Assembly: GCF_026155325.1 (NCBI RefSeq)
Contig: NZ_JAPFPW010000007.1
Location: 1-64,000, forward strand
Source of the DNA: Desulfobotulus pelophilus
Lineage (GTDB): Bacteria > Desulfobacterota > Desulfobacteria > Desulfobacterales > ASO4-4
Direction: 5' to 3'
Length of the DNA stretch: 64,000 nucleotides
Shown here: positions 1 through 64,000 of the stretch, one piece after another
Layout of the letters: every line of letters starts with the position of its first letter
How positions within the stretch are numbered: the stretch's first letter is position 1
Notes under the pieces: model-generated
The model's input: the letters and a program-made list of their open reading frames with translations, nothing else
Told to the model about the DNA's origin: nothing
Databases searched by the model: none
Made by a program: the position numbers and the translations under genes

Positions 1-544
1 TTACGGAAGGCTTGCCGCCACCGCCAGAGAACAGAGCCTCAATGTCATTCTGGCTCAGGGTATTACGGCCAAAATCCTCATCTTCGGCAACATCCGTGGT
101 CCTGCTTTCCTCACGGGCAGTACCCGCAAGATCTTCCGAGAACAAGGCATCTATGTCCGCCTGCCCCACAAGACCGGAGGTAAAAAGATCGGGCTCTCCT
201 TGGGAGGGAACAGATTGTACCGGTTTCGGCACTTCATTTTTTTCCGGCAGGGGCATATCAAAATCACCCCGCAGGAAAGCATCAATTTCCTCCTGACTGA
301 CCGTATCAAAATCGTTTTCCTTCGGCTCCAGCCCCCTGTCATTACCACGCATCAGGTTATCCAGATCAGAAAGATCCCCTTCGGGAATTTTTTCTCCTCC
401 CGCCGGATCGGGCAAACCATGATCAGAAGGCAAAGCCGCCGCCGACTCATCCCCAGAACCATCATCCAGCCCCCGCAACAGCGCATCAATGTCATCCTGC
501 TGGATCACAAGATCAATATCATTTTTTCCATCTTTTTCCGCCAT
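1..544 (-). CDS. FliM-N motif array protein, C-terminus cut by window edge
   Basis: An open frame of 181 codons starts at ATG 544 and runs off the left edge without a stop. The product is acidic and low in complexity. It carries four clear copies of a motif like the CheY-binding N-terminus of FliM: IQQDDIDALLRG (residues 14-25), VSQEEIDAFLRG (82-93), VGQADIDALFSE (126-137) and LSQNDIEALFSG (163-174). A weaker copy, DLSDLDNLMRG, is at 57-67. True FliM in this window has ILTQEEVDSLLDG at the same kind of position. The start lies 16 bp after the fliA stop, so it should be the distal gene of the flagellar export operon. No globular domain is visible in the part seen. A role in docking phospho-CheY or another FliM-N partner is inference. 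Confidence 0.8.
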   Translation of the reverse strand, partial: MAEKDGKNDIDLVIQQDDIDALLRGLDDGSGDESAAALPSDHGLPDPAGGEKIPEGDLSDLDNLMRGNDRGLEPKENDFDTVSQEEIDAFLRGDFDMPLPEKNEVPKPVQSVPSQGEPDLFTSGLVGQADIDALFSEDLAGTAREESRTTDVAEDEDFGRNTLSQNDIEALFSGGGGKPSV

Positions 545-560
545 GGTCCGCCCCTTTGGT

Positions 561-1295
561 TCAGGCCGTCATTTCAACGCCTCGCAGACGCGTACGCAGT
601 TTCACAAGGGCTGCGGCATGAATCTGACAGATGCGGGATTCCGTACGCTCCAGCACATCACCAATTTCTTTTAAGGTAAGGTCCTCAAAATAATACAGAG
701 AAAGCACCAGCTGTTCCTTTTCCGAAAGCCCGGCAATCACTTCTGCCAATCTGGCTTTCATCTCTTCTTCTGCCAGCATATCTTCCGGATTATCGGATGT
801 TGTCAGCTGATCCTGAAAGGTTTTTACCCCGTTTTCGCCCTTTTCTGTCCCCCGGATACTGGCATCCAGATTCAGGAGTGCGGCACCGTGGATTTCCGTA
901 AGAACACCCTGATAGACTTCCAAAGAAAACCCCAGGGCTTCTGCAACTTCCCTCTCTTCTGCAGGCCTCCCCTGTTCCCTTTCCACCGAGGCAATGGCCT
1001 TTTCCACATCCTGTGCCTTTTTTCGCAGTGAACGGGAAAACCAGTCCATGCTTCTCAATTCATCCAGAATGGCACCCTTAATGCGGAACTGGGCGTAGGT
1101 ACGAAACTTCACATCTTTTTCAGGATCAAACTTATCCACAGCATCCAGCAGCCCGAGGCTGCCGGCACTCATCAGCTCGTCCAGCGAAACGGATTGGGGA
1201 ATACGCATGGAAACCCGCAAGGCCACACTGCGAACCAGATCCGTATGGGCTTTGATCATGGATTCCCTTTTCTCAGCAGAGAGGCATGTCTTCAA
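561..1295 (-). CDS. fliA: Flagellar sigma factor FliA (sigma-28)
   Basis: The 244-residue product is a sigma-70-family factor of the FliA/WhiG type, which directs RNA polymerase to late flagellar and chemotaxis promoters. Region 2 includes LDELMSAGSLGLLDAV and FRTYAQFRIKGAILDELRS, followed by the DW-SRSLRKK segment typical of FliA. Region 4 near the C-terminus has LSEKEQLVLSLYYFEDLTLK and a helix-turn-helix ending ESRICQIH. The frame opens with TTG at 1295; the first in-frame ATG is at 1259, preceded by AAAAGGGA, so the true start may be 12 codons later. The TTG start gives an N-terminus of E. coli FliA length. It follows flhG in the same operon, separated by 48 bp. Confidence 0.95.
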   Translation of the reverse strand: MKTCLSAEKRESMIKAHTDLVRSVALRVSMRIPQSVSLDELMSAGSLGLLDAVDKFDPEKDVKFRTYAQFRIKGAILDELRSMDWFSRSLRKKAQDVEKAIASVEREQGRPAEEREVAEALGFSLEVYQGVLTEIHGAALLNLDASIRGTEKGENGVKTFQDQLTTSDNPEDMLAEEEMKARLAEVIAGLSEKEQLVLSLYYFEDLTLKEIGDVLERTESRICQIHAAALVKLRTRLRGVEMTA

Positions 1296-1343
1296 AGTAT
1301 CAGCGCCCTTTCATCCTTATGCGGTATTTCCCCTGCCCCATGA

Positions 1344-2237
1344 TCAGGCGGGCGGCAGTGCGGTAAAACGCTTGAAAAACAATTTAATGGATCCTTCTGT
1401 ATCATGACGGCGGGGAGCATTCATCAACACTTTGGCGAGATTGCGGATCTGTTTACTGCATTCTGCATCCGGGTAAGCCGTCAGAACCGTTTTCCGCTCC
1501 TGAACAGATTTCCGTAAAACAGGATCAAAAACAATATGACCCGCATACTCCAGCACAGCACCGGTAAGAAAACGTTCGGCAGCCTGGTTCAGGGTCAAAA
1601 AAACCTGTTTGGCTTCTTTTACGGAGTTTACCATGTTTACCACAAGTTTAAAATGCCTGGCTCCATGTTCGGAGGTCATGACCTTCATCATGGCATAGGC
1701 ATCCGTAATGGAAGTAGGCTCCGGCGTAGCCACCAGCAGGCATTCATCCGCCGCGAGATTAAAATACAGCACATTTTTTGAAATGCCTGCCCCCGTATCA
1801 ATGAGCACCACATCTGCCGCCAAATCCGCACTTTCAAATTCACCCAGAAGGGTCAGTTTCTGCCCCTCGGTCAGATGGGTCAGACCGCTGGTACCGGAGC
1901 CTGCCGGAATAATACGGATCCTGTCTGCCGGAGATACCATGACCTCGTGCAGGCTTCTTTCGCCGCTCAACACATGGCCGATATGAAAGGGAGGGCGTAT
2001 TCCAAAAAGAATGTCAATATTAGCAAGACCCAGATCCGCATCCAGAATCAGAACTTCTTTGCCCATATCCGCAAAGGCCCGCGCAAGGTTACCCACAAGG
2101 TTGGTTTTACCCACACCGCCTTTTCCACTGCTCACGGCAATTACCCTTGGCTGGCCCGATGATACGGAGGAAAGCTCCCTCTTCCGCTGCATACCCTGGC
2201 GACTGATCATTTTTCTCAAACTCGTTGCCTGATCCAC
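1344..2237 (-). CDS. flhG: Flagellar number regulator FlhG (FleN/YlxH), MinD-like ATPase
   Basis: The 297-residue product is a MinD/ParA-type ATPase that restricts flagellar number, usually acting with FlhF and the master activator. The deviant Walker A KGGVGKT is at residues 39-45, after a short basic N-terminus containing RKMISRQGMQ, which resembles the FlhF-activating peptide of FlhG. The Walker A' region reads LILDADLGLANID. The start is GTG 2237, placed six bases after GGGAG. It lies 30 bp downstream of flhF, the usual partner arrangement. Polar flagellation is the inference drawn from this pair. Confidence 0.95.
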   Translation of the reverse strand: MDQATSLRKMISRQGMQRKRELSSVSSGQPRVIAVSSGKGGVGKTNLVGNLARAFADMGKEVLILDADLGLANIDILFGIRPPFHIGHVLSGERSLHEVMVSPADRIRIIPAGSGTSGLTHLTEGQKLTLLGEFESADLAADVVLIDTGAGISKNVLYFNLAADECLLVATPEPTSITDAYAMMKVMTSEHGARHFKLVVNMVNSVKEAKQVFLTLNQAAERFLTGAVLEYAGHIVFDPVLRKSVQERKTVLTAYPDAECSKQIRNLAKVLMNAPRRHDTEGSIKLFFKRFTALPPA

Positions 2238-2267
2238 CCTTTTCTCCCTTCTTCACCGGCCCTGAAC

Positions 2268-3515
2268 TCAGGCCTCTCGAGTCTCAAAAATACGCTGCAA
2301 AAGGCCCTTTCGGGTCACTGGATGAATGTCTTCAGGTACCCGCTGTCCATCGGTTATATAGGATACGGGCAAAGGATAGTCTGCCAGCTGATCCAGAATA
2401 CCGCCTCTTTTACGGGTTTCATCCAGCTTGGTGAACACATAGGACCGGGGAGAAAGCTGGGAAAAATTCTCCGCAGCCTCCCGCATATTCTCCCTGCCCG
2501 TTGCGGCGCTTAAAACCAGGTGGGTGGCAATGGCCTGCCGTCCGCCAAGAAGACCTGCCAGTTCTTCCATCCGTGCATGATCCAGATGGGAAAGGCCTGC
2601 CGTATCAATCAGGATCACTTCTCTGTTCTGCATCTGACGCAACGCCGTCTGCAGGTCATCCCGGTTAAAAGCAGGCAGACAGGGAATACCCATGATGCCC
2701 GCATAGGTTTTCAGCTGCTCCAGCGCACCGATGCGATAGGAATCCACGGAAATCAACCCCACCCTTTTCTTCTGTTTCAGGCTTAAGTCCGCTGCCAGCT
2801 TGGCAATGGTAGTGGTTTTTCCAACCCCCGTCGGGCCCGCAAATGCCACCACGCTCCGTTGACCGGCCAGCGTATCAAAGGGGGTAAAACCCTCAATAAC
2901 ATCCATCATTTCCACAAAAACCCTTCGGGAAAGCGCTTCTCTGCCGGGGCCAGCCGTTCGGGATGCCTTTTCCATCAGATCCCTGGCCCGTTTTTCCGTG
3001 AGCCCCGTTCGCACAAGGCGGGTATACAGATTCAGACTCTCGGGCTGGCGGGTAATGAACTCCGGAATGCCGTCTCCCTGTTGAAGGAGGAACAGCATAT
3101 CCCGTATACTGACCAGCTCGTGCTGCACCTGCTGCCACCCTACGTTCCCCCCGAGCTCGCTCCCCCCTTCAAGGGAATTCGCCACCCTGTCCAGAACATC
3201 TGCCACATCCCTGTCTTTTTCTTCCTCTGCTTCTTTCACCGCAAAACGGCTCGGCCGCTTTACCACCTGCGTTTTTACTTCGTTGCCGCCGTGAGACTGG
3301 CGAATTTTCCGGACAGAAGAATCCTTTTTCAAAACTGGCCGGTCAATCCCCGCCTCCACAGCAGCTGTCACCTCAAAACCACCCTGTGCATACGGATTTC
3401 TCGGATCACGGGCGGCCTTGCGCGTGGATAGGATCACGGCATTCACACCGAGTTCGGACTTGACCTGTGCCAGGGCCTCCTGAATGGAAGGAGCCCGAAA
3501 AGTTTGTACGCTCAT
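2268..3515 (-). CDS. flhF: Flagellar GTPase FlhF
   Basis: The 415-residue SRP-type GTPase is the determinant of polar flagellar placement. The N-terminal B domain (about 1-130) starts with QTFRAPSIQEALAQVKSELG, as usual for FlhF, and is followed by a charged linker. The NG domain (about 150-410) contains P-loop GPTGVGKTT at 227-235, then SVDSYRIGALEQLKTYA, DTAGLSH and TKLDETRKRGG. It begins one base after the flhA stop codon, so it is translationally linked to flhA and sits ahead of flhG. Confidence 0.96.
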   Translation of the reverse strand: MSVQTFRAPSIQEALAQVKSELGVNAVILSTRKAARDPRNPYAQGGFEVTAAVEAGIDRPVLKKDSSVRKIRQSHGGNEVKTQVVKRPSRFAVKEAEEEKDRDVADVLDRVANSLEGGSELGGNVGWQQVQHELVSIRDMLFLLQQGDGIPEFITRQPESLNLYTRLVRTGLTEKRARDLMEKASRTAGPGREALSRRVFVEMMDVIEGFTPFDTLAGQRSVVAFAGPTGVGKTTTIAKLAADLSLKQKKRVGLISVDSYRIGALEQLKTYAGIMGIPCLPAFNRDDLQTALRQMQNREVILIDTAGLSHLDHARMEELAGLLGGRQAIATHLVLSAATGRENMREAAENFSQLSPRSYVFTKLDETRKRGGILDQLADYPLPVSYITDGQRVPEDIHPVTRKGLLQRIFETREA

Positions 3516-3516
3516 T

Positions 3517-5601
3517 TTACAGGGTCACCTTTCCAATGGCCTGAATGTTAACGTTCTGAACAATTTCCGCATGGGATGTTACGGCAAGATTGGGAATACT
3601 CTGCTCCAGAAGCCTCTTCAAATGACGGCGCAGGCTCGGGTTGCATAGGAGAACAGGCTGAACATTCTGGTTCATGGCTTTTTCCATCTCCCCACGCACC
3701 GCCGCAATCAGCTGTTCCGCCATACGGGGATCAACGGCAAGATACGCACCATGCTCCGTATTCTGAATACTTTTGGTGAGCGTTTCCTCCACCTTTCTGT
3801 CCATGGCCAGTACGGGCAGATTGCCATCAGGCCCCATGTACGCCGCCAGAATGGATCGGGAAAGTTTCTGTCGCACATATTCTGTCAAAAGATCCGGGTC
3901 CTTGCTCATGGTTCCATAGTCAGCAAGGGTTTCCACAATGGTCAGCAAATCTCTGATGGAAACCCTTTCCGCCAGAAGATTCTGAAGAACCTTCTGTACC
4001 ATGCCCAGACTCATGACAGAGGGCACCAGCTCCTCCACGGCTTTGGGGCTGGCCTTGGAAAGGTTGTCCAGAAGATGCTGTACCTCCTGACGGCCCAAAA
4101 GCTCGGCAGCATGGCTTCGGATAGTTTCCGTTAAGTGGGTCGCCACAACAGTGGAATTGTCCACCACCGTGTACCCGGAAAACTTCGCCTCTTCCTCTCT
4201 GTCCGCAGGTACCCAGAGAGCCGGAAGCCCGAAGGCTGGCTCTGTTGTGGGGATACCATCCATACGCCTGCTGACATCACCGGGATCCATGGCCAGCACA
4301 TGGTTCACCATCAGCTCATAGCGGACCATTTCCACTCCCTTAATCAGCATCCGGTATTCCGCTGGCCGCAGATTGAGGTTATCCCGGATATGAATGGGTG
4401 GAATCACGATACCCATTTCCGAGGCAAACTGCCTGCGCATGGAACGGATACGGCCTAAAAGGGTACCATCCTGGGAACTGTCCACCAGAGGAATCAGGCC
4501 ATACCCCACTTCCAGCTCCATGACATCCATGTTCAGAAGGTGCTCCACCTCTTCCGGACCAGAGGGGGCTGCAGCCGCTTCTTCCGCTTCCGCGGCTTGC
4601 TTTTCCTGTGCTTCTTCCTCGCTCCGTCCCCGGGTGACAAGATACAGTATGCCTCCCAAAGCCAGCCCCAGACTCATAAAGGGAAGGCCGGGAAGGCCGG
4701 GAACAAGTCCCAGGGCAAATACCAGGCCGGAAGCCACGTAGATGGGTGTGGTTTTAGAAAAAATCAGCTTGGAAAAGGCCTGACCCAAACGATCCTTATC
4801 TCCGCCTCTGGAAACAAGAATACCTGCCGCCGTTGAAATCACGAGGGCAGGAATCTGAGTAACCAGACCATCCCCCACCGTCAGCAGGGTATAGTTGGCT
4901 GCGGCCTGTCCCACGGGCATGCCATTGAGCACACCAATGATCAGACCTCCGACAATATTGATACCGGTAATGATAATACCGGCAATGGCATCTCCCTTGA
5001 CAAACTTGGAAGCACCATCCATGGCTCCGTGAAATTCTGATTCCCGGGCAATGAGCTCACGCCGTTCCCTGGCCTGACGTTCATCAATCATACCGGCATT
5101 GAGATCGGCATCAATGGCCATCTGCTTACCGGGCATGGCATCCAGTGTGAAACGGGCAGCCACTTCCGCAATACGACCGGCACCCTTGGTAATCACCATG
5201 AAATTGATGAGCACAAGAATGACAAAAATAATCATGCCCACCACATAATCCCCGCCCACCACAAAATTACCAAAGGACTGAATAACGGAACCGGCAGCCT
5301 GGGGCCCTTCATTCCCCCGGAGGAGGATGAGTCGGGTAGACGCCACGTTCAGGGCAAGGCGGAAAAGGGTCAGGACCAGCAGCATGGTGGGAAATACCGA
5401 AAACTCCAGAGAGCTTTTCGTGTACATGGTGGTAATCAGAACGATGATGGCCAGGGTAATATTCAGGGCCAGAAAAAAATCCAGCAGAAAAGCGGGGACC
5501 GGCAGCAGCATGGCCAGTAGAATACCGATAACCGCAAGGATCATTGCGATATCCGCATAGTCCTTGCGCAATCCCTGAAGAATGCCGACTGACTCTGCCA
5601 T
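3517..5601 (-). CDS. flhA: Flagellar export gate protein FlhA
   Basis: The 694-residue FlhA is the large membrane component of the flagellar type III export gate. About eight transmembrane segments occupy residues 15-320, with the conserved cytoplasmic loop RIAEVAARFTLDAMPGKQMA and DADLNAG. The large cytoplasmic domain (about 350-690) docks chaperones and substrates. ATG 5601 is preferred because AGGGG lies six bases before it; an in-frame TTG at 5607 would add two residues. A gap of about 67 bp separates it from flhB, and flhF follows after one base. Confidence 0.97.
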   Translation of the reverse strand: MAESVGILQGLRKDYADIAMILAVIGILLAMLLPVPAFLLDFFLALNITLAIIVLITTMYTKSSLEFSVFPTMLLVLTLFRLALNVASTRLILLRGNEGPQAAGSVIQSFGNFVVGGDYVVGMIIFVILVLINFMVITKGAGRIAEVAARFTLDAMPGKQMAIDADLNAGMIDERQARERRELIARESEFHGAMDGASKFVKGDAIAGIIITGINIVGGLIIGVLNGMPVGQAAANYTLLTVGDGLVTQIPALVISTAAGILVSRGGDKDRLGQAFSKLIFSKTTPIYVASGLVFALGLVPGLPGLPFMSLGLALGGILYLVTRGRSEEEAQEKQAAEAEEAAAAPSGPEEVEHLLNMDVMELEVGYGLIPLVDSSQDGTLLGRIRSMRRQFASEMGIVIPPIHIRDNLNLRPAEYRMLIKGVEMVRYELMVNHVLAMDPGDVSRRMDGIPTTEPAFGLPALWVPADREEEAKFSGYTVVDNSTVVATHLTETIRSHAAELLGRQEVQHLLDNLSKASPKAVEELVPSVMSLGMVQKVLQNLLAERVSIRDLLTIVETLADYGTMSKDPDLLTEYVRQKLSRSILAAYMGPDGNLPVLAMDRKVEETLTKSIQNTEHGAYLAVDPRMAEQLIAAVRGEMEKAMNQNVQPVLLCNPSLRRHLKRLLEQSIPNLAVTSHAEIVQNVNIQAIGKVTL

Positions 5602-5668
5602 GGCCAACCCCTGTACGTGTCATTGTTTTGACGGCAAGTGACCGAAACCTGTCACCTTATTCGGCATT

Positions 5669-6739
5669 CTACCCCCTGCCTTTTCCCTTCAGTCGATACA
5701 CATAAGCCAGCACTTCAGCCACCGCCTGATAGAGATCTGCGGGAATGGACTGCCCCACATCTACCCATTGAAACAAGTTTCGTGCCAGAGGCTTATTCTC
5801 CACAATAGGCACACCGGCCTCTTTGGCTATGGACCGTATTTTATCCGCTATGCTTCCGGCGCCTTTCGCCAGCACCTGCGGTGCCTGCATGGCAAGGGGG
5901 TTATACTGGATGGCCACGGCCAGATGGGTAGGGTTGGTGACCACCACATCCGCTTTGGGCACATCCTGCATCATCCTTTTCTTCGATGCCTCAAACTGCA
6001 GCTGACGGATACGGCTTTTAATCTGGGGGTCACCTTCGGTCTGCTTGCCTTCATCCTTCACTTCCTGCTTGGTCATTTTAATCTGCTGATCAAAATTCCA
6101 ACGTTGAAAAATCAGATCCATCAGGGCCACAAAAACCATGGCAAGAAGTACCCAGAGAAAAATTTTAAAGGATATTTTCACCATAAAAAGGAGAATGGTA
6201 GCCACATTATGGTCATACAATCGCATCATATGGGGCATCTCTCCCTTCACAGCCCGCCATGACACATAAAAAATGATGGTAATCTTCAGAATACTTTTCA
6301 AAAGCTCCATCAGGCTTTTTTTAGAAAAAATACGGCCCAGCCCCTTAATAGGATCCAGCTTACTCGGCTTGGGCTCTATGGCTTTCCAGGCCAGCACAAA
6401 ACCGACCTGAAAGGCATTGGCAAAAAAAGCCGCCAGAAACACCACCAGCAGCAAAGGAGCCATCACCCAAAAAGCCTGCATGCCATAGGTCTGCATCCAG
6501 AAAAGGGCCTGCTCCATGTGCACTTCCGGGATGGACGTAAACGAAAAGGAGGAACGCATAACATCGGCCATGCGCTTGTAAAAAAAACCGGCCATGGCGT
6601 ACAGGGTGGCCACACCGGCCAACAGCACAACGACCGAAGGCACTTCCACACTTTTGCCTACCTGCCCTTCCTCGCGACTTTTCTGGCGCTTTTTCGGGGT
6701 TGCATCCTCGGTTTTTTCCTGTCCGCTTTCCTCCGGCAT
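5669..6739 (-). CDS. flhB: Flagellar export switch protein FlhB
   Basis: The 356-residue FlhB controls substrate-specificity switching from hook to filament subunits. The N-terminus (GQEKTEDATPKKRQKSREEG) is the family signature. Four hydrophobic segments lie between about 35 and 210. The autocleavage motif NPTH is at residues 269-272, so self-cleavage should occur. The start is fixed by AGGAGG five bases upstream. It sits between fliR and flhA in the export gene cluster. Confidence 0.97.
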   Translation of the reverse strand: MPEESGQEKTEDATPKKRQKSREEGQVGKSVEVPSVVVLLAGVATLYAMAGFFYKRMADVMRSSFSFTSIPEVHMEQALFWMQTYGMQAFWVMAPLLLVVFLAAFFANAFQVGFVLAWKAIEPKPSKLDPIKGLGRIFSKKSLMELLKSILKITIIFYVSWRAVKGEMPHMMRLYDHNVATILLFMVKISFKIFLWVLLAMVFVALMDLIFQRWNFDQQIKMTKQEVKDEGKQTEGDPQIKSRIRQLQFEASKKRMMQDVPKADVVVTNPTHLAVAIQYNPLAMQAPQVLAKGAGSIADKIRSIAKEAGVPIVENKPLARNLFQWVDVGQSIPADLYQAVAEVLAYVYRLKGKGRG

Positions 6740-6748
6740 GGTTTCCTC

Positions 6749-7537
6749 CTATCCGCTTCCGAACATGCGCAGAACCAGATGAAGCATACCCGGAAAATCC
6801 TGCACATAGGCCCTTGCAAAACGGACGATGACCTCAAAAACCGCACCAAAGAAAATAAGCCCTATGGCAATTTTTACGGGAAAAGAAATGATGAGCACAT
6901 TCATCTGCGGAGCAAACTTGGCCGTAATACCAAAAGCTACGGAAACAAACAGCAGGGCCACAATGGCCGGAGCACCAATTTTAATTCCCGTCACAAACAT
7001 GGCGGCTGTCATTTTCATCATATGATCCAAAAAAATCTCCGGCAGAGCAAACCCACCCGGAGGTACCATGTGAAAACTTTCCACCAGTGCTTTCAGCAAT
7101 ATGTAGTGCCCATCCAGAAGGATAAAGACCACAATCACCGTCCAGTATCCCAGCTGTTCCATCACCGAAACCTGGCTGCCCGTCTGGGGATCCATGACAT
7201 TGATCATGGAAAACCCCATCTGAAAACCAATCAGCAACCCTGCCAGCTGCACAGCACCAAAAAACAGACGCACCACAAGGGCGATCACCATGCCCACAAA
7301 AAGCTCCGACACCAGCAGGATGGGTGCCATGAGTACTTTGTCTGGGAACTGAACGGGATCGGTCACCACCGTAGAAAAGAGAACAAGGGTAATAGAAAGG
7401 GCCAGCCCGGCTTTCACCAGAACAGGAAAGGACTCACTGCCAAAAAAGGGAAACAGAAACAAAATCACCGAAACCCTTGTGAGCACAAGGAGAAAATGGC
7501 GCATCTCATCGGGTGAGAAAAGGTTCAGAATTTCCAT
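6749..7537 (-). CDS. fliR: Flagellar export protein FliR
   Basis: The 262-residue membrane protein belongs to the export gate core formed by FliP, FliQ and FliR. It has several hydrophobic helices and the conserved stretch near 105-140 (LFFGAVQLAGLLIGFQMGFS, then DPQTGSQVSVMEQ). Its length matches the family. It lies 6 bp after fliQ and 9 bp before flhB, in the standard fliOPQR-flhB order. Confidence 0.96.
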   Translation of the reverse strand: MEILNLFSPDEMRHFLLVLTRVSVILFLFPFFGSESFPVLVKAGLALSITLVLFSTVVTDPVQFPDKVLMAPILLVSELFVGMVIALVVRLFFGAVQLAGLLIGFQMGFSMINVMDPQTGSQVSVMEQLGYWTVIVVFILLDGHYILLKALVESFHMVPPGGFALPEIFLDHMMKMTAAMFVTGIKIGAPAIVALLFVSVAFGITAKFAPQMNVLIISFPVKIAIGLIFFGAVFEVIVRFARAYVQDFPGMLHLVLRMFGSG

Positions 7538-7543
7538 GGGCCG

Positions 7544-7813
7544 TCAGCGGATGTACATGGGAATATTTTCAATTATCCTTGCCGTATAGCTGGTCATTTT
7601 TTCCAGCATCCAGGGGGCAAAAAAAATCAGAGAAAAAAATACGGCAAGAATTTTGGGTACAAAGGAAAGGGTCATTTCCTGTATGGAAGTCACCGCCTGA
7701 AAAATACTGACCATCAGTCCCACAGCCAGACCGATGAGCAGCATGGGAGCGGCAATCAAAATGGTGAGCCACACGGCCTCCTGACCAAAACTTACAACAA
7801 ATTCGGGCGTCAT
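7544..7813 (-). CDS. fliQ: Flagellar export protein FliQ
   Basis: The 89-residue protein has two long hydrophobic helices, as expected for FliQ of the export gate. It begins MTPEFVVSFGQEAVWLTILI and contains SIFQAVTSIQEMTLSFVPK, which is conserved in the family. ATG 7813 lies six bases after GGAGG, placed directly beyond the fliP stop, so translation is tightly linked to fliP. Confidence 0.96.
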   Translation of the reverse strand: MTPEFVVSFGQEAVWLTILIAAPMLLIGLAVGLMVSIFQAVTSIQEMTLSFVPKILAVFFSLIFFAPWMLEKMTSYTARIIENIPMYIR

Positions 7814-7823
7814 CAGCCACCTC

Positions 7824-8639
7824 CTAGGGTATGGCGAAGCTACGGATCAGCGAGCCCGCAATGAGATGCCAGCCATCCACCAGCACAAACAGCATCAGTT
7901 TAAAAGGCAGGGATATCATGACGGGAGGCAGCATCATCATCCCCATGGCAAGAAGCACACTGGCCACCACCATGTCAATGATCAGAAAGGGCACATAAAT
8001 CACAAAGCCGATGATAAAAGCGGTTTTCAGTTCAGAAATCACAAAAGCGGGAATCAGGTGCAAGAGGCTCACGCTTTCCCTGTTTTCCGGTTTTTCCGCT
8101 TTGGCAACTTTGATAAATAAAGCCAGATCCTTTTCCCGCGTATTGACCAGCATAAATTCACGGATGGGCTTTTCCGCATTGGCAAAGGCCTCCTGATAGC
8201 TAATCTGATCCTCCAGATAGGGATCCAGTGCCTTTTCATACACTTCTGTCCACACAGGCTTCATGATGAAAAAGGTCATGAAGAGGGAAAGCCCGATGAC
8301 CACCTGATTGGGCGGGCTGGTCTGAATACCGATGGCCTGACGTAAAAAGTGAAAAACCACCACAATGCGGGTAAAAGAGGTCATAAGCACCAGTATGGCC
8401 GGTGCCAGGGTGAGAATGGTCAGAAGAGCCAGTACTTCAAGGGCAATGGCCACATCCCTCGGACCCGTTGCCTCTTCCACGCCAATGCGGATGGAGGGAA
8501 TGGGAAAGGTCACAGCCTGTGCCGCCAGAGGTGCCGCAAGACCCGCACCGGCAAACAACAACAGAAAGAAAAGGAGACGGCGTGCTCTTGTTCTTTCAGG
8601 AAAAGACAAGGAAGGCCTCCGGCCTGTCTCATGCATCAT
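7824..8639 (-). CDS. fliP: Flagellar export protein FliP
   Basis: The 271-residue FliP carries an N-terminal signal peptide (hydrophobic LLFFLLLFAGAGLAAPLAAQA), then transmembrane helices with LTSFTRIVVVFHFLRQA and the family segment SPPNQVVIGLSLFMTFFIM. The C-terminal part has SELKTAFIIGFVIYVPFLII and MLPPVMISLPFKLMLFVLV. The frame is open further upstream into fliO, but GGAGG before the paired ATGs at 8639 and 8636 sets the start. This overlaps the fliO stop by about ten bases, suggesting coupled translation. Confidence 0.96.
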   Translation of the reverse strand: MMHETGRRPSLSFPERTRARRLLFFLLLFAGAGLAAPLAAQAVTFPIPSIRIGVEEATGPRDVAIALEVLALLTILTLAPAILVLMTSFTRIVVVFHFLRQAIGIQTSPPNQVVIGLSLFMTFFIMKPVWTEVYEKALDPYLEDQISYQEAFANAEKPIREFMLVNTREKDLALFIKVAKAEKPENRESVSLLHLIPAFVISELKTAFIIGFVIYVPFLIIDMVVASVLLAMGMMMLPPVMISLPFKLMLFVLVDGWHLIAGSLIRSFAIP

Positions 8640-9015
8640 ATCTGGCCTCCGGCAGGTCCTTTTCTCTTGGTTCCCCTGTACGTATACGGGACAGAAAGGA
8701 TGAAAATCCGGGCCCGGACCGCTCGGTTTCCTCTGGAGCTGTCTTCTCAAACTCTCCAAGGTTCTGAATGGAAGAAGGCGTCACACCCAGAAGGAGCTCG
8801 CGACCCTGATAATCAATAAGCACCACCCGCTCTTTGGGCCCCAGTTGCAAGGTTTCCACCATCCGTATCCGACCCGCCGTTCCCCTGAAAGTACTTAAAC
8901 GGCGAAGCAAATAAAGGGTAAGAATCAAAAGGGCCAACACCAGCAACAGGGCTCCCCCGCCTTTCAGCACCAGGAACCCAAAATCCGGCACGGCAGCCCC
9001 CACTCGGTCTTCCAT
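8629..9015 (-). CDS. fliO: Flagellar biosynthesis protein FliO
   Basis: The 128-residue protein has a single transmembrane helix (about residues 18-38, GGGALLLVLALLILTLYLLR) followed by a cytoplasmic FliO domain with RIRMVETLQLGPKERVVLID and the LLLGVTPSSI segment. FliO assists assembly of FliP in the export gate. It lies between fliN and fliP in the canonical order and overlaps the fliP start. The family is poorly conserved, but context and domain agree. Confidence 0.93.
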   Translation of the reverse strand: MEDRVGAAVPDFGFLVLKGGGALLLVLALLILTLYLLRRLSTFRGTAGRIRMVETLQLGPKERVVLIDYQGRELLLGVTPSSIQNLGEFEKTAPEETERSGPGFSSFLSRIRTGEPREKDLPEARYDA

Positions 9016-9030
9016 AGGACATCTTCCTTT

Positions 9031-9381
9031 TCAGGCAAGGGTCCGAACCCGCTCCATGGGACTGATGATATCCGTAAGGCGAACCCCAAATTTCTCGTTC
9101 ACCACCACGACCTCACCCCGGGCCACCAGCTTGCGATTGATGTAAATCTCCAAAGGCTCACCGGCCAGCTTGTTCAGTTCCACAATGGAACCTTGCCCCA
9201 GCTGCAGAAGATCATTGACCAGCATACGGCTACGGCCGAGTTCCACGGAAAGCTCCAGCGGGATGTCCAGAATAAAATCGAGGTCTCTTTCCGCAATATC
9301 ACTGGCAGGATCGACCACTTCCTCCGATGGCCCCGCCGCCTGCATCTTTTCTTCTTCCGAATGCTTATACTCATTGGCCAT
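9031..9381 (-). CDS. fliN: Flagellar switch protein FliN
   Basis: The 116-residue FliN carries one SpoA domain (about 36-112), with LDIPLELSVELGRSRMLVND and GEVVVVNEKFGVRLTDI. FliN forms the lower C-ring with FliM and helps gate export through FliH. The first 35 residues are an acidic, variable extension. GGAGG four bases upstream supports the start. It is followed by fliO after 15 bp. Confidence 0.97.
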   Translation of the reverse strand: MANEYKHSEEEKMQAAGPSEEVVDPASDIAERDLDFILDIPLELSVELGRSRMLVNDLLQLGQGSIVELNKLAGEPLEIYINRKLVARGEVVVVNEKFGVRLTDIISPMERVRTLA

Positions 9382-9436
9382 GATGCCTCCATCCTGTGGT
9401 TACAGCAAAAAGATATGGTTTCCGTAGGGGAACCGG

Positions 9437-10414
9437 CTACAGAAGCTTCAGCTTATCCGTAATACGAAAAGCCTGAAAACCTCGCTGTACACCGGCAAAT
9501 CCCTTCATTTTGGCAATTCCTTCAATATAGGCCGTAAGGGGCTGTTCCGCATCCTGATCCAGAGGAATGACATCCCCCGGCTGCATGGTAATCAACTGTT
9601 CCCCTGTGATCTCTGTCCGTCCCAGCTCCACGGAAAGCATGACGTCGGATTCCACAATAATCTCCTTAAGCCGCCTCTGCCATGTATAATCCACATCTTC
9701 CACCTCCGCCTGAAAACCGGAAGACAGTTTATGCCGCAGGGGTTCAATCATGGAATAAGGCTGACAAAGCACCAATTTACCAGCCGACTGTTCCAGCTCC
9801 ACTTCAAAACGGGTGACAATCACCAGGTCTGTGGGAAGAACAATGGTGGCAAACTGCGGGTTTACCTCGCTGCGCACAAGGGTGGTCTGTATGGGTTCCA
9901 CAGGAGCCCAGGAATTTTTCAGGTCTTCCAGACAGGAAAGTACCACCTTGCGAATCATTACCTCTTCGATGGTGGTGAATTCCCTCCCCTCCACTTTAGC
10001 CTTTCCCGTTCCCTTTCCACCAAAAAAAGTGTCAATGAGGTTGAAAACCAGCTGGCTTTCCAGAACCAGCAGGGCATGACCGCGCAAAGGATCCATACGA
10101 AAAACATGAAGACTTGTGGGAACGGGGAGGGAACGGCCGAATTCAGAAAACTTCAGTGTGTCCAGAGATTCGGAACTGATATCCACGTTGGTGTGCAGGA
10201 GCATGGAAAGACTGGAACGGACCTCACGGGCAAATCGTTCATTAATCACCTCAAAGGTGGGCATACGCCCACGGATTACCTTATCCTGACTGGAAAAATC
10301 GTAATGTCCGATACCTTCCGCATCGGATCCCGCATCCTGCTCCGACTCTACTTTTCCGGAACTCAGGCCATCCAGCAGGCTGTCAACTTCTTCCTGGGTC
10401 AGGATTTCGCTCAT
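9437..10414 (-). CDS. fliM: Flagellar switch protein FliM
   Basis: The 325-residue FliM is the C-ring component that binds phospho-CheY through its N-terminus. The binding peptide is visible as EILTQEEVDSLLDG (residues 3-16). The middle CheC-like domain occupies about 45-230 and the C-terminal SpoA domain about 245-320 (MLSVELGRTEITGEQLITM). The same N-terminal motif is repeated in the protein at 1-544. A gap of about 130 bp to fliL contains no obvious promoter. Confidence 0.97.
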   Translation of the reverse strand: MSEILTQEEVDSLLDGLSSGKVESEQDAGSDAEGIGHYDFSSQDKVIRGRMPTFEVINERFAREVRSSLSMLLHTNVDISSESLDTLKFSEFGRSLPVPTSLHVFRMDPLRGHALLVLESQLVFNLIDTFFGGKGTGKAKVEGREFTTIEEVMIRKVVLSCLEDLKNSWAPVEPIQTTLVRSEVNPQFATIVLPTDLVIVTRFEVELEQSAGKLVLCQPYSMIEPLRHKLSSGFQAEVEDVDYTWQRRLKEIIVESDVMLSVELGRTEITGEQLITMQPGDVIPLDQDAEQPLTAYIEGIAKMKGFAGVQRGFQAFRITDKLKLL

Positions 10415-10543
10415 GTGCCACCCTTTTTCATCCTATTCCGTTCAGAACCCGGTTTCTGATCTTCTTCATTTTACGCATAGAAGGATTCAACCATTACTGC
10501 CGGGAAACAACACCCCTTCCCCCGGGCAGGCGGAACCGATCTC

Positions 10544-11065
10544 TCATGTGGGCCACAGAATGGTAAAGTCTGTAATATAAAGCCCCTGAACCCGAACACC
10601 CGACGCCTTTTCCACCAGATCCGTAAGTTCATACTTCAGCTTCAGTTTTCCCGACACACGTTCCCAGTTTTCCGCACGGCCAGCCTCCAGATGGTTGCGA
10701 ATGGCCACAAGAATCTTTTCCCGATGACGCAGCAGGGCAGGTAGTCCCTCCGGACCTTCTCCCGCCAGAATGGCAATGCCCAGCCGGAGAGGAAGGCGGA
10801 CGCCCTCTTCTACAGACACCCTGATTTCCATCACAGGAATCTGCCAGAGACCCGGAATCAGTGGCTGGCCCGGAGCAGCACTCTGCATGGCGGCTTCCGG
10901 CTCCATGGGAACTGGAGCCTCGGGGCCCCCGGACAGAAGAAAAGCAAACATCGTGCCCGTTACCACCATCACCCCTCCAAGCATGACCAGCCAGATCCAC
11001 AAAGCCAGAGGTCCTTTTTTCTGACGCCAGTCTACCCGTTGCCACAGCTTTATGTTACCGGACAT
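10544..11065 (-). CDS. fliL: Flagellar basal body-associated protein FliL
   Basis: The 173-residue protein has one N-terminal transmembrane helix (about 20-45) and a periplasmic FliL domain ending in GLYITDFTILWPT. FliL surrounds and supports the stator units. ATG 11065 has GGAGG at six bases; an upstream ATG at 11071 abuts the same site and is less likely. It overlaps the end of motB, linking it to the stator genes. Confidence 0.9.
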   Translation of the reverse strand: MSGNIKLWQRVDWRQKKGPLALWIWLVMLGGVMVVTGTMFAFLLSGGPEAPVPMEPEAAMQSAAPGQPLIPGLWQIPVMEIRVSVEEGVRLPLRLGIAILAGEGPEGLPALLRHREKILVAIRNHLEAGRAENWERVSGKLKLKYELTDLVEKASGVRVQGLYITDFTILWPT

Positions 11066-11705
11066 CCCCATCCTCCAGAATCAGAAAACTTACACGCCGG
11101 TTCCAGGCACGCTCACGGCTGCCCGCCTCCGGAAACAGATGGACGTCAACACTCTCCGCTGCAATCCCCAATCGGTCTGCGTCCATGCCCGCCAACGCCA
11201 CGAGATAGTTCCTTACGGCTCCGGCCCGCTGCAGGGCCAGCTTTCTGCCAGAATCTTCCATCATACCGGAATCCGGAAATCCCTGCACCATAACAGGCAC
11301 ATGGAGCGGGGCAAGCACATCGGAAACCGCCTGCAGCAGGAGTGCCGCCTCCGGCCGAAGACGAAACAAACCGACCTCAAACAGGCCATCGGATTCAAGA
11401 CGCAAGCGCAGGTGCTCCTGAGAGGTATCCACATGCAATTTTTCCGCCACTCCAGCAGGAAGCCGGGCAAGCTCGCGCCGGAGCCGCAGGCTCAGAGCTC
11501 CGGCCAGCCGGTCTCCTTCCGGTGCTTCATAGGACCTCTCCTGCACAAAAAAAGAAAACCCTTCTTGCAGGCGTTCGGCCTCCAGGGCTTTCATGGCATA
11601 CAGCATGACAAAAAAAGTCAGGAGCAGAAGCAGCATATCTGCAAAGGTCTGCATCCATGCCGTTTCCGGTTTTTTACCGGTTTTCTTTTTCAAGGGAATT
11701 ATCAT
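11055..11705 (-). CDS. motB: Stator protein MotB (with proton-binding Asp)
   Basis: The 216-residue MotB-type protein has one transmembrane helix (about 17-40) that includes WMQTFADMLLLLLTFFVMLY. The Asp at residue 23 matches the essential ion-binding Asp of MotB. A periplasmic OmpA-like peptidoglycan-binding domain follows (about 90-210), with RKLALQRAGAVRNYL. It overlaps the preceding MotB-like gene by the four bases ATGA. It is presumably the ion-conducting partner of MotA. Confidence 0.9.
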   Translation of the reverse strand: MIIPLKKKTGKKPETAWMQTFADMLLLLLTFFVMLYAMKALEAERLQEGFSFFVQERSYEAPEGDRLAGALSLRLRRELARLPAGVAEKLHVDTSQEHLRLRLESDGLFEVGLFRLRPEAALLLQAVSDVLAPLHVPVMVQGFPDSGMMEDSGRKLALQRAGAVRNYLVALAGMDADRLGIAAESVDVHLFPEAGSRERAWNRRVSFLILEDGDVR

Positions 11706-12385
11706 GGACTCTCCGAAAAAATCCGGAAAATAAAATCCCGGAAACGGTAACTGCCCGTGACAGAACCACTGCTTCCGGGAAACACCAGCACCACCCGGCC
11801 ATTCTCCCCGTCCCTGCCCTGACCATAGGCATATTCCGGCACAAGATCACCCATACCCCACACAAGCATATCCCGACCCAGTGCCTCCGCCACGGTAAAA
11901 CCCCGGAGCCCGGAAAACACAAGGGCCTGATCCGGATCAACCCGTGGACTTTGGACCACATGGACCATCACCCGCCCTCTTTCCGGTCCTTCGGGCAGAT
12001 AGGTACCCATCCGGGCAAGGAGCCCGGAACCTTCCGGGGAAAGATCCATGGACCCTTCCCCGACAAACAATGCATCCATCGGAAGACGAATCCAGAGTCG
12101 GCCCGATGCATCCACGGTCAAGCGACCTTCCGGACCCAGACGGGACACAAGATCTGTCAATTCCATGACGCCAACATCGTCAAAACGATGCCGCCATACA
12201 TCCGGACTGCGGGCTCCCATACCGGTAACCCCACCCAATCCTGCCTGAACCGAATGCCGGACCCTGTCCCTGCGGGATTCATCAGGCTCCGAAAGAACAT
12301 TCAGAAAAGCAAAAAAAGCCAGAAGGATGAGAAACAGGGCAATCCAGAGAGACATATTCATGGATGAAGCCCGTCCGCCCTTCAT
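11702..12385 (-). CDS. MotB-like protein lacking the channel Asp
   Basis: The 227-residue product has the MotB layout: a short basic N-terminus, one transmembrane helix (about 9-30, MSLWIALFLILLAFFAFLNV) and a periplasmic OmpA/MotB-like region (LFVGEGSMDLSPEGSGLLAR). No Asp is present in the helix where MotB has its ion-binding residue. The OmpA part is also degenerate, with VFSGLRGFTVAEAL in place of the NxxLSxxRA motif. ATGA overlaps link it to motA upstream and motB downstream, and ATG 12385 is chosen for that reason. It may be a structural or regulatory stator subunit; that is inference. Confidence 0.75.
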   Translation of the reverse strand: MKGGRASSMNMSLWIALFLILLAFFAFLNVLSEPDESRRDRVRHSVQAGLGGVTGMGARSPDVWRHRFDDVGVMELTDLVSRLGPEGRLTVDASGRLWIRLPMDALFVGEGSMDLSPEGSGLLARMGTYLPEGPERGRVMVHVVQSPRVDPDQALVFSGLRGFTVAEALGRDMLVWGMGDLVPEYAYGQGRDGENGRVVLVFPGSSGSVTGSYRFRDFIFRIFSESP

Positions 12386-13146
12386 ACCCTTTTCTCCCTT
12401 GGTGAAAAAGCCGAACGGTGGGCCCGCATCCGCCATTCCAGAACCCTGGGATGCTCCCCTCTGGCAAGGGAAATCAGACCTTCCATGAGCATCTGTTTCT
12501 CACGGGCCTCTTCCCGGGCCAGCGCCCGGAGCTTACCCGCCAGAGGCAGAAATACCAGGTTGGCCAGAAGGGCTCCATAGAAGGTGGTCAGAAGGGCCAC
12601 GGCCATACCCGGTCCGATGGCATCGGGATCCGTAAGGTTCTGCAACATCTGGATCAGACCGATGAGGGTGCCCACCATTCCCAGAGCCGGAGCATAGGAA
12701 CCCATGGTGGCAAAAATTTCCGCACCCGCCTCATGACGCTCCGCACAGGCATCCAGATCTGTCGTCAGAATCTCCCGGACAACCGAAGGATCCAGACCAT
12801 CCACAGAAAGCTGCAGTCCTTTTGCCACAAAAGCATTCTCCATATCCGGAATCCGCATCTCCAGACTCAGAACACCTTCCCTTCTGGCCTGAGTGGCCAG
12901 TGCCATCATTTCTTCTATGGCCGATTCGCCGGAGGGAGGGGGAGAGAAAAACACCCGCACCACCCTCTGAAAAACAGGCAGAAGATCCCTTGCCGGATAA
13001 TGGATCAGGGTAGCTCCCATGGTTCCGCCCACCACAATGAGAAAGGCCGGAAAATTGATAAACAGAAGAAGGCCGCCGCCCATGAAAACCGCCAGCCCCA
13101 CAAGACCGAATGCCGAAAGAATACCCAAAAGGGTCGCAATGTCCAT
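12382..13146 (-). CDS. motA: Stator protein MotA
   Basis: The 254-residue MotA/TolQ/ExbB-type protein has four transmembrane helices and the MotA signature DPSVVREILTTDLDACAERH, then GSYAPALGMVGTLIGLIQML and GMAVALLTTFYGALLANLVF. It forms the rotor-facing part of the stator. ATG 13146 is preceded by AGGG at six bases; upstream in-frame codons add an implausible N-terminus. It is the first gene of the stator-export operon and overlaps the MotB-like gene by ATGA. Confidence 0.95.
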   Translation of the reverse strand: MDIATLLGILSAFGLVGLAVFMGGGLLLFINFPAFLIVVGGTMGATLIHYPARDLLPVFQRVVRVFFSPPPSGESAIEEMMALATQARREGVLSLEMRIPDMENAFVAKGLQLSVDGLDPSVVREILTTDLDACAERHEAGAEIFATMGSYAPALGMVGTLIGLIQMLQNLTDPDAIGPGMAVALLTTFYGALLANLVFLPLAGKLRALAREEAREKQMLMEGLISLARGEHPRVLEWRMRAHRSAFSPREKRV

Positions 13147-13249
13147 ACACATCCCTGTGCCAGAGGCGTACAATCGGAAGACAGGGTCAGGCCTGCCATG
13201 CCCCCATAGAGCAACAACCCATGGGGAGTCCCTTTTCAACCATCCTGAT

Positions 13250-13279
13250 TCTATAGCATTAGCGCCCCTTTAAAAGCAA
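13250..13279 (-). promoter_or_regulatory. Possible sigma-70 promoter of motA operon
   Basis: On the minus strand TTGCTT (13274-13279) and TATAGA (13250-13255) are separated by 18 bp, about 100 bp before motA. Both hexamers are imperfect. No sigma-54 site was found in this gap. Confidence 0.3.
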
Positions 13280-13351
13280 ACCGGACCCAACCCGAAGGGA
13301 AGGATCCGGAAAAAATATCCGACAAAAACAATACCAGCTCTCGTATCAGGG

Positions 13352-13383
13352 TGACCGGGCGGACCCTGTGGCCCGCCCGGTCA
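13352..13383 (-). terminator. Hairpin after flgE
   Basis: An 11-bp perfect stem (13352-13362 with 13373-13383) with a 10-base loop lies directly beyond the flgE stop codon. A TTTTT run occurs about 20 bases further on rather than immediately, so termination may be partial. It separates the hook operon from motA. Confidence 0.6.
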
Positions 13384-13390
13384 TGAGTCC

Positions 13391-16135
13391 TTAACGCTTC
13401 ATCTGGATAACGGTTTCCAGCATGGCATCCACCGTTGTCACGGTCTTGGAGTTGGCCTGAAAACCCCTCTGAGTGGTAATCATTCTTACAAACTCATCAC
13501 CGATATCCACATTGCTCATTTCAAGGGAGTTGGGAGACAGTTTTCCAAGGCCGTTGGAACCCGGCCGACCCGTAATGGCGGAACCGCTGTCACGGGTTTC
13601 TCTGTATAAATTACCACCTTCCTTGTACAGCCCCTGATTGTTCAGAAACTTGGCCAGCCCCACACGGTAGAGGGGGATCAGCTGACCATTGGAGTACATA
13701 CCCGTCATCACCCCGTCTGCGGAAACATTCACCCCTTCCAGATCTCCGGCCCCGTACCCGTCTGCCGTCTGATAAATGGTGGAAGAAGTCCGGGCATACT
13801 GTGTTGTGGTGAGGGAAGAGTTAATGAAGTTCAGCCCGTCAAAAGAGGTACCGATATTAAACGCAATTTTTTGTTCTGTAGTCCGGTAGGTTCCGTCCGT
13901 GGCCATGCGGCCCGCACTGCCAAGGAAGTCGGCAGTAAATTCATAGTAGCCCGCATTGTTGATATCCCTTGTACCCAACTGCCGCCAGGAAGTACCTCCC
14001 TGAATGTCAAAGGAAATGACACTGTTTTCCACATTGGCCCCGTGCCGCATGGGCTCTGTGAAGGTAAAAACAATGTCTTCCCTGTCATTGTCTCCGCCGG
14101 AACCGTCAAGGTCTATGTAGACCCTGTCCTTATCGCCCCGGATCACCGCATTGGGATAGCCCTCCGGTGTGGTTCGGGGGTCGAGTGAGAACGTAAAGGT
14201 CTCCCCGGCCCCAGCTGCCGCCGGTGCACCGCCTGCATCCTCAAAACTCCAGACCACATCCGGGTTGTTGTTGCCATCAAAGCTGATGGCCAATCTGCCG
14301 GGATCCAACGGCGTATCATTCAGAATCCTTGCATTGGGGTATTCTCTGGGAGGACTGGCCGTTATGGAAAAAACAATGTCATTACCACCAAAATCAGCCG
14401 GATCCTCCGGAGTGAAGCTGATATCCGCCGTGCCGTTTCCGTCCAGATCAATCTGTACCCTGTCGCCATCCCTCCGTATCTGTGCAGCGGGATAATCCGC
14501 CAAGGCTGCAACACCAGCGAATGGAAGTACTTGCCACCCCGTTGTCAATGCAGCATCATTATAGGCAGCCTCAGGAACGGTTATCACCGCCGCTCTGTTC
14601 AGAACCATGGCATTATGAACCGTAAGCTCCCCTGCCGTACTGGCCGCGCCAACACTGGCCGTACCGCTGGAGCTTCTCCAGACCCAGCCTTCAACAGCAT
14701 CCCACTCCACCTGCATGCCTGCCGCATACTGATTCAGCACCGCAGGATTCAGCACGGTCTCACTGGCACCGTCAACAGCAGCCATACCGCCATAGTTCTG
14801 GCCGGTCACGTTTTGTTCGCTGGGGTTACTCATGTACCACTCGCCCCGTCCGTCCACACCGCCTCTGGGATTCCAGACCAGATTCATCCCCTCCATGTCC
14901 CTTGTCATGACACCGGGATCATTAATGGTGAGGGTGGTATTGTCGTTGCCCGTATCACCCCGGTAGGTAAGCCCCGTAACATTCTGCACATGGGCGTCTC
15001 TGGGCTTATTAATGTCAAATTTCAGGGAATCCGTGGCCACGGCATTGGAAGCAAGGCGGATTACCATATCCGGTTCCGGAGCCGTATCCGCAGGGTTCCG
15101 GTTCAGAACAATCTCGATGCGCCGGGCATCAGAATAAATAATTTCCGCATTGGGATAGGCAGCCGGAAGGTTCTGAAACTGCCAGCGGTCACCGTCATAT
15201 TCCACATGAAAATCAAATCCATCAAAATCCATGGGTTCCGTTGAATTGAGCACAAAGGTGAGATCATCGTAGCGGTTCACCCCTTCGGTACGCACATTGC
15301 CGATACGGCCCGTATATTCCTCCATGGTCATGTCGGCTATGGACCCGTCGGACTCATTGAAAAGGATGGTACCTCTGGCCAGAATCCCCTGTCCCGGCGT
15401 GCCCTGTACTCCCAGCCGCTTGTCTTCACCGGGGTTCATGGTGATGATGTATTCCCATTCCGAACCGGACTTTTTGTCATAGTAGATTGTAATATCATGG
15501 GTGCTGCCCAAGGCATCATAGGCTTTGACCACGGTCTGGTACTCATAACTGTTCGGGGGGAGAGGCGGCTGCTTCGTTGCATCCCAGGCATTGGACAGTA
15601 CGGTAGACTGGCTGACGGCATCCGCATCCAGGTTGGTAATGGCCGTAATTTCTGACGTCTGTTTCGGCGGAGACGTGAAAGACTGCATGATGATATTGGT
15701 CATGGCTCCCATATCATCACCCGTATCCGGATCCAGCTTCCAGCCCTGAACAATCATGCCCTCCGGAGTTACGAGCTTGCCGTCTTTATCAAAGTTAAAG
15801 TTCCCCGCCCGGGTATAATATTCCTGATTACTGGCAGGGTGACGCACCACAAAAAAGCCGTTCCCGCCGATGGAAAGGTCCGTGGTATTCCCCGTTGATT
15901 CAAAGGAACCCTGATTGTGCAAATTATCCACGCTGCCCAGGGCCATGCCCCGGCCCACCTGGGCGGATCCGGACTGAGTCCCCACGGTCTGGTTCAGAAC
16001 ATCGGCAAAGGTATAACGGCTTCCCTTGAAACCCACAGTGTTGACGTTGGAAATATTATCACCAATTACCTGCATGGCATTACCCATGTTGGTCAGACCA
16101 CTGGTTCCGGTATAGAGAGAACTGGTGAGGGACAT
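13391..16135 (-). CDS. flgE: Flagellar hook protein FlgE, greatly enlarged
   Basis: The 914-residue product has the FlgE ends: an N-terminal rod/hook signature (SLYTGTSGLTNMGNAMQVIG, then NISNVNTVGFKGS) and a C-terminal FlgEFG domain ending DEFVRMITTQRGFQANSKTV. E. coli FlgE is about 400 residues, so roughly 500 residues are inserted in the outer domains. Four related segments with a YPNAxI...DRVxIDLDG pattern occur at 327-351, 548-578, 599-633 and 660-693. ATG 16135 has GGAGG at six bases. It follows flgD and should polymerise into the hook. Confidence 0.93.
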   Translation of the reverse strand: MSLTSSLYTGTSGLTNMGNAMQVIGDNISNVNTVGFKGSRYTFADVLNQTVGTQSGSAQVGRGMALGSVDNLHNQGSFESTGNTTDLSIGGNGFFVVRHPASNQEYYTRAGNFNFDKDGKLVTPEGMIVQGWKLDPDTGDDMGAMTNIIMQSFTSPPKQTSEITAITNLDADAVSQSTVLSNAWDATKQPPLPPNSYEYQTVVKAYDALGSTHDITIYYDKKSGSEWEYIITMNPGEDKRLGVQGTPGQGILARGTILFNESDGSIADMTMEEYTGRIGNVRTEGVNRYDDLTFVLNSTEPMDFDGFDFHVEYDGDRWQFQNLPAAYPNAEIIYSDARRIEIVLNRNPADTAPEPDMVIRLASNAVATDSLKFDINKPRDAHVQNVTGLTYRGDTGNDNTTLTINDPGVMTRDMEGMNLVWNPRGGVDGRGEWYMSNPSEQNVTGQNYGGMAAVDGASETVLNPAVLNQYAAGMQVEWDAVEGWVWRSSSGTASVGAASTAGELTVHNAMVLNRAAVITVPEAAYNDAALTTGWQVLPFAGVAALADYPAAQIRRDGDRVQIDLDGNGTADISFTPEDPADFGGNDIVFSITASPPREYPNARILNDTPLDPGRLAISFDGNNNPDVVWSFEDAGGAPAAAGAGETFTFSLDPRTTPEGYPNAVIRGDKDRVYIDLDGSGGDNDREDIVFTFTEPMRHGANVENSVISFDIQGGTSWRQLGTRDINNAGYYEFTADFLGSAGRMATDGTYRTTEQKIAFNIGTSFDGLNFINSSLTTTQYARTSSTIYQTADGYGAGDLEGVNVSADGVMTGMYSNGQLIPLYRVGLAKFLNNQGLYKEGGNLYRETRDSGSAITGRPGSNGLGKLSPNSLEMSNVDIGDEFVRMITTQRGFQANSKTVTTVDAMLETVIQMKR
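14057..15157 (-). repeat. Four YPNA/DLDG repeats coded within flgE
   Basis: Four copies of a 25-35 residue pattern occur in the hook protein. The cores read YPNAEIIYSDARRIEIVL, YPAAQIRRDGDRVQIDLDG, YPNARILNDTPLDPGRLAI and YPNAVIRGDKDRVYIDLDG. Two copies end in DLDGNG or DLDGSG, resembling acidic calcium-binding loops. The copies are diverged rather than recent duplicates. Confidence 0.7.
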
Positions 16136-16199
16136 ACGGCACCTCCGGATCAAAAAAACGTTAAAGAATCAGAAACCACTCAAAATCTTGCACCATTGC

Positions 16200-17282
16200 C
16201 TAGGATACGCTGCGCACAGCTCCGGAAGCCACCAGATGACCATCCATATTGAGGTAAGGGATACCATTTCTGTAAACCAGACCGGTGACATCTCCCGTAA
16301 CCCGGGTATCCGCCACAGCCCCCTTGGTCAGCACCCGGTAGGAGTAGACACCGGGATCAACGGTGGTGCCATAGGTGTTCTTACCGTCCCAGGATATCTC
16401 ATGAAACTCACCGCCCTTCCGGGTACCCTCGTACATGGACTTCACAAGGTTTCCATGGCTGTCATAAATTTCAATCAGCACCTCATCCTCCCGGTCCAGA
16501 GTATACCCCGGCACTGTCCCAAGAATCTTACCGTCAAAATCAATACCGGCCGTTTCCGCCGTCACTTCCCTGCCAATATATTCCATGGGGCTGATTACCG
16601 GACCGGCTGCTTCTTTCTCCCACACCTTGAGAAGACTGGCCGGATCCACAAAGGTTCCCCGCACCTGCAGGTACGCCTTACCATTGGCATAGAGGATACC
16701 TTCCACCGTTCCTTCCACGGTGGTCTGCACCCGGCTGATGCCCCCCGGTCCCACGGCAATGACATCATACCGGTAAGAGCCATCCAGTACCTGACGGTCA
16801 CCGGAATCCCGGGCATCCCATGAAACGGGATAGGAACCGGCTTCCTGCTGACCCATGGGAATGGTACGAACCTGCTCACCTTTTTCGTTATAGATATTGA
16901 TGGTAACAGAAGCGGTTTCTTCCAGAGTATAAAAGCCCCCTACGGCCTTACCCTGAGACACCTCAATGGAATCCACCTCCGCCAGAATTTCTTTACCCAT
17001 ATAGGCTTCCAGATCCTTGGATGAACCGGCCTGCATCACCTTGAGCATTTCTTCGAGAGTCTTATTGGTATTAAAGGTGGCTTCCAACTGGGAAAACTGG
17101 GCCAGCTGCGCAGTAAAATCCGTACCTTCCATGGGGTTCAGGGGGTCCTGATTCTGCAGCTGAGCCACCAGCATGGTAAGAAAGGCCTCCCTTCCCAGAG
17201 GATCTTTCTCCTTGTCCTCACGGACCTGATACCCCGATGCCAGATTTGACAGTGCCGTATTACCATTCACTGAAGTTGTCAT
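16200..17282 (-). CDS. flgD: Hook capping protein FlgD with duplicated C-terminal module
   Basis: The 360-residue FlgD scaffolds hook assembly. The N-terminal signature is REAFLTMLVAQLQNQDPLNP followed by EGTDFTAQLAQFSQLE. The usual FlgD has one C-terminal tudor/Ig module and about 230 residues. Here two are present, at about 94-221 (YMGKEI...ISRVQTTVEGTVEGILY) and 235-358 (YIGREV...DTRVTGDVTGLVY), each with a similar order of strands and an SWD motif. It lies between fliK and flgE, and AAGGG precedes the ATG. Confidence 0.94.
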   Translation of the reverse strand: MTTSVNGNTALSNLASGYQVREDKEKDPLGREAFLTMLVAQLQNQDPLNPMEGTDFTAQLAQFSQLEATFNTNKTLEEMLKVMQAGSSKDLEAYMGKEILAEVDSIEVSQGKAVGGFYTLEETASVTINIYNEKGEQVRTIPMGQQEAGSYPVSWDARDSGDRQVLDGSYRYDVIAVGPGGISRVQTTVEGTVEGILYANGKAYLQVRGTFVDPASLLKVWEKEAAGPVISPMEYIGREVTAETAGIDFDGKILGTVPGYTLDREDEVLIEIYDSHGNLVKSMYEGTRKGGEFHEISWDGKNTYGTTVDPGVYSYRVLTKGAVADTRVTGDVTGLVYRNGIPYLNMDGHLVASGAVRSVS

Positions 17283-17301
17283 TGCCCTTTTCCTTTCTTC
17301 C

Positions 17302-18921
17302 TCACACCATCAGGTCCAGACGGGAATCACTTCTTCCCCATACCCGGCCTGTGCGGGACGATGCCGCACTCCCTTCCACCGAAGAAACAGCCCCCTTCTC
17401 CCTGCGCTCTTCCGCCTGACGTGCCTGGCGGGACTGCCTCTCCCTTCCCCGTTCCCGGAAAAGGGCCGTATCGAAGTCCGGAGCCACACTTACTTCCATG
17501 CGTTCCACCCGAAGCCCCTGTTCCTGCATTTGGCTCTTCAACTCCGCCACCTGGGTCAGGAGCATGTCATGGGCACCTTTTTTCTCCGCAAGGATACGGA
17601 TATGGACACCCCCTGCAATGGTTTCGATATGCAGGTGCAAACGTCCCAGATGCTCCGGCTTCAGCTGAAAACTCACTTCATTCTGGCCTTCCCGGATGGC
17701 GTGGGCCATTTTTTTCCCCACCTGATCCATGACATAGGCAGGCGGAGGAGGCGGCGGGGCCTGAGTTCTCACGGACGAACCTTCACTGCCTCGGCCATGA
17801 CCCATTCCCATGCCCGATCCCAGACTACTGCGATCCCCATCCTTCTCAACGCTGCGGGAACGGAGCAGGGCTGCCCAACCATCCTCATCTTCGTCACCGG
17901 TATCCCGGTCACCGGTCAACTCCAGCCATCTTCCCAGCAGATCATCCAGAGACTGCCGGGAATCTTGATCCGTTTCACTGCCTTCCAGCCCCTGCCATGC
18001 CTGCAGGCCAGGATCTCCCACGGGCCTGACAGCAGCTGGTATTTTTTCAAAGGGTGTTGTGCGGAGTTCGGTCACACCTGCGGGATCACGGCCGGGCTGC
18101 ACCTCCCTCAGAAATCCTGCGGCAACCTCCATGGCCGGCACGCTGAACTCCAGCGTTCTTGAGGTAGCCATACGGCCAAGATCCTGATCTGCCATGGCAC
18201 TAAGCACCAGACGTTCCAGCATGGCCGCCGTATCATGGGAAAAACCAGCCATCTCCGACTTGCTCATGCTGCCCAGACCCTGCAAAAGACTATCCAGCAC
18301 CCGGATGGCCTCTTCTCGGCCGCCAGCATCAACAACAAGGGAGCCACGGGTCAAATCATCCCGCAGCATGGCCCATTCACGGCCCAGACCCTCCAGAGAA
18401 AATCCCTTCCCTTCTGTTATGGACCGGTCCATCAGGGTGGCAATCCTGTCTTCCGGAATGCCCATGTCCCGCAAAAGGGTATACACAAAAGGAAACAAGC
18501 CAAGGGCCAGACCGGCATCCCCGCTGTTTTCAAAGGATTCCATTCCTTCCGCCAGAGAATGAAGCCTCTCAAGGAGTCGTCCGAGGCTCACATCCTGTCC
18601 ACTGGCATCGTCCAGAAGCATCATCATGGCATCCTGACTGTCCTCATCCAAACCACTTCCCAATATCATCTTCCTTAAAACATTCAGGGCTTCACTGTCT
18701 GCGGATACCTCCTGACGACCCATGGAAACAAAGGCCTGCCACTGATTCCGCATTCCTTCGAGCACAGATACCAGAGAGAGCATGGGTTCATCCGCCACCT
18801 TCTTTTCCATGGCCCGATCCATGAACGTGGAAAAGCCGGGCTCTGCAGCCGCTTCTGATCTCCCTGCTTTAAAAGAAAGACCCAAATCCTGTGATATCAT
18901 GGGGGGGGTTGCCAGCATCAT
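17302..18921 (-). CDS. fliK: Hook-length control protein FliK
   Basis: The 539-residue protein ends with a Flg_hook domain (about 395-480) containing EVSFQLKPEHLGRLHLHIE and KSQMQEQGLRVERMEV, the conserved FliK C-terminus. Before it are a PPPPPP run at 389-394 and a long, poorly conserved ruler region. FliK measures the hook and triggers the FlhB switch. AGGA lies eight bases before ATG 18921. It is the first gene of the fliK-flgD-flgE operon behind a sigma-54 promoter. Confidence 0.92.
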   Translation of the reverse strand: MMLATPPMISQDLGLSFKAGRSEAAAEPGFSTFMDRAMEKKVADEPMLSLVSVLEGMRNQWQAFVSMGRQEVSADSEALNVLRKMILGSGLDEDSQDAMMMLLDDASGQDVSLGRLLERLHSLAEGMESFENSGDAGLALGLFPFVYTLLRDMGIPEDRIATLMDRSITEGKGFSLEGLGREWAMLRDDLTRGSLVVDAGGREEAIRVLDSLLQGLGSMSKSEMAGFSHDTAAMLERLVLSAMADQDLGRMATSRTLEFSVPAMEVAAGFLREVQPGRDPAGVTELRTTPFEKIPAAVRPVGDPGLQAWQGLEGSETDQDSRQSLDDLLGRWLELTGDRDTGDEDEDGWAALLRSRSVEKDGDRSSLGSGMGMGHGRGSEGSSVRTQAPPPPPPAYVMDQVGKKMAHAIREGQNEVSFQLKPEHLGRLHLHIETIAGGVHIRILAEKKGAHDMLLTQVAELKSQMQEQGLRVERMEVSVAPDFDTALFRERGRERQSRQARQAEERREKGAVSSVEGSAASSRTGRVWGRSDSRLDLMV

Positions 18922-18984
18922 GGGGCAATCCTTTCATTCAGGATGATAGAAACACGAAGAAACAGAACAGACTACCCATCCTTT

Positions 18985-19000
18985 AGCAAGCTGCATGCCA
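18985..19000 (-). promoter_or_regulatory. Sigma-54 promoter of fliK-flgD-flgE
   Basis: Minus-strand TGGCATGCAGCTTGCT matches the consensus TGGCACG-N4-TTGCW with one mismatch. The predicted start is about 50 bases before the fliK ATG. Confidence 0.85.
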
Positions 19001-19180
19001 CAGGAATCAAGCTGACACACAAAGATAAAGCCTTGGAATAACAAAACAAACAAAACCCGCTTTTCTCAACCCCAGGGAAGAAAGAGCCTGACAGGGAAAA
19101 ACTTTCCCTACCCCGGAAAAAAAAGCCCTCCGGCTGCCTCGGGTGTAGGCGGCTAAACCGGCAGAACAACCCTCAAGGCA

Positions 19181-19196
19181 TGGCACGGATTATGCT
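19181..19196 (+). promoter_or_regulatory. Sigma-54 promoter of the FlgP-like block
   Basis: Plus-strand TGGCACGGATTATGCT matches TGGCACG-N4-TTGCW except for one T. It faces away from the fliK promoter 180 bp away and lies about 95 bp before the lipoprotein gene at 19289. Confidence 0.8.
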
Positions 19197-19288
19197 TGTC
19201 ATCCAGAAAGAGGGTGTCAGGATAAGGCATCCTGAGGTCTGAAAGCCGTACCGCAAAACCTGTGCATATTATTAAGGAGAGGTGTACC

Positions 19289-19945
19289 ATGAAACTGTAT
19301 CCGTTTTTTTATCCAGACAAATACTCTGCTCCCTTACTCCTTATCCTGTTTTCCATAATCATTTCGGGCTGCGGCATAACCGGCCATCAGGTTGTCAAGC
19401 ACAGGGAACCCCAAACCTACCGGGAAAATTTCATTCCTGGCCTTGAATCCGGAGAAGCCCGCCATAAAATACGGGTTGCCGTCATCGGTCAGGGGCTGGC
19501 TCCGGAAAAGGGCTCACCTCAGCAACGAAGACTGATGGCCGAAAGAGCTTCGGTTCTGGACGGCTACCGCCAGCTTTCCGAGCGTCTCGCCGGTACCATC
19601 ATGCAGGTATACAGTGAAGCCGGTCACAATACCCTGAACAGAGATCTGATCATCAGTGAAACCAATGCCTACCTCCGTGGAGCGCGTACCTTTGAAAGCA
19701 GCTATGAAGACGGCCTCGCCACCACGCGGGTGGAGGTCTTCATCAGCCCCAGAGAACTGAAGTTCTACCATGGCTCCGAACTTTCCCGAATGCTGATGGG
19801 CGCTCTGGCCGGTGCCTCCATAGGGGCTGTGGCCGGTGGTGCGGCGGGAGTTCTCACTAACTCATCGGATGCTGTGATTTATCAGACCATGGGTGTGGCT
19901 GCCGGAGCCGGTGCAGCAGGCGGTGCCATGCTCTCCACACAGTAG
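19289..19945 (+). CDS. LPP20/FlgP-like lipoprotein with glycine-rich tail
   Basis: The 218-residue product has a signal peptide with lipobox ISGC (Cys 28). A central domain (about 55-165) starts VAVIGQGLAPEKGSPQQRRL and continues with AERASVLDGYRQLSERLAG, which resembles LPP20/FlgP lipoproteins. FlgP builds outer-membrane-associated basal discs in Vibrio and Campylobacter. The last 50 residues are hydrophobic and Gly/Ala-rich (GALAGASIGAVAGGAAG), like a glycine zipper, which is not usual for FlgP. GGAGAGG precedes the ATG. The sigma-54 promoter and location inside the flagellar locus favour a flagellar role. Confidence 0.75.
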   Translation: MKLYPFFYPDKYSAPLLLILFSIIISGCGITGHQVVKHREPQTYRENFIPGLESGEARHKIRVAVIGQGLAPEKGSPQQRRLMAERASVLDGYRQLSERLAGTIMQVYSEAGHNTLNRDLIISETNAYLRGARTFESSYEDGLATTRVEVFISPRELKFYHGSELSRMLMGALAGASIGAVAGGAAGVLTNSSDAVIYQTMGVAAGAGAAGGAMLSTQ

Positions 19946-19955
19946 AAAGTCTGCA

Positions 19956-20555
19956 ATGAAAGCTTTTGCCATGATCGCTGCAGGCATAATGACACTGGCA
20001 ATCGGTGCTCTGGTCTATGTGGCAGACCGGCCTGTGGGTATTTTTTCCCGGCTGGGTGACGGGCTGGATTTCATTCATTTCGGGAGGCTGGGCTACTGGC
20101 TTCCCGACGGACTGCATCCTCTGGGCATGGCCCTTATTTCTGCGGGAGTTGCGGGTGGCCGTCCCGCTTCTTTACGTTTCTGGGCCATTTTCTGGGGCAT
20201 CATCGGACTTTGCATGGAAACGGGGCAGTATTTTGGAAAAAAAACCACCGCCTTCCTTCCTGCGGGCTGGCAGGATCTTCCCTTCGTAAGGGAAACGGCA
20301 GCCTATTTCATCCATGGCACCTTCGATCCCATGGATATGGTGGCTGTCCTTCTGGGAAGCCTTACCGCCTGGCTTCTCTCCTTTGCACCATGGCAGAGAA
20401 TCTCCCCCTATCCGGCCATAAAAAATCCGGCTTTCCTCCGCACAAAGAAAAACCCTTCTCCCCTTCCGGGGCTGTTTGAAACAACCCGACAAAAAAACAA
20501 CCTGTCAGCGTATTCCCAGCTAAAGTCAAAGCCGCCGTGTGACGATGACAGATAA
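19956..20555 (+). CDS. Small membrane protein, VanZ-like in layout
   Basis: The 199-residue product has about four hydrophobic helices in residues 1-150 and a polar, proline-rich C-terminus. DPMDMVAVLLGSLTAWLL near 128-145 resembles the D-x-x-D...G pattern of VanZ-like proteins, but the match is weak and no function can be given. ATG 19956 begins ten bases after the lipoprotein stop, with a poor ribosome site, so it is probably translated by coupling. Earlier in-frame codons overlap the lipoprotein gene and are unlikely. Confidence 0.6.
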   Translation: MKAFAMIAAGIMTLAIGALVYVADRPVGIFSRLGDGLDFIHFGRLGYWLPDGLHPLGMALISAGVAGGRPASLRFWAIFWGIIGLCMETGQYFGKKTTAFLPAGWQDLPFVRETAAYFIHGTFDPMDMVAVLLGSLTAWLLSFAPWQRISPYPAIKNPAFLRTKKNPSPLPGLFETTRQKNNLSAYSQLKSKPPCDDDR

Positions 20556-20587
20556 AATTGACTCAAAACCATCACAACGAGGCCGCC

Positions 20588-21556
20588 ATGAAACAATCCC
20601 CCTCTTTTCTTCGATCTATTTGCATGCTTGCGATAATGGCCCTCGGCTTTGCTCTTATTGTAGCGACAGGAGACAGCGACTCTTCCAACCCGACAACACC
20701 GCCGGGACCGCAGCCAGCCCTCCCCCCTGACGTAAGCATCATCAACCCGCAAACCGCTTCTCTTTTTCAGGAAACGGACACCATTACCTTTGTTGCTCAG
20801 GCCACAGACTCCATAGACGGACCTCTTTCCGGAGTAGCCCTCAAATGGTATTCTTCCCGTGAAGACTACCTGGGCTTCGGCTCCTCCCTGACCAATGTGG
20901 AATTCAGAAAAACAGGCACCCATACCATCACGCTGATAGCGGAAAACAGGCAGGGTGTGAAAAATACCGCATCCATTGATATTGCCATCAATCCTTACAA
21001 CAACACCCCACCCACGGCATCCATTGTGCAACCCGCCGACGGGGAAAGCTTCCAGCTCGGAAGTCTCATTGTTTTCCACGGAGAAGGCAATGACACCGAA
21101 GACGGTCCCTTGAGCGGTGCCCAGCTCGTGTGGACTTCCAGCAAAGACAAACAGATCGGTACGGGTCCAAGCTTTACAAGCACCAGCCTGTCTTCGGGAA
21201 CCCACACCATCACCCTGGTAGCCAAAGACAGCCAAGACATTCCCAGCAGGCCAGCTTACGTGACCATTCACATCAACAACACCCCACCCGTAGCCGAAAT
21301 ACAAAGCCCTGCGGATGGCAGTACTTTCAGCGTTCAACACAGCATTCTTTTTAGGGGCAGGGCATTGGATGCGGAAGAAGGATACCTCCAGTCAGATCAG
21401 CTCCAGTGGTATTCCACCATAGATGGCAACCTCGGAACGGGCCAAACCTTTCACAAAAACAACCTGAGCCCCGGCATCCATACCATCTCACTGGTAGCAA
21501 CGGATAAAGACGGAGCCACAGATATGGATGAAATCCAGCTTACCATAACCCCTTAG
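20588..21556 (+). CDS. Secreted protein with three Ig-like repeats
   Basis: The 322-residue product has a signal sequence (about 1-27) ending LIVATGDSDSSN, where a lipobox Cys would be expected but Thr is found. Three Ig-like modules of about 90 residues follow (47-139, 140-231, 232-322). Each carries the pattern PADG..F, then D.EDGPLSG..L.W.SS, then GTHTITLVA. The gene lies 32 bp after the membrane protein gene, and GAGG lies five bases before the ATG. It is closely related to the next gene, suggesting a tandem duplication. A surface or periplasmic binding role is inferred from the modules only. Confidence 0.75.
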   Translation: MKQSPSFLRSICMLAIMALGFALIVATGDSDSSNPTTPPGPQPALPPDVSIINPQTASLFQETDTITFVAQATDSIDGPLSGVALKWYSSREDYLGFGSSLTNVEFRKTGTHTITLIAENRQGVKNTASIDIAINPYNNTPPTASIVQPADGESFQLGSLIVFHGEGNDTEDGPLSGAQLVWTSSKDKQIGTGPSFTSTSLSSGTHTITLVAKDSQDIPSRPAYVTIHINNTPPVAEIQSPADGSTFSVQHSILFRGRALDAEEGYLQSDQLQWYSTIDGNLGTGQTFHKNNLSPGIHTISLVATDKDGATDMDEIQLTITP

Positions 21557-21566
21557 GAGAACGGCC

Positions 21567-24077
21567 ATGGCCCGGTTTTACCGTACTTTTTTTCTGGCCA
21601 TAACGCTTTTACTTTCTTTGACTCCCGCCCAGACCATGGCAGCCGACCCTGTCGTTACCATCTCAACTCCAGCTGATGGAAGCCAGATAATTGCGGGCAG
21701 CTATGTTTCTTTTCTGGGAAGCGCCGTCATCGCACCGGGCCAGACCATTACAGAGTACCAGTGGGCCTCCTCCAGAGACGGTGTTCTTTCTTCCCTGCAG
21801 ACCTTCGGCACCCAGAACCTCTCTCCGGGGCTCCACACCATCACCCTGCTGATCCGCGATGATGCCGGAAAAATAGGAACCCACACCATCACCCTCACAA
21901 TCATCAACACAGCACCTCAGGCCCATATCACCCAACCCGATGACGGTGCCTTCTTTTTTGTTCGGCAGCACATCCGTTTTGAAGGATATGGTGACGATGC
22001 GGAAGATGGCCGGATAACCAACGATGACCTCCGCTGGGTTTCGGACAGAAATGGATTTCTCGGCACCGGTCCAACCCTGGATATCGGCAACCTTACCGCA
22101 GGACATCACACCATCTCCCTTACCGCCATGGACAGTCACGGCATGATCAGTCCAGCAGCAAGGATTCAGATAGAAGTCCGGAATGAACCTCCTGTGGCTG
22201 TCATTCATGCCCCGGCCGATGGGAGCTCCTTCAACCTTGGGGAAGCCATCACCTTAAGCGGCTCTGCCCATGACCCTGAAGACGGACCACTTACGGGCAG
22301 TGATCTCAGCTGGTCATCCAGCAAGGACGGAACCATAGGAACCGGTGAAGAACTCAGGAATGTGACCCTGTCTTCCGGGGAACACCACATTACGCTGACA
22401 GCCCGGGATAAGGATGGAAAAACAGGAAACGACACCATTACCATCATTGCAGGGAATCATCCGCCCGTGGCCGAAATACTGAGCCCCGGGGACGGGCAGC
22501 ACTTCATGGCCGGAGAGACCATTGAGTTTCGGGGGCAGGGAACGGACAGAGAGGATGGGCTCCTTCCGGACATCCAGATGGTGTGGACCTCCGGCAGAGA
22601 CGGTGAAATCGGTACAGGGCGCAGCTTCGAAACAAACACCCTCAGCGATGGTCGCCATGACATCCGCCTTACGGTAAAAGATAAAGATGGCGGCAGTCAT
22701 ACGGCGCAGATTTCCATCACCTGCGGCAATACCCCTCCCTCCATACCCGTTATTTACCGCCCCTTACCGGATGCGGTTTTTGAAAAGGGAGAAACGGTAG
22801 TCTTCTACGGCACAGCGCAAGACACAGAGGATGGCAATCTTTCGGGCAGCTCCCTTACATGGCAAAGTAACAATGGGGGACAGATCACAAATCTGGGAAG
22901 CGGCAACTCCTTTTCCACTAACTCCCTTGCCAGCGGCGATCACAGCATCAGCCTGAAAGCCACCGACAGCGGTGGAGCCAGCAGCACACAGACCGTCAAC
23001 GTAACCGTTAAAGAAATGAAAGCGGATATTCCGCGTCCCCAGCTGCGCCAGGGCCTGATGCAGCCCGTTAGCATTCAGGGAGGCACAGGGCCATACAGAA
23101 TAGCCATTCGGCACCCCCAGCTTCTATCCTGTCAGGTCTCCCGGGAAACGGCCAACAGCCTATCCCTCAACCTCACCGGCCTGTCTTCCGGCAGCACCAC
23201 GCTGACCATAACCGACAGCATCCGGAATACTGTTACCCTGCAAGTCCTTATCATCTCCCAAACAAGCCCCCAGCCGGTGGCAAAGGCCCGCATATGGCCT
23301 GCCAGCGGTTATTCCGGAGAAAAATTTCAGCTTTCAGCTGAAGGTTCCACAGGTTCTGATGCGGCCATACAAGAATATATTTGGACCCAAACCCAGGGGC
23401 CACCTGTCTTTCTTCTTCCGGGAACGGGCATGACAACCCGTTTTATGGCTCCCCCTGTATCCATGAACACAACTCTGGGCTTCCAGATCCTTGTTCGTGA
23501 TGCTAACGGACTGGAGGCAACCCATAAAATCCACGTGACCATCAGCCCGTCCAGTGTCAGCATGCCCGGCATTCCCGATAATACCATCCCGATCCGCTCC
23601 ATTCCCGGACCTCCGGTGGCCATCATGCAGACACCCGGCCTCACGGATTTCAGCGTCCATGACCCGGACGACATACGGGATATGAACAACCGCCCCCCAA
23701 ACCTGCCCTACGGTCTTTTCCGCATGGCCATGGAAGCAGGGCATGGGGAAACAGCCAAGTTCATCCTTTACCTTCCAGAGCCAGCACCACGGGGAAGTTC
23801 ATGGATGAAATACCATCCTGTAAGAGGCTGGGTGGATTTTGACCGCCACCTGATTTCAGCCGGGCAGGGAGACGGGGCCGTTTTCAACCATGCCAGAGAT
23901 CAGGTATTTATCTATATTACAGATAACGGACCATGGGATACAAACCCCGCCCCCGGCATTGTAGAAGATCCTTCCGGGCTTGCCCTTCCCGTAACAGCCC
24001 CCCCCTCTTCCGGTGACACGGCAGGCTCCGGGGGTGGCGGCGGGTGCTTTATGAGCTCCATTTTCTTCCCTGAATGA
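21567..24077 (+). CDS. Large secreted Ig-repeat protein with choice-of-anchor-type C-terminus
   Basis: The 836-residue protein has a signal peptide cleaved near TMA-ADP (about 25). Five Ig-like modules follow (about 28-115, 116-207, 208-297, 298-386, 387-485), then two further beta domains. The region about 700-810 (FILYLPEPAPRGSSWMKYHP, then DNGPWDTNPAPGIVEDPSG) resembles the choice-of-anchor U domain, ending in a glycine run and GGGGGCFMSS, similar to the start of a CFI-box sorting tail. It starts 10 bp after the previous gene, and AGGAG precedes the ATG. It is likely exported and anchored at the cell surface, though the ligand is unknown. Confidence 0.75.
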   Translation: MARFYRTFFLAITLLLSLTPAQTMAADPVVTISTPADGSQIIAGSYVSFLGSAVIAPGQTITEYQWASSRDGVLSSLQTFGTQNLSPGLHTITLLIRDDAGKIGTHTITLTIINTAPQAHITQPDDGAFFFVRQHIRFEGYGDDAEDGRITNDDLRWVSDRNGFLGTGPTLDIGNLTAGHHTISLTAMDSHGMISPAARIQIEVRNEPPVAVIHAPADGSSFNLGEAITLSGSAHDPEDGPLTGSDLSWSSSKDGTIGTGEELRNVTLSSGEHHITLTARDKDGKTGNDTITIIAGNHPPVAEILSPGDGQHFMAGETIEFRGQGTDREDGLLPDIQMVWTSGRDGEIGTGRSFETNTLSDGRHDIRLTVKDKDGGSHTAQISITCGNTPPSIPVIYRPLPDAVFEKGETVVFYGTAQDTEDGNLSGSSLTWQSNNGGQITNLGSGNSFSTNSLASGDHSISLKATDSGGASSTQTVNVTVKEMKADIPRPQLRQGLMQPVSIQGGTGPYRIAIRHPQLLSCQVSRETANSLSLNLTGLSSGSTTLTITDSIRNTVTLQVLIISQTSPQPVAKARIWPASGYSGEKFQLSAEGSTGSDAAIQEYIWTQTQGPPVFLLPGTGMTTRFMAPPVSMNTTLGFQILVRDANGLEATHKIHVTISPSSVSMPGIPDNTIPIRSIPGPPVAIMQTPGLTDFSVHDPDDIRDMNNRPPNLPYGLFRMAMEAGHGETAKFILYLPEPAPRGSSWMKYHPVRGWVDFDRHLISAGQGDGAVFNHARDQVFIYITDNGPWDTNPAPGIVEDPSGLALPVTAPPSSGDTAGSGGGGGCFMSSIFFPE

Positions 24078-24097
24078 GAGACCACAACCCGTAAGCG

Positions 24098-24177
24098 GCA
24101 GACTTCCGTCTGCAAAGATTCATACCATGATCGTACAATACCAGAACCTGTCATTGCATAAGGTGCAGCGACAGGTT
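24098..24177. terminator. Two hairpins between convergent genes
   Basis: A 6-bp stem with TTCC loop (24098-24113) and an 8-bp stem (24145-24152 with 24170-24177) lie between the convergent Ig-repeat and motE-like genes. Neither has a strong T run. No gene was seen in 24,078-24,306. Confidence 0.35.
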
Positions 24178-24306
24178 TGATTGCCACCTTTTATTCTTTG
24201 CATGATTGGGAATCCGGCTGACCATAACAGCCCAAAAGTCAGGATCGGATCAGCTACCATCATTCAACGTTTCCCTCATCGGCAAGGCTCTTACCAGCCT
24301 CCTCCC

Positions 24307-24840
24307 CTACTCCTTTACCCGCACGTCCCTTTCCGCCATTTTCTGACTGATCACCGCCGCCTTGCCCGGATCCATGCGGCCAAGAATATTGGCCGCCGCC
24401 GCCGGTCTCATGGCCCGAAAAATATCCCGTGCCACCCCGGGATCCATGGCATCAAAAACAGGGCCTGCCTGATTGGGCCGCATACCCGAATAAAAACGGG
24501 CCAGCTGTTCAATTTTTGCCGCCTCTTCGGCCTCCACCCGGCGCTCCGCCTCACTGCGCTTCCGGCTGAGACGCTCAAGCCCTTCTTCCACCTGCCGGTT
24601 CAGCTCCTGCAGGCGCTCAATTTCTTCTTCCACTTCCCTGCGCAACTGGTTCAGTCGCCTGCGCTCTTCATCCAGAGCTTCGGCTTCTTTCCGGATGGCT
24701 TCCCGCCGCGCAGCCATGCCTTCCAGCTCCACAACAATGGCTTCCCTCTCCTCTGCCCGAACGAAACCACCGTCCGGAACAACCAGCAGCAGGCATGCCC
24801 ACATTCCCAAAGGGAACCACCAGCCCATTCGCATGCTCAT
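24307..24840 (-). CDS. MotE-like protein (coiled coil plus MgtE-N domain)
   Basis: The 177-residue product has an N-terminal signal or anchor segment (about 8-28), a long charged coiled coil (30-110) and an MgtE-N-type C-terminus with PVFDAMDPGVARDIFRAM and ANILGRMDPGKAA. This layout defines the MotE family, which in several bacteria supports stators or basal body assembly. It overlaps fliJ by ATGA at the end of the flgB-fliJ operon. Confidence 0.8.
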   Translation of the reverse strand: MSMRMGWWFPLGMWACLLLVVPDGGFVRAEEREAIVVELEGMAARREAIRKEAEALDEERRRLNQLRREVEEEIERLQELNRQVEEGLERLSRKRSEAERRVEAEEAAKIEQLARFYSGMRPNQAGPVFDAMDPGVARDIFRAMRPAAAANILGRMDPGKAAVISQKMAERDVRVKE

Positions 24841-25286
24841 GACCTGTCCTCCCTCACCTTCCGGATGGAAATCATATCATCGGCCTCTTTCTGCTGCAGG
24901 AGATCCATTTCCTGCCTGTATTCTTCGCTTCGCCGCTCCTTCAGATTTTCCAGAGCTTTTTCCGCCATGCGCGCCTTATCCAGCGCCTTCTGTTTTTCCC
25001 GAATCCGATAAAGAATCCTTTTTTTCCTGTCCTCCAGCTTCTCCATGCGTATGACCATATCCGCCAGATATTCGGTATGGATGCGGAAACGTTCACCGGA
25101 AATCCCTTCCATGGTTTCCCTTTCCAAGGCAAGCCCTCCGGCCTCCTGATCTTCCTTCAGGGCCTGCATGGAAGCTTCACACTCCTCCAGAAGTCGCTGC
25201 ACGGCCAAAAGAGACTGCAAAGCCTCCTGCACCTGAAAATGCCGGTACCGGAGAAGGGCTTCCATACGAAAAACAAAACGCTTCAT
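24837..25286 (-). CDS. fliJ: Flagellar export chaperone FliJ
   Basis: The 149-residue protein is almost entirely helical coiled coil, starting KRFVFRMEALLRYRHFQVQE, as in FliJ. FliJ fits into the FliI hexamer and links it to FlhA. It overlaps fliI by ATGA upstream and the MotE-like gene downstream. Family sequence conservation is low, so position next to fliI is important evidence. Confidence 0.9.
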   Translation of the reverse strand: MKRFVFRMEALLRYRHFQVQEALQSLLAVQRLLEECEASMQALKEDQEAGGLALERETMEGISGERFRIHTEYLADMVIRMEKLEDRKKRILYRIREKQKALDKARMAEKALENLKERRSEEYRQEMDLLQQKEADDMISIRKVREDRS

Positions 25287-26626
25287 GGGTCTCTGTCTCC
25301 GACAAGAATACCGGCCAGCGTGGAAAAGCCTTCTTCTGAAGTGACCCTGACATCCACTCGCTGACGCAGGAAAGCCTGAATTTTCGGAGCCATTTTTTTG
25401 GCCATATCAATCTGGGGATTGGACCCGTCCACATAGGCACCGATCTGTATCATATCTTCCGCTTCCCTGTAGCTGGCCAAAAGACGGATGGCCTGCTCCC
25501 GCAGAGCAAGATTTTCCGGACGGGTCACATCCCTGGCCACACGGCTCACGCTGCCGAGCACATCGATGGCCGGATAATGACCACGACTGGCAATCTGACG
25601 GGAAAGCACAATATGACCATCCACAATGGAACGCACCGTATCGCCTACAGGATCATTCATATCATCCCCCTCCACCAGAACCGTATAAATACCTGTAATA
25701 CTGCCCTTGCCCTTCACCGTTCCGGCCCTTTCCAGCAGAATGGGCACCTGAACAAAGAAGGAAGGAGTATAGCCACGGGTCGTAGGCGGTTCTCCCGCAG
25801 CCAGCCCCACATCCCGGCTGGACATGGCATAGCGGGTCAGGGAGTCCAGCAAAAGAAGAACTTCTTTGCCCTGATCCCGGAAATACTCGGCCATGGTGGT
25901 GGCAAGGTAGGCTCCCCGCATGCGCACCAGAGGTGGCACATCCGAAGTAGCTGCAATAACAACGGATTTCTTCCTGCCCTCCTCTCCGAGAATATCTTCA
26001 ACAAAATCCTTTACTTCCCGTCCCCGCTCTCCGATAAGCCCAATCACCACCACGTCGGCGGCTGTATGGCGCGTCATCATACCCATCAGCACACTTTTCC
26101 CCACACCGGAACCGGCCATGATGGCCACACGCTGCCCTCTGCCCAGGGGTATCATGGTGTTAATGGCACAGACCCCCACATCCATGGGCTCTTTCACAGG
26201 ATCACGGTCCAGAGGATTGATGGGCTTTCCATAAAGCGGGTAGGCCACTTCCGCTGCTATGGGTCCAAGGCCGTCCAGCGGCTCTCCCATGCCATCAATC
26301 ACCCGGCCCAGATAGGCTTCACCCACCGGTGCAAGGGGTCTTGCTGCTTCCACCATGACCCGGCTGCCCGGACGGATTCCACGGGTGCTTCCATAGGGCA
26401 TGAGCAGAGTGTGATCCTGACGGAAACCCACCACTTCCGCCAGCATATCGCTGCCATCATCCAGCAGAATACGACAGAAACTGCCAATACCCTGCCCAAT
26501 ACCTTCAGCTTCGGCAATCAGCCCCACCACCTGTACCACACGACCTTCCAGCCGGGTCAGCAGCGTTTCCCGCACAATACGATGGAAACGGGAAAAATCC
26601 ATATGCAGGTTCAGGCCATCTTCCAC
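25283..26626 (-). CDS. fliI: Flagellum-specific ATPase FliI
   Basis: The 447-residue AAA-type ATPase energises flagellar export. Walker A GSGVGKS is at 172-178, with the Walker B region VLLLLDSLTRYAMSSRDV and the family motif GEPPTTRGYTPSFFVQVP. The start is GTG 26626, supported by GGAGG five bases upstream and the fliH stop one base before. It forms the cytoplasmic ATPase complex with FliH and FliJ, both adjacent. Confidence 0.97.
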   Translation of the reverse strand: MEDGLNLHMDFSRFHRIVRETLLTRLEGRVVQVVGLIAEAEGIGQGIGSFCRILLDDGSDMLAEVVGFRQDHTLLMPYGSTRGIRPGSRVMVEAARPLAPVGEAYLGRVIDGMGEPLDGLGPIAAEVAYPLYGKPINPLDRDPVKEPMDVGVCAINTMIPLGRGQRVAIMAGSGVGKSVLMGMMTRHTAADVVVIGLIGERGREVKDFVEDILGEEGRKKSVVIAATSDVPPLVRMRGAYLATTMAEYFRDQGKEVLLLLDSLTRYAMSSRDVGLAAGEPPTTRGYTPSFFVQVPILLERAGTVKGKGSITGIYTVLVEGDDMNDPVGDTVRSIVDGHIVLSRQIASRGHYPAIDVLGSVSRVARDVTRPENLALREQAIRLLASYREAEDMIQIGAYVDGSNPQIDMAKKMAPKIQAFLRQRVDVRVTSEEGFSTLAGILVGDRDP

Positions 26627-26627
26627 A

Positions 26628-27674
26628 TCAGCCTCCCCGGCTATCCGCTGCCATAATGAGAGTTTCCTTCAGCACGGCCATACGCTGCTTCAGATCTTCC
26701 CGTATGCTTCCGGATGCGGCGCTTACCCGGCACCCCCCACGGGAAATCCCCGGATCAGCGGCAATATCCAGCTGCCTCAACTCGGGAACCGCCTCAAACA
26801 ATCGTTCCCTTGCCATTTCCACCAGCTGGAAATCCTCAGGGTTGACTGCCACGCTTACTTTCAAAGGATCGGGAAGACGATGCAGGGCAGAAATAACAGC
26901 CCTTTCCACCACAGCCCCATCCACAGGCAGGGTACCGAACACAAGGGTTTCCGCAATCTCCACGGCAAGACTCACCACTTCCTTTTCGTAACGGCCCAGA
27001 ATATCAGGCCACTGATTCCGCATGGAAAAGACAAGTTCGCCCAGCTCCCGCGCCCGGCTTTCCAGCTCTGCCAGCCCCGCCTCCCTGCCCTCTCCATACC
27101 CCTTGTCGTACCCTTCCGCAGCACCCTGAGCCAGCCCCTCTTCCCGACCGGCGGCCAGCCCTTCACTATGCCCTGCCGCATATCCTTCCTTCTGCCCATC
27201 GGCCCTGCCCCGGGCCAAGCCGTCTGCATACCCTTTTTGCTCCGCTTCTTTCTTCAGGGTCGCCCGTTTCTCTGAGGAAAAATCCTCGCCCGATTGTTCC
27301 CCGGAAGGAGATTCCTGAAAAGACACCGTACCCTCTTCGGGAACGGCCCCCTTCCCCTCCTCAGAAGGTGGCTGAAAAGAAGGACGGAAGCCGGCGGAAG
27401 CACCACCACCCTTTCCGGAAGAAACGGGGCCCGTCGCACCTTTTTCCGGAAAAGAAGCCGCATAACCGGCAGAGGAAGGTCCTCTGGGAGCAAAGGCCCG
27501 AAACCCTTCCGTTCCGGGTTTTGCATTTTTATGCAGTGCTGTAAAAGGATCCTCCTCGCCCGAATCCTTTTCAGGGGGCCGGACAAGGGGAACCTCTTCC
27601 CGCACAAACCGGCGCAATCGCCCCACATCCATCTGTTCCCAGCCTTCTTCGCCGTTTTGTTCCTTATCAGACAA
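26628..27674 (-). CDS. fliH: Flagellar assembly protein FliH
   Basis: The product (348 residues from TTG 27674) is FliH, the ATPase regulator that tethers FliI to the C-ring. After a long disordered, Pro/Gly-rich N-terminus comes a run of Gly residues at four-residue spacing (GYADGLARGRADGQKEGY and onward, about 155-210), the GxxxG repeat typical of FliH. The C-terminal domain contains VVSLAVEIAETLVFG and ISRGGCRV. The TTG start overlaps the fliG stop; ATG 27632 would remove 14 residues and is also possible. Confidence 0.88.
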   Translation of the reverse strand: MSDKEQNGEEGWEQMDVGRLRRFVREEVPLVRPPEKDSGEEDPFTALHKNAKPGTEGFRAFAPRGPSSAGYAASFPEKGATGPVSSGKGGGASAGFRPSFQPPSEEGKGAVPEEGTVSFQESPSGEQSGEDFSSEKRATLKKEAEQKGYADGLARGRADGQKEGYAAGHSEGLAAGREEGLAQGAAEGYDKGYGEGREAGLAELESRARELGELVFSMRNQWPDILGRYEKEVVSLAVEIAETLVFGTLPVDGAVVERAVISALHRLPDPLKVSVAVNPEDFQLVEMARERLFEAVPELRQLDIAADPGISRGGCRVSAASGSIREDLKQRMAVLKETLIMAADSRGG

Positions 27675-28689
27675 GGATATCGTCCTTTCCTTTGCCTCCC
27701 AGAGCAATCACGCCCTGTTCTTCCAGCTCCTTGGCTGCCCGTACGATGCTCATCTGTGCCTCTTCCACATCGGAAAGCTTGACAGGCCCCATGACATCCA
27801 AATCTTCCAGCAGCATTTCCGCCGCACGGGCAGAGAGATTCCCCAGAATTTTCTGACGCATATCTTCGCTGGTTGCCTTGAGCGCCAGAGTGAGCTGAGC
27901 ACCCTCCACCTTCTTGAGAATCTCCCGCATGGCTCTGTCGTCCACGCGCACCAGATCCTCGAAAACAAACATAAGCTCCCGGATTTCGGTGGCCATATCC
28001 ATATTCTCGCCTTCGATAAGCTCCATGACCACTTCTTCCGTGCTTTTATCCACACCATTGAGGATATCCACCAGCACCTGCAGGCCACCGGTTTTACCAA
28101 GGCTGGCCCCCACCAGCTCCAGATCCTTACGCAGAGCGGAATCCACATCCCGCACCACCTCTTCGGGGACCTGACCGAGAAGGGCAATCCGATAAGCAAT
28201 ATCCCCTTTCTTCTCATGGGGAATCACCATCATGATCTCCGAGGCCACTTCCGGAGGCAGATGGGCCAGAATCATAGCTATGGTCTGGGGATGCTCCCCT
28301 TCCACATAGGAAGCCAGCGTATCAATGTTGATACGGCGGCTCCAGTCAAAGGGAATCTCCCGACGGGCATCTTCAATCTCCTTGATAATGGCCGTAGCCG
28401 CCTCTTTCCCCAAGGCTTTTTCAAGGGTTTTTCTGAAAAAATCATCCCCTTCCACAAAAATACTGATCTCTCCCTCAAAGGCTTCCACAAACAGGGAAAG
28501 TACTTCTTCCATCTCCTCGGGCTCCACTTTGTCAATGCTGCCCATGGCCGTGGCAGCAATGCGGATTTCATCTGGCTTCATACGGCGAAACATTTCCGAG
28601 GCATATTCTTCCCCCATGAGCAGGAGAAAAATGGCCGCCCTTCGTGCTCCCTTTGTAATCTCCATACTTTTTTTCTTGCTATCAGCCAC
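27667..28689 (-). CDS. fliG: Flagellar switch protein FliG
   Basis: The 340-residue FliG forms the upper C-ring and the surface that meets the stator. The N-terminal domain has GARRAAIFLLLMGEEYASEM, the middle domain has AHLPPEVASEIMMVIPHEKK and the C-terminal torque helix region has MREILKKVEGAQLTLALKA. Length and order match the family. It follows fliF by 34 bp and overlaps the probable fliH start. Confidence 0.97.
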   Translation of the reverse strand: MADSKKKSMEITKGARRAAIFLLLMGEEYASEMFRRMKPDEIRIAATAMGSIDKVEPEEMEEVLSLFVEAFEGEISIFVEGDDFFRKTLEKALGKEAATAIIKEIEDARREIPFDWSRRINIDTLASYVEGEHPQTIAMILAHLPPEVASEIMMVIPHEKKGDIAYRIALLGQVPEEVVRDVDSALRKDLELVGASLGKTGGLQVLVDILNGVDKSTEEVVMELIEGENMDMATEIRELMFVFEDLVRVDDRAMREILKKVEGAQLTLALKATSEDMRQKILGNLSARAAEMLLEDLDVMGPVKLSDVEEAQMSIVRAAKELEEQGVIALGGKGKDDILV

Positions 28690-28723
28690 AGCCCGGTCCC
28701 CTTTCCCGTTTCACCCTGTCCGT

Positions 28724-30319
28724 CTATTCGTCCCGCAGCCAGCCCTTAAGAATATTGGCCGACCGGTCAAAGTCTGTCTGTGCCAGCTTCACAGCCTGCT
28801 CCTCCAGCGGCAGCTCCTCTTCACCCTCCTCATCCGTAATGTTCACAAGAGTTCCCGGCTCATCTGGCAGGGCGGGAGGTTCGGCTCCTTCCCGAATTTC
28901 CTTCACCGTTTTATGAATGGGCCTCAGTACCAAAAGGAAAAGCATAAGCAAAAGAATCAGATTGGCCGCTATGCGACCATAGTCCTTACGCAGACGGGCC
29001 AGACCGGTCAGAGGATCTTCATCCATGACAGGCTCTTCATCCGGATTAAAGGCAAAGGACTCCACCACAACCTGATCCCCCCTTGCCTCGGAAAAACCCA
29101 TGGCGTTTTTCACCACTTCCGTAAACTGAGCCATTTCCTCCGGCGTTCTCTGCACATACCGCCTTGTCATGGTGCCACCTTCATCCCTCTGCCACTCATA
29201 CCTGCCATCAATTACCGCCGCCACACTCAGGCGACTCAGCACGGCAAAGGGTTTTTCCGTACTTCTTACCCTTTTACTCAACTCATAATTGACCACATCA
29301 TCCTGCTTGCTGCCCCTTTCCATGGTTTCCAGAGGACCGCCCTCCGTTCCCGGTGGCACCACAGGGTTCACACTGGAAATGGCTCCCAGGGGACCCCTGA
29401 GCCTTTCTGTCTCCTCGTTCAGATTTTTACGGCTCCGGACAAAAATGGCCTCCGTTTCATTGGGATCGAAAATTTCTTCACTCACTTCCTCCCGGGAAAA
29501 ATCCATTTCCGCCGTAACCCGTACAATGGCTCTGTCCTTCCCCACCACACGTTCCAGCAAGGTCTCAATGCGCTGAGACAATTCCCGCTCCCGTATACTC
29601 TTATACTGAACCTGATTCCGCACCCGCGTGCTTTCCAGCTCCGCCAGCTTTTCCTCATCACTGCGCCCCCGGTACAGAACCCGCCCCCGGGTATCCACCA
29701 CAGTGACCAGCTCCGGCGTCATATCCTGAATGGCTGAAGCCACAAGGTGCACCACCGCATCCACCTTGCTCTGGGGCAGATCGGCCCCCTGCTGGAGGCG
29801 GAGAAGCACGGAAGCACTGGGAGGTCGGGTTTCCTCTACGAAAACGGAATCCTTGGGCATAACGACCATAACCCTGGCATCCATGACCTCATGAAACTGC
29901 CGGATGGTACGCGCCAGTTCACCCTGCAGTGCCCTCTGCAGGTTCAGCTTCTGCACAAACTCCGTTGTACCGAAATCACTCTTGTCAAATACCTCAAAGC
30001 CTACACCACCACCCTTGGGAAGTCCTTCTCCTGCCAGAGAAAGCCGTGTCTCATGAATGGCATCCGCTGGCACACGGATACCACTGCCACCACCCTGCAG
30101 TTCATAGGGAACCCGCATCCCCTTCAACCTGTCAACTATCTGGGATGCATCCTCTTCGGAAAGATTGGTATAAAGAATACCGAATTCGGTTTTGTTCACC
30201 ATAAAAAAAAGAGAAGAAAAACCGATAATGGTCAGGGCAACCACAGCACCCAGAATAATTTTCCGGATGAGAGGCATACTGCGCCAGATGGAGAGCATCT
30301 GTTCAATGACGGGATTCAT
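28724..30319 (-). CDS. fliF: Flagellar MS-ring protein FliF
   Basis: The 531-residue FliF forms the MS ring. Two transmembrane segments lie near residues 18-42 and 430-450, bracketing the ring-building domains. Conserved parts include RALQGELARTIRQFHEVMDA and VRVTAEMDFSREEV. The C-terminal tail (DEPGTLVNITDEEGEEELP and beyond) binds FliG. ATG 30319 is chosen because GGAG lies eight bases upstream; an in-frame GTG at 30328 is too close to that site. Confidence 0.96.
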   Translation of the reverse strand: MNPVIEQMLSIWRSMPLIRKIILGAVVALTIIGFSSLFFMVNKTEFGILYTNLSEEDASQIVDRLKGMRVPYELQGGGSGIRVPADAIHETRLSLAGEGLPKGGGVGFEVFDKSDFGTTEFVQKLNLQRALQGELARTIRQFHEVMDARVMVVMPKDSVFVEETRPPSASVLLRLQQGADLPQSKVDAVVHLVASAIQDMTPELVTVVDTRGRVLYRGRSDEEKLAELESTRVRNQVQYKSIRERELSQRIETLLERVVGKDRAIVRVTAEMDFSREEVSEEIFDPNETEAIFVRSRKNLNEETERLRGPLGAISSVNPVVPPGTEGGPLETMERGSKQDDVVNYELSKRVRSTEKPFAVLSRLSVAAVIDGRYEWQRDEGGTMTRRYVQRTPEEMAQFTEVVKNAMGFSEARGDQVVVESFAFNPDEEPVMDEDPLTGLARLRKDYGRIAANLILLLMLFLLVLRPIHKTVKEIREGAEPPALPDEPGTLVNITDEEGEEELPLEEQAVKLAQTDFDRSANILKGWLRDE

Positions 30320-30349
30320 GGTGTACACTCCAAAAAAAGAGACAAAAAA

Positions 30350-30652
30350 TCAGAACTGCATGTGCATGATTTCTTTATAAGCTTCCAGTGCCTTGGCCCT
30401 TGTCTGCACCAGAAGCCGCATGGAAAGATCCGCCTCCTGCAGAGCCATCATACCTTCATGCAGATCCAGCTCTCCTAACATCACCTTTTCCGCTGCAAAA
30501 TCAGCCACATTTTGCAAGGTATTCACCTCGCCCACAGCACCATTCAAACGATCGGAAAAACTTCGTCCGGAAAAAGCGGGGTCCGGTGCCGCCTTCGGCT
30601 GAGTTCTGTCCGGAACCGGAAGCAGGGAAAAACGGGGATCCAGTGGATTCAT
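30350..30652 (-). CDS. fliE: Flagellar hook-basal body protein FliE
   Basis: The 100-residue FliE links the MS ring to the rod. The conserved C-terminal half reads ALQEADLSMRLLVQTRAKAL and ends AYKEIMHMQF. ATG 30652 has AAGGA seven bases upstream; the frame stays open upstream but that part has no FliE similarity. It sits in the order flgB, flgC, fliE, fliF. Confidence 0.94.
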   Translation of the reverse strand: MNPLDPRFSLLPVPDRTQPKAAPDPAFSGRSFSDRLNGAVGEVNTLQNVADFAAEKVMLGELDLHEGMMALQEADLSMRLLVQTRAKALEAYKEIMHMQF

Positions 30653-30773
30653 GTTGGTTTCCTTTCTTATGGTCAAAGCAGCACCCCACCTTGAGTTTCC
30701 CTGAAGAGAAACCATCTTGTCCGGCAAGTTTGTCAGCTTGCTGGCACGACGGCTAATCAAGGAAATTCATCAG

Positions 30774-31274
30774 CTACTTACCGATTTCCAGAGCCTTCAT
30801 CATCATGGACTTGGTATTATTCATAACGGTTACGCTGGCCTCATACGCTCTGCGGGCAACCAGCATATCCGCCATTTCCGTAAGGTGATCCACATTGGGC
30901 ATGGCCACATAGCCCGTCAGCGGATCCGCATCCGGATGACTGGGATTGTACACCAGCCGGAAGTCTTCCTGAGACTGCACAACATGGGTCACCTTGACAC
31001 CCCGCTGATCGCCTCCCCGCTCCCTTTCCCGCTCAAACATCTCATAGAAACCAAGATCGTCATATTTCTCTCTGGCTTCCGCCTTCTGCAGACCGAGGGG
31101 AATTTCCTCCAGTTCACGGCCTTCATACACCACCATCTTCCGGCGGTAAGGCCCGCCCTCCTCGGTCCGGGTGGTATCCACATTGGCCAGGTTCTGGGCA
31201 ATGACATTCATTTTCTTTCTATGGGCGGACAGGGCTGTTCCACCGATTTTAAACGACTTGATCAGATCTGGCAT
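30774..31274 (-). CDS. flgC: Flagellar rod protein FlgC
   Basis: The 166-residue proximal rod protein has the N-terminal rod signature SFKIGGTALSAHRKKMNVIA and QNLANVDTTRT, and ends with RRAYEASVTVMNNTKSMMMK. Its start overlaps the flgB stop in TGATG. A gap of 121 bp to fliE contains no recognised gene. Confidence 0.96.
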   Translation of the reverse strand: MPDLIKSFKIGGTALSAHRKKMNVIAQNLANVDTTRTEEGGPYRRKMVVYEGRELEEIPLGLQKAEAREKYDDLGFYEMFERERERGGDQRGVKVTHVVQSQEDFRLVYNPSHPDADPLTGYVAMPNVDHLTEMADMLVARRAYEASVTVMNNTKSMMMKALEIGK

Positions 31275-31681
31275 CAGCTGCCTCCTTCGGCAATGGCATG
31301 ACGCAGTATGGTCATTTTCCGCATCATCATTTCTGCCGTTGTCCGGTATTTCATATTGTTTTCCACAAGGTTGCTCATCTCTTCATCAATATCCACTGAA
31401 TCCAGATGGTATGCATCCGCATTGTCATATACCGATGCACGGATGGGATCCGGCGGAGGCCCCGTATCCAGATGCCTTGCATGGGTCAGGGCCATCTCCC
31501 TTGGGGGTGGACCTGCCATGGCCTTTTGCAGGGTATCGTTGAAATCCAGATCTCTGGGCTTGTAATGGATGGTATCCACATTGGCAACATTGGCAGAAAT
31601 CAGGCTGTGACGATAGCTCGACACATCCAGCCCCCTGCCCATCATATTGTAAGTGGCGTCAAACAAACGATGACCGCCCAT
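31274..31681 (-). CDS. flgB: Flagellar rod protein FlgB
   Basis: The 135-residue proximal rod protein has the signature SSYRHSLISANVANVDTIHY and the C-terminal VENNMKYRTTAEMMMRKMTI. ATG 31681 is preceded by AGGAGG at six bases. It is the first gene of the flgB-flgC-fliE-fliF-fliG-fliH-fliI-fliJ operon, with a sigma-54 promoter about 50 bp upstream. Confidence 0.96.
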   Translation of the reverse strand: MGGHRLFDATYNMMGRGLDVSSYRHSLISANVANVDTIHYKPRDLDFNDTLQKAMAGPPPREMALTHARHLDTGPPPDPIRASVYDNADAYHLDSVDIDEEMSNLVENNMKYRTTAEMMMRKMTILRHAIAEGGS

Positions 31682-31730
31682 ACTGCACCTCCTGTTTTCC
31701 GGTTCAACCCAAAGGTTTCCCCCAAAAATA

Positions 31731-31746
31731 TGCAACAGGCATGCCG
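31731..31746 (-). promoter_or_regulatory. Sigma-54 promoter of the flgB operon
   Basis: Minus-strand CGGCATGCCTGTTGCA matches TGGCACG-N4-TTGCW at the GG and TTGCA elements with two mismatches. The predicted start is about 37 bases before flgB. The rest of 31,682-32,001 holds no gene that I can support. Confidence 0.8.
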
Positions 31747-32001
31747 TCAACAACAAAAAAATTGTTTCTGAATAAGCCACCCTGAAACCGGGGGCACCTG
31801 AAAAAAACAGTCTGCCAAGCAGAAAAGGGGAGGATCCGTTTAAAACTTGTCCGAAAATCTTTATGCGAACAACTCAACACACAATATATTGAGCAACTCC
31901 GCGCCAATCACAACCATTTATGCCATGACACTGGCTGCACACAACCATTTTCAGACAAGCTTTTTACGGGGAAAAAGATTCCGCATGAAAGGGAGGGGCC
32001 G

Positions 32002-33357
32002 TCAGACGACTTCCGGCATTTCCGGATCGTTACGGTACTCATTCAGCTTATTGCGCAGGGTGCGCACACTGATACCAAGAAGCTGGGCCGCATGGGTACG
32101 GTTTCCATCAAAACGCTTCAGGGTACGAACAATCATATGCCTTTCCACTTCTTTCAGAGGAGCGTCAAGAAAAGCATCGGGGAGGGACAAACCTTCTTCC
32201 GAATCAAAAGAGAGAGGATGTTTCTGAGTATCGGCATCCTCAAGTAGAAGATCTTCGGTCCGTATCAGGGTACCATCACAAAGCAGCACGGCTCTTCGGA
32301 TTACATTTTCCAGCTCTCGTACATTTCCTGTGAACGTGACAGATCGTAAACGCTCCAACGCTTCATCCGTCAAACCTTTGACGGATCTGCCATCTTCCAC
32401 ATTATATTTCTGTATAAAATGGTGCACCAGAAGCGGAATATCCCCCTCTCTGTCACGAAGGGGAGGAATACGAAGGGGAATGGTATTCAGGCGATGGTAG
32501 AGATCTTCACGGAATACTCCTTCTTCCATGGCCTCCCGCAGATCCCGGTTGGTGGTGGCCACAATACGCACATCCACCCGCACAGGCCGGGTTCCACCCA
32601 CCCGATCCACGGCACCCTCCTGAAGAACACGCAAAAGTTTTGCCTGCAGATGGACGGGCATTTCCGTAACTTCATCCAGAAGCAGCGTACCGCCGTGAGC
32701 CAGCTCAAACTTGCCCTCCTTCCGGAAACTGGCACCCGTAAAAGCTCCCTTTTCATGACCAAAGAGTTCACTCTCCAGAAGATTTTCCGGTAAGGCCGCA
32801 CAGTTCACAGCCACAAAGGCAGCCCGGCTCCGGGGACTGTGCTCGTGGATCATCCGCGCAAAAAGCTCTTTACCCGTTCCCGACTCTCCCTGAATGAAAA
32901 CCGACGCCCGACTGGCTGCCACCCTTACAGTCAGGTCCACCAGACGCTGCATGCCCGAATCCTGACTCACCAGAGTACCGCCAAGGGCTGCCTCCCCGAT
33001 CGGACCGAGAATTCGGGAAACAATCTTGCCAAAACGCTCCTCTTCCAGAGGCAGCAACAGAAAATCCAGTGCGCCTCCACGAATACAGGCCACCGCCATT
33101 TCCACATCCACGCTTGCCGAAATTACCAGCACCGCTGTGCCGGAGGCCATTGCCCGCTCCAGAAAAGACAGAGGATTTTTTCCCTTTTCCCATACCCCCA
33201 CCACAAGCCTGGGAAGCTGGGCCTGAATCAACTGCAGTGCCTCTGCTTCCGTCTGCCCCGGCCCAACAGTGCAACCGAAGCTTTCCAGCATGCGTGTCAG
33301 GACGTCACGAAGCCCTGCATCCGAAGCAAAAATCACGCAATGTCGTGTGCTAGTCAT
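32002..33357 (-). CDS. Sigma-54 activator with degenerate receiver domain (FlrC/FleR-like)
   Basis: The 451-residue protein has a receiver-like domain (about 5-118), an AAA+ domain (about 130-360) with GESGTGKE at 157-164 and GAFTGA at 204-209, and a Fis-type helix-turn-helix (NRTHAAQLLGISVRTLRNKL). The receiver lacks the phospho-acceptor Asp (Val 55 in LVVGVW) and the conserved Lys (Leu 102 in DFLLLP), so it is unlikely to be switched by phosphorylation. It should activate RpoN promoters such as those of flgB and fliK. It lies 50 bp after the TPR gene and is probably co-transcribed with it. Confidence 0.88.
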   Translation of the reverse strand: MTSTRHCVIFASDAGLRDVLTRMLESFGCTVGPGQTEAEALQLIQAQLPRLVVGVWEKGKNPLSFLERAMASGTAVLVISASVDVEMAVACIRGGALDFLLLPLEEERFGKIVSRILGPIGEAALGGTLVSQDSGMQRLVDLTVRVAASRASVFIQGESGTGKELFARMIHEHSPRSRAAFVAVNCAALPENLLESELFGHEKGAFTGASFRKEGKFELAHGGTLLLDEVTEMPVHLQAKLLRVLQEGAVDRVGGTRPVRVDVRIVATTNRDLREAMEEGVFREDLYHRLNTIPLRIPPLRDREGDIPLLVHHFIQKYNVEDGRSVKGLTDEALERLRSVTFTGNVRELENVIRRAVLLCDGTLIRTEDLLLEDADTQKHPLSFDSEEGLSLPDAFLDAPLKEVERHMIVRTLKRFDGNRTHAAQLLGISVRTLRNKLNEYRNDPEMPEVV

Positions 33358-33407
33358 GAAAAAACCCTGGTTTCGTCAATCGGCCTGTCAAGCAAGGGCT
33401 CCTTTGG

Positions 33408-35864
33408 TCAGGAATCCCGAAGCCGGGTTTCAATGCGCATTCCCGCCAGACGCTCCCTGGCCATACTTCCCCAAAGAGGATCCGCATCTTCCACGAGTAT
33501 CTCATACAGTCTTTCAGCTTCGCCCATGTTACCGGTTTTTTCAAGGGTTTCCGCAAGACGGAAGCGAACAGCATTTCGTTCCCCGGCCGGACGTGCAGCC
33601 ATAGCCTCCGCCTCACGGTATACTTTCTCTGCTCCTGCAAAATGATTCTGTGCCGATCTGGATTCTCCAAGGGAACGCAGGATTTCAAACCGGAGGTCAG
33701 GCGAATCTTCGCTCTCCCTGTTTAAAAATGCAAGGGCCCGTTCCAGAAAATCCGTTTCGGCTACCCGGTCACCTTTTTCTCTTACAATTTTGGAAGCCGC
33801 CATCAGAAAGAAAGCCTTCCGCACCCCGTTTGCAGCCAGTCCCGCTGCATCCCTGTAAGCCTGCAGGGCAGCCGTATCATTTCCTTTTTCAAGCTGAATA
33901 CGGCCCACAGCCCCAAGGGCTTCCGCAGAGGCAAGCGAATCTCGGGGAACTTCTTTCAGAAATATCCGAAACTGTGCCAGTGCCCGTTCGCCATCGCCGG
34001 TTTCCATGGAAGCCCAGGCATATTCATACCGGACCTCAGGGGGAATCTTCTCCCCACCCCACAGCTTCTCAGCCCTCTCATAATGCCGCAATGCCTGAGG
34101 ATAGAGATGCCCTTCCAGAAAAGCCTTCCCCACCTGGGCATGGAGTTCAGGCTTTTCCATTTCATAAAGTGGTCCCTTCTCCCTTTCATAACGCCGAATC
34201 ACCTCAGGGTACAGTCCCGCCTCCAGATATTCACCAAACAGGGCCTGCAGCCCCCTTCCCATCAGGAGCAGGGCATTTCTTCGCAGCGCACGGGGATCCG
34301 CAGCCAGCAGACGCCGGATCAGATCAACGGTTTCGCTGTACTTTCCTGCCTCATAACGGGATTCCGCAAGCCGCATCAGGGCAAGGCGTGCAAGGGGATG
34401 ATCCGGATAATCCCTGATGACCATCTCGAAAAGAGCATCTTTTTCTTCCCTGTCTTCCAGCATCTCCGCCAGACGGATGGAGCTCACAACAAAACCGTCT
34501 GTCCCCGGATACATCTCACGGACCAGCTCATAGAGTTTTTTCGCTTTCTCCTTCTCGTTCAGAGCAGCATAGGATTCGGCAATACGGGTCAGCACCAGTG
34601 ACGGTTCTGCCATTTCGGGGAAATCATTGTAGGCCCGCACAAGGGCCTCCAATGCCTTTTTATAGTTACCCGTATGGAAATGGCTGTTACCCACCAACAG
34701 CAAGAGATCCGCATCGGCAAAAACCCTGTCCGGCGTTTCCCTGATCAGGGTTTCCAGCATAGCCAGGGTATCAAAGTACCGTTTTCTCTCAAAAAGAACC
34801 CGCCCCAGCTCCATGCGGGCATCCAGGGCAAAAACCGTATGACCAAAACGCTCAACAAGATCTCTGAGAAGGGGTTCCGCCTCTTCAAGACGATGGATAT
34901 TCACATACATTCGGCCGAGATAAAGTAGAATCTCCGGTATACCTGGAAAGTCCGGGGATTCTTCCCGAAGCAGTTCAAAATATCCCATTCCTAAAGGATC
35001 ATTGCCCATTCTGTGATACAGCACCCCCAGCATGGCATAGGCCCATGGCAAAAACTCCGACTCCGGCTCCTTCACCACAAGGGAAACCAGCTCTCTGGCC
35101 AAGGCCAGCATCTCCGAGGGTCTCTTCACCCTCTGAAAACGGCACCATGCATCCAGATAGGCATATACATACCCGCAATCTTCCATAAGACCCTGAGCCA
35201 GAGTATCCAGCGCCTGTTCGCAATTTCCCTCACGCATACTGCGCACAGCTACCCGCACATGAACCCCGCCTCCGCAGGAAGAGGCCAAAACAGCATCCAG
35301 CAGTGTATCAATACCCCCATAGCCTTCCAGATCAAAAATCTCTTCCGTCCGAATACTTCCTGTGGCAGGCTCAACCCTTTTTTCCCTTTCTATCTCCGGA
35401 CGCCGGGTCACAAGGGCCGTATCGGCTCGTCTTCGCTTTTCCAATGAGCTACGGGGTGTTTTATGAGTCAGGACCACTTCCGGATACAAAAACACCTCAA
35501 GAACCCGCACCCCTGACCGCCAACGGGTATCCACTGCCCGTATGACCGCCTTTGTTTCCACAATAAGGGTCGCATTCCCATCGGCAGACCGTTTGTAAAC
35601 AATGCGTTCAATAAGAGAGAGCCCCGAACCGCTTCGGGCAAGATCCCTGGCCACAGAAGTATCCTGCAGAGCCACCACCAGCTCTTTAGGACCAGTCTGG
35701 AACACGCGCCACCGGACTTCACTGTCAAAACGCAGGGCTATGCGGAAGGGATCATCAGCAAGCTCAATACCCTCAAGGACCGGCGCGGCTGCAGCCGGAA
35801 AGGCCATGAGGAGAATCATCATTCCTCCCCATACCCGGCACAGTCGTTTCATGAATCTGGTCAT
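33408..35864 (-). CDS. Periplasmic TPR protein with AMIN-like N-terminus
   Basis: The 818-residue product has a signal peptide (about 1-27, ending FPAAAA-PV), then a beta-rich domain (about 28-130, DPFRIALRFDSEVRWRVFQT) that resembles AMIN domains. About fifteen tetratricopeptide-like helix pairs cover about 190-810 (for example LYHRMGNDPLGMGYFELLRE). ATG 35864 is chosen because GGAG lies five bases upstream and it gives a clean signal sequence. A sigma-54 site about 210 bp upstream and the activator gene downstream suggest a motility role, perhaps as a periplasmic scaffold. Confidence 0.75.
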   Translation of the reverse strand: MTRFMKRLCRVWGGMMILLMAFPAAAAPVLEGIELADDPFRIALRFDSEVRWRVFQTGPKELVVALQDTSVARDLARSGSGLSLIERIVYKRSADGNATLIVETKAVIRAVDTRWRSGVRVLEVFLYPEVVLTHKTPRSSLEKRRRADTALVTRRPEIEREKRVEPATGSIRTEEIFDLEGYGGIDTLLDAVLASSCGGGVHVRVAVRSMREGNCEQALDTLAQGLMEDCGYVYAYLDAWCRFQRVKRPSEMLALARELVSLVVKEPESEFLPWAYAMLGVLYHRMGNDPLGMGYFELLREESPDFPGIPEILLYLGRMYVNIHRLEEAEPLLRDLVERFGHTVFALDARMELGRVLFERKRYFDTLAMLETLIRETPDRVFADADLLLLVGNSHFHTGNYKKALEALVRAYNDFPEMAEPSLVLTRIAESYAALNEKEKAKKLYELVREMYPGTDGFVVSSIRLAEMLEDREEKDALFEMVIRDYPDHPLARLALMRLAESRYEAGKYSETVDLIRRLLAADPRALRRNALLLMGRGLQALFGEYLEAGLYPEVIRRYEREKGPLYEMEKPELHAQVGKAFLEGHLYPQALRHYERAEKLWGGEKIPPEVRYEYAWASMETGDGERALAQFRIFLKEVPRDSLASAEALGAVGRIQLEKGNDTAALQAYRDAAGLAANGVRKAFFLMAASKIVREKGDRVAETDFLERALAFLNRESEDSPDLRFEILRSLGESRSAQNHFAGAEKVYREAEAMAARPAGERNAVRFRLAETLEKTGNMGEAERLYEILVEDADPLWGSMARERLAGMRIETRLRDS

Positions 35865-36074
35865 CGGGACTCCATCCATGGGCAGCCGCCTCATTGTGTT
35901 CCACACCTTCCGCCGGTCCACGCAACGCTCACCCATACCTGCGGGCTCCGGCAAAATCCCGGAACAGCAGCCTGCTGTCAGGGATATTCTCTCCGGCCTT
36001 CGGCATTAATCCGCAAACACCGTGTTCTCTTAGCAGAAAAATCAGGTCCGCAAAAACGCCACGTTCTTCACAAA

Positions 36075-36090
36075 TGCAAGGTCAATGCCA
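36075..36090 (-). promoter_or_regulatory. Sigma-54 promoter of the TPR-activator operon
   Basis: Minus-strand TGGCATTGACCTTGCA matches TGGCACG-N4-TTGCW with two mismatches in the upstream element and a perfect downstream element. The leader to the TPR ATG would be about 200 bases. Confidence 0.65.
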
Positions 36091-36190
36091 CAGAACACAC
36101 TGCTTCCAATTTCATTCAAAAAAACAGACCCGCAACGGATGGAGCCTGTCAGCAAAACTTTTTGGCTCCGCCAGCCCATCGGTTCAGGAC

Positions 36191-36218
36191 AAAAAAGCCG
36201 GCGGTTTCCCCGCCGGCT
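36191..36218 (-). terminator. Intrinsic terminator of the FlrA-like gene
   Basis: A 9-bp GC-rich perfect stem (36196-36204 with 36210-36218) with a 5-base loop is followed on the minus strand by a T run. It lies about 140 bp beyond the activator stop. Confidence 0.85.
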
Positions 36219-36359
36219 CCGTGTCAGAATTCCAACACTCCTGCCAAAATAAACCAACGGGCTGATCACCCCATCGGCAGACAGTATCCAAAACGTTTGC
36301 TTATAAACCACCGGGGTTTTCATTCAGGCTCTCCGGCCTGCCCCACCGTACCATCGGCC

Positions 36360-37418
36360 CTAAAACAGATCCAGATCCGGTGACAGGGGTTCTTCCCGGA
36401 CTATTTTCAGCTTTTTGATTTTTTCCACCAGTGTCGTACGATTCATTTTCAGCAGGGCAGCGGCTTTGGCCTTCACCCAGTCACAACGGTTCAACGCTTC
36501 AATGATGAGCGTTTTCTGATAAAGATCAACAGCCTCCGTAAAGCCCATTCCATTATGAAGCGGATTGAGAGCCAGCACACGCTCCGGCGTGCGGATGCCC
36601 CGTACCGACTCCGGCAGCTCATCCTCTCCGATAAGGGAATCCTCACTCATGACAGCCATCCGCTCCATCATATTTTCCAGCTCGCGGATATTACCGGGCC
36701 ACTCATAAGCCAACAGCAGATCCTGTGCGGCATCAGTAAAACGCTTCGTACCCTCCTCAAAACGGGCCGCCAGGCGTTCGAGGAAATAACGGCTTAAAAG
36801 AGGAATATCCTCCTTACGTTCCCGCAGGGGTGGCACCTTGATGGGAATAACGTTAAGACGGTAGTAAAGATCTTCACGGAAAGCACCCGTTCCAATGGCC
36901 GTAACAAGATCCCTGTGAGTGGCTGACAGCACCCGTATATTGACACGAACGGACTGACCGCCTCCCACACGCTCAAAGGTCTGCTCCTGAATGGCCCGAA
37001 GCAGCTTCACCTGAAGACCGGGACTCATATCACCGATCTCATCAAGAAAAATAGTGCCGCCATCAGCCATTTCAAAGCGTCCCATGCGGCTCCGGTGAGC
37101 CCCTGTAAACGCCCCTTTCTCGTGGCCGAAAAGCTCTGACTCCAGTAACTCACCGGGAATGGCACCACAATTAATAATGACCATAGGCCCGTTGCGGCGC
37201 GGGCTGAGTGCATGGATGGCCCGCGCAATCAGCTCTTTACCCGTTCCGGATTCTCCGGTAATCAACACAGAGCTGTCCGTTGCCGCCACCTTTCGGATAG
37301 TCTGGAAAACTTTCTGCATACGGGTACTCTGCCCAACCAGCCCCATGAAGGCCGGGAAATCCTCTCCTGTCCCCGTATCTTTTGATATCAATTCGTTCTG
37401 TATCACTTCCAGACCCAT
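36360..37418 (-). CDS. Sigma-54 activator without receiver (FlrA/FleQ-like)
   Basis: The 352-residue protein has a short N-terminus, an AAA+ sigma-54 interaction domain (about 25-255) with GESGTGKE at 55-62, GAFTGA at 102-107 and DEIGDM, and a Fis-type helix-turn-helix near the end ([20 protein letters not shown]). There is no receiver or other sensor domain. Position next to cheY and between flagellar operons suggests a flagellar master activator like FlrA/FleQ, probably held in check by FlhG. That target assignment is inference. Confidence 0.87.
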
Positions 37419-37497
37419 CGAATATCCGTTCCACTTTTAAATTCCTGTTGCCAACCATCCGTTTTCTGACAGAATTCTACCCCTGTTCTTCATCCCT

Positions 37498-37875
37498 CTA
37501 CTTTACCAGAACTTTCTCTATCTTCTCCGCAATGGCTTCTGCCGTAAACGGCTTTACCACATAATTGGAAACCCCTGCCTGCACAGCTTCCACCACATTC
37601 TGTTTCTGCGCCTCTGCCGTTACCATGAGAAAGGGTATGTTTTTGTAGTCATCCATGGCACGTACAGCTTTCAGCAGCTCAAGGCCAGACATCTTGGGCA
37701 TGTTCCAGTCCGAAATAATCAGGTCGAAGTGACCTTTTTTCAACTCTTCAAGAGCCGTGGTTCCGTCATCAGCTTCCGTAATATTTGTAAAACCAAGCTG
37801 CTTAAGAATATTTTTAAGAATACGTCGCATGGTCGCAAAATCATCGACACAAAGAATTTTGATGGAAGTATCCAT
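37498..37875 (-). CDS. cheY: Chemotaxis response regulator CheY
   Basis: The 125-residue stand-alone receiver has the full active site: Asp 11 and Asp 12, phospho-acceptor Asp 56 (ISDWNMPKMSG), Thr 86 (MVTAEAQ) and Lys 108 (YVVKPF). These positions match E. coli CheY. Phospho-CheY should bind the FliM N-terminus and change rotation. It lies between the cheX gene and the FlrA-like gene. Confidence 0.94.
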   Translation of the reverse strand: MDTSIKILCVDDFATMRRILKNILKQLGFTNITEADDGTTALEELKKGHFDLIISDWNMPKMSGLELLKAVRAMDDYKNIPFLMVTAEAQKQNVVEAVQAGVSNYVVKPFTAEAIAEKIEKVLVK

Positions 37876-37915
37876 GAGGGAAAAACTCCTTTGATTTCCT
37901 GATTAAAGGTTAGTC

Positions 37916-38377
37916 CTATCGCTCAAGACAGACCTCTATGGTAAACTGTCCCCCTTCTGTTGTGAAAGGGATCGCGATCTTCGGACCTTCCGTATAATGG
38001 GTAATGGTATGGTTTTTACCACTTACCACCGAAGGAATGGCAGCCTCAAACACCTTTCCAAGGCCCTCCAGCTCCCGGCGGGCCTGCCCGGAAATCATGT
38101 TGGTAATCTCGCCCACCGCATCTGCCACCTCATTGTTCAGCTCCGTCATCGGTTCCCCAAACATATTGGAAACAACCTTCAAAATGGAACCTTCATCAAA
38201 GGTTACAGCAATGGTGCCATTGGCAGCACCCGTGAGGCCAATAATTCCCGTCACATCCCCCCTGGCCACATCCTCTTTTTTCAAAAAAGGTTTCCCCGGT
38301 TTTGACTTAACAAAGGCCATGGTTTCCAGAACATTAATGGTTGCGTTAATAAAAGGGTTGATCAGTGTTGCATCCAT
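37916..38377 (-). CDS. cheX: CheX-type CheY phosphatase
   Basis: The 153-residue protein is of the CheC/CheX phosphatase family. It has one copy of the catalytic E-x-x-N motif (Glu 90 and Asn 93 in EITNMISGQARREL), which matches CheX rather than CheC with two. It begins DATLINPFINATINVLETMA, a common CheX start. It lies 40 bp upstream of cheY, the expected substrate. Confidence 0.88.
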   Translation of the reverse strand: MDATLINPFINATINVLETMAFVKSKPGKPFLKKEDVARGDVTGIIGLTGAANGTIAVTFDEGSILKVVSNMFGEPMTELNNEVADAVGEITNMISGQARRELEGLGKVFEAAIPSVVSGKNHTITHYTEGPKIAIPFTTEGGQFTIEVCLER

Positions 38378-38561
38378 GCAGGATATCCTCTCTGATACAT
38401 TTTTCTATCCATATAAACAGTCCCTGACTACCAATCAGAGTGTTGTCTGCTACCTTGAACCTGCCGCAGAAAAGAAATGCCGCACGGGCACAATATCCTT
38501 ACTACGAATACGCCTTTCCACCAAATTCATCCTGATCTGACGCCCGTTGTTGTGCTTTATT

Positions 38562-38915
38562 TTATAAAGATCCATCATCACTATTATAAAGTACCACATT
38601 ACGTAAATGGGTAAAGGTTTCAAGATCCATTTCAAAAAACTCCACCCCCACCCCACCGGGTACCAACCGTGCAACCCTGCCTTTCATACAAAGATGAATG
38701 GGATCTTCCATGCCGGAAAGCAGCACCTCAACACGGCACTCCATACCTTCGGACAAAAGAACGTCCGTAGCAAGAAAAACGCCCTTCTGGCTCAGATCCC
38801 TGGAATTACCCACCACACGGATTTCATGCTCTCCCGCCTGAAGACGGACCTCGGTCTCGAAGGGTACGCGCTTCATCCGCCGCCTTTCGTCTCCATCTTC
38901 CCTTCTCTCCTCCAT
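38562..38915 (-). CDS. PilZ-domain c-di-GMP receptor
   Basis: The 117-residue product has an arginine-rich N-terminus (ERRRMKR) and the DLSQKG motif, which together form the c-di-GMP binding site of PilZ domains. ATG 38915 has GGAGG four bases upstream. The nearby HD-GYP regulator suggests it senses the c-di-GMP level for motility. Its mode of action is unknown. Confidence 0.85.
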   Translation of the reverse strand: MEERREDGDERRRMKRVPFETEVRLQAGEHEIRVVGNSRDLSQKGVFLATDVLLSEGMECRVEVLLSGMEDPIHLCMKGRVARLVPGGVGVEFFEMDLETFTHLRNVVLYNSDDGSL

Positions 38916-39132
38916 ACGGCCTCCTCCATGGAAAATCCTTATGCTGCCCAAACCCACGCCATTCATTGCAAAAAAGGAGCTGTTCAGCCATTCCATGCTG
39001 AATATGCATGCTTTTGAAATTCTTACAGACAAAGAGATGGAGAAACTGCGCTGTCAAAGCGTTCACCCCTCTCTGCCCTATTCAAAAGGGGAAAAGGTGC
39101 CAGAAACAAACCTCACCGCATTCTTCACGGCT

Positions 39133-40641
39133 TCAGCCAAGAAGACCTTCCGCTCCCATCTGCAGAAAAACATCCAAAACTTCAGGGTCAAACTGTTTCC
39201 CCCGGGCCTGTCGCATGATAGAAAAAATTTCCTTTTCCGGCAGCCGCCTTCGGTAGGCCCGGTCCGAAGCCATGGCATCATAGGCATCCGCCACACTGAG
39301 GATTCTTGCCAGAAAAGGGATTTCCTGACCGGCAAGACCCTTGGGATATCCACCGCCATCGTAACGTTCATGATGGTAGAGAATGATTTCCTGCTCCCGG
39401 CTCCAGAGCCCCAGTTTACCCACAATGCCTGCTCCAATGGCAGGATGTTCCTTGATCGCCTCATACTCATCGTCCGTGAGACGACCGGGCTTCAGCAGAA
39501 CATCATCCCGTACGCCAATTTTACCGATATCATGCAGCCTGCCCGCAAAAAGAAGGACATCCAGCGATTCCGCATCCAGCCCCATCCTCTGCCCAAGGGC
39601 AACGGCCAGATCCGCTACCCGATTGGAATGCTGATGCGTATAGGAGTCTTTGGCCTCAATGGCAGAAACAAAGGCATACAGAGTCCCAAAAAGATTCTCG
39701 TAAATATTTTCGTAAAGAGCCAGATTCTCTATGGCGTGGGCGGCATGCCCGGCCATGACGCTGGCATAAAAAAGATCTTTATCCGAAAAACGACCGTCTG
39801 CTTTTTCCCGTACCGCATACAGGAGCCCGAATACCTTTTCCCGGATTTTAAGGGGTACAATCATGGCAGAACCCACACCCGCAGCCAGGCTGTGGCCAAC
39901 TGGATTCACAGGCATCAGAAAAGGCAGCCCGTCCGTGGCCACTTCCTTCAGAAGTTCCGCCAACCTGGAATCCGGCCCGCCAGTGCCGGGCAGGGCACCG
40001 GAAACAGCGGCCACTTCCCGCGGTGCCGGCAAAAGGTCGTTGACAACATAAAACCATGCAGAGCTGGCCGAACAAAGCTCCTGGGCCATATCCACAAGCC
40101 TGCGGAAAACATCACCGCTTTCCGGCACAAGGGTAAAGGCCCCCATAATCCGGTTCAAAACCCCCAGTTCGGTGACCCTCGCCTTCAGGTCTCTGTTCAG
40201 TTTTTCAAGCTTATTTTTACGGGCCACCTCCTCTTTAAGAAGGAGATTCTCCACAAACAGCCTGCGCTCCCTGAGAACCCTTTTCACACAAAGATCCATC
40301 TGGTTGAGATTCACCGGCTTAATCAGAAAATCGACAACTCCGTTCTTCAGGGTCCGAATGGTATTTTCCAGAGAGGGGTAACCCGTCATGACAATCACAG
40401 GCAGGGTGTTATCCATATTCCGGATGTGTTCTGCCAGCTCCAGACCATCCATTCCCGGCATATTGATATCCGTAAAACAGCAATCTACAGGTTCTTTACC
40501 TAGAATATCAAGGGCTTGCATCCCATTTTCCGCCGTAAGGACCCGATATCCCTTATGCTGAAAATATTCCTGAGCAATCTCAAGAATACTGGTTTCATCG
40601 TCCACAAAAAGAATGGTCCCCGCCACAGCCTCTTTTTTCAT
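39133..40641 (-). CDS. Response regulator with GAF and HD-GYP domains
   Basis: The 502-residue protein has a receiver (about 9-125, phospho-acceptor Asp 58 in CCFTDINMPGMDG), a coiled linker (130-165), a GAF-like domain (about 165-320) and an HD-GYP domain (about 325-500) with HQHSNR, HDIGKIG, HHERYDGGGYP and DAYDAM. HD-GYP enzymes degrade c-di-GMP, so it is probably a signal-controlled phosphodiesterase. It is upstream of the PilZ and chemotaxis genes on the same strand. Confidence 0.92.
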   Translation of the reverse strand: MKKEAVAGTILFVDDETSILEIAQEYFQHKGYRVLTAENGMQALDILGKEPVDCCFTDINMPGMDGLELAEHIRNMDNTLPVIVMTGYPSLENTIRTLKNGVVDFLIKPVNLNQMDLCVKRVLRERRLFVENLLLKEEVARKNKLEKLNRDLKARVTELGVLNRIMGAFTLVPESGDVFRRLVDMAQELCSASSAWFYVVNDLLPAPREVAAVSGALPGTGGPDSRLAELLKEVATDGLPFLMPVNPVGHSLAAGVGSAMIVPLKIREKVFGLLYAVREKADGRFSDKDLFYASVMAGHAAHAIENLALYENIYENLFGTLYAFVSAIEAKDSYTHQHSNRVADLAVALGQRMGLDAESLDVLLFAGRLHDIGKIGVRDDVLLKPGRLTDDEYEAIKEHPAIGAGIVGKLGLWSREQEIILYHHERYDGGGYPKGLAGQEIPFLARILSVADAYDAMASDRAYRRRLPEKEIFSIMRQARGKQFDPEVLDVFLQMGAEGLLG

Positions 40642-41083
40642 GCCTTCGGCCCCACACGCACCCCCGGAGATTCCAGATCCACCAGCCCCGCCATGCCGCT
40701 CAATACCGTCACCCTACCCTGTGACAAAATTATGACAGACCATGAAGATAGTGAAAGTATCCACTGAAAACCTTAATTTTTCAAGATAAAACATACATTA
40801 TCATCTGCTTCGGACCCAAAGCCATCAAGGAAGCGGACTTCTGCATCCTGCTATCTGTCACGGTATTCGGCCTGCGCAACAGGCTTCCTTTTCCGAACCG
40901 GTGAAAAGCCATTGTCTTTCACCCCCAAAATCCCTAGGGTACGAGTACAAAATGTTCCTGTGGCCCAGGGAAGGGAAGAGACACCTTTCATCGGGAATGG
41001 TTTCAGAACTGATCTGCGGTTATAATGGCAGGGTTTTCGGGCCCGGGAAATCCTTTGATTCCAGTGCAGGTTTTTACTCTATC
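40642..41083. other. Intergenic region, no gene recognised
   Basis: About 440 bp between the divergent HD-GYP and helicase genes. Open frames here read like non-coding sequence. No clear promoter or structured RNA was found. Confidence 0.5.
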
Positions 41084-42541
41084 ATGCCGAACACATCCTT
41101 TTCAACCGGGAATCCTTTGAAACTCCCATTGCTCCGCTTACGCCATGACCTGGAGGTACGGCATCTCCCCCCCCACCTTGAGGAGGAGGTTCGCCAGACC
41201 CTCAGTCTCGAAAATCCCAAATGGCTGGAGAACCAGCGCATGGGCCGGTGGAACGGAAATACTCCCAGGCACCTTGTCTTCTATTCAGAAACAGAAAATG
41301 GAATATTCACCCTGCCACGGGGGTACACACGCCGTCTTATGCTGCTACTCCGGAATCACGGGCTGCCGTGGACGCTGGAGGATCACCGGCTTTCCCTACC
41401 GGAAATACCCTTTCGTTTTTGCGCAAATCTGAAAGATTTTCAGAAACAGGCTGTCCTGGCCATGGCATCCAAAGAATTCGGTACCCTCAATGCCCCCACA
41501 GGAGCCGGAAAAACGGTCATGGCCCTGGCTCTTGTGGCCAGACGCCGCCAACCGGCTCTGATTGTGGTGCACACACGGGAACTGGCCCTGCAATGGGTAG
41601 CACGGATCCAGGAATTCCTGGGTATTCCCGAAGAGGAAATCGGCATGGTTGGCGCAGGCCGTACCAGACCGGGCCAGGCCATCACCGTGGCTCTGGTCCA
41701 GAGTCTTGTCAAAAATCATAGGGAACTTGTACACCGTATCGGTCACATTATTGTGGATGAATGCCACCGAACTCCCTCCAAAACCTTCACCCAGGCCGTA
41801 TCTGTCTTCCCCGCACGCTACTGTCTCGGACTGTCAGCCACTCTTTTCCGCAGGGATAAGCTGTCACCACTGATCTTCTGGTATCTCGGAGATGTCCACC
41901 ATGCCGTGGATCAGAAAAAGCTCATCCGGGGTGGACATATTCTTTCTGCAGAAATTCAGTTCCGGAAAACGGCATTCAAACCCTTTCATGACCCCGTAAC
42001 GGCCTATACAAAAATGATGAGGGAACTGATCAGTGATGCCGGAAGAAACCGCCTCATCGTTGAAGATGTGGCCCACCAGTGCCGCATGCAGGCCGAAGGA
42101 GTCATGCTGGTACTGTCCGACCGCCGCCAGCACTGTGAAATCCTCCATGGCATGCTCCGATACGGCCATAAAATTCAGGCAGCCCTGCTGACAGGCAGCC
42201 TGAAAAACTCCGAAAGAAAAAAGGTCACAGAAGCCCTTGAAGCCGGAGAAGTCAAAGTTCTTGTGGCCACAGGCCAGCTCATCGGTGAAGGCTTTGACTG
42301 CAGAGATCTGTCCACCCTCTTTCTGGCAACCCCCATACGCTTTTCCGGCCGCCTTCTCCAGTACCTGGGCCGAATTCTACGACCCTCGGGCAATCAGAAA
42401 AAAGCCCGTGTCTTTGATTACGTGGATGTCCATGTGGATGTACTGGCCACCATGGCCCGTCACCGCCTTCATGCATACGGAGAAACCCAGAACAAATCAG
42501 GGCTTGACGCGATATTACCAGAATATAATTCTTTCCATTAA
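41084..42541 (+). CDS. DEAD/DEAH-box superfamily 2 helicase
   Basis: The product (485 residues from ATG 41084) has helicase motif I (NAPTGAGKTVMALAL), motif II (VDECHRT), motif III (LSATLF) and motif VI (YLGRILRPSG), plus the C-terminal helicase domain. It resembles RadD/UvsW-like SF2 proteins that remodel DNA or RNA; the substrate is unknown. The start is uncertain: the frame is open back to GTG 40901, but no ribosome site was found for any start, and sequence before 41,084 does not look coding. It has no link to flagellar genes. Confidence 0.85.
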   Translation: MPNTSFSTGNPLKLPLLRLRHDLEVRHLPPHLEEEVRQTLSLENPKWLENQRMGRWNGNTPRHLVFYSETENGIFTLPRGYTRRLMLLLRNHGLPWTLEDHRLSLPEIPFRFCANLKDFQKQAVLAMASKEFGTLNAPTGAGKTVMALALVARRRQPALIVVHTRELALQWVARIQEFLGIPEEEIGMVGAGRTRPGQAITVALVQSLVKNHRELVHRIGHIIVDECHRTPSKTFTQAVSVFPARYCLGLSATLFRRDKLSPLIFWYLGDVHHAVDQKKLIRGGHILSAEIQFRKTAFKPFHDPVTAYTKMMRELISDAGRNRLIVEDVAHQCRMQAEGVMLVLSDRRQHCEILHGMLRYGHKIQAALLTGSLKNSERKKVTEALEAGEVKVLVATGQLIGEGFDCRDLSTLFLATPIRFSGRLLQYLGRILRPSGNQKKARVFDYVDVHVDVLATMARHRLHAYGETQNKSGLDAILPEYNSFH

Positions 42542-42562
42542 GCCGCTACATAAATTTTATTC

Positions 42563-42590
42563 TTGACCCGCCCGAAATACCCACTATAGT
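42563..42590 (+). promoter_or_regulatory. Sigma-70 promoter of the Lrp-lysA genes
   Basis: TTGACC (42563-42568) and TATAGT (42585-42590) are 16 bp apart, about 75 bp before the Lrp ATG. Each hexamer matches five of six bases. Confidence 0.7.
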
Positions 42591-42665
42591 ATCCCTACAG
42601 TTACCCCACCTCCATCCCAGGCGGGACCGGATGGTACCCTTCCAACCCTCCTTGAACGAGACACC

Positions 42666-43130
42666 ATGATTGATGACATCAGCCTGCAGATTCTTTCCAT
42701 ACTTCAGGAAAAAGCCAGGATTCCCAATGTGGAAGTCGCCCGGCAGGTGGGTCTTGCCCCTTCCGCTGTTCTGGAACGCATCCGTAAACTGGAAAAACAG
42801 GGTATTATTGACGGCTATGAAGTCCGCCTCAACCCGGAAAAACTTCACAGGGATCTCGTAGCCTTCCTCCAGATTACCCTTGACCGGCCCGAAGCCTGTA
42901 CCAGCGTGGCAGAAGCACTCTCAGCGCTGCCCGACACCCAGGAAGTACACTATATTACCGGTAACGATGCCTTTCTGGTGAAACTGCGCAGCTCTTCTGT
43001 AACAGAACTGCACCGCACCGTTCAGAAACACATTGCAGGACTGCCCGGAATTGCCCGTGTACACACCCATATTGCCCTGGCCACCCACAAGGAAAGCGCC
43101 AAGATTCCCCTGGATGCCATCATCCCCTGA
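42666..43130 (+). CDS. Lrp/AsnC-family transcriptional regulator
   Basis: The 154-residue protein has an N-terminal winged helix-turn-helix (about 1-60, ARIPNVEVARQVGLAPSAVL) and a C-terminal RAM/ligand-binding domain (about 68-145, VHYITGNDAFLVKL). Such proteins sense amino acids and form octamers. The neighbouring lysA-like gene, 55 bp downstream, is a likely target. Confidence 0.92.
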   Translation: MIDDISLQILSILQEKARIPNVEVARQVGLAPSAVLERIRKLEKQGIIDGYEVRLNPEKLHRDLVAFLQITLDRPEACTSVAEALSALPDTQEVHYITGNDAFLVKLRSSSVTELHRTVQKHIAGLPGIARVHTHIALATHKESAKIPLDAIIP

Positions 43131-43185
43131 AGCTGGCGGTATTTTCGCGCACTTCTGGTTTCATCAATAAGAAAGGACTGAATCC

Positions 43186-44445
43186 ATGCCCATGCCGTCC
43201 GCATTTCAAAACCGACTCTTCCCCAAACTCACTGACATAGCACAACATTTTGCAACACCCTTCCATATTTATGATGAAAAAGGGATTCTTGAAACGGGTG
43301 CCAGCCTGAAACAGCAATTCAGTAGCATACCCGGATTCCGGGAATACTTTGCCGTCAAAGCCCTGCCCAACCCCTCCATTCTGAAATTGATGCAATCCAT
43401 GGGCTTCGGCTTTGACTGCAGCTCCATTGCGGAACTGGCCCTTGCACGAAGCATCGGTGCAAGGGCAGAGGACATTCTTTTCACCTCAAACAACACATCG
43501 CCCGAAGACTTTTCCGCCGCACTGGCCGATGGCGGCTGCATCCTGAACCTTGATGACATCAGCCTGATTCCCAAGGTTCCGGAAATGCCCGAAACCATCT
43601 GTTTCCGCTACAATCCCGGACCAAGACGTACGGGCAATGCCATCATCGGCAATCCTGTGGAAGCCAAATACGGCATTACCCACGAACAGGTTATACCCGC
43701 GTACCAAATGGCCATGGAAAGAGGAGTCAAGCATTTTGGCCTGCATACCATGGTGGTTTCCAATGAACGGAACCATGCCTATATGGTGGAAACTGCCCGC
43801 ATGCTGCTAAGCCTTGCTGCCGACCTCCTGACCTCATTGGGCCTCCGGCTTTCTTTTCTCAATATCGGTGGTGGCCTAGGCATTCCCTACAGGCCGGAAG
43901 AGGATGCCCTGGATATTGCGTCCATGGGGGTGGAAATCACGGAGCTGTTTCGTGAGTTCAAAGAGAAACACGGCTACATGCCAGCCCTTCTCATGGAATC
44001 CGGCCGTTACATGACAGGCCCCCACGGCGTGCTGGTCACCCGGGCCATCAATCGCAAGGACACCTACCGACACTACGTCGGTGTGGATGCCTGCATGTCC
44101 GCCCTCATGCGGCCGGGCATGTACGGTGCCTATCATCACATCGAAGTGCTGAACAAACAAGCCTCTCCCCAGGACAAGCCTGTGGATGTGGTCGGCTCCC
44201 TATGCGAAAACAACGACAAGTTTGCCATACAGCGTCCTTTACCACCCATTGAAGAAGGAGATATTCTCATCATCCACGATACCGGTGCCCACGGCCATGC
44301 CATGGGCTTCAACTACAACGGTCAGCTCAGGCCCCAGGAACTGCTCCTGCGGCAGGACGGAAGCACCGCCCGGATACGGAGAAAAGAAACCCTGGACGAC
44401 TTGTTTGCCACTCTGCATTTTGAAGAAACCATACTCCGGCCCTGA
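43186..44445 (+). CDS. lysA: Diaminopimelate decarboxylase-type PLP enzyme
   Basis: The 419-residue enzyme is of alanine-racemase-fold type, as in LysA, which makes lysine from meso-diaminopimelate. The PLP lysine lies in YFAVKALPNPS, the phosphate-binding loop is NIGGGLGIPY, and ESGRYMTGPHGVLVTRA and CENNDKF are the substrate-side motifs. The usual HIGSQ motif is replaced by HTMVVS, so substrate preference could differ. AGGA lies eight bases before ATG 43186. It is the second gene of the Lrp unit. Confidence 0.85.
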   Translation: MPMPSAFQNRLFPKLTDIAQHFATPFHIYDEKGILETGASLKQQFSSIPGFREYFAVKALPNPSILKLMQSMGFGFDCSSIAELALARSIGARAEDILFTSNNTSPEDFSAALADGGCILNLDDISLIPKVPEMPETICFRYNPGPRRTGNAIIGNPVEAKYGITHEQVIPAYQMAMERGVKHFGLHTMVVSNERNHAYMVETARMLLSLAADLLTSLGLRLSFLNIGGGLGIPYRPEEDALDIASMGVEITELFREFKEKHGYMPALLMESGRYMTGPHGVLVTRAINRKDTYRHYVGVDACMSALMRPGMYGAYHHIEVLNKQASPQDKPVDVVGSLCENNDKFAIQRPLPPIEEGDILIIHDTGAHGHAMGFNYNGQLRPQELLLRQDGSTARIRRKETLDDLFATLHFEETILRP

Positions 44446-44506
44446 GCAGCCCCTTTATAAGCAGCCGCAAAACGAAAACCCTATGACGTGACCCTAACCA
44501 GAATCG

Positions 44507-44540
44507 AAAAGCCGACCCCCCACAAAGGGAGTCGGCTTTT
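44507..44540. terminator. Bidirectional terminator
   Basis: A 10-bp perfect stem, AAAAGCCGAC (44507-44516) with GTCGGCTTTT (44531-44540), has a C/G-rich loop and T runs on both sides. It lies between the convergent lysA and CoA-hydrolase genes. Confidence 0.9.
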
Positions 44541-44568
44541 GCATTCATACAGAATCAGCTGGCAGAAA

Positions 44569-46758
44569 TCAGATGGCGCCCGTGTCTTTCAGCGCACAGA
44601 GAACAACCTTCTGCAAAACTTTTTCCTTGAAATCTTTGGGATTTTCCAGGTCCATGCGCTTGAGATAAGGCCTGGCAGCCTCCGGTGCAGAACCCATAAA
44701 CTGACTGATAACCCCCTTTGCTGCAGCAAACTTACTGATGTCTGCTTTCGTTTTGAAAGTCCTCAGGGCCTTGCCGATGGTAATTTCTTCATCCGTAAAT
44801 ACCGTCCCAAAGGGGAAGGGACCGAACAAACCTTCTTTTTTATAAGGAGCAATAAGCTTTTCCAGCTTTTCAGGATAATTGTTCCTGAAGGCATCGGGAA
44901 TTCGGTAGTCTGCCTCGATCTTGCCAGCCTGCTTGGCTTTTTCAAGCAGACCTTCCTGAAAGCGGGAGTCTGCCACATGCAGCAGCTGCTTGATAACATT
45001 CTTGTCAGACTGCCCCCTGAGATCGGCAATACCATACTCCGTAATGACAATATCCCTCAAATGACGGGGCACGGAGCAGTGTCCATAATTGAAAACCACA
45101 TTGGATACGGTCTTCGGGCCTTCCCCCCGGGTGGCACGGATCATGATTGCACCTCTGGCCCCCTCCAGAGCATGGGCCATGGACACAAAGTTATACTGGC
45201 CACCGATGCCGGAAACCACTTTGAGGTTTTCCAGACTGTCCGAAACCACCATACCAGACAAGGTCACCATCAGGCCCGCATTGATGAACCGGGCATTTTT
45301 CCGCTGCAGCACCCTCAGCTCAAGACTGCCGTATTTGTTGTTTGAATAGAGCTGATTCACGTTGAGCACGCTGGTCATGTTGATCAGTGCTCTTTCCTCA
45401 TCACTCATGGCATTCAGGGTATCATACAGCTTCAGGGGACCAAGATAGAAACCAGCATGGGCCCAGTACCCTTCCTTCAGCTTATCTCCCAACATGGTTC
45501 CGGCAACGGCTTTCAGATTTTCCACATCACCCATATCCGCCGACACGGCATTGGCACCATCCACCAACCTGCCATCCTGATACACCACACTGTCCTTCAG
45601 AACACCAAACCGCTTGAGAAAAACAACATCCTTTTGCGTCAGTACCCGGTGCACACCGCCATCTTCAATAATCTGGCGGAAACCTTCCGGCGTCACATTT
45701 CTGTCATCGGTAAAGAGACCTGCATTCACAACCCGCTGAATACGGATGTCATCATAGACCCTGCGGTTCATGATGCCTTCCTTGTAAAGATCCACAAAGG
45801 TATCCACCAACATTTCCGTGGAACCATAAAGACCTTTTTGAAAAGGCTCCGTTCCCCCCCAGGTATCGATCATGTCCGTGTACCGGTCCATGATACCCGC
45901 TTCGCTCAGCAGTTTTTTGTACTGGTCGTTATGCTTATGGCGAACGGTGAGACCATAGGTGATGGCATCACCGAGGGAACCAATACCGATCTGCAGGGTT
46001 CCGTCATCGGGAATCAGCGCACTGGCATGCAGGCCAATGCAGTAATCAATTGTATTGATGGATTCCTTGGGGGCACCAAAAAGCCTGTAGTCACTCTGGG
46101 GGCTTTCCAGAATGGCATCAAAGATTTCAGGCTCCGTAACAGCATCCCCGAACATAAAGGGGAGGTTGTTGTTAATCTCACCGATGGCAATGCCCTTGAA
46201 CCCTTTTTCACACTTGGCCCGCATGATGTCCACGGCGTCAATGGCCGTATCCGCATTACACCCTACGGAGTACTTGAGTTCGCCATTAATCTCTTTTTTT
46301 CCCAAAAGGGCACCGGCCACATTCATGCCGTTCAGGTTCACGTCACGGGCAGCATGGGTATAATTACTGTTCATATAATTCTGCTGCATGTGAGGGTTAT
46401 TCATGAAGGCACCGGCCTTGTAGAAAAACTCACTGATGGTGACATTGGGGGGCAGTTTCTTAAGGCGCATGTCTCTGGCGTAATCCAACTCCACATATCC
46501 GCCCCATACCCTTTCCACAAGGGGACCAAGGAAACGGCGCTCCAGTTCACTTCCAGGTGCAGGGGGCTCCAGAGAAAGGCCCGTGATAATACGCAGGTTC
46601 AAGCTGGGATCTTTTTGAACGCGCCGGTATACGGCATTCAGAATATTATTGGGTTTTCCCAGACCCAGCTGTGTCCCAAAAACAAGATCTTTGCCAACAT
46701 TTTCAATGATAAAATCCACCATTTGTTCCGGATCATTAAATATTACAGGTTTTTTCAT
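44569..46758 (-). CDS. Acetyl-CoA hydrolase/transferase family protein (long form)
   Basis: The 729-residue product belongs to the acetyl-CoA hydrolase/transferase superfamily. It shows GIGSLGDAITYGL and a C-terminal domain with VVSGIGGQYNFVSMAHALEG and ITEYGIADLRGQSD. It is much longer than the usual 430-500 residues because of an N-terminal part and a C-terminal extension of about 110 residues. It should move CoA between acyl groups or hydrolyse acetyl-CoA; the exact acyl group cannot be told. The next CoA-transferase gene is divergent. Confidence 0.85.
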   Translation of the reverse strand: MKKPVIFNDPEQMVDFIIENVGKDLVFGTQLGLGKPNNILNAVYRRVQKDPSLNLRIITGLSLEPPAPGSELERRFLGPLVERVWGGYVELDYARDMRLKKLPPNVTISEFFYKAGAFMNNPHMQQNYMNSNYTHAARDVNLNGMNVAGALLGKKEINGELKYSVGCNADTAIDAVDIMRAKCEKGFKGIAIGEINNNLPFMFGDAVTEPEIFDAILESPQSDYRLFGAPKESINTIDYCIGLHASALIPDDGTLQIGIGSLGDAITYGLTVRHKHNDQYKKLLSEAGIMDRYTDMIDTWGGTEPFQKGLYGSTEMLVDTFVDLYKEGIMNRRVYDDIRIQRVVNAGLFTDDRNVTPEGFRQIIEDGGVHRVLTQKDVVFLKRFGVLKDSVVYQDGRLVDGANAVSADMGDVENLKAVAGTMLGDKLKEGYWAHAGFYLGPLKLYDTLNAMSDEERALINMTSVLNVNQLYSNNKYGSLELRVLQRKNARFINAGLMVTLSGMVVSDSLENLKVVSGIGGQYNFVSMAHALEGARGAIMIRATRGEGPKTVSNVVFNYGHCSVPRHLRDIVITEYGIADLRGQSDKNVIKQLLHVADSRFQEGLLEKAKQAGKIEADYRIPDAFRNNYPEKLEKLIAPYKKEGLFGPFPFGTVFTDEEITIGKALRTFKTKADISKFAAAKGVISQFMGSAPEAARPYLKRMDLENPKDFKEKVLQKVVLCALKDTGAI

Positions 46759-47391
46759 GCTCTTCCCCCGCTGCCGGTTTTAATGAGTAAGGTTTCAACA
46801 ACATGCCTCTTGCATACAAGCATTTGCCTGCAGCTTCCACACCCTAAACAGCATTCACTTTGAAAATCAAAATTATCTTATAGTGACACACTCCTTAAAA
46901 GTCAACATTTCCAGATGGCATCGTTCATCTTTCAAAAAAGCTCTGCGCCCTTGCCCTGAAAGCATATTTTGCTCCCAGACGGCTCTTTCTTTTGTGAAAT
47001 CGCCGCTCATCAGAACCTGTTCCGTCACCAAAATCAATTAACAGCCCGCTCTCATTTTTCAAAGTAAAACATAAAAAACAATAGTATTTTCAAGATCAAG
47101 GGCGGAAAAGTTCCTTTCATTTCAAAAAAACAGAATTCTTTGGCCACAATCAAAAACACGGTTCATCCTTGACAGTCAGGCAATCAAATTTATATGACAC
47201 ACGAACTAAATGTAAAATAATTCATTTTTTCAAATGTTTACAAAAGATAACCCTGTTTACCAGGAGAACCCGGGAACTCATCCGTAAGATGATTCCATGA
47301 ACCCGGGAAATATCGCTCCAAAGGTATTATTTCTTAAAAAAACCCTGCCGGGCAACCGGAAAATTTTTATAACCGAAAGGACAGTCTTATT
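46759..47391. other. Divergent intergenic region between CoA-transferase genes
   Basis: About 630 bp, A+T-rich in its middle part. A possible sigma-70 site for the plus gene has TTGACA at 47169-47174 and TATATG at 47191-47196 (16 bp). An 11-bp direct repeat follows (separate entry). No coding sequence is supported. Confidence 0.5.
47266..47309 (+). promoter_or_regulatory. Direct repeats upstream of CoA-transferase gene
   Basis: GAACCCGGGAA occurs at 47266-47276 and again at 47299-47309, exactly 33 bp apart (about three helical turns), each with a CCCGGG palindrome. This spacing would suit a dimeric regulator; the regulator is unknown. Confidence 0.5.
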
Positions 47392-48741
47392 ATGAATTAC
47401 CAGAAAGAGTACCAGCAGAAACTCGTTACGGCAGAAGAAGCGGTCAAATGCATCCGATCCGGAGACCGCGTGGACTACAGCTTCATGACCACCAAGCCCA
47501 TTGCCTGCGATGCGGCACTGGCCGCCCGCCATGCCGAACTGAGCAATGTAGAAGTGTACGCAGCCATCACCGTACTCCCGGTTCCGGAAGTGGTGAAACA
47601 TCCGGATACCTTCATCTATCACGATCTCCATTTCAGCAAAATCAGCCGTATTATCCAACGGGATTTCAATCTCTGCTACTATTTTCCCATCATGTACCAC
47701 GAAGCAGGCAAGTGGTTCCGGGACAACATTGCCAAACAGCACCATGTGTTCATTGCCCAGGTCTGTCCCATGGATGAACATGGATACTTCAACTTTTCCC
47801 TCACCAACTCAGTCAGCCTTGCCAATGCCCATCACTGCGAAAAGGTAATCCTTGAAATCAACCCCAACCTCCCCGTTGCACTGGGCGGTTTTGAAGAATC
47901 CATTCATATTTCTGATGTGGATTATATTGTTGAAGTCAAAGAAGATATGCCTGTTTTTGAAGCTCCTGCAGCGGATCCCACAGAAGTGGACCGCCAGATC
48001 GCAGAACATGTCATGGGCTTTATCCACGATGGCTGCTGCATTCAGCTGGGAATTGGCGGCATGCCCGATGCCGTTGGTAAAATGATTGCCACATCCGACC
48101 TCAAAAATCTTGGCGGGCATACGGAAATGCTCTCTGAAGCCTATGTGGACATGATTGAATCCGGACGCATGACAGGCATTCACAAGCCCTTTGACAAATG
48201 CCGGGTGCCCTATACCTTTGCCCTCGGTCCCAAACGACTCTACGATTTCATCAATAATAATCCGGCGGTAGCCTCCTATCCTGCCCAGTACACCAATGAT
48301 CCCCGCCGAATTGCCCAAATTGACAACTTTATCTCCATCAACAATGCCGTTGAGGTGGATCTGTACACACAGGTAAATGCGGAAAGTGCCGACATTCATC
48401 AGATTTCCGGCAATGGCGGCATGTGGGACTTCGTCATGGGTGCGCAGTGGTCCAAGGGCGGCAAAAGTCTGATCTGCCTGGCATCCACCGCCACCAACAA
48501 GGAAGGCGAACGCATCTCCCGCATTGTGCCGCACTTTGACCCCTGCTCCATCACGACCATCCCCCGGCAACAGGTGGACACCATCGTCACCGAGTATGGT
48601 GCGGCCGAAGTTCGGGCGCGCTCCACATGGGAACGCGCCGAAATGATGGTCAACATAGCCCATCCGGATTTCCGTGACGAGCTGGTCAAAAAAGCCGAAG
48701 CCCAGAAAATCTGGAAGCGCTCCAACAAAAAAGACGCCTGA
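47392..48741 (+). CDS. Acetyl-CoA hydrolase/transferase (butyrate:acetate CoA-transferase type)
   Basis: The 449-residue enzyme has the length of the 4-hydroxybutyrate/butyryl-CoA:acetate CoA-transferase group. The catalytic Glu is expected in GGHTEMLSEAYVDM, and a CoA-binding loop in QLGIGGMPDAVG. The C-terminus has TEYGAAEVRARSTWERAEMM. It probably activates or releases short fatty acids, which fits a sulfate reducer or fermenter. AAGGA lies about eleven bases before the ATG. Confidence 0.88.
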   Translation: MNYQKEYQQKLVTAEEAVKCIRSGDRVDYSFMTTKPIACDAALAARHAELSNVEVYAAITVLPVPEVVKHPDTFIYHDLHFSKISRIIQRDFNLCYYFPIMYHEAGKWFRDNIAKQHHVFIAQVCPMDEHGYFNFSLTNSVSLANAHHCEKVILEINPNLPVALGGFEESIHISDVDYIVEVKEDMPVFEAPAADPTEVDRQIAEHVMGFIHDGCCIQLGIGGMPDAVGKMIATSDLKNLGGHTEMLSEAYVDMIESGRMTGIHKPFDKCRVPYTFALGPKRLYDFINNNPAVASYPAQYTNDPRRIAQIDNFISINNAVEVDLYTQVNAESADIHQISGNGGMWDFVMGAQWSKGGKSLICLASTATNKEGERISRIVPHFDPCSITTIPRQQVDTIVTEYGAAEVRARSTWERAEMMVNIAHPDFRDELVKKAEAQKIWKRSNKKDA

Positions 48742-48751
48742 CAGACATACC

Positions 48752-48780
48752 GCAGGGAGCAGCAGCCAACGACTCCCTGC
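48752..48780. terminator. Hairpin between convergent genes
   Basis: An 8-bp perfect stem, GCAGGGAG (48752-48759) with CTCCCTGC (48773-48780), follows the CoA-transferase stop by 10 bp. It has no T run, so strength is uncertain. Confidence 0.45.
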
Positions 48781-48807
48781 TGGTCCATCCAAAAATAAAC
48801 ATGCTTT

Positions 48808-51800
48808 CTAGAATCGTACCCGAAAAAGCAACGCATACAGCACCGGCACCACGCCCAGGGTCAGTACGGTTGAAAAGATCAGCCCGAAAATAATGGCAAC
48901 GGCCATGGGGGCCCAGATAGGGCCCCCACCCCATAGCAGGGGAACCATGCCCAGAGCCGTTGTAGCCGCACTCACAAAAATAGGACGCATCCGGCGACAG
49001 GCAGCTTCCACAATAGCTTCCTGAAGCCTTCGCCCGTGCTGCTCGGATTCAATGCGGATGCGATCCAGCAGTACAATGGCATTGTTAACCACAATACCAG
49101 ACAAAGATATAATGCCCAGCAAGGTCATAAAGCCAAAATAAAGACCCGTCAGATGAAGACCTGACACCACTCCGATGAGGCCCAGGGGAATGGTCGTCAT
49201 GATGATGAGGGTTTTTCGAAACGAATTGAACTGCAGCATCAGCAGCATGAGAATGATAAACGCTCCCACAGGAACCTGCTCCATAATGGCCGCATTGGCC
49301 TGTATGGATTTTTCCGTTTCACCTCCAAAGGCATACCGGTACCCCATTCCCCATGATGTCAGCTCCGCATCCAGCCATGGCCGCATATGTCGCATCACCT
49401 CATTGGCCGTATATCCCGGAAAGAGCCCGCTACTGACCGTCACGGTACGCAGCCTGTCTCTCCTCAAGACCTCCGATGGCTGCCACACAATGTCAATGTC
49501 CGCCACCTGGGCCAAGGGAACGGAGCGGCCAGCGGCCTGAGAGTATACCTGAAGGTTCTCAAGCTTACCCAAATCCTTACGGTCGGCAGCCAGACTGCGC
49601 AGACTGACGGGAATCAGCTGATCCCCCTCCCGGAACTCCGTAAGGGTGAAGCCAGACAGGCCTGCCTGCAGACTAATGGCGATGTCCTGACTGGAAACGC
49701 CTGCCATCCTTGACCGCGGCTGGTTTACCCTCACCACAAACTTTTTAATTCTTCTTCCCCAGTCATCGGATATATCCCGAACGCCCTCCTCTTCAGACAG
49801 CCTTTCCTTCACCCCTTCCACAATGGCGGCCAGTTTTTCCGAATCCCGCCCCGATATACGAATCTGAACCGGATCTTCCACAGGCGGGCCATTCTGAATC
49901 CTTCTCAGCTCCACCTTGGCATCGGGGTAGTGTTTCCGTATATAGGTTCCCATATCCGCCATGACCCTGTCCATATCATCCAGATTTTCCAGGTTGATAA
50001 TCATCAGGGCATAATGGGGGACCCCCTGCTTGGGCATATGGGTAAGAAGAAACCGGGGACCTCCCTGACCGATATGGGTGACCCAACCTGCTATACCATT
50101 GAACCCCATCCCATCTGACCGGAAATGTGCCTCCATGAAAGACTCCACGTCCCTGACCATGGCTTCCGTACTCTCTATGGTGCTGCCGGGAGGAAGTTCC
50201 AGCTCCGCTTTAAAAAACAGACGGTCCGAAGGAGGGAAAAAAATCACGGGCAGATAGCGGAAGGTGAACATGACCATTACAAAGACAACCAGTACGGCAA
50301 AAAGACTAAGACCTCTGTGCCGCAGTGAAAAGCCCAGCATATGGCGATACATTCCGTAAAAACCTTTATCATAGGTTTTTCTACCCTCCTTTCCCCTGCC
50401 AACCTTCAGGATCATCGTGGAAAGCAGGGGGATGAGGGTCATGGAAAGAACCCATGAAGAAAAAAGGGCAATGCTCACAACCTTGAAAAGGGGGGCTGTA
50501 TATTCACCGGTGGTGGACTTTGCAAGAAAAATGGGGAGGAAAGAGGCCGCCGTTGCCAGAGAAGAAGTCAGGAGGGGAACCGTAAGCTCCCTTGCGGAGG
50601 CAATGGCTGCAGGCACAGGCCCTTCCCCCTCCTCCATGCGCACCATGATGGATTCACTCATGACAATGGCATTATCTACCAGCATCCCAAGCGCAATCAC
50701 AAGGGAAGCAAGGCTCATCTGATCTATACCGATATGGAGAAAAGCCATCATCATAAGGGTCATGAGCATGACCATAGGAATCAGGGCAGCCACGACAAGC
50801 CCCGTACGAAGCCCCAGCACCACCAGCGTGATACCCAGCACCATCAGCACGGCCTGAAACAGATTTTTCTGAAAAAGGGAAACCTTTTCCTGAACCTCAC
50901 CAGGAGCAAAGTTAACCAGCTCAAAGTCAATACCAAGGGGATAATGAAAACGAACCTGCTCCAGAAGCCCCGTTACGGCGTCACCCAGCTGAATGAGATT
51001 CCCTCCCTGGCGCATGGACAGAGCAAGGCCGATGGCAGGCAGACCATTGCTTCGCATCATTGCAGCAGGAGGGTCCGCATAGGCTCTTCTGACATCCACC
51101 ATGTCACCGAGAAAAATCATTTCCGCGCGCCCGGGTACCTGCACCACGGTCTGACGGAGATCCTCCAGTGTATCCAGGTTACCCGAAGGCTCCAGTACAA
51201 TTCTCTCTCCCTCAACATCAATGGAGCCCCCTGGAATAATGATGTTTCTTGCTTTCATTATACCCATCAGCTGATAGGGAGACATACCCATCTCCGCCAG
51301 ACGGGCATTGCTGTACTCCACAAAAATCCGTTCATCCTGCACTCCATACAGATCGACTTTGGCCACTTCATCCAACATGAGAAGGGCATCCCGGACTTCA
51401 TCCGCCACAGTTTTCAACTCTCTGTAGGTAAAATCTCTGCCCGTTATGGCAATCAATGTACCAAACACATCGGAAAACTCGTCATTCACGATGGGCCGGA
51501 AGGCGCCTTCCGGCAGATCCGATGCCGCCCTTTCAACCTTACGTCGCAGGTTATCCCAGACTGGCCGCATGTCCCTGTACCGCTCCTGTACCCAGACATC
51601 GATAATGGAAACACCCGTTGAAGACTGACTTTTCACATAATCCAACTCCGGTATTTCCTGAATAACCTTTTCAAGCTTATCCGTTACCAGCTGCTCCACA
51701 CGTTCAGGGGACGCGCCGGGAAAAAAAGTCACCACCCTGGCTACACGAAGCACAAATCCGGGATCATAGTCCCTTGGCAGATCCCTGTAGGCCTGCACTC

Positions 51801-51873
51801 CCCCTATAATAATAATAAGCAACACAACCAGCGATATTCTGTTTTTTTCAATGGCAAGACGGGTCAGGTTCAT
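48808..51873 (-). CDS. RND-family efflux pump inner-membrane protein
   Basis: The 1,021-residue protein has the AcrB/HAE1 layout: twelve predicted transmembrane helices in two halves and two large periplasmic loops. Conserved helix-4 residues are seen in SLVIALGMLVDNAIVMSES and in the second half GIISLSGIVVNNAIVLLDRI. ATG 51873 overlaps the MFP stop in ATGA and has GGAG six bases upstream. It forms a tripartite pump with the two preceding genes; the substrate is unknown. Confidence 0.93.
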   Translation of the reverse strand: MNLTRLAIEKNRISLVVLLIIIIGGVQAYRDLPRDYDPGFVLRVARVVTFFPGASPERVEQLVTDKLEKVIQEIPELDYVKSQSSTGVSIIDVWVQERYRDMRPVWDNLRRKVERAASDLPEGAFRPIVNDEFSDVFGTLIAITGRDFTYRELKTVADEVRDALLMLDEVAKVDLYGVQDERIFVEYSNARLAEMGMSPYQLMGIMKARNIIIPGGSIDVEGERIVLEPSGNLDTLEDLRQTVVQVPGRAEMIFLGDMVDVRRAYADPPAAMMRSNGLPAIGLALSMRQGGNLIQLGDAVTGLLEQVRFHYPLGIDFELVNFAPGEVQEKVSLFQKNLFQAVLMVLGITLVVLGLRTGLVVAALIPMVMLMTLMMMAFLHIGIDQMSLASLVIALGMLVDNAIVMSESIMVRMEEGEGPVPAAIASARELTVPLLTSSLATAASFLPIFLAKSTTGEYTAPLFKVVSIALFSSWVLSMTLIPLLSTMILKVGRGKEGRKTYDKGFYGMYRHMLGFSLRHRGLSLFAVLVVFVMVMFTFRYLPVIFFPPSDRLFFKAELELPPGSTIESTEAMVRDVESFMEAHFRSDGMGFNGIAGWVTHIGQGGPRFLLTHMPKQGVPHYALMIINLENLDDMDRVMADMGTYIRKHYPDAKVELRRIQNGPPVEDPVQIRISGRDSEKLAAIVEGVKERLSEEEGVRDISDDWGRRIKKFVVRVNQPRSRMAGVSSQDIAISLQAGLSGFTLTEFREGDQLIPVSLRSLAADRKDLGKLENLQVYSQAAGRSVPLAQVADIDIVWQPSEVLRRDRLRTVTVSSGLFPGYTANEVMRHMRPWLDAELTSWGMGYRYAFGGETEKSIQANAAIMEQVPVGAFIILMLLMLQFNSFRKTLIIMTTIPLGLIGVVSGLHLTGLYFGFMTLLGIISLSGIVVNNAIVLLDRIRIESEQHGRRLQEAIVEAACRRMRPIFVSAATTALGMVPLLWGGGPIWAPMAVAIIFGLIFSTVLTLGVVPVLYALLFRVRF

Positions 51874-52976
51874 GGCAGACTCCCCTCCCATAGCTTCACC
51901 CGCTCTCCTTCCCGAACCCGGCCCACACCCGCCGTCACCACAAGGTCACCAGCCACAAGACCTTCCAGCACTTCAATCCCGTCGGATCCCATACCACCCA
52001 GAACCACATCGCGGCGCACCACCTCCGCCACTCCATTATCAAGAACCCTGAGACAGAAGACAAACCGTCCCCTCTCATCCTCTCCCACGCTGCGGAAGGG
52101 AACCCGCACCGCACCCCCATGGATCACCATGGGAATCATCACTTCGGCAGCCATTCCCGGCAGTATACCCGCATCCCGCGTCTCCAGTCGAACCGTCACA
52201 GGAAAGGTGGTTTCCAGACCCACGGAAGCAAGCCCCACTTCCGCAACCACACCGGAAAAAGTTTTCTGACCAAGTGCATCCACCCGCACCTCCACAGCCA
52301 TACCTTCCCGTACGCCGGAAATATGGATGGCCGGAACGGCAATCCGCACATCCACCCGGCTGCCACAGTTCACCACGGCTACGGCCTGCCCAGCCCCCAC
52401 ATTCTCGTTTTCTTCCACGAGAACAGCCGCCACGCCACAACGATCCGGAGCATTCAGCCCGGTATAGGCAAGCTGACGTCTGGCAAGAGCCAGATGATTT
52501 TCAAGGGATCGTACGGCTGCCCGGGCAGACTCGGAGGCCGCCCGGGCCATATCCAGCTCACTGCGAGAGACATTCCTCCTTTCATACAATGCCTGCACCC
52601 TTCCATATACAGCATCGGCGTTTCTTGCCTCAGCCCTTGCCCTGCTTACGGAAGCCTCCGCTTCCTGTACCCGAAGCTGAAAATCCGTTGCATCCAGTTT
52701 TGCAATAAGCTGACCCTTTTCCAGCATATCCCCCACACGGACAGGCAGAGCCTGCAGGGTTCCCGGCACACGGAAGCTCATGCGGGTGACCATTCCAGCC
52801 CGGGCCAAACCCGTAAATGTCCGCATACGGACGCCATCATCTTCCCGTATCTCCACATAACGAACAGGCCGCAGAGGAGGATCCATTTCTCCATCGGGTA
52901 CATTCCCGCATCCCAACACAAGGACAACCGCCACCGTCATACCCCACAGACCCCATGCATGCCTGACGGTCTTCAT
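51870..52976 (-). CDS. RND efflux membrane fusion lipoprotein
   Basis: The 368-residue protein has a lipobox LVLGC (Cys 23), a lipoyl half-motif (RVPGTLQALPVRVGDMLEKG), a coiled-coil hairpin (about 95-175) and beta-barrel and membrane-proximal domains, as in AcrA/MFP proteins. It bridges the RND pump and the outer-membrane channel. It overlaps both neighbours by four bases, so the three genes are coupled. Confidence 0.92.
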   Translation of the reverse strand: MKTVRHAWGLWGMTVAVVLVLGCGNVPDGEMDPPLRPVRYVEIREDDGVRMRTFTGLARAGMVTRMSFRVPGTLQALPVRVGDMLEKGQLIAKLDATDFQLRVQEAEASVSRARAEARNADAVYGRVQALYERRNVSRSELDMARAASESARAAVRSLENHLALARRQLAYTGLNAPDRCGVAAVLVEENENVGAGQAVAVVNCGSRVDVRIAVPAIHISGVREGMAVEVRVDALGQKTFSGVVAEVGLASVGLETTFPVTVRLETRDAGILPGMAAEVMIPMVIHGGAVRVPFRSVGEDERGRFVFCLRVLDNGVAEVVRRDVVLGGMGSDGIEVLEGLVAGDLVVTAGVGRVREGERVKLWEGSLP

Positions 52977-55396
52977 GGCTTATTTTCCTTTCCGATTCCG
53001 GGAACAGACAAGCCGTTTTTCTCATAATAGTCTTTCAGGCGCACAAACATGGCGTCCCGCTCCTCAAGGGTAGCGGAAAAATCCACATTTCCCAGAAGGC
53101 GTTGCACAGCCATAAGATCTTTCAGAAAATCATATACACTGGCTGCGGACATCTCTTCCGCCACCAGCAGGGCATGCTGGGCATCCAGAAGATCCATGGC
53201 AGAAACAACCCCCCGCTCATAAGCATCCGTTACAAGATTCATATTGTTCCGTGCGGACTCGGCAGCATCTCCGGAAAGACGAATTCCCGGCCAGGATGCT
53301 TCGGTGGCATACAGGGCAACCCGCATTCTCGCCTCAAGGCCTTCGGCTGTTTGCAGCCTCCGGGTACGGAGAGCCTCCAGCCTTTCCAGCCCTTCATCCA
53401 GCACGGCAGGCCGCGCGCCCCCCGTAAAAACGGGATAGGAAGCCCGTAGCCCCACCTGCCATCCGAAATCCTCTCTTTCCGGGAGATGAACCGGAGGCAG
53501 ACCCGGTGCGAGATCCACGGACATGGCACCACTCCCATCCCCCTGTGCAACCAAGCGCTGACGGAGGGCACCCTCCGCAACAAGCTCCGGAATATACCAG
53601 GCCCTTCTGGCAGCACGAATACTCCTTTCCGCAGCCTTCATGGCCAAAGCAATCTGTTCCAGTTCCGGTGAGCGGTCCCTGGCTTCGGCCACCACAAAAT
53701 CATGAAAAACACCCATCCTGCGGGGATTTTCTGAAAACCACCTTATTCTTGGATCGCTGACAAAAAACAGAGGATCAGACACACGTGTATCCTCCGGGTA
53801 TACCGGTGCATCCAGCCGTCGGTGCAGAACACGGTTCAGCTGAATCTCCGCCTGCCGTAGCCCTGCTCTGGCGTCCAACAACGCCTTACGGGCAGATGCC
53901 AGCCTGCTTTCCCACCGGTACACTTCCGAAGGCCCTGCATAACCAACCTCCCTGCGGTTTTTCGCCCTTACCAGATTGGCCCTTGTGAGATCCAGATCCT
54001 GTTTTCTGATGCGGGCCATGCGGTCAGCACGGAGAGCATTCAGAAAAGCGCGGGCCGCGGTTTCGGCTATATCCAAACGTACCTGGCGTTCCAGTACTTC
54101 ACGGCTTCTGACCTCAATATCCGCCACATCCGCAAGGCTTTGTGACCTTTCAGAAAAAAGAATCTGACGGAGGGTAATGGCCGCCCACACCTCCTCCTCG
54201 GGCTGCCTGCCAAGGCTGGCTGCGGCATTTTTCCTGTCCGTGAGCTGGCCTTCCACTGTTACCCCGGCCTGAGGCCGCAGAGAAGCACGCTCCTTCCTGG
54301 CCAGAACGCGGCTAATGGCCTTTTCCCTTTCCGCAAGGGCCAGATCAAGGTTGGCAGCCATGGCCTCCTGAACCGCATTCTTAAGGGAGAGGTGAGTCCC
54401 GGTGACGGCAGGAACCTCGTGAATAAGGTCCGCCTCCAGCAGAACATCCCAATCCGGATACACCTGAATGCGGCGGGCTGTTTCCATATTAACCGTAAAA
54501 TCCACATCCGGATAAAACGCAACGGAAAGGGTTCCCGCTTCCCTGCCCAGAAGAATCTGCTGGACATGAAGAGCCACCCGCCTTGCCAGTCGATCGATGC
54601 GTTGGGAAGGGGCCATCCCCGCCAGAATTCCCCTTTCCACCTCCTCCCTCCCCCAGAGAGAGAAAGAAGGTAGGCCTTTTTCTATAAAACCGTCCACAAG
54701 ACGACAAAATTCTTCCGGAGAAAATCGCTGAAGGGGAGTAACCAGAACAGCCCCCACTCCATGGGAAATGGCCGCGAGCACGCTATTGGCATCATCCACA
54801 GCCGGGACAAAATCTATTTCAAGATCAAACCCTTTGCCAAGCATACCAGTTCTCAGACCCAAATCAGGAATCGCCTCCAGAATGCTGACATCACCAATCA
54901 CCGCCAGCCTGTCAAAGGGCACCATTTTCCGGAAAGCACCCATATCTCTTTCAAAATTTTCAAAAGACTTAATGTAGTTCAGATTCTTCACACCGCTGCT
55001 TCCCCCGCTTTCGGGAAACTGCTGCAGGTCTGCGGCAATCACCACGGCTCCGATGCCAGGAAGGGGTAAAGACCTTTCATGGGCAAGGATATGGGAGGCA
55101 ATCACACCCGCACCGATCACCATATCCGCCTCCTGACTCCCAAGGGCCATTCTTAGCTCCCTTCTGATATCAGCAATGTTCCAGTTCCCCGAAAAATGAA
55201 GGGCTTCTGGGAAACGGATATCAAACTCCTTTCCGACCAGATCAAAGATTTCCTTTTGAAGCCTATCCACACCACCGTATCGGGCGCTGGGACCATCCTC
55301 CACAATAGCAATGCGTACCACAGGCAAGGCTGTCCCTGCCCAGCCCTGCACACCGGCCAGCAACAGGCACAGGGTAAAAAAAAGATACCGCCCCAT
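52973..55396 (-). CDS. ABC_sub_bind-TolC fusion: periplasmic binding domain joined to outer-membrane channel
   Basis: The 807-residue product has a signal peptide (about 1-22). Residues 25-328 resemble the ABC_sub_bind family (IAIVEDGPSARYGGVDRL at the start and VNMETARRIQV near the end, the NxxTA motif of that family). Residues about 336-800 form a TolC/OEP outer-membrane factor with two coiled-coil repeats (AGPSEVYRWESRLASARKAL and SAMDLLDAQHALLVAEE). TolC proteins are normally about 450 residues, so this is a domain fusion. It is first in a three-gene efflux operon. A ligand-sensing role for the N-terminal domain is inferred. Confidence 0.85.
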   Translation of the reverse strand: MGRYLFFTLCLLLAGVQGWAGTALPVVRIAIVEDGPSARYGGVDRLQKEIFDLVGKEFDIRFPEALHFSGNWNIADIRRELRMALGSQEADMVIGAGVIASHILAHERSLPLPGIGAVVIAADLQQFPESGGSSGVKNLNYIKSFENFERDMGAFRKMVPFDRLAVIGDVSILEAIPDLGLRTGMLGKGFDLEIDFVPAVDDANSVLAAISHGVGAVLVTPLQRFSPEEFCRLVDGFIEKGLPSFSLWGREEVERGILAGMAPSQRIDRLARRVALHVQQILLGREAGTLSVAFYPDVDFTVNMETARRIQVYPDWDVLLEADLIHEVPAVTGTHLSLKNAVQEAMAANLDLALAEREKAISRVLARKERASLRPQAGVTVEGQLTDRKNAAASLGRQPEEEVWAAITLRQILFSERSQSLADVADIEVRSREVLERQVRLDIAETAARAFLNALRADRMARIRKQDLDLTRANLVRAKNRREVGYAGPSEVYRWESRLASARKALLDARAGLRQAEIQLNRVLHRRLDAPVYPEDTRVSDPLFFVSDPRIRWFSENPRRMGVFHDFVVAEARDRSPELEQIALAMKAAERSIRAARRAWYIPELVAEGALRQRLVAQGDGSGAMSVDLAPGLPPVHLPEREDFGWQVGLRASYPVFTGGARPAVLDEGLERLEALRTRRLQTAEGLEARMRVALYATEASWPGIRLSGDAAESARNNMNLVTDAYERGVVSAMDLLDAQHALLVAEEMSAASVYDFLKDLMAVQRLLGNVDFSATLEERDAMFVRLKDYYEKNGLSVPGIGKENKP

Positions 55397-55472
55397 CTTT
55401 CCTCCATGGTATCAAAGCCTGTACAGAAACGGGGTGTCGCGCGGACAGACACAGGCAATTCGCAGCGCGAAC

Positions 55473-55487
55473 AATGTTTGCAACATT
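55473..55487. promoter_or_regulatory. Inverted repeat in the divergent efflux-nadE region
   Basis: AATGTT-TGC-AACATT is a perfect 6-3-6 inverted repeat about 77 bp before the efflux operon start. It could be an operator for a local repressor. The rest of 55,397-55,687 holds only a 7-bp hairpin at 55,623-55,640. Confidence 0.4.
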
Positions 55488-55687
55488 TTCCAAAAAAAAG
55501 CGCCATGCACGAAAAAAAATGGCCATATGCGGGAAGGATTTCATGTATGCAGTGAGCATGCCTCCATTTGGCAGTACTGTCAAGAAAAGGTAAACAGCAC
55601 TCACCTTTTTCCATAAACCGAAAGCTCTGTTGTCAGAGCTAACTTCAAACCATCTTTCCTTTGTCGTAGACAAAAAAGGTGAATTCC

Positions 55688-57334
55688 ATGAAAATAGCTA
55701 TGGCACAGCTCAACTCTCTGGTGGGCGATCTCAAAGGGAATGCCGAAAAAATCATCCGGGCCAGCGAAAAAGCCAAAGAACAGGGCGCGGACCTTATCGT
55801 TTTCCCCGAACTTACCCTGACGGGGTACCCTCCTCTGGACCTTCTGGAAAGAAAAGCCTTTGTGCGGGCCAACCTGAACATATGCCATCGCCTCATTGAC
55901 CATATCCAGGGCATCGGCATTGTGTTTGGCTATGTTGCTCAAAACCCCGCCATCCATGGCCCCGGCCTTCAGAATGCCGCCATTTTTGCAAAGGACGGCA
56001 AGGTACTGGCCGACATCCGCAAAACCCTCCTGCCCCAGTATGATGTATTTGATGAGTGCCGTTACTTTGCATCAGGACAACCGTCAAAACCGGTTTTGTA
56101 TGAAGGATTCCGCTTCGGCATTACCATCTGTGAGGACGCTTGGAATACCGGACACGTTCAGGGGAATAAGCTTTACCCCCAGGATCCTGTGGCAGACATA
56201 GCTCCGGGCTGCGATATTCTCCTGAATCTTTCCGCATCGCCTTTTCATGTGAATAAAATAGCCATCAGGGATCAGCTTTTTTCAGGTATTGCCAAACAAT
56301 ACGGCATCTTTGTGGTGGAAGTAAATCAGGCCGGAGCCAATGACACCCTTGTCTTTGACGGAGCCAGCACGGCCTATGGCCCGGACGGGCAGATTATCAG
56401 CAGAGCAGCTGTCTTCAGGGAAGACATGATTCTTACGGATCTCCATACCGGAACAGGTGAGATACGGAAGTTACCGGAGAATCCGCTGGACCAGATCCAC
56501 GAAGCACTGGTTACGGGCATAAGGGATTATCTTCATAAATGCGGATTCTCAAAGGCTGTGGTGGGATCTTCCGGAGGAATCGATTCTGCCTTGGTACTGG
56601 CACTGGCTGCGGAAGCTCTGGGCCCGGACAATGTGATCAGTATCTTCATGCCCGGCCCCTATACGGCAAACGAAAATTTCGACGATACAGGCAGGCTTGC
56701 GCAAAATCTGGGGGTTCGCCATGAAATTGTCCCTATTCAGAAAAGCATGGAAGCCATGGCCGAATCCGCACCGGTCTTTCATCTGGAACATCACGGAATT
56801 ACGGAACAGAACCTGCAGGCCCGCATCCGAGGCACCCTGCTCATGGCCTATGCCAACCATTGCCATGCCATGGCCCTTCCCACGGGGAATAAGGCAGAGA
56901 TGGCCGTGGGGTACAGCACCCTCTACGGAGACATGAACGGAGCACTGGCTGTGCTGGGAGATGTTTCCAAAACCCGGGTTTGGGCCCTTTCCCGGCGAAT
57001 CAATGAAAAGTCCGGTCGTGAACTGATTCCGGAACGCATCATTAACAAAGTACCCAGTGCGGAACTCAAACCCGACCAGACGGACCAGGATGACCTGCCA
57101 CCTTATGAGATTGTGGACGCCATTGTGACCCACCATGTGGAAGACTGTGAGGATGAAACGGCCATTACGGAAAGAGGATACAACAAGGAAGATGTGCAGG
57201 ACGTGATCTCAAGAATTCGGTACAATGAGTACAAACGCCAGCAGGCAGCACCCGTAATCCGGATCACGACCAAAAGCTTCGGTTACGGCAGACGCTACCC
57301 CATGGCCTGCAGGCTGGGCTATGATGCAGTCTGA
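55688..57334 (+). CDS. nadE: Glutamine-dependent NAD+ synthetase
   Basis: The 548-residue protein has an N-terminal nitrilase-type glutaminase domain with catalytic Glu 41 (FPELTLTGYPP), Lys 112 (RKTLLPQYD) and Cys 148 (ITICEDAW). The C-terminal synthetase domain has the P-loop SSGGIDSAL near 290. It makes NAD+ from nicotinic acid adenine dinucleotide using glutamine. ATG 55688 has AGG eight bases upstream; an in-frame GTG at 55679 is closer to that site and less likely. Confidence 0.95.
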   Translation: MKIAMAQLNSLVGDLKGNAEKIIRASEKAKEQGADLIVFPELTLTGYPPLDLLERKAFVRANLNICHRLIDHIQGIGIVFGYVAQNPAIHGPGLQNAAIFAKDGKVLADIRKTLLPQYDVFDECRYFASGQPSKPVLYEGFRFGITICEDAWNTGHVQGNKLYPQDPVADIAPGCDILLNLSASPFHVNKIAIRDQLFSGIAKQYGIFVVEVNQAGANDTLVFDGASTAYGPDGQIISRAAVFREDMILTDLHTGTGEIRKLPENPLDQIHEALVTGIRDYLHKCGFSKAVVGSSGGIDSALVLALAAEALGPDNVISIFMPGPYTANENFDDTGRLAQNLGVRHEIVPIQKSMEAMAESAPVFHLEHHGITEQNLQARIRGTLLMAYANHCHAMALPTGNKAEMAVGYSTLYGDMNGALAVLGDVSKTRVWALSRRINEKSGRELIPERIINKVPSAELKPDQTDQDDLPPYEIVDAIVTHHVEDCEDETAITERGYNKEDVQDVISRIRYNEYKRQQAAPVIRITTKSFGYGRRYPMACRLGYDAV

Positions 57335-57628
57335 TTCTTCCCATACAGCCGCCGTGATCCGAAACGCCTCCCTTACCTTATACAGCCCCCGTCTGCCCAC
57401 TGCCATGAGACCAAAGTACTTGACATTGCAATGAGTATAAAAAAGCTGCCAGATATTGAACTGGTCATGCCTGCGGAACGGTGGAATCCTGTGCCATACG
57501 AACAAGGCAGGAACGAACTCGACAAAGCTATTGCTGGCCTGTTCCAAAAAGCAGACTCATTACGATGTCGGGTAAAAAAGGAACATATTCGTGGATTACC
57601 CGTTACACCACAAAAAAATACCCGATTG

Positions 57629-57659
57629 CAGGGAGCCAATCCACTAAACCGGCTCCCTG
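57629..57659 (-). terminator. Terminator of the liv operon
   Basis: A 9-bp perfect stem, CAGGGAGCC (57629-57637) with GGCTCCCTG (57651-57659), is followed on the minus strand by a T run about nine bases later. It lies directly after the livF stop. I see no supported gene in 57,335-57,628. Confidence 0.7.
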
Positions 57660-57662
57660 TCA

Positions 57663-58373
57663 TCAATGGCCCCCGCCCAGATAAGCCGAGTGAACGTCCG
57701 GGTTGGCCAGAAGATTGTCTGCCTGATCGGCCAGAACAACCCTGCCCACCTCCAGAACATACCCCCTGCGAGCAAGGCGCAGTGCGGCCTTGGCATTCTG
57801 CTCCACCAGCACAACCGTAACACCACTCCTGTTAATTTCCCGTATGGTTTCAAAAATAGCTTTAATGATAAGGGGAGCCAGACCCAGTGAGGGCTCGTCC
57901 AGAAGAAGGAGCCGGGGATGGGCCATGAGGGCCCTTCCGATTGCCAGCATCTGCTGTTCCCCGCCGGAAAGAGTGCCTGCGAGCTGCTTGCGTCTTTCCT
58001 TCAGTATGGGAAAAAGAGAAAAAATCCAATCCCTGATCCGGGCATCCCGGTTTCTGTCTTTACTGGTAAAGGCCCCCAGCCGTAAATTCTCTGAAACCGT
58101 GAGGGTACCGAAAACCCGCCTGCCTTCGGGCACCTGGGCAATACCCATCTCCACAATTTTATGGGCTGGCAATGTGTGAAGGGAAGTCCCCTCAAAAAGA
58201 ATCGTTCCGGATGCGGGTTTCACAAGACCGCTGATACTCATAAGGGTAGTGGATTTCCCGGCACCATTCGCACCGAGAATACTGACGATTTCTCCTTCGG
58301 CCACTTCCATGTCAATGCCATGAAGAGCCTCAACATTACCATATTTTACCACCAGATTCGCAAGGCTCAGCAT
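57663..58373 (-). CDS. livF: Branched-chain amino-acid ABC transporter ATPase LivF
   Basis: The 236-residue ATPase has Walker A GANGAGKST, signature LSGGEQQMLAIGRAL and Walker B LLLLDEPSLGLAP, with the LivF-type GIAQVPEGRRVFGTLTVSEN. It powers uptake of branched-chain amino acids or related compounds. It overlaps livG by seven bases and is the last gene of the operon. Confidence 0.95.
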   Translation of the reverse strand: MLSLANLVVKYGNVEALHGIDMEVAEGEIVSILGANGAGKSTTLMSISGLVKPASGTILFEGTSLHTLPAHKIVEMGIAQVPEGRRVFGTLTVSENLRLGAFTSKDRNRDARIRDWIFSLFPILKERRKQLAGTLSGGEQQMLAIGRALMAHPRLLLLDEPSLGLAPLIIKAIFETIREINRSGVTVVLVEQNAKAALRLARRGYVLEVGRVVLADQADNLLANPDVHSAYLGGGH

Positions 58374-59152
58374 GGATCCTCTCCGCCCGTGTCCTCATCA
58401 CTACCCAGATACGCCTCGATCACCCTGGGGTTGTTTTTAATATCCTCAGGACTGCCTTCGGCAATTTTCGTACCGTACTCAATTACAACAAGCTTCTCAC
58501 AGGCACGCATCACAAGCCCCATATCATGTTCAATAAGAAGTACGGTAATGCCTTTCCGGCTTATTTCCCGGATCAGACGAAGCAGTTCAGCCGTTTCCTG
58601 ATCATTCATACCACCTGCGGGCTCATCCAGAATAATGATACGGGGAAAGCTGGCAAGAGCACGGGCAATCTCCAGGAGGCGCTGTTTCCCATAGGAAAGG
58701 CTGGAAGCCGGCAAGCCGGCATAGTCCCATAAACCAACGAATTCTAATACCTGCCTTGCTGTTTCAAGGGCTTCTTTTTCTTCCCTTCGCTGGCCGGGTG
58801 TACGTACCATGGATGCAAAAATACCCGCCCCCATGCGACAGTGGCAGCCTGCCAGCACATTCTCCACCACCGGCATGTTCTGGAAAAGCCGTATACTCTG
58901 AAAGGTTCGGGCTATGCCCATTTCCACAATTTTATGGGGTTTTTTACCCTTTACAGATCTTCCTTCAAAGAAGATATCGCCGGTATCAGGGGTATAGTTG
59001 CCCGTAATAAGGTTGAAGACAGTAGTTTTTCCGGCACCATTGGGACCGATCAGCCCTACCACGGCACCGGCATCCACAGAAAAACTCACCCTGTTCACGG
59101 CCGTAAGGCCCCCAAACGTTTTCACCACCTTATCAAGGGACAAAAGGCTCAT
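58367..59152 (-). CDS. livG: Branched-chain amino-acid ABC transporter ATPase LivG
   Basis: The 261-residue ATPase has GPNGAGKTT, the LivG-type [20 protein letters not shown], signature [15 protein letters not shown] and [12 protein letters not shown]. It is the second ATPase of the uptake system. It overlaps livM by four bases. Confidence 0.95.
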
Positions 59153-60105
59153 GCATCCCCCCCACCGGCTCTGGACACACCCGCATATTTACGTGTAAGG
59201 GGCGGCAGCAGGCCTCTGCTGCGGAAAATCATCATCAGTACCATGGCCGCGCCAAAGAAAAGCATGCGGGCATCGGCAAAGTTTCGGAAAAACTCCGGGA
59301 GGCCGACCAGAAGAAATGCGCCCAGAATCACACCGGGGATACTGCCTGCCCCACCTAAAATCACAATGGCAAAAATCAGCACCGACTCCCAGAATACAAA
59401 AGAACCCGGAGAGACCGTACTCATTTTCGCGGCAAAAAGCGTTCCCGCCATGCCAGCCCAGACGGCACCGATCACAAAGGCAGCCAGCTTGTACCAGGCC
59501 GTGTTGATGCCGGAGCCTTCCGCTGCCGTTTCATCTTCTTTGATATAATTCAGGGCACGGCCGAAACGGGACTGTTCCAGCCGGTAGAAAAACCAGATGG
59601 TGATCAGCAGAAACCCCCCAATCAGGTAGTAAAACTGCCAGGGTCTGCGAATGCGCATATCAAAAATTTCCGGCCTTGGAATACCGAAAATGCCATTGGA
59701 ACCGCCGGTTATGCCGAAAATATCATTTTCAAGGGCAATCCGAACAATTTCACCCACGCCGATGGTGACAATGGCCAGATAATCACCCCTCAGATGAATG
59801 ATGGGTCTGGCCACCACCAGGGCAAAAAGCCCTGCTGTGAACCCAGCCACGGGTATCAGCCAGAGTATCGGTATATTGAAGTGGGTACTGATAATGGCAG
59901 CCGTATAGGCCCCCACAGCATAATAAGCCGCATGCCCGAGATTAAAAAGTCCCGTATGACCCACAACCCAGTTCAGACTTAAACCTAAAATGGCGTAGAG
60001 CCATATGTCGTTGAGAACCCCTATCCAATAGGGGTTGCTGAAGAGAACCGGGAAGCAGGCAAAAAAAGCCAGCAGCACACTTGTGATAAATACGTTCCTG
60101 TTCAT
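59149..60105 (-). CDS. livM: Branched-chain amino-acid ABC transporter permease LivM
   Basis: The 318-residue permease has about nine hydrophobic helices and the LivM signature [20 protein letters not shown]. Later come [18 protein letters not shown] and [19 protein letters not shown]. It overlaps livH by four bases and partners with it in the membrane. Confidence 0.95.
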
Positions 60106-61007
60106 AACTTATCCGCCACACGTTCTCCAAGAATCCCTCTGGGCCGCACCAGGAGAATGAGGATGAGCACAGCAAAGGCAATGGCATCTTTCCATGCTGT
60201 GGAAATATAGGCGGCCCCCATGGCCTCCAGAACACCCAGAAGAAGACCGCCCAACATGGCTCCCGGAATGTTACCGATGCCTCCGATGATGGCTGCTGTA
60301 AAAGCCTTGAGACCAAAAATCCATCCCATGGTGAAGTTGATCTGGCCGTAGTAGATACCTACCATCACGCCCGCAGCAGCTCCCAGGGCAGGACCAATGA
60401 TAAAAACAATCTGAATTACCCTGTCTACATTGATACCCATGAGACGTGCCGCATCCTGGTCAATAGCTGCCGCACGAATGGCCGTACCTATCTGTGTTTT
60501 CTGCACAAAAAAGTACAGACCCGCCATCATGACAAGGGAAACAAGCAAGAGCAGAACCCGCAGCAGGGGAATCTCAACGCCAAAAAACGAAAGGGGAATG
60601 TTGGGAAGAATACCGTGGGGATAGACCTGAAAACGGGCACCATAAATCAGCATGATGGCATTCTGCAGAAAGATGGATGCGCCCAGCGCAGATACAATGG
60701 CCGAGAGCCTTGGGGAAGACCTCAGGGGACGATAGGCCACCCGTTCCAGCAATACGCCCATCAGTGCCACCATGGCCATTACCAGAAGAATCAGTACCAG
60801 AACACCTCCAAAGGGCCCCAGACTTTCCGTAAAAGCAAAAATCCCCAGAAAACTCAGCCCCAGAAAGGCACCCATGGTAAAAAGCTCACCATGGGCAAAA
60901 TTCATGAGTTTCATGACCCCATACACCATGGTATAGCCCAAAGCAACGAGGGCATAAATACCACCCACGGCCAGGCCGTTAAAAAGCTGCTGCAGAAAAA
61001 ATTCCAT
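60102..61007 (-). CDS. livH: Branched-chain amino-acid ABC transporter permease LivH
   Basis: The 301-residue permease has the LivH start FFLQQLFNGLAVGGIYALVA, followed by YGVMKLMNFAHGELFTMGAF and AIIGGIGNIPGAMLGGLLLG. ATG 61007 is preceded by AGGAAGAG; upstream in-frame sequence is non-coding in character. It follows livK after a 160-bp gap that contains a hairpin with T runs. Confidence 0.95.
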   Translation of the reverse strand: MEFFLQQLFNGLAVGGIYALVALGYTMVYGVMKLMNFAHGELFTMGAFLGLSFLGIFAFTESLGPFGGVLVLILLVMAMVALMGVLLERVAYRPLRSSPRLSAIVSALGASIFLQNAIMLIYGARFQVYPHGILPNIPLSFFGVEIPLLRVLLLLVSLVMMAGLYFFVQKTQIGTAIRAAAIDQDAARLMGINVDRVIQIVFIIGPALGAAAGVMVGIYYGQINFTMGWIFGLKAFTAAIIGGIGNIPGAMLGGLLLGVLEAMGAAYISTAWKDAIAFAVLILILLVRPRGILGERVADKL

Positions 61008-61020
61008 GATCTCTTCCTGG

Positions 61021-61105
61021 AAAAACGAAAAAAGATATCGGATAAAAGCCTGGCAGAGCCATCTCCCGGGTGAGCAGACCACACCGGAAACGGCCCGATA
61101 TCTTT
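61021..61105 (-). terminator. Attenuator-like hairpin between livK and livH
   Basis: AAAGATATCGG (61031-61041) and CCGATATCTTT (61095-61105) can pair across a 53-base loop. On the minus strand the stem ends in TTTTTTCGTTTTT just before the livH ribosome site. It could reduce readthrough so that livK is made in excess. Confidence 0.5.
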
Positions 61106-61166
61106 CGCTGGAGAGCTGAGCCCACAGACAGGGGGCGCAGCATCTCCATGGTTCAGGACAACCGCA

Positions 61167-62288
61167 TCAGTGACTCTTCAGCACAAAAGCGCCTTCTTCA
61201 TTCACCTGATAGACACGGTACACATCACCAATACGGTCACCGACACTGTTAAAAGAAATGGTACCCGTAAGGGCGGGCATGTCCTTGAGCTGGGTGCGCA
61301 TATAGTTGGCAACTTTTCTGGAATCCGTGGAACCGGAACCTTCCATAGCTGTCACAATGGCTGTAAAAGCATCTCCGGCCAGAACCGCCCATATGGAACC
61401 GGGCAACTTCTCATATTTTTTCTCAAAAGCAGCAAGAAAATCACGGGCCTCATCCGTTGGCAGATCCTGAGGCACCGGCGGGCTTAAAAAATAAAACCCA
61501 TTAGCCGCCTGTTTGCCTGCAATTTCCACCAAATCCGGGTTATTGGTAGCATCCCCGCCTATCATGGGAACATTCCAGCCCATCTCCATTTTCTGACGCA
61601 GCAGAAGACCGGCTTCAGGATAGTACCCCGTAAACAGAATCACATCCGGGTCGGCAGCGCGCATGCGGGTCAGAATGGTATTGAAATCCCGTTCTCCCGG
61701 AGTAAGGGCATTGAAAAACACGACCCTTGAATCGGAAACCTCACCGATGAACTTTCTGGCATCATCAGCAAGCCCTCGGGCATAGGAGGTATTATCGTGA
61801 AGAATGGCAATCTTTGAAAAACCCATGCGGTCAAGGGCTTTGGCAGCTACCATGGCCTGCTCGTCATTTCTCGGACAGGTACGGAAAAAATAGTTCAGTC
61901 CTTTTTCCGTAAGACGGTTGCTGGTAGCGCCATTGGCAACCTGAATGATATCATAATCATCGTAGATGTTCTGAGCCGCTTCCGCCACGGAAGAACCATA
62001 CGTACCGATCACAGCGGCTACTTTTCTTGTGGAAAGCCTCTGGGCAGCCAAGGCTGCAGAACGGGGATCGCCTGCATCATCCTCCACCACAATTTCCACC
62101 TGTTTGCCCAGCACCCCACCCCTGGCATTCAGCTCTTCGGCCAGCAGGTTCACAATATCCCGCATATCCTGCCCTTCACTGGCCCAGGAGCCTGTCATGG
62201 GGGCCATCAGCCCGATACGGATGGTTTTGGCCATGGCCGGAACCGCCAGAAAACACAAAACTCCCACAAGACACAGAACTTTTTTCAT
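61167..62288 (-). CDS. livK: Branched-chain amino-acid substrate-binding protein
   Basis: The 373-residue periplasmic protein has a signal peptide (about 1-20, AVPAMA-KT) and the peripla_BP_6 fold: IRIGLMAPMTGSWASEGQDM, then EIVVEDDAGDPRSAALAAQR and AAVIGTYGSSVAEAAQ. It delivers ligand to LivHMGF. The exact amino acid cannot be told from sequence. It is first in the liv operon. Confidence 0.93.
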   Translation of the reverse strand: MKKVLCLVGVLCFLAVPAMAKTIRIGLMAPMTGSWASEGQDMRDIVNLLAEELNARGGVLGKQVEIVVEDDAGDPRSAALAAQRLSTRKVAAVIGTYGSSVAEAAQNIYDDYDIIQVANGATSNRLTEKGLNYFFRTCPRNDEQAMVAAKALDRMGFSKIAILHDNTSYARGLADDARKFIGEVSDSRVVFFNALTPGERDFNTILTRMRAADPDVILFTGYYPEAGLLLRQKMEMGWNVPMIGGDATNNPDLVEIAGKQAANGFYFLSPPVPQDLPTDEARDFLAAFEKKYEKLPGSIWAVLAGDAFTAIVTAMEGSGSTDSRKVANYMRTQLKDMPALTGTISFNSVGDRIGDVYRVYQVNEEGAFVLKSH

Positions 62289-62437
62289 GCCTTCCTCCCT
62301 CTTCAGTTAAAAATATCCGGGAAAAGAATGGATACGGTGAATTTTTTCAAATAGCAGAGGGCCGCAAGTCCTGTCAATTGCTTTGTCCGCATCACAAACA
62401 AGCATCCGCTTGATTTTCATAGGGTTTTTGCTGTGTC

Positions 62438-62464
62438 GCAGCATGAGCTCCAGGCCCATGCTGC
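62438..62464. terminator. Hairpin after ahcY
   Basis: An 8-bp perfect stem, GCAGCATG (62438-62445) with CATGCTGC (62457-62464), lies ten bases beyond the ahcY stop. It lacks a T run in the minus direction. Confidence 0.4.
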
Positions 62465-62473
62465 AGGAGGGAA

Positions 62474-63898
62474 CTAATAGCGGTAGTGGTCCGGCTTAAA
62501 AGGTCCTTCAGGAGAAATTCCCAGATAGGAAGCCTGTTCCGGCGTCAGCCTGGTGAGACGCACACCCAGTCGGCCAAGGTGAAGACGGGCTACTTCTTCA
62601 TCCAGTGTTTTGGAAAGGGTATACACTTCTTTTTTGTGGGACTTCGTTGCCAGAGCAATCTGGGCAAGGGTCTGATTCGTGAAAGAGTTGCTCATGACAA
62701 AGCTGGGATGCCCCGTAGCACAGCCAAGATTGACGAGACGGCCTTCCGCCAGCACGATGATGGAACGGCCGGACTTCAACGTCCATTTATCCACCTGAGG
62801 CTTAATGTTCAGACACAGGCACTCTGGGGTCTCTTCCAGGTAAGCCATGTCGATCTCATTGTCAAAGTGACCGATATTACATACAATGGCCTCATTTTTC
62901 ATGGATTCCATATGCTGGCCTGTTATAACATGGTAATTTCCCGTGGCCGTGACAAAGATATCTCCCATGGAGGCCGCTTCTTCCATGGTCAGAACCTCAA
63001 AACCTTCCATGGCAGCCTGCAGGGCACAGATGGGATCAATTTCCGTCACAAGGACCCGGGCGCCAAAACCCTTCATGGATCGGGCACAGCCTTTACCCAC
63101 GTCACCATACCCGCAGATCACAACCACCTTGCCGGCAATCATGACGTCCGTTGCCCTTTTGATTCCGTCGGCAAGGGATTCCTGGCAGCCATAGAGGTTA
63201 TCAAATTTACTTTTGGTGACAGAATCGTTCACGTTGATGGCCGGAAAAAGCAGCTCTCCTTTTTTCTGCAGCTGATAAAGCCGCCCTACACCTGTGGTGG
63301 TTTCTTCGGAAACCCCACGGATTTTTTCCGCCATGCGGGTCCATTTGCCGGGATCCGTTCCATAAGCCAGACGAAGGCGGTCCTGCAGGCATTTTTCCTC
63401 CAGAGAACCCGGTTTTTTATCCAGAAGAGACGGGTCCTTTTCCACACGCACCCCTTCATGGACCATCAGAGTGGCATCCCCTCCATCATCCACAATGAGA
63501 TCCGGGCCGGAACCGTCGGGCCAGGTCAGGGCCATTTCCGTGCACCACCAGTACTCCTCCAGCGTTTCCCCTTTCCAGGCAAAAACCGCAGAGGAACCAT
63601 TGGCTGCAATGGCAGCAGCCGCATGATCCTGAGTGGAAAAAATATTGCAGGAAGCCCAGCGGATATCCGCTCCCAGCTCTTTTAACGTTTCAATGAGCAT
63701 GGCCGTCTGTATGGTCATGTGCAGGGATCCCGTTACCTTGAGACCTGCAAGGGGCTTTTCCTTTCCATATTTTTCCCTTGCCGCCATAAGACCGGGCATT
63801 TCGTTTTCCGCAAGCTGCATTTCCTTACGGCCGAAATCGGCTCCTGCCATATCCGCAACCTTGTGACCAAGGCTCAATTCCAGTGGCTGAACTGACAT
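62474..63898 (-). CDS. ahcY: Adenosylhomocysteinase
   Basis: The 474-residue enzyme splits S-adenosylhomocysteine into adenosine and homocysteine, sustaining methylation. It has [20 protein letters not shown], the NAD-binding [17 protein letters not shown] and the canonical end [15 protein letters not shown] precedes the ATG. The upstream 100 bp to the window edge shows no recognisable riboswitch. Confidence 0.97.
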
Positions 63899-64000
63899 AA
63901 ATTCACTCTCCTTTTAAGTTGTTATGATACATCTTTAAGAGATCTGGCCATCCATGCTGACCGACAACCGGAGCCCCCTTTTTGCCTTCCCCTTGTCCGC

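Follow-up and report, generated by a model that had tools for sequence, protein, structure and literature searches.

The usual description of CheY-P has it docking on FliM, at one peptide per rotor subunit. In the window, the stretch of 64,000 nucleotides that we analysed (G000:C7:1-64000, starting at base 1 of contig C7 in the 3.66 Mb, 86-contig draft genome of Desulfobotulus pelophilus), a flagellar gene encodes several peptides of this kind in a row, which raises the question of what sort of protein carries them and what they would do there. The gene lies on the minus strand at positions 2..544, as an open frame running off the edge, and these 181 residues form the N-terminal part of the protein, its predicted cytoplasmic tail. 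Sixteen bp upstream of it lies the gene for the flagellar sigma factor (561..1295, minus strand), which matches Sigma70 r2, r3 and r4 and owes the name FliA to its place.

A sequence-only reading of this DNA had counted at least four copies of a FliM-N-type motif in the chain. Using an array-motif matrix built from five genomes, of which most other genomes are independent, we found four, starting at residues 14, 82, 126 and 163 as that reading had placed them: IQQDDIDALL (motif 1; residues 14-23, 476..505), VSQEEIDAFL (motif 2; residues 82-91, 272..301), VGQADIDALF (motif 3; residues 126-135, 140..169) and LSQNDIEALF (motif 4; residues 163-172, 29..58), all on the minus strand. A degenerate motif on the same strand, LSDLDNLM (residues 58-65, 350..373), was left out of the totals. 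The pattern proposed for them, [SQ]-x-[DE]-I-D-x-[LF]-L, describes motifs 1 and 2 literally, but motif 3 ends in LF and in motif 4 E replaces D; a relaxed form of the pattern covers all four. In controls with 200 shuffles per protein, the matrix gave means of 0.42 matches or fewer and a maximum of three, compared with 1-18 in motif-bearing proteins.

The gene had also been described as cut by the window edge. It is cut there, but contig C7 itself ends at the same point, and we searched the rest of the genome for the full gene, as the sequence-only reading had proposed. The 181 residues gave two more matches, both in a 578-residue frame, open at its 5' end, with which contig C1 begins (L019:2-1738, plus strand); it holds 10 further motifs, then a membrane helix and then a folded C-terminal domain of predicted FliL type. 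This frame is very probably the remainder of the array gene, because the flagellar gene order continues across the break (flhA-flhF-flhG-fliA on C7 up to it, DUF6115-fliK-flgF-flgG on C1 after it) and is uninterrupted in the congeners G001 and G002, because the last 25 bases of C7 recur within the C1 array, and because the two contig ends have 11 bases in common. A 108-bp tandem repeat at the start of C1 (2.9 copies, 92% matching) is sufficient cause for the assembly break, and copies may be missing from it. With the gene split over two contigs in this way, its count is a lower bound: at least 14 motifs, 4 in the window and 10 on C1. The congeners have 15 (G002) and 18 (G001), and in G011 two contig pieces, with 17 and 10 copies, appear to belong to one gene of perhaps 27. 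Tandem DNA repeats of 105-108 bp, 87-92% matching, are found in the array genes.

How closely do these motifs resemble the FliM peptide? Across 641 copies, the successive positions are I/L/V, S (83%), Q (92%), D (65%), D (86%), I (87%), D (85%; E in 9%), any residue, L (90%) and L (66%) or M (23%). The literal consensus LSQxEIDxLL occurs in none of the 641, because at the position of E in FliM most array copies have D; [LIV]SQx[DE]IDxLL fits 198 of them and a looser form 372. The acidic position equivalent to Asp12 of FliM is retained as D in 85% and as E in 9% of the 641, E being found there in many copies of the own genus (DIEALL). We applied a second matrix, made from 28 FliM N-termini of the own genome and its relatives only (threshold: 99th percentile of the best score in 2000 shuffles). 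This check, also suggested by the sequence-only reading, placed window motifs 1, 2 and 4 and six of the ten C1 motifs above threshold, and window motif 3 and the other four C1 motifs below it.

A profile of 31 array motifs, from which FliM was excluded, was searched against 177,635 PDB sequences. FliM ranked first (residues 2-18, E 0.019) and second (E 0.023), values that are not significant alone, followed by a PKS docking segment (0.032) and troponin C (0.1). The second match is the peptide chain of entry 4iga, hit in two short pieces; the other chain of 4iga is CheY. The NCBIfam FliY model also matched at the motifs (E 9.4e-9 in G002, 4.5e-5 in the C1 part, 0.0038 in the window part), as did the FliM model (E 0.027 in the window part, 0.67 in the C1 part); all these matches lie far below the whole-protein cut-offs, no single stretch passes alone, and the same scan returned a sigma factor, a PASTA kinase and a FliL model at E 0.0017-0.018. 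The likeness to the FliM N-terminal peptide that had been proposed is thus supported at the sequence level, with FliM the best PDB match of a FliM-free profile, and CheY binding by the array motifs may be inferred from it. The PKS segment (PDB 2n5d, from a fusion of two PKS domains; SQADLDALLSAV) looks like an array motif, by a possible shared helix-docking mode or by chance.

FliM and the array share the ten-residue pattern [ILV]SQx[DE]IDxLL, but FliM has one copy near its N-terminus, whereas the array has many internal copies outside any C-ring protein. FliM of the own genome (9437..10414, minus strand) carries the single motif ILTQEEVDSLL at residues 4-14. We recovered FliM for 30 of 32 genomes with a match; its N-terminal motif fitted the pattern used in 28, always with E before V or I, and 26 of these read L[ST]Q-x-E-[VI]-D-[SA]-LL, the other two having N for D or K for Q. 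FliM of G026 has LSQDEIEALF further inside, and a pattern search of the recovered FliM of G055 found no motif. In the 17 motif-bearing genomes with FliM read, FliM has one copy each of L[ST]Q-x-EVDSLL, whereas the array is mostly [ILV]SQDDIDxL[LM]. The two kinds of peptide may therefore be tuned to different partners or affinities. FliY, to whose N-terminal CheY-binding motif the NCBIfam matches relate, is a C-ring protein and by its NCBIfam name a phosphatase, and only the N-terminal 41 positions of the model match the array. CheZ is a soluble phosphatase with a single copy of its CheY-binding peptide, and we liken it to the array by description alone. Its short C-terminal tail peptide likewise binds CheY outside FliM (PMC12270135). 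At two other loci (L138:2283-2777, minus strand; L139:2326-2877, plus strand) we observed FliN-like proteins with an N-terminal SQ[DE]DIDKLM of their own, adjoining a FliM with its motif; if both bind, these C-rings would have two CheY-type docking peptides per unit.

The C-terminal region identifies the protein that carries the array. A transmembrane helix followed by ~130 residues is common to the own protein, G001, G002 and G043, although the G043 region is only 23% identical to the own one and had no match in Pfam. The own protein scored 25.8 bits with Pfam FliL (PF03748), above the cut-off of 24.6, and the congeners fell below it (G002 19.4, G001 17.1 bits). When 51 family members were scanned singly, 21 matched Pfam FliL at E<=0.01 and 30 had no such match; five other Pfam families matched one or two members each (E 0.004-0.01). 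A profile of the 51 members had two PDB matches at E<=1, and both were FliL (E 3.6e-8 and 5.1e-6). The AlphaFold model of the own C-terminal domain (pLDDT 84.6) retrieved FliL structures at Foldseek ranks 1-11 (TM by target 0.60-0.75, E 5.6e-4 to 2.8e-3), with stomatin/SPFH domains next. As modelled, the domain has the FliL fold.

We then examined 66 motif-bearing proteins with a transmembrane helix and at least 60 residues past it, after dropping three duplicate genomes; some of the 66, the own C1 part included, are cut at an end by their contig. They contain 588 motifs, 587 before the helix and a single weak one after it. Copies number 1-18 per protein, most commonly 8 or 9, at a median spacing of 35 residues (10th-90th percentile 24-66), and the linkers between them are 33% D+E. 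The part before the helix makes up 73% of protein length. Hydropathy gave one transmembrane helix, with a second, weaker peak in a few proteins, and the 15 residues before it hold more K+R than those after it in 64 of 66 proteins. By hydropathy and the positive-inside rule, a single membrane pass with the N-terminus inside is predicted, and the architecture common to the relatives would be an acidic, motif-bearing tail, one membrane helix and a periplasmic FliL domain.

In its one predicted helix, its periplasmic domain and fold and its place in a flagellar cluster, the array protein resembles FliL (PF03748; 7sgn of H. pylori, 6ahq/6ahp, 9hmf of C. jejuni). It differs in the tail, which is short in FliL: here, counted along the stop-to-stop frames of motif-bearing proteins, the first residue of the helix is at 78 to 775, leaving a predicted cytoplasmic part of ~80 to 775 residues with 1-18 docking motifs. 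The sequence-only reading had imagined a CheY-docking chain. The array and its likeness to FliM-N hold, but the chain appears to be part of a membrane-anchored FliL-type protein with at least 14 copies, which would locate the motifs at the stator instead of on an unanchored chain.

It also differs from FliL in gene position. FliL is expected directly before fliM, whereas the array gene follows fliA: of the 37 loci that we compared with flagellar references, 27 have it flanked by both fliA and the DUF6115 gene, nine are truncated or miss one of these neighbours, and at the last (G110), a fliM locus, the match to the C-terminal profile lies directly before fliM. In the own genome that place is taken by another membrane protein (10544..11071, minus strand), FliL by position only. 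Searches of Pfam and NCBIfam gave no match for it, the array C-terminal-domain profile none of significance, and the PDB a single non-FliL match (E 0.26); it is thus a putative second FliL of this genome, named by its place. The genome has a second PF03748 match elsewhere (C2:354222-354527; 31.5 bits, above the Pfam cut-off), within a 290-aa protein (L026:3776-4648) that starts like a lipoprotein, and by eye we recognised no flagellar neighbours.

The candidate ligand, CheY, is encoded in the window itself (37498..37875, minus strand; profile and PDB matches). It matches E. coli-type CheY in the PDB, in a group that includes 1f4v, at E ~1e-43. By eye, from the E. coli sequence and numbering, we take it to keep lysines 119 and 122 (in KPFTAEAIAEKIEK) and Tyr106 (in NYVVKPF), the printed alignments being to CheY proteins other than that of E. 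coli. Next to cheY is a gene of the CheY-P phosphatase family CheX (37916..38377, minus strand; family match), and a PilZ-domain gene is near. A second CheY, 87% identical, is encoded at G000:C5:173158-173526.

We consider it fairly probable that the array gene encodes an extra FliL-type motor protein whose tails dock many molecules of CheY-P, or of CheY-like proteins, beside the C-ring. By analogy with other FliL proteins, from which ring and stator contact are taken, the periplasmic C-terminal domain would sit at the MotAB stator; Borrelia FliL was modelled as a decameric ring round the stators with ten transmembrane helices (PMC9195833). One membrane helix would link this domain to the long acidic cytoplasmic N-terminal tail with its many FliM-N-like peptides, and each peptide would bind the alpha4-beta5-alpha5 face of activated CheY or a CheY-like receiver, as that of FliM does. 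In the FliM peptide on activated CheY, the first 7 residues are extended, residues 8-15 are helical and a Lys119-Asp12 salt bridge holds the complex (PMC7012829); in Caulobacter, changing Ile-Asp of FliM to Trp-Ala abolished CleD binding (PMC5677366). Because stator-ring tails adjoin the C-ring, the array might collect CheY-P around the motor and act as a local store from which FliM is supplied more fully and more evenly, with copy number setting the size of the store. Given docking, this feed-and-steady role is a guess among several, to which we allow a little under an even chance; our reason for ranking it above the others is that the anchor would bring the docking sites next to the C-ring. 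More tentatively, one may picture a stator ring with a cytoplasmic brush of at least 100 CheY-P docking peptides, a motor antenna that concentrates the signal, its gain changing in evolution as 35-residue units are added or lost in tandem. On the sequence, docking may feed FliM, hold CheY-P back or alter the stator, and the buffering of CheY-P and the competition with FliM that the sequence-only reading proposed are both candidate effects.

The same anatomy would suit a CheY-P-gated stator regulator, in which tail-bound CheY-P would alter stator assembly or torque through a putative coupling of tail and ring and act as chemotactic speed control or brake instead of feeding FliM. In other bacteria, FliL is regarded as a modulator of stators (PMC9195833), and some of the CheY-like Cle proteins that bind the FliM motif lower motor speed in Caulobacter (PMC7534056). 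However, a range of 1 to 18 copies suggests capacity, not a switch; we hold this role to be rather unlikely, if worth keeping in view. Alternatively, the array could withhold CheY-P from FliM, setting a threshold or slowing the response, with CheX then removing CheY-P. A decamer (as in PMC9195833) of 14-motif tails would outnumber the FliM sites, and the CheX gene adjoins cheY, but a sink or timer needs no membrane anchor at the motor, and we regard it as unlikely.

The own genome has 51 receiver-domain matches at E<=1e-8, CheY being one of them, so that the partner of the array may be another receiver protein. This number, and the consistent D-for-E difference from FliM, would also accord with peptides whose partner is a component of the rotor (FliN, FliM or FliG) or a different CheY-like protein and which tie the stators to the rotor. 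Yet the published partner of LSQxEIDxLL is CheY or a CheY-like protein (PMC5677366), and a tether of this kind seems to us quite improbable.

Selection on the motifs bears on whether they have a ligand at all. Between G001 and G002, the motifs show 8 nonsynonymous and 30 synonymous differences in 150 codons (dN/dS 0.058) and the linkers 128 and 107 in 444 codons (dN/dS 0.300), with similar pS (0.31 and 0.34); the motif class required a motif in both sequences, which favours a low dN/dS, but for this pair the 150 codons equal the full content of the 15 motifs of G002. The transmembrane and periplasmic part gave 0.144. Compared with the own window part, dN/dS was 0.070 for motifs and 0.437 for linkers, and with the own C1 part 0.126 and 0.214, synonymous sites being near saturation. 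Purifying selection is stronger on the motifs than on the linkers. That the tail is a low-complexity acidic stretch whose repeats spread by slippage, with no specific ligand, is very improbable: the 105-108 bp tandem repeats with 87-92% matching and the differing copy numbers of congeners would fit it, but motif dN/dS is 0.06 against 0.30 in linkers, and motifs are kept in other families despite different intervening sequence.

Whole-protein searches in relatives reached only 5 of 58 genomes, and profiles were needed to follow the array further; a degenerate DNA pattern for Q[DE][DE]ID matched 145 of 146 genomes and was dropped. Among 146 genomes of the order, the C-terminal profile matched 32 (25 of 104 genera; motif-free and G110-type matches counted in) and the motif profile 52 (FliM counted in). 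FliM was found in 32 of the 58 nearest genomes, and we divided its scores at a gap, by our own placement, into 20 high (E 6.8e-59 or better) and 12 low (E 2.0e-51 or worse). Proteins with at least two motifs occupy the fliA-DUF6115 place in 17 of the 20 high-scoring genomes; the C-terminal profile matches 15 of these, G022 was accepted by helix and length only, and G049 is cut before the helix. No more than a single motif match was seen in any of the 12 low-scoring genomes. A protein with one motif is encoded by G035, in which FliM was not matched.

We built a tree of 33 loci from FliA and FlhG. Its five motif-free versions (G040, G042, G094, G106, G137) group in a single clade (support 1.0), and the other 28 loci are motif-bearing. 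One gain or one loss, followed by copy-number changes, is the simplest history, on a midpoint-rooted tree with several weak deeper nodes whose loci were picked by profile matches and represent the genomes with a match. In the draft genome G064 (L048:4353-5360), a frameshift, through sequencing error or decay, divides the FliL-type gene, and a motif lies in the upstream frame.

In 247 genomes from the phylum, only the own genome had more than two motif matches at E<=0.01, a scan that understates the array (G022, with 14 by the array matrix, shows two, as does G258 with four), so that arrays of weaker motifs may have been missed. G258, from the same phylum and another family, encodes a 307-aa protein (L140:2295-3218, minus strand) with four FliM-N-like motifs and a degenerate one. 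It had no PDB match and weak matches to NCBIfam FliM/FliY only; its gene sits, by eye, between GAPDH-like and ABC-ATPase genes, and it is apparently an independent multi-motif protein.

For named genomes, a nine-member alignment was too divergent and we used a three-member one, which favours motif forms like its own; the 49 loci it returned are thus a biased census. Their named records include Desulfamplus magnetovallimortis, Desulfobacter vibrioformis, D. postgatei, D. latus, Desulfospira joergensenii, Desulfotignum, Desulfobacula, Desulforapulum and others, many of the records being MAGs. The D. latus record is G092, by identical proteins, and belongs to the own order, Desulfobacterales. The array is present in named isolates of these sulfate-reducing bacteria, among them Desulfobacter vibrioformis, D. 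latus and Desulfospira joergensenii.

Both FliL and the CheY-docking peptide are already known, and the role of FliL is debated. We found no prior description of their union, or of a multiplication of the peptide, in a literature search thin on subscription journals, and among the matches listed no title or abstract described a protein with repeated FliM-N motifs. With a docking peptide multiplied on a FliL-family protein, CheY-P would have a second target on the stator side, which would link steering and torque, and FliL would gain a clear signalling input in one lineage. The range from 1 to 18 copies, with perhaps 27 in G011, is a natural series for testing multivalent docking on the motor.
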